Source: an uncultured Pseudomonadota bacterium
GTDB lineage: Bacteria > Pseudomonadota > Gammaproteobacteria > Steroidobacterales > Steroidobacteraceae
Assembly (NCBI GenBank): GCA_903839465.1
Contig: CAIMCI010000012.1
Location: 1 to 36,046 of the forward strand
Reading direction: 5' to 3'
Length of the DNA: 36,046 nucleotides
This document shows, one piece after another, positions 1-36,046 of this stretch. Made by a program: the position numbers and the translations under genes. Under the pieces are notes generated by a model. The model saw only the letters and a list, made by a program, of their open reading frames with translations, was not told the origin of the DNA and made no database searches. Each line of letters begins with the position of its first letter. The first letter of the stretch is position 1.

Positions 1-211
1 GGAGCCGGTCGCCTTCGGCTTCCACTGGTATCCGATCGACGTGGACGGCCGCAAGGTCGGCGACCTGACGAACTACGCCTTCTCCTATCGCCTGAAGAAG
101 AACATCGGCTTCGCGCTGATCGCCACGACCTGCAGGCCGGGCACCCGCGTCACCGTCCACAAGGACGGCAAGGCCATCGGCGGCGTCCTTCAGGAACTGC
201 CGTTCATCTAG
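1..211 (+). CDS. GcvT-fold protein, C-terminal fragment
   Basis: The frame is open from base 2 and ends at TAG 209-211, giving the last 69 residues of a protein whose start lies outside the window. The fragment has the C-terminal barrel pattern of the glycine-cleavage T-protein (aminomethyltransferase) family: a segment on restoring product shape (DVDGRKVGDLTNYAFSYRL), then KKNIGFALI, then a short strand pair ending in LPFI. Members transfer one-carbon units to tetrahydrofolate, or are relatives such as demethylases acting on methylated aromatics or sulfur compounds. Which of these it is cannot be decided from the tail. It converges on the TauE/SafE gene with 27 bases between stops, so it is probably not part of the aromatic operon. 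Confidence 0.7.
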   Translation, partial: EPVAFGFHWYPIDVDGRKVGDLTNYAFSYRLKKNIGFALIATTCRPGTRVTVHKDGKAIGGVLQELPFI

Positions 212-238
212 ATTTCCCGGACCGTCGCGACGGCGCCG

Positions 239-997
239 TCAGGCGCCGATGCCGGCCATGCCCGTCCAGAGGAGGCGGGCGCCGACCAGGATCATCAGCC
301 AGTAGATGATCCGGTAGAAGCGCTCGACCGGCACCCGCTTGACGAGCCAGACGCCCGCCCAGGTCGAGGCGAAGGCCAGCGGCATCAGCACGAGCGAGGC
401 GTGCACGGAATCCGCCGTGAACTGGTGGAGTGCTATGAACGCCGGCACCTTCATCCAGTTGACCACCGCGAAGAAGATCGCGCTCGTACCGACGAACTCG
501 TTGCGCGGCAAGCCGAGCGGCAGCACGTACATCTGGAACGGCGGGGCGCCGGCGTGCGACAGCTGGCTGACAAACCCGGAGGTGGTCCCCGCCACGGCGG
601 CGAGCACCGGTGATGGCGGACGCCGGTGGATGACACCGCCACGCATCAGCACGAGCTGCCGGCCGCCGAACAGGATCGCGACCAGCCCGACGACGAGGGC
701 CACGGCTGCCTGGGAGACGTAGGCCGTATAGAGATAGCCGAGCACGATGCCGACGGCTGCCGGCGGCAACATCGACACCAGCACGCGACGGTTCCATTCG
801 TGGCGAAATGCCCAGACGCCCACCGCATCCTGCAGGATCAGTATCGGCAGCAGGATCGCCGCCGCCTGCACCGGCGCCACGACGAGCGCCACGATGGGCG
901 TGGCCAGCGTCCCGACACCGGCGAAGCCGCCCTTGGCAAGCCCGACGAGGATCACCGCGGGGATCGCCGCCGCGTAGAACAGCGTCGGGTCGGTCAA
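239..997 (-). CDS. TauE/SafE-family sulfite/anion permease
   Basis: This is a polytopic membrane protein of the TauE/SafE family, whose members export sulfite, sulfoacetate or other organic anions. The N-terminal part (LFYAAAIPAVILVGLAKGGFAG) carries the family's typical GLAKGGFAG-like motif, and several hydrophobic helices follow, with a second repeat half around LAAVAGTTSGFVSQLSHAGAPP. No ATG lies near the expected N-terminus. I chose TTG at 997-995 (252 aa, the usual family length), which begins just after the stop codon of the upstream fumarylacetoacetase; a CTG two codons earlier is possible. The near-abutting position makes it the last gene of the aromatic operon and suggests translational coupling. 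Its substrate could be an aromatic acid or sulfite; the sequence does not say. Confidence 0.82.
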   Translation of the reverse strand: MTDPTLFYAAAIPAVILVGLAKGGFAGVGTLATPIVALVVAPVQAAAILLPILILQDAVGVWAFRHEWNRRVLVSMLPPAAVGIVLGYLYTAYVSQAAVALVVGLVAILFGGRQLVLMRGGVIHRRPPSPVLAAVAGTTSGFVSQLSHAGAPPFQMYVLPLGLPRNEFVGTSAIFFAVVNWMKVPAFIALHQFTADSVHASLVLMPLAFASTWAGVWLVKRVPVERFYRIIYWLMILVGARLLWTGMAGIGA

Positions 998-999
998 TG

Positions 1000-2286
1000 T
1001 CAGCCGACCCCCGCCCGGGCGGGCAGGACGGTGGCGCGGCATTCGCCGAAGCCGATCCGTCGCGCCCCCGGCCGCTCGCAGTAGCCGCGCAGGATCACCG
1101 TATCGCCGTCGGCGAGGAACGTCCGCTGCTCGCCGTTTCCCAGCGGCACGGGCTGCTGCCCGCCGCGACTGAGCTCGAGGAGCGACCCGCCCTGCGAAGG
1201 CTCCGGCCCGGACAGCGTGCCGGTACCGAGCAGGTCGCCGGTACCGAGATTGCAGCCGTTGACGGTGTGATGGGCGACGAGCTGGGCCAGCGTCCAGTAG
1301 GCATCCCGGAAGCTTGACGTACTGAGGCGAACGCCGCGATCGCCCCGCTCGCGCATCGCCGCCGTCTGCAGCCACACCTCGAGTTCAATGCCGATGACGC
1401 CGCTCTCGCGGTTGGCTGGCGAATCCAGGTACGGCAGCGGTGAGGGGTCGCCCAAGGCACGCCCGAACCGCTCGCGGAACGGTGCCAGCGCCTCCAGCGT
1501 CACGATCCACGGCGACACGGTCGTCGCGAAGTTCTTGGCGAGGAAGGGCCCGAGCGGCTGGTATTCCCAGGCCTGGACATCGCGCGCGCTCCAGTCGTTC
1601 AGGAGCGTGAGGCCGGCGACATGGGCCTCGGCGTCGGCCAGCGTCACCGGCACGCCCGGTTCGTTGCCACGGCCGATGACGATGCCGAGCTCGAGTTCGT
1701 AGTCCAGGCGCGCGGAGGGGGCGAGCCGGGGCGCGGCCTCACCGGGCGGCTTGACCTGCCCGTGGGGGCGCCGGAAATCGATGCCGCTCGCGTACACCGA
1801 CGAGGCCCGGCCGTGATAGCCGATCGGCACCCACTGGTAGTTGGGCAGAAGCGGACTGTCGGGGCGAAAGAGACTGCCGACTGCCCGCGCGTGATGGATA
1901 CCGGCGTAGAAATCGGTGAAGTCACGGATCTCGCACGGCACGCCGAGCTCGACATCGGTCTGGGCCACGAGGCAGGCCCGCAACCGCGTTTCATCGCTGC
2001 TTCCTGCGCGCAACGCCTGCGACAGGCGCACCCGCAGGTCGCGACGCTCGGCGACCGGCAGCGACAGGACCTCGGCGATATCGGGACCGCGCCCGAGACC
2101 CGCCGCGTGGAGATCGAGCACCCCGTCGCCGATCGCGACACCGACCCGCCAGGGCTCCGTGCCGCCGCGGCGGCGGAACCTGCCGTAGGGCAGGTTCTGG
2201 ATCGGGAAGTCGCTCGCCGGATCGTTGGCTGACCCGACCCAGGAGCGCAGCGCCGGGTCGTGCGTCGCATCGCCGGCCAGCGTCAC
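1000..2286 (-). CDS. fahA: Fumarylacetoacetase
   Basis: It hydrolyses 4-fumarylacetoacetate to fumarate and acetoacetate, the last step of tyrosine/homogentisate catabolism. The 428-aa product has the full two-domain length of true FAH, not the roughly 220-280 aa of fumarylpyruvate hydrolases. Visible signatures are FTDFY with Asp125 as metal ligand, the catalytic His132 seven residues on, IGYHGRASSV, the metal-binding LDYELELG stretch, NDWSARDVQAWEYQPLGPF and GTGTLSGPEP near the C-terminus. The start is taken as GTG 2286-2284, whose GTGA overlaps the stop of the VOC gene; this gives the expected N-terminus and implies translational coupling. The upstream open extension to 2367 lies inside the VOC gene. 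The acetoacetate produced would be a substrate for the CoA-transferase at 6665-8023. Confidence 0.93.
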   Translation of the reverse strand: MTLAGDATHDPALRSWVGSANDPASDFPIQNLPYGRFRRRGGTEPWRVGVAIGDGVLDLHAAGLGRGPDIAEVLSLPVAERRDLRVRLSQALRAGSSDETRLRACLVAQTDVELGVPCEIRDFTDFYAGIHHARAVGSLFRPDSPLLPNYQWVPIGYHGRASSVYASGIDFRRPHGQVKPPGEAAPRLAPSARLDYELELGIVIGRGNEPGVPVTLADAEAHVAGLTLLNDWSARDVQAWEYQPLGPFLAKNFATTVSPWIVTLEALAPFRERFGRALGDPSPLPYLDSPANRESGVIGIELEVWLQTAAMRERGDRGVRLSTSSFRDAYWTLAQLVAHHTVNGCNLGTGDLLGTGTLSGPEPSQGGSLLELSRGGQQPVPLGNGEQRTFLADGDTVILRGYCERPGARRIGFGECRATVLPARAGVG

Positions 2287-2822
2287 TGCGTGAACTCTCG
2301 CGCGTGCAGGAACGCCGCGTGCTTCGGCGCGCGCTTCGTCTTTGACCAGTCCTCGAGCATCGCCCACTTCACTTCGTCCATGCGCCGCAGCATCTCGGCC
2401 TCGTTGGGATCCGGACAGGCAAGCTCCAGCCGGTGCCCGTTCGGGTCGAAGAAATAGATGGAATGGAACATGCCGTGGTCGGTGATGCCGAGCACGTCCA
2501 CGCCATTGGCCTCGAGGTGCTGCTTGTACTCCAGGAGCTCGGCGCGGTCCCTGACCCGGAAGGCGATGTGCTGCACCCAGGTCGGGGTGTTCGGATCGCG
2601 CCCCATGGCGGGCTGGGTCGGAAGCTCGAAAAAGGCGAGCACGTTGCCCTGACCCGCGTCGAGAAAGACGTGCATGTAGGGATCCGGCTCCTTGGTCGAG
2701 GGCACGAGGTCCTCCGCGATCGCCAGCACGAAGTCCATGCCGAGCATCTTCTGGTACCAGAGCACGGTTTCCTTGGCGTCGCGGCAGCGGTAGGCGACGT
2801 GGTGGATGCGGTCGATCTTCAT
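2283..2822 (-). CDS. VOC-superfamily protein, possible extradiol-type dioxygenase
   Basis: The 179-aa cytoplasmic protein belongs to the vicinal-oxygen-chelate superfamily (glyoxalase I, extradiol dioxygenases, bleomycin resistance). Two beta-alpha-beta-beta-beta units are seen: residues 4-70 beginning IHHVAYRC, and 82-140 beginning WVQHIAFRV and ending DPNGHRLELACP. Candidate metal ligands are His8, Glu66, His85 and Glu133; His8/His85/Glu133 would match the 2-His-1-Glu iron site of type I extradiol enzymes. It lies between the DUF2783/hydroxylase pair and fumarylacetoacetase and overlaps the latter by 4 bases. That is where a ring-cleaving or isomerising enzyme would be expected, but this is inference. 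ATG 2822 has a purine-rich leader (GGGGAGTTCGCC). Confidence 0.8.
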   Translation of the reverse strand: MKIDRIHHVAYRCRDAKETVLWYQKMLGMDFVLAIAEDLVPSTKEPDPYMHVFLDAGQGNVLAFFELPTQPAMGRDPNTPTWVQHIAFRVRDRAELLEYKQHLEANGVDVLGITDHGMFHSIYFFDPNGHRLELACPDPNEAEMLRRMDEVKWAMLEDWSKTKRAPKHAAFLHAREFTQ

Positions 2823-2863
2823 GGCGAACTCCCCTTGCGGGTGCGTTGTGGCAATCCGGATGC

Positions 2864-3073
2864 CTAGGTCCCGGGACGCAGCTGGCGGCGCGCGGCCGCG
2901 ATCGCTGCGAATATCACGGCCTCGTCACCGATGTGGTTGGCGAGGAGGAGCACCAGCGCCGCGCTGGCGCGATGGCTTTCCTCGTCGCTCAGGCCCTCGT
3001 GCAGTCCGACGAGGCGCGCGTAGACCTCGTCGGGGCGCAGGATGTTCGGCTCGGTCTTCAGTGCGTCGGTCAT
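2864..3073 (-). CDS. DUF2783 small protein, putative hydroxylase coupling subunit
   Basis: The 69-aa protein begins MTDALKTEPN and matches what I know of DUF2783, a family of about 65 residues regularly found beside MhpA-like FAD hydroxylases. It is acidic at the start and alpha-helical, with the conserved-looking LHEGLSDEES and LLLANHIGDE segments. Its ATG (3073-3071) overlaps the stop of the upstream FAD hydroxylase (TGA 3072-3070) in an ATGA junction, so the two are probably made in fixed ratio. By analogy with MhaB, the small coupling protein needed by the 3-hydroxyphenylacetate 6-hydroxylase flavoprotein MhaA of Pseudomonas putida, it may prevent uncoupled NAD(P)H oxidation. That assignment is inference. 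Family membership rests on size, context and sequence feel. Confidence 0.72.
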   Translation of the reverse strand: MTDALKTEPNILRPDEVYARLVGLHEGLSDEESHRASAALVLLLANHIGDEAVIFAAIAAARRQLRPGT

Positions 3074-4656
3074 ACGAGCCCCCGGGCGCGCGACAGCGCC
3101 GCTTCGATCGCGCCGCGCGTCGGCCTGCGCCAGCGGGCCGCCACGTACTGGTCCGGGCGGAGCAGGCAGGCAGCACCCGGCGTGAGGTCGAAACGCTCGA
3201 TCGCGAGTGCCGCACCGGTGCCCTCGTCGGCCAGATCGACCAGGTCGACGCCCGGCGGCCATTCGCCGCGATAACCGTTGGTCAGCAGCACGAACCGCCC
3301 ACCGAGCCGGTCGAGCAGCCAGCCGCTACCCAGTGGCGCATCGAGCGCCGGGGATCCTGGCGCCACTCCCGCCCAGGTCTCGCCGGGCACGTCCGCCGTC
3401 ACGAGCGGGCTCTGCGGATAGCTCACCGGCGTCGACAGGCGGCCCGAGTTCACGAAAGGCCGGGCGAAGGGATGGTGGCGCGCCAGGGACAGTACCGCGT
3501 CGCGCAGGGCGCGACTGGCGGGCGTCTTCGGCGTCAGGAAATCGGTCGACCGGGACGAGTTGAGGATGTTCTCGTCGGCGGTGGTGATCGCCTCGTCGTT
3601 GTAGGTCTCGAGCAGGGTCGCCGGCGCCTCGCCACGCAGGATGAGATCGAGCTTCCAGACGAGGTTGTCGGCATCCGCGACGCCGCCGTTGCAGCCGCGC
3701 GCGCCGAACGGCGAGACGAGGTGTGCGGAGTCGCCGGCGAAGATCACGCGGTCATGAACGAAGCGCTTCATGCGCCGGCACTGGAACGTGTACACGCTGT
3801 ACCACTCGGGCGCGTAGCGGATATCCGGTCCGAGCATGCCGCGCACGAGCGGATCCACGAACGCCGGATCCGTGCAGGCCTGACGGTCGACGTTCCAGCC
3901 AAGCTGGAAGTCGAGGCGCCAGACGTTGTCCGGCTGCTTGTGCAGCAGTGCCGACTGACCGCGATTGAAGGGCGGATCGAACCAGAACCAGCGCTCCAGC
4001 GGCCGGCTCTCCTCGATCTTGATATCGGCGATGAGGAAGTTCTCCTCGAAGACCCTGCCGTCGAAATCGAGCCGCATCAGATCGCGGATCCTGGACTTGT
4101 TGCCATCGCAGGCAATCACGTACTCGGCGGCGAGCGTATACGCCGACCCGCCACTCGCGACGTCGAGCTCGACCTGCCCCGACTGCTGGCGAAGGCCCGT
4201 CACGTCGTGTCCGAAGCGTATGTCCGCGCCCGGGCACTCCTTCAGTGCTGCCAGCAGAAGGTCCTCGGCGTAGTACTGCTGCAGGTTGATGAAGCCCGGA
4301 TGCTGCTGGTTCTTCACCGGCAGCATGTCGAACTGGTAGACGGGCTCCGTCGCATCGCCCCAGAAGACCTTGCCGACGTTCCAGATCACGCCCTTGTCGA
4401 TCATCGGCCGCGCGACGCCGAGGCGCCCCCAGATATCGAGAGTGCGCTTGGAAAAGCAGATCGCCTTGGAACCTGCGGCGATGAAGTCGAACTTGCCGAG
4501 GACGACGACCGGGTGGCCGTACCGGGCAAGGTCAAGGGCTACGGTCAGCCCCACCGGGCCCGCGCCGACGACGACCACCGGATGACGCCGGGTCGTCGTT
4601 GGGACAGGACCCGCGTCCAGCTTCTTCCAGACCGGAATCGACGGCGCATTCGCCAT
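3070..4656 (-). CDS. FAD-dependent aromatic ring hydroxylase (MhpA/MhaA-like)
   Basis: This is a class A flavoprotein monooxygenase of 528 aa, which would add a hydroxyl to a phenolic ring using NAD(P)H and O2. It shows the ADP-binding GAGPVG at 31-36, a DG motif (ACDGNKSRIRDL, Asp184-Gly185) and the FAD-ribityl GDSAHLVSPFGARGCNGG beginning at residue 308, followed by DADNLVWKL. The last pattern is characteristic of 3-(3-hydroxyphenyl)propionate hydroxylase-type enzymes. A C-terminal thioredoxin-like domain follows, as in this group. It lies 12 bases downstream of the MBL gene and overlaps the DUF2783 gene. With fumarylacetoacetase in the operon, a product entering the homogentisate route (for example from 3-hydroxyphenylacetate) fits better than 3-hydroxyphenylpropionate. 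The substrate is unproven. Confidence 0.88.
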   Translation of the reverse strand: MANAPSIPVWKKLDAGPVPTTTRRHPVVVVGAGPVGLTVALDLARYGHPVVVLGKFDFIAAGSKAICFSKRTLDIWGRLGVARPMIDKGVIWNVGKVFWGDATEPVYQFDMLPVKNQQHPGFINLQQYYAEDLLLAALKECPGADIRFGHDVTGLRQQSGQVELDVASGGSAYTLAAEYVIACDGNKSRIRDLMRLDFDGRVFEENFLIADIKIEESRPLERWFWFDPPFNRGQSALLHKQPDNVWRLDFQLGWNVDRQACTDPAFVDPLVRGMLGPDIRYAPEWYSVYTFQCRRMKRFVHDRVIFAGDSAHLVSPFGARGCNGGVADADNLVWKLDLILRGEAPATLLETYNDEAITTADENILNSSRSTDFLTPKTPASRALRDAVLSLARHHPFARPFVNSGRLSTPVSYPQSPLVTADVPGETWAGVAPGSPALDAPLGSGWLLDRLGGRFVLLTNGYRGEWPPGVDLVDLADEGTGAALAIERFDLTPGAACLLRPDQYVAARWRRPTRGAIEAALSRARGLV

Positions 4657-4668
4657 GGCAGGCCTCCG

Positions 4669-5628
4669 TCAGCCCTGCAGTTCCGCCCACACGGCCCGAT
4701 CGCGATCCATGGTCCAGATACGGGGCCAGTCGATGCCGTCGAACTCGTCCCAGAGCCGCTGCACGTTGAAGGGCAGGCAGTGCTCGAAGATCGGCCAGTG
4801 TCCGTAGCGCGGCGCGAGGGCGGCGTGCGTCGCCTCGAAGGCCTGCTTCAGCGACCCCCGGGCGCCGTGCACGGCACCGACCTCGGCGATCATGACCTTG
4901 AGGAAGTCACGGGTCTGCTCGATCGCCGCATCGGTCGCGGCGACGCCCCTGGCAACGGCGCCGCGGCCGCCGATGAGGTTCTCGGCGCGAAACTCTCTGA
5001 CCCGATCGAGCGTGCCGGACGCCCAGTCCTTGTGGAAGGCATCGCCCGTATAGAGCGCGGCCTGCGCCTCGACCAGATCGCCCGCGAACAGCGTCTTCGA
5101 GCGGTCGTGCCAGACGACGATGTCGCCCGCGGTGTGGCCGCGACCGCAGAACCGCAGCTCCAGTCGGCCCCGGTCGCCACCGAGTTCGATGGTCATCCGG
5201 TCGCTGAAGGTCAGTGTCGGGTGGGTGAGGCCCGGGATCGAGGCCGGCTCCTTGAAGAGGCGCGGCATGCGCCCGAATTCGCTGTCCCAGTCCTGCAGGC
5301 CACGCTCGTCGATGAGCCGGCGGGTGACGTCGCTGCTGATGATGGCCTGCGCACCGTAGGCGCTCGCGCCCAGCACGCGCACGGCGTGGTAGTGCGTCAG
5401 GACGAGGAACTTGACCGGCTTGTCGGTGTGCCTGCGCAGCTCGGCCAGCCACTCGCGGGCGGTGACCGGCGTGGCGCGCGCCTCGATGCAGACCAGGAAG
5501 TCTTCGCCCTCGATCGCACCGACGTTCGGATCCCCCTCCGCGGTCAGCGCGTAGACGCCGTCCGCGACGACTTCCAGGGTCTCTGTCTTGGGCGCCGTGT
5601 CGGCACTGGATGCGAAGGGCTTGGCCAT
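4669..5628 (-). CDS. Metallo-beta-lactamase-fold protein with degenerate metal motif
   Basis: This is a 319-aa cytoplasmic MBL-fold hydrolase relative and the first gene of the aromatic operon. The fold is shown by LVLTHYHAVRVLGASAY (78-94), GRGHTAGDIVVW (His165) and LFAGDLVEAQ (Asp184). The canonical HxHxDH motif reads His79-Tyr-His81-Ala-Val83-Arg84, so the metal-2 ligands Asp and His are replaced by Val and Arg. As I recall, relatives beside MhpA-like hydroxylases share this pattern, so it is likely a family trait and not damage. Metal-1 ligands look preserved, so a mononuclear or altered activity is possible, perhaps on a lactone or thioester of the pathway. Translation starts at ATG 5628; AT-rich promoter DNA shared with the divergent lysR lies upstream. 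Confidence 0.82.
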   Translation of the reverse strand: MAKPFASSADTAPKTETLEVVADGVYALTAEGDPNVGAIEGEDFLVCIEARATPVTAREWLAELRRHTDKPVKFLVLTHYHAVRVLGASAYGAQAIISSDVTRRLIDERGLQDWDSEFGRMPRLFKEPASIPGLTHPTLTFSDRMTIELGGDRGRLELRFCGRGHTAGDIVVWHDRSKTLFAGDLVEAQAALYTGDAFHKDWASGTLDRVREFRAENLIGGRGAVARGVAATDAAIEQTRDFLKVMIAEVGAVHGARGSLKQAFEATHAALAPRYGHWPIFEHCLPFNVQRLWDEFDGIDWPRIWTMDRDRAVWAELQG

Positions 5629-5768
5629 CGGTATCTCCGGAAGGACTGCAGGCGAATGCGCGCGCGGACCCGCCCACTCGGGTCGGTCGCAGAACGGAGC
5701 TTAGGCCGCTTCCCCATCGATAAAAAGTCGATATTATTGGGAATCACCATCTAATTTATAGATCATCT
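5629..5768. promoter_or_regulatory. Divergent promoter region between aromatic operon and lysR
   Basis: This 140-base gap separates the divergently transcribed MBL-led operon and lysR. Its right half (about 5711-5768) is strikingly AT-rich compared with the surrounding GC-rich DNA. It contains ATAA (5720-5723) facing TTAT (5733-5736) as a short interrupted dyad, and a direct repeat of TCGAT flanking an A-tract (5717-5721 and 5728-5732). LysR-type regulators usually bind such sites in the shared gap to control both directions. No -35/-10 pair can be fixed with confidence. Confidence 0.5.
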
Positions 5769-6668
5769 ATGCGACCCGATCTCGACGCGCTGCAGGCCCT
5801 GATTGCCGTGGTGCAGCATGGCAGTTTCGCCCGCGCGGCTGCCGAGCTGCACAAGGCGCAGTCCGCCGTCAGCTACCAGGTCCGCAAGCTCGAGGACCAG
5901 CTCGGGGTGGCATTGCTCGACCGCGACGGCTACCGGGTCCGCCTGACACCCGCCGGCGAAGCGGTGGTCGGGGAAGGCCGTCGACTGCTGGCGCATGCCG
6001 AGCAGCTCGCCGGCGTCGCCGACCAGTTCGCACGGGGCTGGGAGCCGCGACTGACGCTCATCGTCGACGGCATTCTGCCGCTCGAGCCGATCCTCCACGC
6101 GCTGAAGGCCCTCGCCGAGCAGCGGGTTCCCACCCGCGTCCAGGTGCGCGTCGAGTTCCTGGGTGGCGTGCAGGTGCACTTCGAGAAGGACCGGGCAGAC
6201 CTGATGCTGGTCAAGGACTACCAGCCACGGGCGGGGCTCGAGGCCGAGGCGCTCGCGCCGATGGACGTCATCCTGTGCGCGGCGAGTGGCCATGCGCTCG
6301 CGCGCGCGGATCGCGTCGCCCTGAACGACCTGCACGAGCACGTGGAGCTGTCGGTCCCGGATTCCGGCAGCCGCGCCGCCTCGAACCTGATGTTCGGCGG
6401 CGAGCGCGTCTTCCACCTGTCCGGCTTCGAGGCCAAGAAGCAGGCGCTGCTCATGGGCGTCGGCTTCGGCTGGATGCCCCGCTACCTCGTCGCCGCCGAA
6501 CTCGCGTCCGGCAGCCTGAGCGAAGTCCGCTACGCGGGCGGTTCCCGTTACCGGTTCTCGCCGCTGCTGGTCCAGCGGCTGGACACGCCCCTCGGCCGCA
6601 CCGGCCGCGCGCTCGTCGGGATGCTGAAGGCGACAGCGCCATTCGCCCCGGCCCTGGCTCCTGGCTAG
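5769..6668 (+). CDS. LysR-family transcriptional regulator
   Basis: This is a 299-aa LysR-type regulator. The N-terminal winged helix-turn-helix (residues 3-62) reads [20 protein letters not shown], then [20 protein letters not shown] and [20 protein letters not shown] linker helix and a co-inducer-binding domain follow from about residue 85. It is divergent from the aromatic operon and separated from it only by the 140-base control region, so it is the obvious candidate regulator; a ring compound or pathway intermediate would be the inducer (inference). The start is ATG 5769. Its stop TAG (6666-6668) overlaps the stop of the convergent CoA-transferase within a CTAG tetranucleotide. Confidence 0.93.
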
Positions 6669-8023
6669 CCGGCGAGTTCCACGTCGAAGTCGCAGCCGGT
6701 GCGGGCCCGCACGGTGTCGAGCGTCACGCCCTCCTGCAGTTCGCGCAGCACCAGGCCACCGGGCGGCCTGACCGTGAAGACCGCGAGGTCGGTGATGATC
6801 ATCTCCACGCAACGCCGCCCCGTCAGCGGCAGGCTGCAGGTCTTCAGCACCTTCGGACTGCCGTCCTTGGAATTGTGTTCCATCAGTACGATCACCCGCC
6901 TCACCCCCGAGACGAGATCCATCGCGCCGCCCGGGCCCTTGACCATCTTGCCGGGGACCATGAAGTTCGCGAGATCCCCCGCCTCGGAGACCTCGAGGCC
7001 GCCGAGGATGGCGAGGTCGATATGTCCGCCGCGGATCATCGCGAAGGAGTCGGAACTGGAAAAAAAGCTGGCGCCCGCCGCCGCGGTGATCGTCTGCTTA
7101 CCGGCATTGATGAGGTCGGGGTCGACGGCCGATTCGTCCGGAAACGGCCCGATGCCGAGCAGCCCGTTCTCGGACTGCAGCACGACCTTCATGCCCGCCG
7201 GGATGTGATTGGCAACCAGCGTGGGAATCCCGATGCCGAGGTTGACGTAATAGCCATCGCGCAGTTCCTGCGCAGCACGACGCGCCAGCATGTCCCGCAT
7301 CGGCGACTCTTTCTTGCCGCCACCCGCGGCCTGGGCCGTGGTGCGGAACTCGATCCGCTTCTCGTAGTGCGGGCCGCGGATGATGCGGTCGACGTAGATA
7401 CCGGGCGTGTGGATCTGGTCGGGATCGAGCTGGCCGACCTCGACCAGCTCCTCGACCTCGGCGACGCAGACCTTGCCGCAGGTGGCGATCATCGGATTGA
7501 AATTGCGCGAGGTCTTGCGATAGACGAGGTTGCCCGCGGTATCGCCCTTCCACGCCTTGACGATCGCCACGTCGGCCTTGAGCGCCGTCTCCAGCACGTA
7601 CTCGCGTCCGTCGAACGTCTTGGTTTCCTTGCCGGCGCCGATCTGCGTCCCGGCGGCCGTCGGCGTGTAGAAGCCCGGAATGCCCGCACCACCGGCACGC
7701 AGCCGCTCGGCGAGGGTGCCCTGCGGTGCGAGTTCGAGTTCGAGCTCACCGCTCAGTACCTGGCGCTCGAATTCCTTGTTCTCGCCGACGTAGGAGGCGA
7801 CGACCTTGCGGACCTGGTGGTTGTTGAGCAGTACGCCCATGCCGAAGCCGTCGACGCCCGCGTTGTTGCCGAGGATCGTCAGGCCCTTGACCCCGGATTG
7901 GCTCAGCGCCGCGATCAGGTTCTCCGGGATCCCGCACAGGCCGAAGCCGCCGGCCGCCACGGTGATTCCGTCACGCAACAGCCCGTGCAACGCCGCGTCG
8001 GCGTTTGCGAATACCTTGTTCAT
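6665..8023 (-). CDS. Fused 3-oxoacid CoA-transferase (A and B subunits in one chain)
   Basis: It transfers CoA between succinyl-CoA and acetoacetate (or 3-oxoadipate). The first half (1-225) is the alpha-type subunit ([28 protein letters not shown]). A Gly/Lys-rich linker near 226-242 leads into the beta-type half. There, [13 protein letters not shown] contains the catalytic Glu285, followed by [18 protein letters not shown] and [17 protein letters not shown]. Most bacteria encode the two halves as separate genes, while mitochondrial SCOT is fused as here. At 452 aa both domains are complete. The start is ATG 8023, preceded by a strong AGGAGG-type ribosome site. Next to fumarylacetoacetase, acetoacetate is the likely acceptor. 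It is transcribed apart from the operon and converges on lysR. Confidence 0.93.
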
Positions 8024-8174
8024 CGTTTCCTCCTGCGGGATCCAGCCGGCGGCGTAGTGTCGCATTCGGAACTGCCGGTCGTCACCGTCCGGACCAATCG
8101 CCAGAACGCCGCCGGCGGGTCTATGCTGCGGTCTGCCCGACCGCCTGCTGGCAACCGATTTCAGGAGTCATACG

Positions 8175-8696
8175 ATGCGAAATGCGACGTTACTGGTTCT
8201 GTCCACGACCGCCATCCTCGGCGCCTGCGCGACCCCGTCTGCTCCGAAGCTGCACGCCGCGGCCACTCTCGAGGCCCGCTCCGGCAGCACCGTGACGGGC
8301 CGCGCCGATCTCGAGGAAAGCGCCGGTGCGGTATCGGCGCATATCGTCCTCGCGGGCCTGACTCCCGGCTCCGAGCACGGTTTCCATGTCCACGAGAAGG
8401 GCGACTGCTCGGCGGCCGACGGCTCGAGCGCCGGTGGCCACTTCAACCCGACCGGCCAGCCGCACGGTGGTTCGGCCGACGCGGCCCACCATGCCGGCGA
8501 CCTGCCGAGCCTCACCGCCGACGCGGCGGGCAAGGTCAACGTGACGCTGCCGCTCGCGGGCGTCACGCTCGCTGCGGGCCCCAACTCCATCGTCGGACGC
8601 GCACTGGTCGTGCACCGCGACAAGGACGACCGCACGACCCAGCCGTCGGGCAACTCGGGCCCGCGGGTTGCCTGCGGTGTCGTCACGAGCCCCTGA
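8175..8696 (+). CDS. sodC: Superoxide dismutase [Cu-Zn], lipoprotein
   Basis: This is a periplasmic Cu/Zn superoxide dismutase of 173 aa with a lipoprotein signal peptide ending at the lipobox ILGAC (Cys18). All metal ligands are visible: copper His71 and His73 (GFHVHEKGDC), bridging His89 (GGHFNPTG), zinc His97, His106 and Asp109 (HHAGDLPSL), and copper His147 (VVHRDKDD). Cys78 and Cys167 can form the conserved disulfide. It converts superoxide to peroxide and O2 outside the cytoplasm. ATG 8175 follows an AGGAG site about 8 bases upstream. It is a single gene, ending in a hairpin shared with the convergent TonB receptor gene. Confidence 0.95.
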   Translation: MRNATLLVLSTTAILGACATPSAPKLHAAATLEARSGSTVTGRADLEESAGAVSAHIVLAGLTPGSEHGFHVHEKGDCSAADGSSAGGHFNPTGQPHGGSADAAHHAGDLPSLTADAAGKVNVTLPLAGVTLAAGPNSIVGRALVVHRDKDDRTTQPSGNSGPRVACGVVTSP

Positions 8697-8707
8697 CTGG
8701 CGCCGCG

Positions 8708-8733
8708 TTGCGGCGGCCGCAGGGCCGCCGCAA
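8708..8733. terminator. Hairpin terminator between convergent sodC and TonB receptor genes
   Basis: A perfect 11-bp inverted repeat (TTGCGGCGGCC at 8708-8718, complement at 8723-8733) with a 4-base GCAG loop lies in the short gap between two convergent stop codons. There is no clear T-tract, so it may stop transcription weakly in both directions or stabilise mRNA ends. Confidence 0.6.
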
Positions 8734-8740
8734 CCCCCGG

Positions 8741-10813
8741 CTAGAAGCTCATCCTGAGTGACAGGGCCGGGAAGAACGGCAGGCCCTCGTAGTCCTTCGT
8801 GTAGACCGGACCTCCGGGGACGCTCTTCAGGTAATCGAGCTGCCTGACCTCGACGTTCTTGGCGTTCAGGACGTTGATGATGTCCAGACTGAGCGAACTC
8901 GGGATGCCGTAGAGGCTGAACGACCATTTGGCGCGAAGATCGAGGCGGGTATACGTCGGCAGCCGGTCTGAATACGGCGCGCCGTACTCGGGCGCGACGT
9001 AGCCCGGGAAATACGGGTTTTCGATGACCCCGACGATCGGAGTCGTCGGCTGTCCGCTGCGCACGGTCAGCCGTGCGCCGAGTTCAATCGACGGCCGCCA
9101 CTGATAGCTGACCACCGCGTTCGCGATGACCGGCGTATCCAGGTAGTACCGGCTCGATAGCCCGGTACGGTCGTTGGTGCGTTCGCTTCTCGAGTAGCTG
9201 ACCGCAACCCACCCGGACCAGCGGTCCAGCCGCCGCTTCTCGAGCAGGAGGTCGACTCCGTACGCCCGGCCCCGGACATCGTTGCTGTAGAGCCGGGCCG
9301 CATCGGGCTGCGTGGCATCCAGTGCCAGCGGCAGATTGCTCAGCGTCTTGAAGTAAGGCTCGACGGAGAGGCTGTAACCATCGCCCGCGTCGTGCTTGAC
9401 TCCGAGGGCGTAGTGATTGGCGCGCGACGATTTCAGGGCCGGATTGCCGATGCCCGGATAGACATCGACGGTGTCCGGGAAGCGGTCGTAGGACCCCGCT
9501 TTCGCGGACCAGGTCGTCGTCGCGGTCGACGACCAGTGGAGCGCCGCGCGTGGCTCGGCGAAGCTCTCTCCGGTGTAGGTGTTCCGGTGCCACTGGCCGC
9601 CGACGTCGACGCGCACGGCCGATGAGGCATGCCAGGTGTCCGACACCGCGACCACGCGTGAACTCTCGCTGAACGACGGCGTACCGCTGACAATGCCGCG
9701 CCGGCTGTCGACGCAGGTCGGATCGAACTCGTTGCAGACGAACAGCACCTGCCGGTAGTCGGCGACGTGGCGGTTCTGCTGCCACTCACCGGTCAGGTGC
9801 AGCGTATTGCTGCTCGAGAGCGGCTGGTCGAAGAGTGCCCGTACGATATGCCGGTCGAGCTGTTCATTGAAGAAGTAACCCGCTCCCAGCGAGCTGTCGC
9901 TGTCCTGCCGCGTATGCCCGTAGGCCACCCGCAGCTGCCCGGCGCCGGGGGTGGCGGTATCCCACGTAGCGCTCTGGTTGTTGTAATGGGTATCAAGGCG
10001 CGCATCGCCACTGAAATCGGGGTTCTCGGCGACGATCTGCGAGGAGGACTGGAACCCCGCCTGCGCCGAGTCGGTAGCGCCATTGGCCGCCAGCGTCAGT
10101 TTCTGGCTGTCGCCGACGTGCCAGACAAACTTGGCCTGGTAGTCGCTGTCCCGGGGCGGCTTCTGCAGTTCGATGCCGTCGGTCGTCGAACCGGACTTGA
10201 TGAAGAGGTGGAAAAGGCTCTGCCGTGCCGAGAGGTACGCGGCGCTGTTGGCGGTAACGGCGGATTCGACAAAGAGCCCGGAGCGGATCATCGACAGATC
10301 GACGGTGGTCGCCAGTGGCTGGTTCCGCGGATCGCGCAGGCCGAGGTCGAAGACCGCTCCCGTGACGTTCGAGTACTCCGGCCCGTAGGCGGCAGGACGC
10401 AGGTCGAACGTCCCGAGCACGCGATCACTGAAGACCGAGGCACCGATGTCGAGGGTGTGGAAGACGTAGGCGACCGGCAGGCCGTCGACGAGGTACAGGT
10501 TGTCGGCCGGCCCCGAACCCCTGACTGCCGGCGTGCCGGTGTCGCCACCGGCATAGACGACGCCGGGCAGGCTGAAGGCCGCCGATACCGGATCGCCCAG
10601 CGCGCCGGGTACGTCGACGAGGCGGCGCGCGTCGGCCGAAATCTCGCTCGGGTCCCGGTCGCGACGCGCGAAGACCTCGATCTCGGACAGCGCCGCGGGT
10701 GCATCGGCCGTCGGCGACGTGGATTCGGCCCGCACGGTACCGAGCGTGCCCGTCAGGGCCGCGCCCGCAATCAGAGCCGCCGAGCGGCGCCCGACGAGGG
10801 AAATACGCACCAT
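8741..10813 (-). CDS. TonB-dependent outer-membrane receptor
   Basis: This is a 690-aa outer-membrane ligand-gated channel. A signal peptide (ALIAGAALTGTLGTVRA) is followed by the plug domain, with LVDVPGALGDPVSAAFSLPG, VRGSGPADNLYLVDGLPV and SNVTGAVFDL. A long barrel region follows, with repeated amphipathic strands and ERRLDR-type turns, and the chain ends in LSLRMSF, with the terminal Phe typical of BAM substrates. The start is ATG 10813, preceded by CAGGAGAG; the open extension further upstream overlaps the sorA promoter and start. It is shorter than many siderophore receptors. The imported compound cannot be read from sequence. It is divergent from sorAB and has no TonB/ExbBD genes nearby. 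Confidence 0.9.
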   Translation of the reverse strand: MVRISLVGRRSAALIAGAALTGTLGTVRAESTSPTADAPAALSEIEVFARRDRDPSEISADARRLVDVPGALGDPVSAAFSLPGVVYAGGDTGTPAVRGSGPADNLYLVDGLPVAYVFHTLDIGASVFSDRVLGTFDLRPAAYGPEYSNVTGAVFDLGLRDPRNQPLATTVDLSMIRSGLFVESAVTANSAAYLSARQSLFHLFIKSGSTTDGIELQKPPRDSDYQAKFVWHVGDSQKLTLAANGATDSAQAGFQSSSQIVAENPDFSGDARLDTHYNNQSATWDTATPGAGQLRVAYGHTRQDSDSSLGAGYFFNEQLDRHIVRALFDQPLSSSNTLHLTGEWQQNRHVADYRQVLFVCNEFDPTCVDSRRGIVSGTPSFSESSRVVAVSDTWHASSAVRVDVGGQWHRNTYTGESFAEPRAALHWSSTATTTWSAKAGSYDRFPDTVDVYPGIGNPALKSSRANHYALGVKHDAGDGYSLSVEPYFKTLSNLPLALDATQPDAARLYSNDVRGRAYGVDLLLEKRRLDRWSGWVAVSYSRSERTNDRTGLSSRYYLDTPVIANAVVSYQWRPSIELGARLTVRSGQPTTPIVGVIENPYFPGYVAPEYGAPYSDRLPTYTRLDLRAKWSFSLYGIPSSLSLDIINVLNAKNVEVRQLDYLKSVPGGPVYTKDYEGLPFFPALSLRMSF

Positions 10814-11004
10814 CCAGACTCTCCTGAGTGCCGTCGCGCAGGCTGACCGGCGATGATGACCGTCTGTCGGGCGCGACTGGCCTTGATTTCGCCGGGTCCG
10901 GACGAACGGATTCACGGCGACACCCGTTAGTCGGTGGCCGCATCGTGGAGTTCCCCCGCCAATATGCAAAAATCGGACGGCACGGCCACTCCAGAGGGCA
11001 ACCG

Positions 11005-12213
11005 ATGACCACTCGCCGAGGATTGCTGAAGAACGCGCTCGCCGGCGCGTTTGCCATGGCCACCGGACTGGCGGGACGCCTCGCCCATGCCGCCCTGCCG
11101 GACGGGTCGTTGCGCTCGCAGGTACTCGAGTCCCTGTCCGGCAAGAAGCCGATGTGGAAGCGGTCGTTTCGCCCGCCGAACTATGAAACCCCGCTCGAGG
11201 CCTTTGGCGACGTCCTGACGCCGAACGACCAGTTCTTCGTCCGCTGGCACCTGCCGCTGATTCCCGAGGTCGATGCGCAAGCATGGCGACTGACGGTGTC
11301 GGGTGCGGGCGCCGATGGCGAGCACAGCTTCACGCTGGATGATCTGAAGCGTGACTTCGAGGCCGTCGAGGTCGTCGCGGTCTGCCAGTGCGCCGGCAAC
11401 CGCCGCGGTTACTCCGACCCGCACGTGCCCGGCGTGCAGTGGGGCTCGGGCGCGGTCGGCAACGCCCGCTGGCGCGGCGTGCGACTGAAGGACATCCTCG
11501 CCCGGGCCGGGATGCGCAAGGAAACCCTCGAGGTGGGATTCGCGGCCGGCGACCGCGCGCCTCTCGATGCCACGCCACCCTTCGTCAAGAGCATTCCGAC
11601 CTGGAAGGCCATCGAGGACACGACGATCATCGCCTACGAAATGAACGGCGCGCCTCTGCCGCACTGGAACGGACAGCCGGCGCGCGTCGTGGTTCCGGGC
11701 TGGGTTGCGACCTACTGGCTGAAGCAGGTCACCCACGTCGAACTGCTGACAGCCCCCGCCAAGACCTTCTGGATGTCGACGGCATACCGCATCCCCAAGG
11801 GACGCTTCCCGGTGGACGACCGGTTCCCGACCCAGTCGAGCGACGCATCGACGCCCATCACCGAGATCCTCGTCAATTCGATCGTGACCAGCCCCGTCGC
11901 CGGCGCGACGCATCGGGCCGGCTCACCGCTCGCCGTGCGCGGGATCGCCTGGGACGGTGGCGCCGGCATCCGCCGGGTCGACGTGTCCCTGGACGATGGC
12001 CATAGCTGGACCGCCGCTGCCCTCGGCGATGAACTCGGTCGGTTCTCGTTCCGCAGCTTCGAGCTCATCGTGCCGGCCCCCGTCCCCGGCTCGCTGCGGA
12101 TCCTGGCGCGGGCCATCAACACGCGGGGCGTCGCCCAGACGGAGGTCCTCAACTTCAATCCCGCCGGCTATCACAACAACGTCATGGACGTCGTCACGGT
12201 AACGGTTGTCTGA
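11005..12213 (+). CDS. sorA: Sulfite dehydrogenase, molybdenum subunit (SorA-type)
   Basis: This is a periplasmic sulfite:cytochrome c oxidoreductase, oxidising sulfite to sulfate. The 402-aa precursor starts MTTRRGLLKNALAGAF, a twin-arginine signal fitting export of a folded Mo-cofactor protein. The sulfite-oxidase fold shows VVAVCQCAGNRRGY with the molybdenum-ligating Cys129, WGSGAVGNARWRGVRLKDIL, and the C-terminal dimerisation domain (GSPLAVRGIAWDGGAGIRRVDVSLDDG). ATG 11005 is preceded by AGAGGG. The gene is followed after 12 bases by a small cytochrome c, the arrangement of the SorAB enzyme. A nitrate-reductase-type or generic YedY-like role is less likely because of that neighbour. Sulfite could come from sulfonate breakdown. 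Confidence 0.88.
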   Translation: MTTRRGLLKNALAGAFAMATGLAGRLAHAALPDGSLRSQVLESLSGKKPMWKRSFRPPNYETPLEAFGDVLTPNDQFFVRWHLPLIPEVDAQAWRLTVSGAGADGEHSFTLDDLKRDFEAVEVVAVCQCAGNRRGYSDPHVPGVQWGSGAVGNARWRGVRLKDILARAGMRKETLEVGFAAGDRAPLDATPPFVKSIPTWKAIEDTTIIAYEMNGAPLPHWNGQPARVVVPGWVATYWLKQVTHVELLTAPAKTFWMSTAYRIPKGRFPVDDRFPTQSSDASTPITEILVNSIVTSPVAGATHRAGSPLAVRGIAWDGGAGIRRVDVSLDDGHSWTAAALGDELGRFSFRSFELIVPAPVPGSLRILARAINTRGVAQTEVLNFNPAGYHNNVMDVVTVTVV

Positions 12214-12225
12214 GGAGTGCCGCCG

Positions 12226-12516
12226 ATGAAACGCCGCAACACGATTGCCCTGCTCGCCTGCCTCGCGACCGTACCGGCCTACGCCGGCGAAGCCGCGCTC
12301 AAACTGGCCGATGACCCGAACGCGGTGTTGGTTCGCGCGCGCTGCTCGATCTGCCACAGCGTCGACTATATCCAGATGAACTCCCGCTTCATCAAGCGGG
12401 AAGGCTGGGAAGCCGAGGTCCGCAAGATGGTGAAGGTGATGGGCGCGCCGGTGGCCGAGGACGAATTCAAGCCGATCGTCGACTACCTGACCCGTTATTA
12501 CGGAATCGACCAGTAA
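12226..12516 (+). CDS. sorB: Sulfite dehydrogenase cytochrome c subunit (SorB-type)
   Basis: This is a 96-aa periplasmic monohaem cytochrome. A Sec signal peptide ends at VPAYA (about residue 20), and a single CSICH haem site sits at 40-44, followed by SVDYIQMNSRF. A Met in the MVKVMGAPV stretch is the likely axial ligand. It would accept electrons from the SorA molybdenum subunit encoded 12 bases upstream and pass them to a soluble cytochrome. I placed the start at ATG 12226, which has GAGGAG at 12212-12217; an in-frame GTG at 12217 overlaps that ribosome site and is unlikely. Confidence 0.88.
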   Translation: MKRRNTIALLACLATVPAYAGEAALKLADDPNAVLVRARCSICHSVDYIQMNSRFIKREGWEAEVRKMVKVMGAPVAEDEFKPIVDYLTRYYGIDQ

Positions 12517-12519
12517 ACC

Positions 12520-12539
12520 GGCGCCCGCGCGCGGGTGCC
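12520..12539. terminator. GC-rich hairpin between convergent sorB and porin genes
   Basis: GGCGCCCG (12520-12527) pairs with CGGGTGCC (12532-12539) with one G-T pair and a tight 4-base loop. It fills the 22-base gap between two convergent stops, and its last base belongs to the porin stop codon. There is no T-tract. It is probably a bidirectional transcript-end structure. Confidence 0.45.
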
Positions 12540-13855
12540 TAGAAGATCCACTGCAGGCGGGACAGGACCGTCTGGGTGTTCCCGACCGTGCCGTTCTTTT
12601 CGAGGTCGATGGTTCCGTAGCCGATGCTGGCCTTCCACCGCCGGGTGGCCCACCAGTTGATGCCCGTCCACCAGCCGGTCATTCGCCCGCCATGGACAGC
12701 GCCATCGTTGAGGTCGACCACGCCGTAGCGCATGAAGACTTCCCACGCCCCGATCTTGCGCGACGGCATCACCCGGCGCGCGTAGCCGACGTTCTTGTCG
12801 TAGGGCCGGTGTTCACCGGTCACGACCCAGCTCGCCGTGGCGTAGTAGCCGGAAAATCCCGGGTTGGATCCGTCTGCGGCGCTGATTTGGGCATGGGCAT
12901 ACTCGGCGAGCACCGAGTACGGCCCGGAATTCCACAACGCCTCGAGACCCAGGTTGAAGGCGTGATCGGCGCTGATGTTGCCGGTGTCGACATAGTTCGA
13001 CGCCACGTTCGACGCCGGCTTGCCGCGCAGGCGGATGGCGTGGTCGGCGGCGCCGGCATAGCGCAGCGACGCGCCGACGTGCAGGTATCCGCTGCCCTCG
13101 TCCAGCCAGACCGGCAGGAAAGTCACACGCGCCGCGGTATCCTGGCCGTTGGTGGCAAACGACTTGCCGCTGGCCAGCCAGTCGTTGTACCAGCCCGCCG
13201 ACCACGTGCCCGAGCGGTCCATGAACGTGTTCGAGAACTGGATCCCGATGCTCCTCGACTTGAAGAACGGACTCAGGATGCGTTCGTTCTGCGGCAGGTT
13301 GGCAGCGTCACCGGCCATCTCGTAGACGTACGGCTCCTTCATCTTGCCGAGCGTGACCTTGCCGAGGAAGGTGCCGGTCTGCGTCGAGATATTGAGATCC
13401 GTGGCCGCCCAGTTGGCCGTCTTCGCCTGGTCGAAGCCCTTGTACTCGTAGCTGACCATGTAGTTCCAGGTGCGGCCGAGATCCACGTAGCCGCGGGCCA
13501 TCAGCCGCGCGGAGCGCACCTCGAACTTGTCATCCTGGCGGCCGACCTGCTGCTGGCTGGCCGGATCCTGGGTGAAATTCGTGTAGTCCGCCGGCAGCAG
13601 CGCAACACCCCATTTCAGAGAATACTTCTTGTGCTCGGGCTCGATCTTGGTCGCTTCAAGTGCCTTGTCGCTGACATCCGGGAGGACGAATTCCTCGCTG
13701 ACCGGCAGGCCCGGCGCCGCATCCGGGGAGCGGTCCGATTCGGGCGACTGCGCCGACGCGCAGGGCACGCAGGCCACCCCCAACAGGCCCGTCAGGACCG
13801 AACCCGCCATCGCGGCCACCCGCCGGCGCCGGCCGGCCATCGGCTTGATCGACAT
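12539..13855 (-). CDS. Phosphate-selective porin O/P-type outer-membrane protein
   Basis: This is an outer-membrane anion porin of the OprO/OprP family. A signal peptide ends at CASAQ, then a barrel begins with KKYSLKWGVALLPADYTNFTQD and RSARLMARGYVDLG, and the chain ends QTVLSRLQWIF with a terminal aromatic. ELGK-like loop segments such as LGKVTLGKMKEPYVYE and ERILSPFFKSRSIG are typical of the family. Two starts are possible: ATG 13876 (445 aa, no clear ribosome site) and ATG 13855 (438 aa), which has CCGAGG a few bases upstream and is preferred. It lies downstream of the arylsulfatase in the same direction, so it may take up sulfated or other anionic substrates. It converges on sorB. Confidence 0.85.
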   Translation of the reverse strand: MSIKPMAGRRRRVAAMAGSVLTGLLGVACVPCASAQSPESDRSPDAAPGLPVSEEFVLPDVSDKALEATKIEPEHKKYSLKWGVALLPADYTNFTQDPASQQQVGRQDDKFEVRSARLMARGYVDLGRTWNYMVSYEYKGFDQAKTANWAATDLNISTQTGTFLGKVTLGKMKEPYVYEMAGDAANLPQNERILSPFFKSRSIGIQFSNTFMDRSGTWSAGWYNDWLASGKSFATNGQDTAARVTFLPVWLDEGSGYLHVGASLRYAGAADHAIRLRGKPASNVASNYVDTGNISADHAFNLGLEALWNSGPYSVLAEYAHAQISAADGSNPGFSGYYATASWVVTGEHRPYDKNVGYARRVMPSRKIGAWEVFMRYGVVDLNDGAVHGGRMTGWWTGINWWATRRWKASIGYGTIDLEKNGTVGNTQTVLSRLQWIF

Positions 13856-13887
13856 CTCGAACCTCGGTTTGGTCATCCGGAACGGGA

Positions 13888-13921
13888 GTCCCGCTTCCGC
13901 GGCATGGCACGAAAGCGGGAC
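13888..13921 (-). other. Intercistronic stem-loop between sulfatase and porin
   Basis: GTCCCGCTT (13888-13896) and its exact complement (13913-13921) form a 9-bp stem with a 16-base loop in the gap between the arylsulfatase stop and the porin start. There is no T-tract after it. It could be an mRNA-stabilising or attenuating hairpin that sets unequal expression of the two genes. Confidence 0.45.
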
Positions 13922-13937
13922 GGTGGTCAGCCGCGCA

Positions 13938-15494
13938 TCAATCGCCCTTGCCCGCCTCGAGCTGCTTCATGATGCCATTGAGGTTGAAGGAGCCCGGCGT
14001 CTGGCTGGGCGGGTAATCCTTCATCGTCTGCAGGAACTGCGCGGCCATGCCCTGGATCGGCACGACCACGTACGGGTGGTCGAGGAACCAGTCGTTATAG
14101 GTATTCGAGTTGTGCTGCGCCTTCTCGAACGGGTCGCGCCGCAGATTGAACAGGAGCGGCACGCGCAGCTCGGTGAAGGGCTCGCGCCAGACGCCGAACG
14201 CCTCGCCACGGTTCTCGAGGAAGACCACCTTCCAGTCCATGTAGCGCGCCGCCACGATCTGGGCATCGTCATTGACGTACCAGAACTCCTTGCGCGGCGA
14301 CTCGTTGGTCTTGCCGGAGAGGTAATCGACGAGGTTGTAGCCATCGAGGTGATTGCGGTACTTGCGGCCATTGATGGTCGTGCCCTTCAGCAGCCGCTCC
14401 TTGACGTCGGCGTCCCCGGCAATCGCCGCGAACGTGACGAGCCAGTCTTCGTGGGAGACGATGCCGTTCAGCGTCACGCCCGCCTGGAAATGCCCGGGCC
14501 AGCGCACGAAGGCCGGCACCCGGTAGGCGCCTTCCCAGTTCGAGTTCTTCTCGCTGCGAAACGGCGTCGTGCCGGCATCGGGCCACGTGTTGTAGTGCGG
14601 ACCGTTATCGGTCGAGTACATGAGGACCGTGTTGTTCGCGATACCGAGCTCGTCGAGGAGCTTGAGGAAGCGGCCGACGTGCTGGTCATGCTCGACCATG
14701 CCGTCGCTGTACTCGTCCTGGCCGGACTTGCCGCGATTTTCGGCCTTGACGTGCGTGCGAAAGTGCATGCGGGTCGCGTTCCACCACACGAACCACGGCT
14801 TGCCGGCCGCGTGCTGTTCGCGAATGAACGCGATCGCCCGGTCGGAGGTCTCGTCATCGATCGTTTCCATCCGCTTCTTGGTCAGCGGACCGGTGTTCTC
14901 GATGCGCTGGCCACCCTTGCCGTCGGCCCACGTATGCAGCACGCCACGGGGACCGAACTTTTCCCGGAACGCGGGGTTCTTCGGGTAGTCCATGTTCTCG
15001 GGCTCTTCCTCGGCGTTGAGGTGGTAGAGATTGCCGAAGAACTCGTCGAAGCCGTGCATCGTCGGCAGGTGCTCGTCGCGGTCGCCCTGGTGGTTCTTGC
15101 CGAACTGGCCGGTGGCGTAGCCCTGGCCCTTGAGGACCGTCGCCATCGTCACGTCGGTCTTCTGCCAGCCCTGCGAGGCGCCCGGCAGGCCGACCTTGGT
15201 CATGCCACTGCGCACCGGCACCGAGCCGCCGATGAAGGCCGCGCGGCCCGCGGTGCAGCTCTGCTGCGCGTAGTAGTCCGTGAAACCCACGCCTTCACGC
15301 GCGATGCGGTCGATGTTCGGCGTCTGGTAACCCATCATGCCGCGGTTGGTGTAGCTGATGTTCCAGGTGCCGATATCGTCGCCCCAGAGCACCAGGACGT
15401 TCGGCTTCGACTGCGCGAAGGCCACCCCGGCACCGCCCAGCAGCGCCAGCGTGGCGAGCACGCGGCCGAGCCTCGAAAAGACTGAAATAGTCAT
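13938..15494 (-). CDS. Arylsulfatase, exported
   Basis: This is a type I sulfatase of 518 aa that hydrolyses a sulfate ester. A signal peptide ends at VAFAQ (about residue 28). The metal-binding start of the sulfatase domain is NVLVLWGDDIG (Asp39-Asp40). The active-site motif is SCTAGRAAF, with Cys80 in a CxAxR context, the substrate for conversion to formylglycine. Other landmarks are ATGQFGKNHQGD, YSTDNGPHYNTWPD and REPFTELRVPLLFNLRRDP. No maturase (FGE or anSME) gene is in the window. ATG 15494 follows AAAGGGA. Export, the downstream porin and the nearby sorAB suggest sulfate-ester scavenging. The substrate is unknown. Confidence 0.92.
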   Translation of the reverse strand: MTISVFSRLGRVLATLALLGGAGVAFAQSKPNVLVLWGDDIGTWNISYTNRGMMGYQTPNIDRIAREGVGFTDYYAQQSCTAGRAAFIGGSVPVRSGMTKVGLPGASQGWQKTDVTMATVLKGQGYATGQFGKNHQGDRDEHLPTMHGFDEFFGNLYHLNAEEEPENMDYPKNPAFREKFGPRGVLHTWADGKGGQRIENTGPLTKKRMETIDDETSDRAIAFIREQHAAGKPWFVWWNATRMHFRTHVKAENRGKSGQDEYSDGMVEHDQHVGRFLKLLDELGIANNTVLMYSTDNGPHYNTWPDAGTTPFRSEKNSNWEGAYRVPAFVRWPGHFQAGVTLNGIVSHEDWLVTFAAIAGDADVKERLLKGTTINGRKYRNHLDGYNLVDYLSGKTNESPRKEFWYVNDDAQIVAARYMDWKVVFLENRGEAFGVWREPFTELRVPLLFNLRRDPFEKAQHNSNTYNDWFLDHPYVVVPIQGMAAQFLQTMKDYPPSQTPGSFNLNGIMKQLEAGKGD

Positions 15495-15689
15495 GACATT
15501 CCCTTTATTTTCAATAATTTATAATTCTTCCTGGCATTCCCATTTGCCGCGCCGACCCGCGGTGCTGCCAGGTGACTTAATCTTTTGTGAGGTAACGATA
15601 GCGAATTTTCCGGCCGAGCACGACCCGGCGGACGAGCCCGGCCCGCGCGGTAGCGATTCATCCCGCCGGCGGGCCACGCCGGCACCGCC
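15495..15689 (-). promoter_or_regulatory. AT-rich upstream region of the arylsulfatase gene
   Basis: The 195 bases between the end of the multihaem gene and the sulfatase start hold a locally AT-rich stretch on the sulfatase side. Around 15516-15525 the minus strand reads ATTATAAATT, a plausible -10 element about 25-30 bases from the start codon. No convincing -35 is seen. The other end holds a perfect 12-bp palindrome CCCGCCGGCGGG (15662-15673) just after the multihaem stop, possibly a transcript-end hairpin. Confidence 0.35.
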
Positions 15690-18020
15690 TCACCGATCCG
15701 GCGCGAGCGACTCGATCAGCGTGGCCACCGTCGGATCTCCGGGCAGGAGCTGGCCGAGGTCGCGCGCGTAGCGAAGCGCCGCGGGCCGGTCGCCGGACTC
15801 GCGCAGCAGGTCGACCAGTGCGAGGAGCGTGTCGCGGTCGGCCGGGTGGGCGACGGCGTTGGCCCGCAGCCGCTCGATCGCAGCTTGGCGGCGGCCGCTC
15901 GAATCCATCGCGATCGCGTAGACGTAGGCATAGCGCGCCGACCCCGGCGCGAGCTCGCTTGCCCGCTGCAGGTGCCCGATGGCTTCCGGCAGGCGCTGCG
16001 CCCGGACGAGGGACAGCCCGAGCGCGTGATGGAGAGCCGCGTCATCACCGTCGGCAGCCAGCCCCTCGCGCAGCAGCGCGTCGGCGTCCGGTTCACGACC
16101 GGCGTTGCGCAGGAGGTCCGCGAGGTTGATCCGCGCCGGCGTGTAGAAGGCATCGAGCGCGAGCGCGGCGCGATACTCGCGCTCGGCCGTTGCCGTGTCG
16201 CCGCGCCGGACGGCGACGAGTCCGAGGTTCGTCCGCGACGGCGCCCGGTCGGCGTTGGCCCGTTGCAGGGACAGATACTCATCGAGTGCCCGGTCGAACG
16301 CGGGTCGGTGCGCCTCGTCGATCGGTGCGGCGAGGAGGAACGGCACGGCAACCAGCCGCACGGCACGTGACGGGTCGTCGAGGAGACCGGCCGCCGCCTT
16401 GAGCCGACGCTCGCCCGGCAGGTACTCAAGGCCGGCCACCGCGCCGATCCGGACGAGCGGATCGGGGTCGGCCAGGGCGCCGGCGATCGTCGGATAGATG
16501 GCCGGCGTCAGGAAGGGCGCGAGCTCGGCGAGCGCCGTTGCCCGCACGATCGCCGGTTGCCCGGGCTCGCCGGCAACCGCGCCGAGCAGTGCCGGCGCAG
16601 TGAGCGCCTCGCTGCGCGCGGCGTGGAATGCAGGCGCGAAGGTCTGGAAGCCCTCGCGCCCGTTGCCGAACCAGCGCTGCACCGCGTCTGCTGCCCAGCG
16701 TGGCGCCTTGTCCCGGTGACAGTCGGTACAGGCATCGCGGGTGCCGAGGGTCGCGTGCTGGTCGGGCCGCGGGACGCGAAAACCGTGGTCGTGGCGACGG
16801 TGCACGCCCATGTAGGTGCGGACCGGCATGTGGCACCCGGCACAGGCGGCGCCCTCGGAACCGGCCGGGTGGTGGTGGTGCGCCGGCGAGTCGTAGCGGG
16901 CCGCATGGCACTGCGTGCAGACCGCGTTGCCCGGGGCCCGGAGCCTGAGACCGTGCGGCTCGTGGCAGTCCCCGCAGGAGACGCCGTTCGCGTGCATCTT
17001 GCTCTGCAGGAACGAGCCGTAGTTATAGACCTCGTCCTGCATCTGGCCGTCGGCCTGGTAAAGACCCGCACGCAGCAGCGCCGGGAGGTGCGTGTCGGTC
17101 AGCGGCCGTCCGGGCAGGTGGCCCTCGGCGAACTGCGCCCGCCGGGCGTGGCAGAGTGCGCACGTCTCAAGCTCCCCGGCCGATGCCAGCGGCGGACTGC
17201 GGTGCGCCGCACCGGTGGCCGGATCGGCAATCCACGCCACGCGTCCCTCGAAGTGCACGCCGAGCCCTGTCGCCGCCGGGCGGCCAGCAGACGTGCCGGC
17301 GACCGCAGCCTGCTGCACGTGCGCGGACCCCGGACCGTGGCAGGCTTCGCAGCCGACATTCAGATCGGTCCACGTCGTCGCGTAGCGGTCCCGGTCGGGA
17401 TCGTAGCCCCGCCGGAGGTTGGTCGAATGGCACTCCGCGCACATCGAATTCCAGTTCTGGCTGGGACGCGTCCAGTGCAGCGGGCTCGCGGCCGTGACGT
17501 GCTGATCGGCGTAGAGGTGGTACCAGCGCTGGCCACCGCTCTCGCGCGGACGGGAATCCCAGGCAATGGACAGCGCCTGCAGGCGGCCGTCGGGGAACGG
17601 CACGAGGTACTGCTGCAGGGGGAAGACGCCGAAGGTGTAGCGGATCTCGAACTCGGCGAGCTTGCCGTCCGCGCCGTCCGTCGTAACGTAGTAGCGGCCG
17701 TCGCGGGTCGTGAACCGGGTCGTCACCCCGCCGTAGCGGAACGAGGCGTCCCGGAAATCGCCCAGCACCGTCTCGGCCGTGGCCGGCTGCATGGCCTTCG
17801 CGTGATGGGAGTCACGCCAGGCTGCCGTCTCGGCGGTGTGACAGGTCACGCAGGCCGCGGTGCCGGCGTAGGTCGCGGCCGGCGCCTCGGCCGTGACCGT
17901 CGCCGGCGGCCGCTGGCCACAGGCTGCAAGCAGCAACGACAGCGCCGCGACGGCCGGCGCCAGCGCCAGTGCGGACCGGCTGGCAGAGCGAAGCAGGCGT
18001 CGACAACGACCGGCAGGCAT
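15690..18020 (-). CDS. Octahaem cytochrome c lipoprotein with C-terminal HEAT/TPR repeats
   Basis: This is a 776-aa envelope protein. It has a lipoprotein signal peptide (lipobox LLAAC, Cys34) and eight CxxCH haem sites at Cys57, 194, 224, 287, 349, 368, 393 and 431. The region is rich in extra His residues that could be distal ligands (for example AHHHHPAGSE). Residues of about 450-590 look like HEAT-type helical repeats (PAIYPTIAGALADPDPLVRIGAVAGLE), and about 600-776 like tetratricopeptide repeats (AEREYRAALALDAFYTPARINLADLL). The haem part resembles cytochrome c554-like multihaem proteins. It probably moves electrons at the outer or inner membrane, with the repeats holding a partner. I chose ATG 18020 because the lipoprotein signal begins there; the frame upstream belongs to other genes. 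Confidence 0.88.
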   Translation of the reverse strand: MPAGRCRRLLRSASRSALALAPAVAALSLLLAACGQRPPATVTAEAPAATYAGTAACVTCHTAETAAWRDSHHAKAMQPATAETVLGDFRDASFRYGGVTTRFTTRDGRYYVTTDGADGKLAEFEIRYTFGVFPLQQYLVPFPDGRLQALSIAWDSRPRESGGQRWYHLYADQHVTAASPLHWTRPSQNWNSMCAECHSTNLRRGYDPDRDRYATTWTDLNVGCEACHGPGSAHVQQAAVAGTSAGRPAATGLGVHFEGRVAWIADPATGAAHRSPPLASAGELETCALCHARRAQFAEGHLPGRPLTDTHLPALLRAGLYQADGQMQDEVYNYGSFLQSKMHANGVSCGDCHEPHGLRLRAPGNAVCTQCHAARYDSPAHHHHPAGSEGAACAGCHMPVRTYMGVHRRHDHGFRVPRPDQHATLGTRDACTDCHRDKAPRWAADAVQRWFGNGREGFQTFAPAFHAARSEALTAPALLGAVAGEPGQPAIVRATALAELAPFLTPAIYPTIAGALADPDPLVRIGAVAGLEYLPGERRLKAAAGLLDDPSRAVRLVAVPFLLAAPIDEAHRPAFDRALDEYLSLQRANADRAPSRTNLGLVAVRRGDTATAEREYRAALALDAFYTPARINLADLLRNAGREPDADALLREGLAADGDDAALHHALGLSLVRAQRLPEAIGHLQRASELAPGSARYAYVYAIAMDSSGRRQAAIERLRANAVAHPADRDTLLALVDLLRESGDRPAALRYARDLGQLLPGDPTVATLIESLAPDR

Positions 18021-18149
18021 CAGCGCTTCCCCGAACCACGGCGCCGTCCGCCGCCAAGAGCCCTTGCGCCGTTGGCCAGCACGGCCCTTCAGGCTATGCC
18101 CCCCCCGGCCGATAACCCGGGTGGCTGAGGCCAGAACGCCGGGGTCCGC

Positions 18150-18440
18150 ATGCTCGCCAATTTCGACTCGATCCACAACCACCAGGAAGAGGGCGTGAAA
18201 CGCGAGGTGCTGTCGCGCGCCCCGCGCCACCCGGGCGTGGCCGCGGATCCGGACCTGCTCGCCGACGTCGCCTGTATCGCGCTCAACCAGCTGCCGGCGC
18301 GCTATATCCGCCACGCGATCGACCTCAGTTTCTACCAGACCGAGCAGGAACGGGCAAAGGTCGAAGCCCAGCTGCACGCGGCCGTGGAAAAGGCCTTCCA
18401 TTTCGTCGAAACGCGCCTCGCGGAGCGCAACCGGGCCTGA
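18150..18440 (+). CDS. ComFB-family protein
   Basis: This is a 96-aa cytoplasmic protein of the late-competence ComFB family. The signature is an N-terminal IHNHQEEGVKREVLSRA helix, then DVACIALNQLPARYIRH (about 39-55), where the ALNxLPxRY block is the family hallmark. The paired Cys residues found in the Bacillus protein are mostly missing; one Cys (Cys42) remains. Reports on cyanobacterial relatives describe ComFB proteins as cyclic-dinucleotide (c-di-GMP) receptors, which would fit a genome with a GGDEF/EAL protein, but binding here is inference. The ribosome site before ATG 18150 is weak (GGGGTCCGC). It is not in an obvious operon. Confidence 0.8.
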   Translation: MLANFDSIHNHQEEGVKREVLSRAPRHPGVAADPDLLADVACIALNQLPARYIRHAIDLSFYQTEQERAKVEAQLHAAVEKAFHFVETRLAERNRA

Positions 18441-18529
18441 CCGCGGCCGGCGGGCCGCAATCGAGCCGGGCGAGGTCCGGCCGGCCGGCCGGGCGCCGTT
18501 CGTCCCCGGGCGACACCGTCTGCTACCGT

Positions 18530-18535
18530 TATAGT
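18530..18535 (+). promoter_or_regulatory. Possible -10 element for the GT2-gtrA operon
   Basis: TATAGT stands out in very GC-rich DNA, 168 bases before the preferred GT2 start and about 60 before the large palindrome. No good -35 sequence is seen at the right distance. If used, the palindrome would lie in the mRNA leader. Confidence 0.25.
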
Positions 18536-18593
18536 GTTCCCCGCCCGGGCGGGCCGGCGCGCGCTTCTGTGACGCCGTCGAACCCCGGGCCCG

Positions 18594-18627
18594 CCGGTCA
18601 ATGACCATAATGATGGCCATTGACCGG
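18594..18627. repeat. Near-perfect 34-bp palindrome upstream of the GT2 gene
   Basis: CCGGTCAATG (18594-18603) is exactly complementary to CATTGACCGG (18618-18627). Inside, after one mismatch (A18604/C18617), CCAT (18605-18608) pairs with ATGG (18613-18616) around a 4-base AATG loop. That gives 14 of 15 pairs. It lies 75 bases before the preferred GT2 start. Its size and low-GC core suggest an operator for a dimeric regulator or a leader-RNA hairpin; no T-tract follows, so it is not a standard terminator. Confidence 0.65.
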
Positions 18628-18702
18628 ATGGCGGCTGCCGTTTTCCCGCCCGACAGCCCCCGCGGGCATCGCTTGTTTCGAACCGTGACCAGAAGGTGCG
18701 CC

Positions 18703-19674
18703 TTGGCGAATACCAACCATCCCGTCGTTGCCGTGCTCATCCCGTGCCGGAACGAGTCCGTGACCGTTGCCACGGTGGTCGAGGACTTTCGTCGCGCCCT
18801 CCCCGAGGCCGTCATCTTCGTCTACGACAACTGCTCGACCGACGACACGTTCGAGCGGGCCGCCGCCGCCGGCGCCGTCGCCCGGCGCGAGCCCACACCG
18901 GGCAAGGGCAACGTCGTTCGGCGCATGTTCGCGGACGTCGAGGCCGACGTGTACGTGATGGTCGATGGCGATGCCACCTACGATGCGTCCGCGGCCCCGA
19001 TGCTGATCCAGAAGCTGTGGAGCGAATCGCTCGACATGGTGAACGGGTCGCGCGTCGAGACCGGGGTTAATGCCTACCGGGCCGGGCATCGCCTCGGCAA
19101 CCGGATGTTGACCGGAACCGTCGCCTATCTTTTCGGCCGCCAGTTCAACGACATGCTTTCCGGCTACCGGATCATGTCGCGACGATTCGTCAAATCCTTT
19201 CCGGCACTCTCGGCAGGTTTTGAGATCGAGACCGAACTGACCGTGCACGCGCTTGAACTGCGGGTGCCGATCGCCGAGGTCCAGACGCGTTACGGCGAAC
19301 GACCGGAAGGCTCCACGAGCAAGCTCAGCACCTACCGGGACGGACTGCGGATCCTGATGACGATCATGCGCCTGTGCAAGGACGAGAAGCCGGCCGAGTT
19401 CTTTTCGGTGGCCGGCGCCTTCCTCGCGGCCCTGAGCCTCTTCTTTGGCATACCCGTAATCGCCGAATTCACGCGCACCGGCCTCGTGCCACGCCTGCCG
19501 ACGGCCGTACTCGCCACGGGCCTCATGCTCGCGGCACTGCTGACGTTCATCTGCGGGATCATCCTGCAGACCGTGACGCGGGGACGCCTGGAACTGAAGC
19601 GGCTTCATTACCTGTCGGTGCCGATCCGCACCCCCACCCGGCCCGACACAACGGCCCGCGACAACGCGTCCTGA
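18703..19674 (+). CDS. Glycosyltransferase family 2, membrane-anchored
   Basis: This is a 323-aa GT2 (GT-A fold) enzyme resembling polyprenyl-phosphate sugar transferases. The nucleotide-sugar domain begins VVAVLIPCRNES. It then shows VYDNCSTDDTFE, GKGNVVRRMF and VMVDGDATYD (DxD-type metal site), with NDMLSGYRIMSRRFVKSFP as acceptor region. Two C-terminal membrane helices follow (FFSVAGAFLAALSLFFGIPV and LATGLMLAALLTFICGIIL). I prefer TTG 18703, which has AGAAGG six bases upstream and places the start just before the domain. ATG 18601 would add 34 residues and overlap the palindrome. The GtrA gene follows after 5 bases, so the pair likely makes and flips a lipid-linked sugar for surface glycan modification. 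Confidence 0.87.
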   Translation: MANTNHPVVAVLIPCRNESVTVATVVEDFRRALPEAVIFVYDNCSTDDTFERAAAAGAVARREPTPGKGNVVRRMFADVEADVYVMVDGDATYDASAAPMLIQKLWSESLDMVNGSRVETGVNAYRAGHRLGNRMLTGTVAYLFGRQFNDMLSGYRIMSRRFVKSFPALSAGFEIETELTVHALELRVPIAEVQTRYGERPEGSTSKLSTYRDGLRILMTIMRLCKDEKPAEFFSVAGAFLAALSLFFGIPVIAEFTRTGLVPRLPTAVLATGLMLAALLTFICGIILQTVTRGRLELKRLHYLSVPIRTPTRPDTTARDNAS

Positions 19675-19679
19675 CGACG

Positions 19680-20090
19680 ATGAAGGCCGTGCTGCGCCGC
19701 CTGATCCGGTTCGGCGCGGTCGGCGTCATCGCCTTCGCCGTCGACGCCGGCTCGCTGTGGGTCGCGGTCAACCACCTGGGGCTCGGACTCTATTCCGGTC
19801 GCGCGCTCTCCTTCGTCCTGGCGGCGACCGTCGCCTGGTACCTGAACCGGCGGTTCACCTTCGGCGACCGGGGATCGCACGGCCGCGGCCACCGGCAGTG
19901 GGCGCTCTACCTGCTGGCGAGCCTGACCGGCGCCGTTGCCAACGTCGGCACGTACGCCCTGCTCGTCGCGTTCCTGGCGCCGTTCGCACGGACGCCGACC
20001 CTGGCGGTGGCGGCCGGGTCGATCGCCGGCATGCTGGTCAACTTCAACGCCTACTCGCGCTTCGTCTTCCGACGCCCGCCCATGGCCTGA
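19680..20090 (+). CDS. GtrA-family membrane protein
   Basis: This is a 136-aa integral membrane protein with four predicted helices: GAVGVIAFAVDAGSLWVAV, ALSFVLAATVAWYLNRRFTF, LASLTGAVANVGTYALLVAF and AVAAGSIAGMLVNFNAYSRF. The RxxTF motif after helix 2 (NRRFTFGD) and the closing NFNAYSRFVFRR are typical of GtrA, the presumed flippase of undecaprenyl-phosphate sugars in O-antigen and other glycan modification. It begins 5 bases after the GT2 stop, in the classic GT2-GtrA pairing. It is convergent with the M20 peptidase. Confidence 0.9.
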   Translation: MKAVLRRLIRFGAVGVIAFAVDAGSLWVAVNHLGLGLYSGRALSFVLAATVAWYLNRRFTFGDRGSHGRGHRQWALYLLASLTGAVANVGTYALLVAFLAPFARTPTLAVAAGSIAGMLVNFNAYSRFVFRRPPMA

Positions 20091-20099
20091 TCGCTGACC

Positions 20100-20111
20100 G
20101 GCCCGCGGGCC
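20100..20111. terminator. Perfect palindrome between convergent gtrA-like and peptidase genes
   Basis: GGCCCGCGGGCC fills most of the 20-base gap between convergent stops, its last base being the first of the peptidase stop codon. It is short, GC-only and has no T-tract. It is a plausible bidirectional transcript-end element. Confidence 0.35.
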
Positions 20112-21523
20112 TACGGGCGCGCGGCCAGCGCCTTGATCATCGCGTACCAGTGCACTAGGCCGGCGTAGTATTCCTTCGTCCGGATGCGCTCGTTCAGGCC
20201 GTGCGAAAACTCCTCGCTGTTCTTGCGGAACACGCCTTCCACCCCGTAGGTCGGGATGCCGGCGTTGCGGAACACGGCTCCGTCGGTCATGTAGGAAGCC
20301 TGCGTCAGGACGACCCGCGCCGTCGGATGGGCCGCCAATCGGGCCGCCTCCACGGCCGCCATGACGTCGGGACGAACCGGCGACGGCGACGACATCAGCG
20401 CCGCGTAGGCCGCCTTGACTTCGACCTTCGGCCCGACCACCTGCTGCAGCGTCGCCCGGACCGACTCCATCGTATTGCCCGGGAAAATCCGGCAGTTGAC
20501 CGTGGCGGTCGCCTTCTGCGGCAGGGCGTTTTCGGCATGGCCGCCTTCCAGCATCGTCGCCACGCAGGTCGTGCGCAGGCGCCCGACGTAGGCGGGATCG
20601 CGGGCGATCTCGGCTGCCGCCGCCGAATCGTTCGGGTTCGCTGCAAACCGCCGCATGGCGGCGCCGAGGGGGCTGTCGAGAATCGCCCCGGACTCCCGGA
20701 AATCGCCCAGCGTCCAGTCATTGGTCTGCACGGGGAACTGGTAGGCCTGCACCGCCTTGAGCGCATCGGCCAGCTCGTAGATCGCGTTGTCGGCGCGCGG
20801 CTGGGAGCTGTGTCCGCCGGGATTGCGGGTCGTTAACAGGAACGTCGCGGAGCTCTTCTCGGCGCCCTGCACGTAGAAAGCGATCGGTTCGGCCGTCGCT
20901 TCGCTCAGCACGCCGCCACCGCCGTCCCCGTTCAGCGCGAATTCCGCGTCGACGAGGTCCCGATGTCGGGTCACGAGATCGGTGGTCGACTCCTGGCTCG
21001 TCTCCTCGTCGCCGGAAAAGACGAGGATCAGGTCACGGGTGGGCACGAACCCCTCTGCCTTCAGGCGTACGAAGGTCGCGACCAAGAGAGCCGCCTCGTC
21101 CTTGACATCCTGCGTGCCGCGCCCGAAGAAGAAGTCGCCTTCTTCGATCAGCTTGAACGGGTCGCGCTGCCAGTCGGCACGATTCGCCGCGACCACGTCG
21201 AGGTGCGCCATGAAATCGATCGGCCGCCCGCCGCTGCCGTCGCCGCGGTAGCGCACGACCAGCGAAGCGGTCTCGCCGAACGGCAGCACGTGGATGTCCT
21301 CGGCCGGGAAGCCCCCACGGCGGCACTGCTCGGCGAGGTACTGCGCCACCTTCGGGACATTGCCCTTGCCGATCGAGCTTTCGATCCCGACGATGTGGGC
21401 GAAGATTTCACGCGCCTGGTCCCTGGTGGACTGCGGCGGCGGGACGACGGTCGCCGGTGCCTGGGCGAGTGTCACGGAGGCGACCGTCGCGGCGGCGAGG
21501 AATGACAGAACGCGCATTGCCAT
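20111..21523 (-). CDS. M20-family metallopeptidase, exported
   Basis: This is a di-zinc carboxypeptidase/amidohydrolase of the M20 family, 470 aa, with a signal peptide (RVLSFLAAATVASVTLAQ). The zinc ligands follow the family order: DFMAHLDVVAA (His and catalytic Asp), RGTQDVKDEAALLV (bridging Asp), VFSGDEETSQ (catalytic Glu and ligand Glu), LNGDGGG (Asp), and FSHGLNERI (last His). A dimerisation domain with NPGGHSSQP sits in the middle. It probably trims peptides or acylated amino acids in the periplasm. ATG 21523 has AAAGG upstream; a second ATG six bases on is nearly equivalent. It is divergent from the FAD oxidase gene. Confidence 0.9.
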   Translation of the reverse strand: MAMRVLSFLAAATVASVTLAQAPATVVPPPQSTRDQAREIFAHIVGIESSIGKGNVPKVAQYLAEQCRRGGFPAEDIHVLPFGETASLVVRYRGDGSGGRPIDFMAHLDVVAANRADWQRDPFKLIEEGDFFFGRGTQDVKDEAALLVATFVRLKAEGFVPTRDLILVFSGDEETSQESTTDLVTRHRDLVDAEFALNGDGGGGVLSEATAEPIAFYVQGAEKSSATFLLTTRNPGGHSSQPRADNAIYELADALKAVQAYQFPVQTNDWTLGDFRESGAILDSPLGAAMRRFAANPNDSAAAAEIARDPAYVGRLRTTCVATMLEGGHAENALPQKATATVNCRIFPGNTMESVRATLQQVVGPKVEVKAAYAALMSSPSPVRPDVMAAVEAARLAAHPTARVVLTQASYMTDGAVFRNAGIPTYGVEGVFRKNSEEFSHGLNERIRTKEYYAGLVHWYAMIKALAARP

Positions 21524-21606
21524 GGAGGTACCTTTGCGGATTGGCGACCGGGGCATACTATCGCCCCGTTCGATCCGCACGGGCAACCGACGCGAGCAGA
21601 GGAGTG

Positions 21607-23010
21607 ATGACCGACCGCCCCTACCCGCCCGCCTTCGAGCCGGCACTGCGCGAGCTTCTCGGCCCCGAGGGAGTGCGCGGCGCCGAGCAGATCGCGCTGC
21701 TCGACGCGGGCGTGGCGAGCGGCAATCTCGGCGCGGGACTGTTTGCCCGCCCGGGCACGGTGCCCGAGGTCGCCGCGACGCTGCAGCTGGCCGCCCGGCA
21801 CGGCGTCGGCGTCGTCCCGCAGGGAGGCAGGACCGGGCTGGCGGGAGCCGCGCTGGCCGGACCCGGCGAACTCATCCTCTCGCTCGATCGTCTGAACCGC
21901 ATCGAGTCGATCGACGCCGATTCCCGGGTCGCGGTCGTCCAGGCCGGGGTCTCCCTCGAGGCGCTCGATCGGGCGGTCGCGGCTTACGGGCTGAGCGCTG
22001 GGATCGATCTCGGCGCGCGCGGCAGCGCCACCGTCGGCGGCATGGTCGCGAGCAATGCCGGCGGCATCGATGCCTTCCGCTACGGGACGATGCGCGAACG
22101 CGTCCTCGGCCTCGAGGCCGCCCTGCCGTCAGGCGCCGTGCTCGACATGCTGGCCCGGGTCCGCAAGGACAACAGCGGCCTCGCCCTGCGCCAGCTCTTC
22201 ATCGGCTCCGAAGGCACGCTTGGCGTCGTCACCCGGATCGCCATCCAGCTGGTACGGGCACTGCCACCGCGCCATGCCGCCCTCGCGATCACGGCCGATG
22301 CGACCCGGGCCGTCAGGGTCATGCGGGCCATTGAAAACCAGCCCGGGCTTTCGCTCGCTGCCGCCGAGGTCATGTCCGGCAATCACGTCGCGCTGACGGC
22401 GGCCAGCCTCGGCATCCGGCTGCCGGTCGATGTCGCTGCCGGCAACCTCGCCACGATTTTTTCCGTTTCCGCGACCGGCCCGTCGGCCGCGCCCGATCTG
22501 CTGTCCGATGCCCTCACGGCGGCCCTGGAGGCGGATCTCATGATCGATTGCCTGTGCCCCAAGAACGCGGCCGAGGAGCGTGACCTGTGGCGGATCCGCG
22601 AGGACTGGGCGGTCGATCGGCAGCGGCCCGGCGGACTGTGGTTCGATGTTTCGGTGCCGATCGGCGGGCTGGGCAGCTACCTCGTCGCCGTGCAGCAGCG
22701 GGTCCGGGCACTGGACCCTGCGCTTGACGTCTTCGTCGTCGGTCACCTCGCCGACGGCAACCTGCACGTCACGGTCAATTCCGACGTACCGTTGACGACG
22801 CGTTACGAGGAAATCGCGCCCCTGATCTACGAGGGCCTCAAGGAGTCCGGCGGCAGTTTCTCGGCCGAGCACGGGATCGGCCTGGAGAAGCGCCGGTCGC
22901 TCGAAAAGTGGGCGGGCCCCGTGCAGATCGACCTGATGCGAAGCATCAAGGCCGTGTTCGATCCCCGGGGCATCATGAATCCGGGCAAGGTCCTCTTCGT
23001 GCCGACCTAG
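21607..23010 (+). CDS. FAD-linked 2-hydroxyacid oxidase/dehydrogenase (GlcD type)
   Basis: This is a 467-aa flavoprotein of the VAO/PCMH family with a GlcD-like C-terminal domain, oxidising a D-2-hydroxyacid such as D-lactate, D-2-hydroxyglutarate or glycolate. FAD-binding signatures are VVPQGGRTGLAGAAL, AVVQAGVSLEALD, GGMVASNAGGIDAFRYGTMRE and IGSEGTLGVVTRIAIQL. The C-terminal half has VVGHLADGNLHV, with His in the metal site, then SAEHGIGLEKR and FDPRGIMNPGKVL. There is no Fe-S motif and no GlcE/F partner, so it is a single-subunit enzyme. GAGGAG lies just before ATG 21607. The substrate is not fixed by sequence. Confidence 0.88.
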   Translation: MTDRPYPPAFEPALRELLGPEGVRGAEQIALLDAGVASGNLGAGLFARPGTVPEVAATLQLAARHGVGVVPQGGRTGLAGAALAGPGELILSLDRLNRIESIDADSRVAVVQAGVSLEALDRAVAAYGLSAGIDLGARGSATVGGMVASNAGGIDAFRYGTMRERVLGLEAALPSGAVLDMLARVRKDNSGLALRQLFIGSEGTLGVVTRIAIQLVRALPPRHAALAITADATRAVRVMRAIENQPGLSLAAAEVMSGNHVALTAASLGIRLPVDVAAGNLATIFSVSATGPSAAPDLLSDALTAALEADLMIDCLCPKNAAEERDLWRIREDWAVDRQRPGGLWFDVSVPIGGLGSYLVAVQQRVRALDPALDVFVVGHLADGNLHVTVNSDVPLTTRYEEIAPLIYEGLKESGGSFSAEHGIGLEKRRSLEKWAGPVQIDLMRSIKAVFDPRGIMNPGKVLFVPT

Positions 23011-23020
23011 CCGCCGGCGG
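23011..23020. terminator. 10-bp palindrome exactly filling a convergent intergenic gap
   Basis: CCGCCGGCGG is a perfect palindrome and constitutes the whole gap between the FAD oxidase stop and the stop of the convergent hydrolase. It could end transcripts from both sides, but it is short and lacks T-tracts. Confidence 0.3.
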
Positions 23021-24370
23021 TCAGCGCGGCGACGCCTCGAGCATCTGCAGTCCGGTTGCCCGGCGGTGCATGAAGCCCTTCCAGAGCGTGATATTCCCGG
23101 TGCCCGGGCTGTAGGCCTCATAACCCCAGGCGTTCTTCTCCGGCCATTCCCCCTTGGCGGAATCGGCAACGGCAACGTGAAGGTACTCCGCCCGGCTCCT
23201 GTCGTCGCGCAGGTAAAGATCGAGGAAGGCCGTAATGAAGTGGGCGTTGATGCCCATGATCCGATCCTTGCGCCAGACCGGGTCCTCGAACCACTCGACG
23301 TCCCACAGCGTCCCGCGCATCGAGGACGGCGTCGGCCCGAGGCCCAGCGCGTGACCCGCTCCCCGGTAGGTCAGCAGGTACCGCTGAACGTTGACGGCCT
23401 GATCGAAGAACGTCCGTGCGCCCGTCTCGTAGTTGACGGTCCGGTCGTCGTCACCGGATATCAGCAGCAGCGGGCAGTGCAGTTCCGCCAGTCCCTGCGG
23501 ACCCCAGGCGTTTAAGGGCGCGCCACCGACCGGGGATATACCGATCACGGCCCGGATCGGCGCCACGTGCACCAGCGATTGCTTGGCCGCCCCGCGCCCA
23601 TAGGGCACCATCAGGCCGCCCGGCACGTAGCCCATGACCGGACCGGCGGGATCGAGCGGTGCGCCGGCCGCGGTCAACACGCCGTAACCACCCATCGAGT
23701 AGCCGATCAGGGCCACGCGCTCGGGGTCGATCAGCTGCTCCGATCCGAGTCTCTCGATGAGCTGCTTGGTGACGAAGGCCACGTCCAGCGGCCGGTTGAG
23801 CAACGGGTCGAGGATGTTCTGCGGCTTCGCGATCGAGGCATCCTCGTGGCGGATCGCGGCCACGACGTAGCCCTTGGAGGCGAGGTTCTCTCCCAGCCAG
23901 GCGAGCGCCGCCGTGGCATTGCTGAAGCCATGCGAGATGACCACGAGCGGCAGGCGGCTGCCGTCCGGACGGGCGTTGAGGAGGGCGACGCCCTGCAGGG
24001 AGAACTCCGCCGGCGGCTTGTCGCCGGGCGACGGCAGGCTGGCGCGGTAGGTGACCGGCTTCTGGCCTCCCGCCGCCAGGGCCGGATACCAGACATCGAC
24101 GGCGAGCGGCCGGTCGCGCAGCGGCGCTTCATTCCGCTTGGCATCGAACTCGAGAACCGCCGGCCGGCCCGGATCGACCAGAGCGATGTGCCGAAGGCCG
24201 ACCGGGAACTTGCCGGGTGCCGACAGCTCCGGGGCATCGATCCCGAACGGGTTCGCCAGCCTCGCCGCGAACGCGGACGGCACGGCGACCACCAGGGTCA
24301 AGAGCAGTCCCACCGAGGAGCGGCCAACGAACCGGATTCCGCAGACAATCGAAAACAGGAAGTCCCGCAT
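23021..24370 (-). CDS. Exported alpha/beta hydrolase (PAF-acetylhydrolase/dienelactone-hydrolase-like)
   Basis: This is a 449-aa serine hydrolase with an N-terminal signal (SSVGLLLTLVVAVPSAFAA). The alpha/beta fold shows the oxyanion strand LPLVVISHGFSN, the nucleophile elbow ALIGYSMGGYG (Ser in GYSMGG), the acid in LLLISGDDDRTVNYE and the His in YRGAGHALGLG. RPLAVDVWYPA near the N-terminus is typical of predicted dienelactone hydrolase/PAF-acetylhydrolase-like proteins. It probably cleaves an ester or short-acyl lipid in the periplasm. GGAG lies 9 bases before ATG 24370. It is divergent from the ABC ATPase gene with a short (137-base) gap. The exact substrate is unknown. Confidence 0.85.
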   Translation of the reverse strand: MRDFLFSIVCGIRFVGRSSVGLLLTLVVAVPSAFAARLANPFGIDAPELSAPGKFPVGLRHIALVDPGRPAVLEFDAKRNEAPLRDRPLAVDVWYPALAAGGQKPVTYRASLPSPGDKPPAEFSLQGVALLNARPDGSRLPLVVISHGFSNATAALAWLGENLASKGYVVAAIRHEDASIAKPQNILDPLLNRPLDVAFVTKQLIERLGSEQLIDPERVALIGYSMGGYGVLTAAGAPLDPAGPVMGYVPGGLMVPYGRGAAKQSLVHVAPIRAVIGISPVGGAPLNAWGPQGLAELHCPLLLISGDDDRTVNYETGARTFFDQAVNVQRYLLTYRGAGHALGLGPTPSSMRGTLWDVEWFEDPVWRKDRIMGINAHFITAFLDLYLRDDRSRAEYLHVAVADSAKGEWPEKNAWGYEAYSPGTGNITLWKGFMHRRATGLQMLEASPR

Positions 24371-24507
24371 AGAGAACCGCTCCGGCTGGCATCGGTAAAC
24401 AGTTGAGCCCGGAACGGAGTCTAGTACGATGCCGGCAATCCGTCAGCCGACCCGACCACGCCGTTGCGGCCAGCCTTGCCGGGCCCGGCCCGGGCAATGA
24501 GAACGCA

Positions 24508-26037
24508 ATGCCAGACACCTCGCCGCCCCATCGCCGACGCCGGAACGCGAGTCCGCAACGGCCGGCGGTACCGTTCGGCATCGGCGTGCGCCTGCAGTCG
24601 GCATCGATGGTGCTGTCCGGTCACCCCGTCCTGCGCTCGGTGGATCTGCATCTGGCACCGGGGTCCCGTTCCCTGCTGGTCGGCCCGAACGGCGCGGGGA
24701 AGTCGGAACTGCTGAAACTGCTGGCCGCCCAGCGCTGGCCGACGCCCGTGGGCCGGCCAAGCCGTCACTACCACGACGCGGCCGGGGCGCCACTCCCGCT
24801 GCCGGATATCCTGCCGCGCCTCCAGCTCGTCAGCGCCGAACAGCAGGACCGCTACGAGCGCTACGGATGGAATTTTTCGGTGGCCACGGTCATCGGTACG
24901 GGCTGTCGTGGCCTGGTCGCGCCGCTGACGCCCCTGACGGTCAACGAACGCCACGTCGTCGCGGAATGCATCGAGACCTGCGGCCTCGGCGCGTTTCGAG
25001 GCCGGCGGTTTCTCGGCCTCTCCTACGGCGAGCGGCGTCTCGTCCTGATCGCGCGCGCGCTGGCCGCCCGTCCAGCCCTACTCCTGCTCGACGAGGTCTA
25101 TAACGGGCTCGACGGGGCGAACAGATCCCGGGTCGACGCGCTAATCGCCGGCCTCTGCCGCTCCGGCGTCACCCTCGTCGTCTCGGCGCACCGGGCCCAC
25201 GATGCGCACCCGGACCTCGACCGGGCCATCGCGCTGGAAGCCGGTGAAGTGGCCTATTGCGGCGCGCGCGTCCGGCTGCCCGGCAGGTGGCGCCGCCTGA
25301 TCGAGCCTGTGCGCCCGGCGGCAGCGACGCCCGACAAGGCAACGCGCGCCGCTGCCGGAGAGGAGCCACTGGTCGAGCTGGTCGACGTCACTGTCTTTCA
25401 GGAGCAGCACCGCGTGCTGCAGCGACTGTCCTGGCGGGTCGCTGCGGGTCAGCACTGGGCCGTCGTCGGCCGCAACGGGTCCGGCAAGACCACGCTGCTG
25501 GAACTGCTGCATGGACATCGCCACCCCGCCGCCGGCGGCCAGCTGATCCGCCGCGGTCACGGTCGGCACGACCCGATCGAGGCCTGGCAGCGGCGCGTGC
25601 GCTACTCCGGACCCGATCTTCACAACGAGGTGCGAAGCTGTGGCACCCTGCTCGACGTCGCCCTCCACGGACTGCCGGAACTGCGTCGTCTCGGGTCGGT
25701 CGCCTCACCAGCGCAGCGCCGCGCCGCGCGCCTCGCGGTCGAGGCGGTCGGCATCGCGGCCCTTGCACGACACGGCGCGCGCGAGGTCTCCTACGGCGAA
25801 CTTCGCCTCGCGCTGCTTGCGCGGGCCTTGATCGGCAAACCGGAGGCGCTGTTGCTCGACGAGCCGCTGACCGGCCTCGACACGACCATGCGACGGCGCA
25901 TGACCGATGCCCTGCAGTCGGCCCAGGCCCGGGGCATCCAGCTGATCATCGCCATTCACGAGATCGAGGACATGCTGCCGTGCATCTCCCACGTCCTTAC
26001 TCTGCCGGATGCCACGCAGGCATCGCGTCACCCATGA
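24508..26037 (+). CDS. Tandem ABC ATPase (ModF/PhrA-like)
   Basis: This is a soluble protein of 509 aa with two ABC nucleotide-binding domains. Domain 1 has Walker A GPNGAGKS (59-66), signature LSYGERRLVLIARAL and Walker B LLLLDEVYNGLD. Domain 2 has Walker A GRNGSGKT, signature VSYGELRLALLARAL, Walker B LLLDEPLTGLD and H-loop IAIHEIED. The arrangement and length match E. coli ModF, linked to molybdate transport genes but of unclear function. No permease or binding protein is nearby. The ribosome site before ATG 24508 is weak, and an upstream ATG (24403) is open but would add 35 residues with no family match. An amidohydrolase gene follows 25 bases later. Confidence 0.84.
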   Translation: MPDTSPPHRRRRNASPQRPAVPFGIGVRLQSASMVLSGHPVLRSVDLHLAPGSRSLLVGPNGAGKSELLKLLAAQRWPTPVGRPSRHYHDAAGAPLPLPDILPRLQLVSAEQQDRYERYGWNFSVATVIGTGCRGLVAPLTPLTVNERHVVAECIETCGLGAFRGRRFLGLSYGERRLVLIARALAARPALLLLDEVYNGLDGANRSRVDALIAGLCRSGVTLVVSAHRAHDAHPDLDRAIALEAGEVAYCGARVRLPGRWRRLIEPVRPAAATPDKATRAAAGEEPLVELVDVTVFQEQHRVLQRLSWRVAAGQHWAVVGRNGSGKTTLLELLHGHRHPAAGGQLIRRGHGRHDPIEAWQRRVRYSGPDLHNEVRSCGTLLDVALHGLPELRRLGSVASPAQRRAARLAVEAVGIAALARHGAREVSYGELRLALLARALIGKPEALLLDEPLTGLDTTMRRRMTDALQSAQARGIQLIIAIHEIEDMLPCISHVLTLPDATQASRHP

Positions 26038-26062
26038 CGTCCTTCCAGCCGTCGGAGCGCCA

Positions 26063-28156
26063 ATGACCCGTTCTTCAGTCCCTTCCCTGCTGGCCGCACT
26101 CGCCATCTGCGCCACCGTGCCCGTCAACGCCGGCGTCACGGCCGACGTCCTCCTGACCCACGGCAAGCTGTACACGGCCGACGGCAACCGGTCGTTTGCG
26201 ACTGCAATGGCGATCAAGGGCGGCGACATCATCTATGTCGGCGACGAGCGGATCGCCCGATCGTTCGCCGGTCCCGGCACCAGGACCCGGGACCTTCACG
26301 GTGCAACCGTCCTGCCGGGCCTGATCGACTCCCACATCCATGTCACGGACTCGCTGCAGCCCGTCGGGTGCGATCTCGACAATGCGACGCTGTCGCTCGC
26401 GGAACTGACGGCGTTCATCCGCGGCTGCATCCGCAGGTACCACACCCCCCCGGGACAGTGGGTGAGCGTACGGCAGTGGAACTACGCCAACGGCAACACG
26501 CCCGACGACGGGCATCCGACCCTGCGCGCGGCCCTCGATGCCGCCTCGATGAGGCATCCGATCCATCTGCTCGGCAGCGATGGCCATCATGGAGCGTTCA
26601 ACAGCCTCGCGCTCGCCGGAGCGCGCAACGACCAGGGGAAGGTGGTCGGCCTTTCCGCACGGACGCTCGATACCGATTTCGCCGCGAGCAGGCCGATGGT
26701 CGGCGTGGATGCGACCGGTGAGCCGGACGGCGCGGTCAACGAGACGCTGCAGTACGCCATCGACGGCCCGGACGAGTACGCCCAGGAGCGCGAGGACTTC
26801 AGGCACGTCATGGCCAATCCCGTCGCGGTCGTACGGCACCTGAACGCCGCCGGCATCACCGGCGCGCTCGACGCCTCGGTAGTCGGTTCAAGACTGCCGT
26901 TCTACGACCGTGTCCTCGAGCGGAGCCAACTCACCTTCAGGACCGTCATTGCCCAGTTCTACGAGCCGGCTCGGTTCCGCCGGGACGACGGCAGCATCGA
27001 CCTCGCGGCGATGGTCGAGCGGGCGCAAGCTGTCAGGAAGCATTTCGAACCGTCGGGCCTTGTTCGGGCCGATACCGTCAAGCTGTATGCCGACGGCGGC
27101 CTGGAAGGCAATCCGCTCAGTGCGCCGCCGACCTTGCCGAATGCGGCGGTGCTGCGACCGTATCTCCAGCCTCGGTTCGCTACCGGTCCGGAGGGCTACC
27201 CCGTCGCCGTCGGTTACGTCGACACCGGCTCCGAGACGTGCGCCAAGGCGCGCGCCAACCCGCCGCGCACCGCCACGGAGCGCGCCGAGTTCGTGGCCCG
27301 CGAGGGATACCATCCCGGCCAGTGCGCGATCTCCGACGGTGCGCTGTACCAGCCACCGGAGGTAATGAACGCCTTCGTCCGGGCCTTCCACCGCGAGGGA
27401 TTCGCCCTTCATATCCACGTCATCGGCGACCGCGGAGCGCGCGCCGCGATCGACGCCATCGAGGCGGCACGAAGCGCGGGGGGCCCGGATCTTCACCGCG
27501 ACGGTCTTGCCCATCTTGAACTGGCGCATCCCGACGATATCGCCCGCATTGGAAAGGACAAACTCTACGTGGCGTTCACCTATGCCTGGGCGTACGTCGA
27601 TCCGGAAGGCGACCAGGCCGTCATACCGTTTATCGACCGGACTGCCGCCCCGACCGGCAGCCTTCATTCCCCGCAGAATTACTTTGACCGCTACGCCTAC
27701 CCGACCCGCGACGTCCTTGCGGCCGGTGGCATTCCGGTTGGTGGGTCGGATGCGCCGGTTGAGACCCGCGACCCGAGGCCGTTCGTCAACGTGGCCCGCG
27801 CCGTGAGTCGCAGCGTTCCGGGCGGCACCGCCCTCAATCCGGCGCAGTCGATATCGCTCCTGGACGCCGTCGACTCCTACACGATCAGTGGCGCCCGATT
27901 TCTGGGCTGGGGAGACGTCGCCGGCTCGCTGGAGGCCGGCAAATCAGCCGATTTTGTCATCATCGACCGGGACATCTTCGCGCTCGGTGATCGCGCCGAC
28001 TTTGGCAGCATCGAACAGACCCGGGTCGTCGAGACGTGGTTCGGGGGCAAGCGGGTATACGGGCGCAGCGGCCCTCCGCCGGCGCGCGAGAACGCGCCGG
28101 TCCGGACGGCCCCGGCCGAAGCCGCTGCAGCCCGAACGCAACCGCCTGCGAGATGA
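26063..28156 (+). CDS. Exported amidohydrolase (YtcJ/NfdA type)
   Basis: This is a 697-aa metal-dependent hydrolase of the amidohydrolase superfamily (Amidohydro_3), with a signal peptide (LLAALAICATVPVNA). It shows the entry strand ATVLPGLIDSHIHVTD with His91 and His93 as metal ligands, VKLYADGGLEGNP with the lysine of the bridging site, FALHIHVIGDRGARAAIDAIE (His pair), LAHLELAHPDD, and the catalytic Asp in GGSDAPVETRDP. YtcJ-type enzymes act on N-acyl or formamide substrates. The insert with CAKARANPPRTATERAE (Cys) is longer than usual. ATG 26063 has GGAG five bases upstream; the frame upstream overlaps the ABC gene. It is likely cotranscribed with the ABC ATPase. Confidence 0.88.
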   Translation: MTRSSVPSLLAALAICATVPVNAGVTADVLLTHGKLYTADGNRSFATAMAIKGGDIIYVGDERIARSFAGPGTRTRDLHGATVLPGLIDSHIHVTDSLQPVGCDLDNATLSLAELTAFIRGCIRRYHTPPGQWVSVRQWNYANGNTPDDGHPTLRAALDAASMRHPIHLLGSDGHHGAFNSLALAGARNDQGKVVGLSARTLDTDFAASRPMVGVDATGEPDGAVNETLQYAIDGPDEYAQEREDFRHVMANPVAVVRHLNAAGITGALDASVVGSRLPFYDRVLERSQLTFRTVIAQFYEPARFRRDDGSIDLAAMVERAQAVRKHFEPSGLVRADTVKLYADGGLEGNPLSAPPTLPNAAVLRPYLQPRFATGPEGYPVAVGYVDTGSETCAKARANPPRTATERAEFVAREGYHPGQCAISDGALYQPPEVMNAFVRAFHREGFALHIHVIGDRGARAAIDAIEAARSAGGPDLHRDGLAHLELAHPDDIARIGKDKLYVAFTYAWAYVDPEGDQAVIPFIDRTAAPTGSLHSPQNYFDRYAYPTRDVLAAGGIPVGGSDAPVETRDPRPFVNVARAVSRSVPGGTALNPAQSISLLDAVDSYTISGARFLGWGDVAGSLEAGKSADFVIIDRDIFALGDRADFGSIEQTRVVETWFGGKRVYGRSGPPPARENAPVRTAPAEAAAARTQPPAR

Positions 28157-28293
28157 GTGATCCGGATCCCGGTGCCACAGCCGCGCACCAGGTTCACGAC
28201 CGGCCCGCAACGGGCGCCTTCGGCTCCGCGTCCGGTCGCGCCGCTTGCACTCACGCAGGGCCCGTCGTGCCCGGCGCCGAAGCTCGTTGGGTG
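28157..28293. other. Convergent intergenic stretch without recognisable features
   Basis: These 137 bases lie between the convergent amidohydrolase and GGDEF/EAL genes. I see no strong hairpin with a T-tract and no supported small gene. Confidence 0.5.
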
Positions 28294-30681
28294 CTATCCC
28301 ACCCGCGCAAGGTCCGGGACGTCACCGTCCTGGCGGGGAACGCGGGGTGTGGTCTCGGCCCGGCGCCGTACCCACGCCTCGAACTCCGCGGCCGCAACGG
28401 GTGCGCTCACCAGGTAGCCCTGTGCGTAATCGCAGCCGAGCTCACCGAGGATGGCGAGTTCGCCGAGTTCCTCCACGCCTTCCGCAACGACCGTCAAACC
28501 CAGGCCGTGGGCGAGTTCGGCGGTCGACCGGACGATCGTCTGCAACTGGCGGTCGGCGTCGACCCGGCTGATGAATGCGCGGTCGATCTTGAGTTCGTCG
28601 ACCGGCAGGTCGCGCAGGTAGGCGAGAGACGAGTAGCCGGTTCCGTAGTCGTCGATGGACAACGGATGACCGCGTTCCGCGAGCATCGCCAGTGTCTCCC
28701 GGGCACGCCTTGGGTCATCCATCACGCCGCTCTCGGTCACCTCGATCCGCAGGCACTCGGCGGGAATTCCAGCGGTGCTGCAGGCCTCGGAGACAAAATC
28801 GGCAATCCCATCCGACATGAAATCCCGGGTAGACAGGTTGATCGCCACCTGGATTGAAAGCCCGCTTGCGCGCCAGAGCGCTTGCTGGCGCGCCACGTCG
28901 CGCAGTACCCACCGTGTCAGAACACGGATATAGCCAGTCCTTTCGGCAAATGGAATGAAGAGCCCTGGGGGAACCCGGCCACGGACCGGATGCCGCCAGC
29001 GAAGGAGCGCCTCGGCACCGGTCACCTCGCCGGTCGCCAGATTGAGCTTTGGCTGATAGAACATCTCGAGCTCATCCCGGTCGACCGCCCGCTGCAGCTC
29101 ACTCAGCAGCGTGAGCTGATCATCGCGGACCTCATCGGTCGTGGCGTCGAATATTGCGAACCCGGTGCGAGTGGTCTTGGCCGTATGCATGGCGACATCG
29201 GCCTGGCGCAGAAGCTGTTCGGAGGTCGGGCCGTGCGGCGGGAACTGGGCCAGACCCACGCTCGCGCGCACATCGACCGCCTGGCCACGCGTCTGGTACG
29301 ACTCCTCGAATACGCCCGCGATTCCCGAGGTGACGGCGCCGACATCGCAGTCACCGGCAAACAGCGCCGCGAATTCATCCCCGCCGAGGCGAGCGACGCA
29401 GCTCGCGCCATCCAGTGCGCCCAGCAGCCGGCTCCCGACCTGCACCAGGATCTCGTCGCCGGCGGCGTAGCCGAGCACGTCGTTGACGCTCCTGAACCGA
29501 TCAAGCCCCACGACGAAGACGAAGACCGTGGTCGGTCCTCCGGTGCCATCGACCATCGCCGACTGCAGCGACTGGATCAGCCGGACCCGGTTGGGCAGGC
29601 CGGTCAGGGCGTCCTCGTAGGCCAGACTGAGGATGCGGTGTTCCCGGTCTCGAATGCCTTCCCTGAGATGGTTGAGGCCGTCCGCGACGGCACCGAGCTC
29701 ACCGCCGACCGCCTTCGGGGTCACCAGCGGCGTGTCGTAGTCGCCGCGCGTGATGCCGCGCATGGCGACCAGCAGTTCCTCAAGCGGCCTCGTGATGCCC
29801 CTTGCCAGAAGCACGCTGATCAGGGCCAGAACCGCCAACGCGACGAGGCCCAGCATCAGCAGCAGATTGCGCACGTCGAAAAAATACTTCAGGGCCGGAA
29901 CCAGCGGCCGTTCAATGACGCAGATCAGTGAACCCGGCCGCTGTTGATTCAGGTCTATCACGGCGCCCTGATGCGGACCGTCGTCCATCTCCGCGGTCCA
30001 GGTTCCCTGCCGCCTGGCTCCGCCATGGCTGAGGATGGAAAAATTCCCGTCACGAGCCCGATAGGTGGAGGCAATGACACGCGGCCCGGCTTCGCCGTTC
30101 GAGATGAAGGTGACATTGAGGTTCGTCAGGTGCTGCAGTTCCTTTGCCATCGCCTCATCGAGCGGGAAGAACAGGACCACCCAACCAACGATAACCGGTG
30201 ACCGAACCGGCGCCGGCACCATCTGGTAGGCCTGACCCCCGACCACGACCGGCTGCAGCGGCCTTTTGCCATTGCCCTGGATGAAGTCCGCCAGCGTAGT
30301 CGGCACGTCATGGCCCAGCCCGCCCAGGGTCCCGGCGACGGAGTCACCGCGCGTGTCCAGGAACACGGCGCCCTTGGCACCGATTCGCACGGAGATATTC
30401 TCCAGGGCCGATTCGAGCGTGCTCGTGTCGCCGCTGGCGACCGCTTCCCGGAACGCAAAATCAGCGACCAGTCCCTTCGCCGCCTGGCCGCGCTGCTCGG
30501 CGTTCTGCTCGAGCAGCCGCAGAAACACCCGTCGGGCGACCGTGAGTTCGTCCGCCACCTTCAACTTTGCCGAGTCGTAGCTGGCCAGGCTGACGACCAG
30601 AACCGTCGCGACCTGGACGACGAAGAACAGCGCGATGAACGATGCCGCAATCCTCGTCCGGAGTGTCCAGGCGCTTTTCAT
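28294..30681 (-). CDS. Membrane GGDEF/EAL c-di-GMP protein
   Basis: This 795-aa protein has TM1 at about 11-33, a periplasmic sensor of roughly 235 residues, TM2 at 272-294, HAMP at 295-345, GGDEF at 350-515 and EAL at 525-775. The GGDEF signature RLGGDEF (433-437) is present, but the upstream metal-binding Asp of the DxDxF strand is Gly392 (VVGLDRFRSVND). No RxxD inhibitory site is seen. The EAL domain keeps YQPKL, Glu557 (AEALLRW), NLS, EVTES, DDYGTGYSSL, LKIDRAFI, VAEGVE and the QGY glutamine, so it should degrade c-di-GMP. It is the last gene of a three-gene operon: its ATG overlaps the stop of the cupredoxin-like gene (ATGA). The periplasmic sensor may read signals from the two exported upstream products (inference). 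Confidence 0.93.
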   Translation of the reverse strand: MKSAWTLRTRIAASFIALFFVVQVATVLVVSLASYDSAKLKVADELTVARRVFLRLLEQNAEQRGQAAKGLVADFAFREAVASGDTSTLESALENISVRIGAKGAVFLDTRGDSVAGTLGGLGHDVPTTLADFIQGNGKRPLQPVVVGGQAYQMVPAPVRSPVIVGWVVLFFPLDEAMAKELQHLTNLNVTFISNGEAGPRVIASTYRARDGNFSILSHGGARRQGTWTAEMDDGPHQGAVIDLNQQRPGSLICVIERPLVPALKYFFDVRNLLLMLGLVALAVLALISVLLARGITRPLEELLVAMRGITRGDYDTPLVTPKAVGGELGAVADGLNHLREGIRDREHRILSLAYEDALTGLPNRVRLIQSLQSAMVDGTGGPTTVFVFVVGLDRFRSVNDVLGYAAGDEILVQVGSRLLGALDGASCVARLGGDEFAALFAGDCDVGAVTSGIAGVFEESYQTRGQAVDVRASVGLAQFPPHGPTSEQLLRQADVAMHTAKTTRTGFAIFDATTDEVRDDQLTLLSELQRAVDRDELEMFYQPKLNLATGEVTGAEALLRWRHPVRGRVPPGLFIPFAERTGYIRVLTRWVLRDVARQQALWRASGLSIQVAINLSTRDFMSDGIADFVSEACSTAGIPAECLRIEVTESGVMDDPRRARETLAMLAERGHPLSIDDYGTGYSSLAYLRDLPVDELKIDRAFISRVDADRQLQTIVRSTAELAHGLGLTVVAEGVEELGELAILGELGCDYAQGYLVSAPVAAAEFEAWVRRRAETTPRVPRQDGDVPDLARVG

Positions 30682-31292
30682 TGGCCGGCGTTGCCCAGCG
30701 GGGATACCGGAAGGCGGACCTCGCGGGACACGGCATCCACGCCCGTCACGGCCATCGTCTGGGTCTGTGGTCCCGATTCCATTCCGGGGTACCAGGCAGC
30801 GAGTTCATAACTCGCCGGTCGGACGCCATGCAGGACCAGCACTCCGCCGGAATCGGTCTTGCCGAAGATTGGCGTGTCCACGACCGCGACCCAGGCAGCC
30901 ATGGCGTCGTGGATGTTGCACCCGAGGACCACAATCCCCTCGTGATCGAAGACCACCGGCGCCGGCGGCTTTCCGGCGTAGAGCTTGATCGTGAACGGCT
31001 TGGCCGGCGAAAACGAGTAGACGGAATGCCGAATCTGGTCGCTGTTTGGGAACGCAACGGCCGTTCCGACGGAGACTACGCTGATCTGCGGCGCGAACTG
31101 CTTGTTCTTCTGGTCGATGGTGACCTGCGCCGGCGCGCCCACGGCCGCGACGCCGGCGCCACGCAGGTAGACGACGGCCTCCGGCAAGGGATGGCCCGCC
31201 GCATCGCTGACCTTGACGGTGATATCAGCCGCCAGCGCCCGCGAGATGAAGGCCGCCGCAAGCACGACGAGCGGCAGGATGCGACTGGCCAT
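30678..31292 (-). CDS. Exported cupredoxin-like protein (methylamine-utilization-like)
   Basis: This is a 204-aa periplasmic protein. A signal peptide (ILPLVVLAAAFISRALA) precedes a cupredoxin-type beta sandwich. A complete type-1 copper ligand set is visible: His89 (QIRHSVYSF), Cys125, His128 and Met131 (GCNIHDAM). The C-terminal part (TDSGGVLVLHGVRPASYELAAWYPG) looks like a carboxypeptidase-regulatory/transthyretin-like extension. Similar proteins are often labelled methylamine-utilization proteins, but no other mau gene is here. The start ATG overlaps the stop of the truncated-globin gene (TAATG) and its own stop overlaps the GGDEF/EAL start. That points to strict co-expression and a joint role in redox or copper sensing. 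The function is not established. Confidence 0.82.
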   Translation of the reverse strand: MASRILPLVVLAAAFISRALAADITVKVSDAAGHPLPEAVVYLRGAGVAAVGAPAQVTIDQKNKQFAPQISVVSVGTAVAFPNSDQIRHSVYSFSPAKPFTIKLYAGKPPAPVVFDHEGIVVLGCNIHDAMAAWVAVVDTPIFGKTDSGGVLVLHGVRPASYELAAWYPGMESGPQTQTMAVTGVDAVSREVRLPVSPLGNAGQ

Positions 31293-31756
31293 TACGGAGC
31301 CCCCAGACCGGCGGAAGGTCTCTCGACGATTTCCCGCTCCATGGGTGCCAGGCGCGAGATCAGTTCGTTGCGCGCCGAGAGGCCCACTCCCGCCCTGCGC
31401 AACGCGTCCTGCAGAAGTTCAGTGAAGGCGAAGAATTCTCCCTGGGATATGCGCTGACCGGCGTGCACCTCTCGCATCGAATCTCCGGAGTAGCGGCACG
31501 CGCCGCCCGTCAGCTCACAGAGCTGTTCTGTGACGAGGGTCTTGATCCGGGGCAGATTGCTGCCGTGGAACGACCGGCCGGTTCGGGGGTCCGAAGCGGC
31601 ATGGTCGATAAGATCGGCTACCACCCGGCCGAGCACCGGCTCGCCTCCGATGCGGTCGTAGAGCGTCGGTTCAGCGGCAGCGAGACGACCACCAGACAAC
31701 GAGAGAACGCAGGCGACCAGCAGGGCCTGCGGCGTTCTCATCGTGATCACGGCCAT
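31292..31756 (-). CDS. Exported group 1 truncated hemoglobin
   Basis: This is a 154-aa protein with an N-terminal signal peptide (PQALLVACVLSLSGGRLAAA) followed by a 2-on-2 globin. The domain opens with TLYDRIGGEPVLGRVV, the usual truncated-hemoglobin start, and has FHGSNLPRIKTLVTEQLCELTGG, then MREVHAG with the proximal haem ligand His98, and FFAFTELLQDAL. Most truncated globins are cytoplasmic, so the signal peptide is unusual and implies O2, NO or redox chemistry in the periplasm. I prefer ATG 31756, with GGGGAAAGG upstream; ATG 31777 and 31741 are alternatives. It is the first gene of the operon with the cupredoxin-like and GGDEF/EAL genes, divergent from the DUF3034 gene. Confidence 0.87.
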   Translation of the reverse strand: MAVITMRTPQALLVACVLSLSGGRLAAAEPTLYDRIGGEPVLGRVVADLIDHAASDPRTGRSFHGSNLPRIKTLVTEQLCELTGGACRYSGDSMREVHAGQRISQGEFFAFTELLQDALRRAGVGLSARNELISRLAPMEREIVERPSAGLGAP

Positions 31757-31851
31757 CGCCTTTCCCCGGCCATCCATGGATGTAGAATGTTAGCCCCCAA
31801 TGGCGTCGTGCCGCGTTAAGTACCTCACAACCAATTACTTTCGAGGCGAAG

Positions 31852-32781
31852 ATGCCGGCTCCGGAGGCCAATGCCGAGTGTCCCCGCGAAGCTCGGACCG
31901 TGACCCGGTTCACAGTCGCCGGAAGTTGCCGCCCGCTGCTTCTCCTGCTGCCCGTCGTGATCGCCAGTTTCGCCGGGGCGTCGGCCTACGGTTCCGGACG
32001 CCTGGCAGCGACCGGCGGCCTTGCCGAGATCGACGGTGCGGGTGGCGGAGGCCTTACGCCGTGGGCACTGATCGCCGGACTCGGCACGGATGACGAAGTG
32101 GGGGGCAGCGCGCACTGCACGGACGTCCGCCCCCGGGACTTCTCGCTTGTCGCCTGTGGCCTGTCCATCGGAGTGCACGACAGGGTCGAGGTATCGCTGT
32201 CCCGTCTGCATCTTTCGCTCGGCGATGTCGTACCCGGCCATACGATCGACGAGTCCGTCGCGGGTGTTAAATACCGCCTGGCGGGACAGGCCGTCATCGA
32301 TCAGGACCGGTGGATGCCGCAGATTTCAGCCGGCCTGTTCCTGCGCCATAACGAGGATTTCCGCCCCGTAGCCCAGGCGCTGGGCGCGCGCCACGCCTCG
32401 GGCGCAGAGTTGTACATCGCTGCGACCAAGATTCTCCTTGCCGGCCCGTTCAGCCGGACCTGGCTGCTGAACAGCACCGTGCGGCTCAGCAACGCGAACC
32501 AGTTCGGCCTCCTCGGCTTCGGCGGGGACCGTGGCGACTACCGCTTACTGGCTGAAACGAGCGTCATTGTCTTTGTCGCGGACCGTGTCGCGCTCGGCGG
32601 CGAGTACCGCCAGAAGCCGGACAACCTGCAGGGAGTCCGCGAGGATGGCGCGGGCGCTCTGGTGCTGAGCGTCATTCCGAGCAAGCACTGCACGATTACG
32701 TCGGGCTACGCTGACCTCGGCCATATCGCCGGGCGCGGCACCCAGAGAGGTCTCTATCTTTCCGTTCAGGCTGCATGGTAG
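31852..32781 (+). CDS. DUF3034 family exported protein
   Basis: This is a 309-aa protein with a long N-terminal region, then a signal sequence (LLLLLPVVIASFAGASAYG). The mature part opens GSGRLAATGGLAEIDGAGGGG, the hallmark of DUF3034 proteins. It continues with alternating short strands (HDRVEVSLSRLHLSLGD, FGGDRGDYRLLAETSVIVF, GTQRGLYLSVQAAW), like a small outer-membrane barrel ending in Trp. The function is unknown. ATG 31852 has GAGG five bases upstream; GTG 31900 would give a more usual signal length but has no ribosome site. It is divergent from the truncated-globin operon and overlaps the phosphoesterase gene by 7 bases. Confidence 0.8.
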   Translation: MPAPEANAECPREARTVTRFTVAGSCRPLLLLLPVVIASFAGASAYGSGRLAATGGLAEIDGAGGGGLTPWALIAGLGTDDEVGGSAHCTDVRPRDFSLVACGLSIGVHDRVEVSLSRLHLSLGDVVPGHTIDESVAGVKYRLAGQAVIDQDRWMPQISAGLFLRHNEDFRPVAQALGARHASGAELYIAATKILLAGPFSRTWLLNSTVRLSNANQFGLLGFGGDRGDYRLLAETSVIVFVADRVALGGEYRQKPDNLQGVREDGAGALVLSVIPSKHCTITSGYADLGHIAGRGTQRGLYLSVQAAW

Positions 32782-33971
32782 TGCAATTGCCGGAAAAGCC
32801 CCTGACAGCCTGGTTCCGCGCATTGCGGCGATTCAGTCTCTGCCGTGTTTTTGGCCCGGCACTTGTCCTTTTGCTCGGACTCGACGGCTGCAGCCCGGCG
32901 AATCCGCGGCGCGAGACCTGGGCTTTTTCGGTCGCCGGCGATTCCAGGAACTGCGGGAATCTCGTCATGCCCGCCATCGCGGCGGGCGCGAGAGCCAACC
33001 ACTCGGCCTTCTACTGGCACCTTGGCGATCTGCGCAAGACCTACGCCATCGACGAGGACTTCGCCGCCGAGCGCCGTTACAGGGGGGCCGGTTACGCGCC
33101 GACGATGACGGACTACACGCACCTCGCGGCGTCCGACTTCGTCGAACACCAGGTCAGGCCCTTCGGCGACATGCCGTTTTTCGTCGGGATCGGCAATCAC
33201 GAGACCATCGCGCCCGCCTCGCGCCTCCAGTTCCGGGTCACCATGCGGGAGCTTCTCGATCGACCCGAGCTTCGCAACCAGCGCCTCCGCGACGGCATCC
33301 CGGCGGATGCCCTTCGGCAGGACGCACTTCCGCCGACGTACTACCACTGGCGCATCCGGGGCGTGGAGTTCATTTACCTCGACAACGCGACCGACGATGC
33401 CTTCGACGACGACCAGATGCAGTGGTTCGGCGAAATCCTCCGACGTGCGCTGGCTGACCGGGCGGTGAAAGCGCTGGTCGTCGGCATGCACGAGGCGCTG
33501 CCACACAGCCTGGGAGACGACCACAGCATGTGCGCGTCGAAACGCGGAATCGCGTCCGGTGAGCTGGTTTATCGCCAGCTCGCGCAGGCAAGGGACGCCG
33601 GCAAGCATGTCTACGTGCTGGCCAGTCATTCCCACTTCTATCTCGCCAACGTATTCGAGACCCCCTACTGGCAACAGGCGGGCCCCGGCGTACTGCCCGG
33701 ATGGATCATCGGCACCGCCGGTGCTGAGCGATACCCGCTTCCCGCGGGGGTCGCGCCGGGACCCGATGCGCGCAGCCGCGTATACGGCTACCTGCAGGCA
33801 ACCGTTTCGGCCGACGGCACCATCGATTTCCGCTTCCAGGAACTGGCGCGCGGGGACCTCGCTTCACATCTCAGCCCGGACCTTGACCCCGAAATCCTCG
33901 ACGTGTGCGTCGACGCCAACCCACCGGCGTCGGCCCCTGCCCGCTCACGACCGCCCGTCCCCTGCGACTAG
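32775..33971 (+). CDS. Metallophosphoesterase lipoprotein (calcineurin-like)
   Basis: This is a 398-aa envelope protein whose signal peptide ends in a lipobox (LGLDGC, Cys39). Calcineurin-type metal motifs follow in order: VAGDSRNCG (55-61), WHLGDLRKTY (84-87), VGIGNHETI, VVGMHEALPHS and ASHSHFYLANV. The last pair stands for the two C-terminal His motifs. The active site looks complete, so it is probably a periplasmic or surface-facing phosphoesterase; the substrate is unknown. Its ATG sits inside the last codons of the DUF3034 gene (7-base overlap), so the two are translated together. It is convergent with the polysaccharide deacetylase. Confidence 0.86.
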   Translation: MVVQLPEKPLTAWFRALRRFSLCRVFGPALVLLLGLDGCSPANPRRETWAFSVAGDSRNCGNLVMPAIAAGARANHSAFYWHLGDLRKTYAIDEDFAAERRYRGAGYAPTMTDYTHLAASDFVEHQVRPFGDMPFFVGIGNHETIAPASRLQFRVTMRELLDRPELRNQRLRDGIPADALRQDALPPTYYHWRIRGVEFIYLDNATDDAFDDDQMQWFGEILRRALADRAVKALVVGMHEALPHSLGDDHSMCASKRGIASGELVYRQLAQARDAGKHVYVLASHSHFYLANVFETPYWQQAGPGVLPGWIIGTAGAERYPLPAGVAPGPDARSRVYGYLQATVSADGTIDFRFQELARGDLASHLSPDLDPEILDVCVDANPPASAPARSRPPVPCD

Positions 33972-34002
33972 CGTGCCAGGGGTAAGCGCGGCGATCCCGG
34001 CG

Positions 34003-34689
34003 TCACGGACCCAACAGCGCATCGAGTCGAACGAAGCCATACCCGCGCCTGCGCAGTTCCGCCAGCAGGCGGGGCAGTACGGCGGCCGTATGGACCCCTC
34101 GGCCGTTGATATGGAAGATGAGGATATCCCCGCCGCGCACCCGCTCCAGTGTGTCCGCGAGAATGGCATCGGCCGGCAATTTCGGGTCCGGATCGCCGCT
34201 CGGGAAGCGCCAGTGCACGACGCGATACCCCAGCGACTCGACGACCGACACCACCCGCTCGTCGGCTCGCCCGGCCGGAAAGCGAAAGAACCGGGTCGTC
34301 CGGCCCGTGGTCGCGCGTATGGTTTCGGCGGCACGCAGGACTTCTGCCCGGACCTGCTCGTCGCCGAGACGGCGCATATCCTGAGGGTGGCTGTAGGAGT
34401 GGTTCTCGATTTCGATCCGCGGATCTCTCGCGAGGTCCGCCACGGCGCGGGCATTGTCCCGCGCGAAGCGTCCGCCCATGAATACCGTGTAGGGGACGCC
34501 TTCGCTGCGCAGGATCCCGACGAGTTCCGTATCGAGGGTGGCCGGCGTCGGTCCTTCGCAGGCATCAAAGGTGAGCGCCACGACGCGCTCGCGGGTCGGC
34601 AGCCGGTCGATGATGGCCGCCGCAGAGACTCCGCAGCCCAGCAACGCCGCGGCAACCAGCAGCAGCCTGCCGGTCACCGGGACGGCCAT
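34003..34689 (-). CDS. Polysaccharide deacetylase (NodB homology), exported
   Basis: This is a 228-aa carbohydrate esterase family 4 protein with a signal sequence (LLLVAAALLGCGVSAAA). The catalytic motif 1 is VALTFDACEG (40-46): the base Asp42 is kept, while the usual second, metal-binding Asp is Ala, as in the known TFDAC variant group. Motif 2 is NHSYSHP with His97 and His101, motif 3 RFFRFPAGRAD, and motif 4 contains ILIFHINGRGVHT. It would deacetylate N-acetylated sugars of peptidoglycan or an exopolysaccharide. It overlaps the upstream GNAT gene by 16 bases, so they are cotranscribed. Nearby PEP-CTERM biology makes an exopolysaccharide link attractive but unproven. Confidence 0.88.
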   Translation of the reverse strand: MAVPVTGRLLLVAAALLGCGVSAAAIIDRLPTRERVVALTFDACEGPTPATLDTELVGILRSEGVPYTVFMGGRFARDNARAVADLARDPRIEIENHSYSHPQDMRRLGDEQVRAEVLRAAETIRATTGRTTRFFRFPAGRADERVVSVVESLGYRVVHWRFPSGDPDPKLPADAILADTLERVRGGDILIFHINGRGVHTAAVLPRLLAELRRRGYGFVRLDALLGP

Positions 34690-35180
34690 TCGTCGGCGAG
34701 GATCGACATGATAACCCGGTCGGCCCGACGGCCGTCCGGCAGCGCGAACGCGCTTCGGAACAGGCCGTCTTCGCGCAGGCCTGCCCGCCGGTACAGCTCG
34801 CGCGCCCGTTCGTTGTAATCGAAGACGTCAAGCCAGAAGCGGGGCGCCGCGGCGTCGTTGATGGCCCAGTCGATCACCGCCCGGAGGATCCTCCCTCCGT
34901 CGCCCGCGCCGGGACTGTTGACGGCGATGCGCTTGAGCTTGATGCCGTTGTGGCGGTCACCCACACCCTCGCATATCGCGAATCCGACGGCTTCGCCGCG
35001 GGCTCGCTCGGCGATGAAATAGACGACGTCCGGGCGCGCCATCGCCTCGCGATGTTCGGCAAGCGACCACTGGGCGAGAAGCAACTCATAGCCCGGCATC
35101 CGCTCCGTTCGCATGACGTAGGCAAGGTCGTCGCCACTCGCGTGTCGCAGGTGGATTTGCTGACCGACATGGAGAGCCAC
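34674..35180 (-). CDS. GNAT-family N-acetyltransferase
   Basis: This is a 168-aa acetyl-CoA-dependent acetyltransferase. The fold is seen as IHLRHASGDDLAYVM (first strand and helix), VYFIAERARGEAVGFAICEG (strands 3-4), LKRIAVNSPGAGDGGRILRAV (acetyl-CoA loop, in a Q/RxxGxG/A-like position) and FWLDVFDYNERARELYRRAGLRE (late strand and helix). The acceptor is unknown. The start is GTG 35180, with GCGAGG just upstream; no ATG is available nearby. Its 3' end overlaps the polysaccharide deacetylase start by 16 bases, suggesting a common transcript. Confidence 0.85.
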   Translation of the reverse strand: MALHVGQQIHLRHASGDDLAYVMRTERMPGYELLLAQWSLAEHREAMARPDVVYFIAERARGEAVGFAICEGVGDRHNGIKLKRIAVNSPGAGDGGRILRAVIDWAINDAAAPRFWLDVFDYNERARELYRRAGLREDGLFRSAFALPDGRRADRVIMSILADEWPSR

Positions 35181-35242
35181 GACCGACCTCGCACAACCTG
35201 TGACACCGGTCCGGGATTCTAATCCAGTACCCGCAAAAGAAT

Positions 35243-35270
35243 AGGCCCGGAAATTCCGGGCCTTATTTTT
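35243..35270. terminator. Strong rho-independent terminator with plus-strand T-tract
   Basis: AGGCCCGG (35243-35250) pairs with CCGGGCCT (35256-35263) around a 5-base AAATT loop. On the plus strand it is followed by TATTTTTATTTTT, a textbook tail. Read on the minus strand, the stem is followed by ATTCTTTT, so it can also end the PEP-CTERM transcript that finishes 86 bases before it. No plus-strand gene lies just upstream of the strong tail. Confidence 0.85.
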
Positions 35271-35348
35271 ATTTTTAGCGGCGACGCTGCGTCGGCGTCG
35301 TTCGGACGATTGGTTGTCTGCGCAACCTCCGCCGAATCGTGAAATCTT

Positions 35349-35975
35349 CTAGCGGTGCCGCCGGCGCACCGCAAAGACCCCCAGCATACCCATCGCGAGA
35401 AGCCCGACCGCGCCCGGCTCCGGTACCTGGGCGTAGGCGATGTTGTCGACCTCGAAGTTGTACTGCGTCGTGATCAGCTTCACCTCGTCGAAGCCGCCCG
35501 CCCGCATGATGTTGACGTACTCATTCGAACCGGGAAGGAACTGGTTGCCCCGGGGCGTGCCAACGGCCCGTACGCTGGCTCCATCGATTGTGTCGACCTT
35601 GACGTGGTTCAGGTACAGCTCGATGTAGTTGTAGTCGTCGATGGAACCCCAGAGCAGACCGAGGTAATTACCGATACCCGGAAGCTTCAGGTCTTCGACG
35701 CCCGCGGCCGTCGTCGAGACGGCAAGGTAGGGGCTCGTGTCCCCGGCAGGGGTTGCCCACGTACGCGTGGTTCCGGAAAAAACCGCACCGGTTCCGGAGA
35801 AGTTCGACGGAACGGTCGCAGTGTTGAAGTCCACGGTCGTGGCCCCCGCGACGCAGGTCGTCGCACCGTAGCCTGCGGTAGGACCGGCGCAGCCGCCGAT
35901 GCTGATCTGGGAGGCACCGGCGACGTCGGCGGCAGCCACAGCCATCAGGGTCGAGACAATTGCCTGGCGGATCAT
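35349..35975 (-). CDS. PEP-CTERM sorting-domain protein
   Basis: This is a 208-aa secreted protein. An N-terminal signal peptide (IVSTLMAVAAADVAGA) precedes a beta-rich domain with two Cys (SIGGCAGPTAGYGATTC) and aromatic strands (YNYIELYLNHVKVDTI). The tail is VPEPGAVGLLAMGMLGVF followed by AVRRRHR: the PEP motif, a membrane helix and an Arg-rich end, which is the sorting signal cut by exosortase (EpsH/XrtA type). Such proteins usually go with exopolysaccharide matrices. The exosortase itself is not in the window. ATG 35975 has AAGGAG six bases upstream. The leader matches a sigma-54 promoter at 36032-36046. Confidence 0.93.
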   Translation of the reverse strand: MIRQAIVSTLMAVAAADVAGASQISIGGCAGPTAGYGATTCVAGATTVDFNTATVPSNFSGTGAVFSGTTRTWATPAGDTSPYLAVSTTAAGVEDLKLPGIGNYLGLLWGSIDDYNYIELYLNHVKVDTIDGASVRAVGTPRGNQFLPGSNEYVNIMRAGGFDEVKLITTQYNFEVDNIAYAQVPEPGAVGLLAMGMLGVFAVRRRHR

Positions 35976-36031
35976 GTAAGACTCCTTGGAACCCGTTGTC
36001 CGCGCTACGCGGCGCGTTGTACGGAGTCCAA

Positions 36032-36046
36032 AGCAAGTCCTGTGCC
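36032..36046 (-). promoter_or_regulatory. Sigma-54 (-24/-12) promoter of the PEP-CTERM gene
   Basis: On the minus strand the last 15 bases read GGCAC, five bases, then TTGCT, matching the RpoN consensus (T)GGCAC-N5-TTGC(A/T) with the exact spacing of the invariant GG and GC. Transcription would start about 12 bases past the GC, near 36021, leaving a leader of about 45 bases. PEP-CTERM genes are known to be under PrsK/PrsR-type, sigma-54-dependent control, so context supports it. The window ends before any activator site. Confidence 0.72.

Follow-up and report, generated by a model that had tools for sequence, protein, structure and literature searches.

Gene content of the locus

The window analyzed here is a 36,046-nucleotide stretch of contig CAIMCI010000012.1 from an uncultured member of the Steroidobacteraceae. 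The open reading frame list and the sequence place three overlapping genes on its minus strand, encoding a globin, a cupredoxin-domain protein (CUP), and a membrane receptor, next to a divergent gene:

28294..30681, minus strand: receptor, 795 amino acids, periplasmic dCache_3-HAMP-GGDEF-EAL (Pfam; catalytic columns of EAL preserved in the window and in relatives)
30678..31292, minus strand: CUP, 204 amino acids, exported cupredoxin-domain protein with ligands H89, C125, H128, and M131 (alignment, PDB profile, predicted fold)
31292..31777, minus strand, start at 31777 or 31756: exported group-1 truncated globin with proximal H105 and Cys87/Cys94 (Pfam, alignments, PDB profile)
31778..31851, no strand: gap of 74 bases separating the globin gene from the divergent DUF3034 gene, presumably the site of both promoters (sequence)
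31852..32781, plus strand: DUF3034 protein, 309 amino acids, predicted 12-strand outer-membrane barrel (Pfam PF11231, E = 2e-82; model; Foldseek; co-occurrence with the globin)

The end-to-start overlap of the three genes described in the initial annotation was confirmed, with one base common to the globin stop and the CUP start (TAATG) and the CUP stop overlapping the receptor start (ATGA). The gene at 32775-33971 was left out of the set; neither Pfam nor NCBIfam gave a match for it, and no homolog was found around the 96 loci searched. A search for an FNR-type box upstream of the operon was uninformative, as none was found at 77 loci or in random regions.

The proteins encoded at the locus

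In Pfam, the receptor matched dCache_3 (E = 7.5e-12), HAMP (1e-8), GGDEF (2e-26), and EAL (1.6e-70), in agreement with its earlier description as a membrane protein with a periplasmic sensor, HAMP, GGDEF, and EAL. The EAL catalytic residues are intact in the window; E557 is present in all 68 EAL-type relatives aligned and the other columns are kept in 66 to 68 of them. This is the intact catalytic set of a c-di-GMP phosphodiesterase, and hydrolysis is predicted from it. None of the columns conserved in the sensor alignment is His, Cys, or Met, so any metal or heme chemistry would need to come from partners. Matches of the sensor profile to the PDB fell on HAMP-bearing segments, with none over the periplasmic part alone.

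The globin matched Bac_globin (PF01152) at 46.0 bits against a cut-off of 21, PDB profile matches place it with the group-1 truncated hemoglobins, and its proximal histidine, H105 in the 161-amino-acid open reading frame (His98 when counted from the ATG at 31756), is present in all 36 aligned rows. The exported truncated hemoglobin of the initial annotation was therefore upheld by Pfam and the alignments, and by family match and proximal His the protein is a group-1 truncated hemoglobin that is predicted to bind heme. A globin relative that is not linked to CUP (L145) has Ala in the proximal-His column. The globin shares with the group its fold family, the proximal His, and Phe70 but differs in being exported, in carrying the Cys87/Cys94 pair, and in lacking Tyr at the B10 column. 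Tyr at B10 is usual in group-1 truncated hemoglobins. In the column that we take to be B10, the window globin has Ile57 and not one of the 32 A5 alignment rows has Tyr, which weakens the globin part of the earlier proposal of O2 detection, although Tyr, found in L158, L159, and L162-L166, is also missing from several non-linked globins (e.g., L147-L157). The Cys87/Cys94 pair is conserved and had not been recorded in the initial annotation.

The four CUP ligands are invariant in all 38 aligned relatives, and a search of the PDB with the CUP profile gave type-1 copper domains. The predicted fold (pLDDT 90.3) found pseudoazurin (E = 3e-5), amicyanin, and 5fc9 as structural matches; the sole Pfam match was a sub-threshold CarboxypepD_reg. 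The full type-1 copper set claimed earlier for this exported protein was thus borne out, and ligand set and cupredoxin fold identify CUP as a type-1 copper protein, with copper binding itself a prediction. Its C-x2-H-x2-M ligand spacing is that of amicyanin. CUP differs from amicyanin and pseudoazurin, whose fold and type-1 ligand set it shares, in having a receptor as its neighbor and additional strands at both the N and the C terminus. Public records name CUP a "methylamine utilization protein"; no methylamine dehydrogenase gene was found by Pfam among the eight window genes scanned.

The DUF3034 model has 12 strands, and the listed Foldseek hits are outer-membrane barrels (best E = 1.5e-6), with TM by query of just 0.22-0.48; the protein is a predicted outer-membrane barrel. 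Its divergent gene constitutes a fourth partner, overlooked in the initial annotation. Two weak matches of the DUF3034 profile to the PDB, over 38 residues, were not used.

Census of CUP loci

The census comprised 154 CUP loci: 80 from a scan of genome contigs, 57 from the phylum, and 17 from the class, with some species possibly common to more than one set. The contig-scan loci are the best 80 of at least 582 confirmed and so lean toward close relatives; the phylum loci are 57 of the 61 places listed at E ≤ 1e-20, the other four (G000 twice, G139, and G107) being already known; and the class loci were chosen ones, L169 and L170 because a receptor was nearby. Partners were counted as near when within 4.5 kb on either strand, and five loci truncated at a contig end were retained as "cut". 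Greedy gene calling yielded antisense shadow open reading frames in GC-rich loci (cluster 4), and neighbors were therefore recounted with profiles. The output profiles were built from loci of this study, and the EAL profile is blind to GGDEF; the sensor profile takes in HAMP, and HAMP-only matches reach ~1e-18.

A receptor adjoins CUP in 135 of the 154 loci; by profile counts with Pfam checks, its output is EAL in 119, a class-III cyclase in 8, a Ser/Thr kinase in 4, a histidine kinase in 2, and of another kind in 2, and the adjacency of the EAL type, with its dCache_3-type sensor, is above chance. Weak receptor cases are L230 (7e-22, 1 kb from CUP) and L231 (2e-13), and at L047 CUP and the kinase gene are 1.8 kb apart. 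The initial annotation had proposed a neighborhood survey of the trio; globin, CUP, and EAL receptor proved not to be rarely together, occurring jointly in 56 of the 154 loci, the contig-scan part of which is the best 80 of at least 582. Overlap was counted in 46 of 77 loci, with the nearest start codons chosen, which favors small gaps. Of the class-sample genomes, 12 of the 13 with CUP (E < 1e-35) had a sensor match at E ≤ 1e-18, versus 3 of the 147 without a CUP match. Five genomes whose CUP stood alone had one receptor match elsewhere, an unlinked co-occurrence. Chance adjacency of unrelated genes might be argued from the 52 of 154 loci that have none of the searched exported partners, but the linkage recurs in several Pseudomonadota families and in several gene orders, and we consider this explanation hardly credible. 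For CUP with the receptor and for the globin with DUF3034, the census already rules it out.

The variety of outputs beside CUP (EAL, cyclase, and kinases) indicates that CUP tracks the periplasmic sensor and not the c-di-GMP output. The c-di-GMP hydrolysis of the initial annotation, predicted from the EAL domain, is the commonest output of CUP-adjoining receptors, not the defining one. The globin also occurs beside a cyclase-type receptor (L057 and L084). Distances for CUP and the sensor were correlated (r = 0.73, partial 0.63), and none of 999 permutations was as high; the coefficient is not securely above that between sensor and EAL (interval -0.06 to 0.32), and common ancestry can yield such correlations.

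Among the exported partners, the globin and DUF3034 occur together (62 of 65 globin loci within the 154 CUP loci), DUF4394 is near CUP in 19 of 154 loci, and a porin-like barrel (POR) is near it in 17 of 154; no locus among the 154 has two of these three alternatives. The globin is thus an accessory that comes with DUF3034, and the core is CUP with the dCache receptor. In the CUP tree, the globin label is clustered, with 2 changes versus 15.3 in shuffles. The window row forms a long branch placed among DUF4394 and unlabeled rows, so the nearest kin of the window CUP are unsure.

A copper protein as the proposed receptor input

We favor, at a probability of roughly 0.55, a reading of the operon as an envelope-spanning sensory relay in which the periplasmic type-1 copper protein CUP is the dedicated input of the receptor. 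This reading draws on the receptor in 135 of 154 loci, the unlinked co-occurrence, the CUP-sensor correlation, and the invariant copper ligands, and the exchange of receptor outputs next to a single CUP family speaks for a copper protein that feeds the receptor. Its observed basis consists of the gene identities, the kept linkage, the intact ligand and catalytic residues, and the swapping of outputs and exported partners. CUP, soluble in the periplasm, would bind or release the dCache domain as its copper loading or redox state changes, copper or redox being the putative signal, and the EAL part of the window receptor would then alter c-di-GMP hydrolysis, control presumably running in this direction. 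The DUF3034 barrel and, in this branch, the exported heme globin may act upstream, supplying or reporting a chemical signal (NO, oxidants, or electrons). The single coupled device of the initial annotation survives as a conserved unit in which, judging from the swapped outputs, CUP likely feeds the receptor; the globin has been reduced to an accessory of DUF3034.

The relay is weakened by the 14 of 154 loci with no such receptor nearby, by G107, which has globin, DUF3034, and CUP and no receptor in its genome, and by diverged CUP homologs near di-heme (CCP_MauG) peroxidases instead of a receptor (L176 and L233). These peroxidase neighbors also speak for a somewhat unlikely alternative in which the exported proteins are a working envelope redox or transport unit, engaged in electron transfer, NO or peroxide removal, or passage of copper or substrate through the barrel, with CUP making no receptor contact and the receptor sensing a product or co-residing in the operon. 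Consistent with such a unit, CUP occurs without a nearby receptor together with POR (L099, L185, L187, L195, L198, and L201), with globin and DUF3034 (L043 and L208), or with DUF4394 (L197), and CUP is linked to its exported partners about as firmly as to the receptor. Signaling is favored, however, by the four different output types next to CUP and by the unlinked receptor in five of these genomes.

More tentatively than for the relay itself, we suggest a general architecture in which a blue-copper input adaptor is combined with interchangeable inner outputs (c-di-GMP phosphodiesterase, nucleotide cyclase, histidine kinase, or Ser/Thr kinase) and interchangeable outer front ends (globin with DUF3034 barrel, DUF4394 protein, or porin-like barrel), its redox state relaying information inward, from outer membrane to inner membrane.

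Relation to known systems

H-NOX proteins are cytosolic and bind their enzymes, whereas the heme and copper proteins of this gene set are exported. The likeness would lie in a separate heme protein tuning a c-di-GMP enzyme, as in the H-NOX partners of GGDEF-EAL enzymes treated in a review (PMC8846402). In the favored reading the gene set would work like YfiBNR or NspS-MbaA; it belongs to neither. In published passages on YfiBNR of Pseudomonas and HmsCDE of Yersinia, an outer-membrane part, a small periplasmic regulator, and an inner-membrane c-di-GMP enzyme are likewise combined, and periplasmic redox enters in HmsC. Here, however, the regulator is a cupredoxin, the receptor is a dCache protein with GGDEF-EAL or other outputs, and the outer partner is a barrel or DUF4394, with a globin sometimes added. 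That CUP is a YfiR-like protein adaptor, its metal site structural and the signal neither copper nor redox, has a general precedent in the periplasmic regulators of such passages, but an adaptor would not need all four type-1 ligands, which are invariant across the 38 relatives, and we regard this as improbable; at E ≤ 0.01, Pfam found no YfiR-type family in CUP. In the passages describing NspS-MbaA of Vibrio and Sinorhizobium, a periplasmic protein likewise signals via a membrane GGDEF and EAL protein, but NspS is a polyamine-binding solute-binding protein, whereas CUP has the fold of a copper protein and a receptor of variable output. No solute-binding protein family was found by Pfam in CUP or the globin. 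Passages of papers on a truncated hemoglobin with EAL (PMC3770913) and on a metal-regulated phosphodiesterase (PMC6629876) contain no such gene set.

Membrane receptors driven by periplasmic proteins are already known; we found no report of a cupredoxin as the driver, and a term search of the main text of the 2022 review of c-di-GMP stimuli (PMC8846402) returned neither "copper" nor "cupredoxin". A blue-copper protein may thus allow bacteria to sense extracytoplasmic copper or redox chemistry. If this is true, a function would be at hand for the common "methylamine utilization protein", DUF3034, DUF4394, and a class of exported globins, and a route from periplasmic redox or copper state to c-di-GMP, cyclic-nucleotide, and kinase signaling would become testable. 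The gene set, which is apparently unstudied, is widespread and is present in named strains of Pseudomonas, Herbaspirillum, Methylophilus, Methylovorus, and Marinomonas.

A conserved gene set around an exported cupredoxin

The window is a complete contig (C12, 36,046 bases), one of the 421 contigs of a 3.86-Mb draft genome, and four neighboring genes on it form the subject of this analysis:

31777-31292, minus strand: globin gene (ORF call; Pfam 46.0 bits, cut-off 21)
31292-30678, minus strand: gene for CUP, an exported cupredoxin-domain protein (ORF call; below every Pfam cut-off)
30681-28294, minus strand: receptor gene (ORF call; Pfam dCache_3, HAMP, GGDEF, and EAL)
31852-32781, plus strand: DUF3034 gene, divergent from and 74 bases away from the globin gene (PF11231, E 2e-82)

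The globin and CUP genes overlap as TAATG and the CUP and receptor genes as ATGA, and the ORFs and the sequence bear out the three overlapping genes proposed in the initial annotation. An additional ORF (32775-33971) overlaps the DUF3034 stop by 7 bases; it has no Pfam or NCBIfam match, and no homologue was found near the 96 CUP loci searched. The full set of type-1 copper ligands previously claimed for the exported CUP protein also stands, as H89, C125, H128, and M131 are invariant in 38/38 aligned sequences, in the PDB the CUP profile hits copper nitrite reductases as well as 5fc9, a type-1 copper domain, and the predicted structure (mean pLDDT 90.3) has pseudoazurin, amicyanin, and 5fc9 among its structural matches (E 3e-5 to 5e-5). 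Amicyanin has the same C-x2-H-x2-M spacing.

A scan of genome contigs with a CUP alignment gave at least 582 confirmed relatives, and the best 80 of 582 loci were kept. In a phylum sample of 398 genomes, CUP was found at E<=1e-20 in 55, with 57 of 61 places taken into the census, and a class sample of 185 genomes contributed 17 loci. Globin, CUP, and EAL receptor occur together in 56 of the 154 census loci, and linkage to the receptor is recurrent. The proposed gene set holds and is wider than first described, with DUF3034 as a fourth partner. In the open-access literature, outside which most subscription journals lie, we found no description of a globin/CUP/DUF3034/EAL-receptor system, no report linking DUF3034 with truncated hemoglobin (the DUF3034 papers are unrelated by title), none joining truncated hemoglobin with a signal peptide, the periplasm, and c-di-GMP or lipoprotein, and none of a methylamine utilization protein with GGDEF; in the same literature, cupredoxin, c-di-GMP, the periplasm, and phosphodiesterase meet only in papers on other topics, and cupredoxin is absent among the matches listed for combined receptor, globin, and cupredoxin terms.

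One cupredoxin family, several receptor outputs

Among the 154 loci, 119 have a same-strand receptor near CUP that ends in an EAL domain. In 8 loci the receptor output is a class-III cyclase, in 4 it is a Ser/Thr kinase, and in 2 it is a histidine kinase; the remainder are "other" (2), without such a receptor nearby (14), or cut by contig ends (5). Pfam confirmed the cyclase in L035, L036, L057, L084, L088, and L094, the histidine kinase in L037, and the kinase in L042, L044, and L047, as well as the outputs of L188, L189, L229, and L230. The dCache_3 sensor falls below its cut-off in some receptors (L037, L088) and was not found by Pfam in that of L230. As for the two "other" loci, L231 has a histidine kinase by Pfam with a weak sensor match, and the EAL gene of L039 is split into several ORFs. 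In L039 (3870-8382, genome G085) DUF3034 is likewise in two ORFs, with globin and CUP open, reflecting either decay or assembly errors. Some Pseudomonas-type loci carry a second EAL receptor with the same sensor beside the module (L104, 11546-13888; L183 and L184, upstream of CUP).

Within 68 EAL-type relatives, E557 is present in 68/68 and the other catalytic columns checked in 66-68/68, the exceptions being mostly a gap in a single row. An exact GGDEF or GGEEF motif occurs in only 29 of them. Judging from these residues, c-di-GMP hydrolysis would be the conserved activity across the EAL-type family. The GGDEF motif of the window receptor is intact, and it is therefore possible that this protein is a dual enzyme. 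The original emphasis on c-di-GMP was too narrow, as cyclase and kinase outputs also stand beside CUP.

CUP as the probable input of the receptor

CUP is probably the input of the receptor, since a single CUP family neighbors receptors with four kinds of output and a common sensor-HAMP part. Further evidence comes from eight genomes whose CUP has no neighboring receptor, which were searched genome-wide with the sensor profile, counting matches whatever the output: five (G317, G333, G301, G548, and G197) carry a single sensor match at another place in the genome, which favors the same reading, two (G521 and G513) have a match beside their other CUP, and G107 has none. Co-occurrence in the class sample also argues for it, with a sensor match at E<=1e-18 in 12/13 genomes with CUP at E<1e-35 versus 3/147 without a CUP match. 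Of the sensor columns that are invariant or nearly so, none is His, Cys, or Met, so partners would have to supply any metal or heme chemistry, again consistent with CUP as input. Among 77 pairs, the nearest in-frame receptor start overlaps the CUP stop in 46, and in 28 more the two are no more than 60 bases apart. This close spacing points the same way, in a count biased to small gaps by taking the nearest start. Finally, there is a correlation between CUP and sensor distances (r 0.73 over 71 rows; 0.63 as a partial correlation controlling for the EAL-domain columns; 0/999 permutations as high). This support is qualified: three of the rows are cyclase types, shared ancestry can yield such values, and the correlation does not securely exceed that between sensor and EAL (interval for the difference -0.06 to 0.32).

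A rival explanation, that the exported proteins form a working redox or transport unit of the envelope, persists because several loci pair CUP with an exported partner but show no receptor in the vicinity (porin-like POR in six, globin and DUF3034 in two, DUF4394 in one), and because two diverged homologues (L176, 1556-3446; L233, 5731-8801) lie near a CCP_MauG di-heme cytochrome c peroxidase gene. These loci suggest that a role in redox enzymology may be the older one for the CUP family, and the CCP_MauG neighborhood may be the source of its public name, "methylamine utilization protein." However, the four kinds of output beside CUP and the receptor matches elsewhere in five genomes point to signaling, and we consider such a unit less likely than a role of CUP as receptor input. 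The proposal of one device is supported for CUP and the receptor, while membership of the globin-DUF3034 pair is likely but weaker.

With CUP as receptor input, the proteins would form a relay from the outer to the inner membrane in which CUP serves as the periplasmic carrier; given the nature of the proteins, the signal may be copper loading, redox, or NO. This logic resembles that of YfiBNR and of NspS-MbaA. Their defining periplasmic proteins were not found by Pfam in the window genes scanned, and by analogy the gene set would work like these systems without being a member of either.

The exported globin

Profile matches in the PDB, the best at E 1.6e-26, place the globin in group 1. The proximal His H105, C87, and C94 are invariant in 36 aligned rows, and Phe70 is present in 33/36. 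At the column of Ile57 of the window globin, which we take to be position B10, Tyr occurs in 0/32 rows of the globin alignment set (A5). Seven globins of the same survey without sign of export (L158, L159, and L162-L166) have Tyr at B10 and no Cys pair. Absence of the B10 Tyr is not specific, being shared by globins not linked to CUP (e.g., L147, L148, and L150-L152); the Cys pair is missing from three globins with signal-like N-termini (L149, L153, and L161) and present in four away from CUP (L142, L144, L145, and L146). Cys87 and Cys94 may form a disulfide, and O2 stabilization may be weak. In 23/32 rows the mature part follows a loose lipobox pattern (doubtful in the window and L054), and many globins of the set therefore look like lipoproteins. 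In L145 (1423-1932, genome G028), a lipoprotein-like Cys-pair globin, the proximal-His column reads Ala, indicating either a heme-less globin or misalignment.

DUF3034 and other exported partners

The DUF3034 protein is modeled with 12 strands, each 8-14 residues long (mean pLDDT 77.7), and its best structural neighbors are the outer-membrane barrels FapF, a COG4313 channel, NanC, and OmpG (best E 1.5e-6; TM by query only 0.22-0.48 among the matches listed). We read the predicted protein as an outer-membrane barrel, with no subtype assigned. Within 4.5 kb of CUP in the 154 loci, globin and DUF3034 occur together in 62, globin alone in 3 (L105, plus L057 and L084, where it lies at the contig edge), DUF3034 alone in 1, DUF4394 in 19, and POR in 17; the 52 with none lack the searched families only, and in L034, for example, a gene with a weak resemblance to OMP_b-brl separates receptor from CUP. 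No locus has two of DUF3034, DUF4394, and POR, a pattern to which shared ancestry contributes. DUF4394 was Pfam-confirmed in two members (L115 and L168). POR is a family of about 410 aa whose profile matches 18 loci; its L185 and L195 proteins have no Pfam family, and that of L122 has a sub-threshold Porin_4 match. One of these 18 loci is in the window's own genome, which has a second CUP gene at the start of contig C87 (L032, 1-648) with a POR gene directly behind (652-1881); any upstream receptor would fall off the contig.

In the class sample, DUF3034 is found in 9 of 185 genomes and adjoins CUP in 7/9 (exceptions G026 and G156), as do 6/7 globin places with E<1e-44 (exception G174). In G026 (L134, 1438-3631), DUF3034 has no CUP or globin nearby and is followed by a Pyr_redox_2 oxidoreductase gene. 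Gene order differs among loci. In 12 loci plus variants, DUF3034 is divergent from globin-CUP-receptor, and 11 loci plus variants read CUP-receptor-DUF3034-globin. A Caballeronia plasmid carries all four genes on the same strand in the order DUF3034-globin-CUP-receptor, with the annotations "DUF3034 family protein," "group 1 truncated hemoglobin," "methylamine utilization protein," and "EAL domain-containing protein." On Comamonas aquatica plasmid p1_SCLZS63, typed as non-mobilizable, DUF4394, CUP, and an EAL receptor (L168, 4949-8903) lie beside a PilV shufflon and type IV pilus genes, and the gene set can therefore ride on plasmids.
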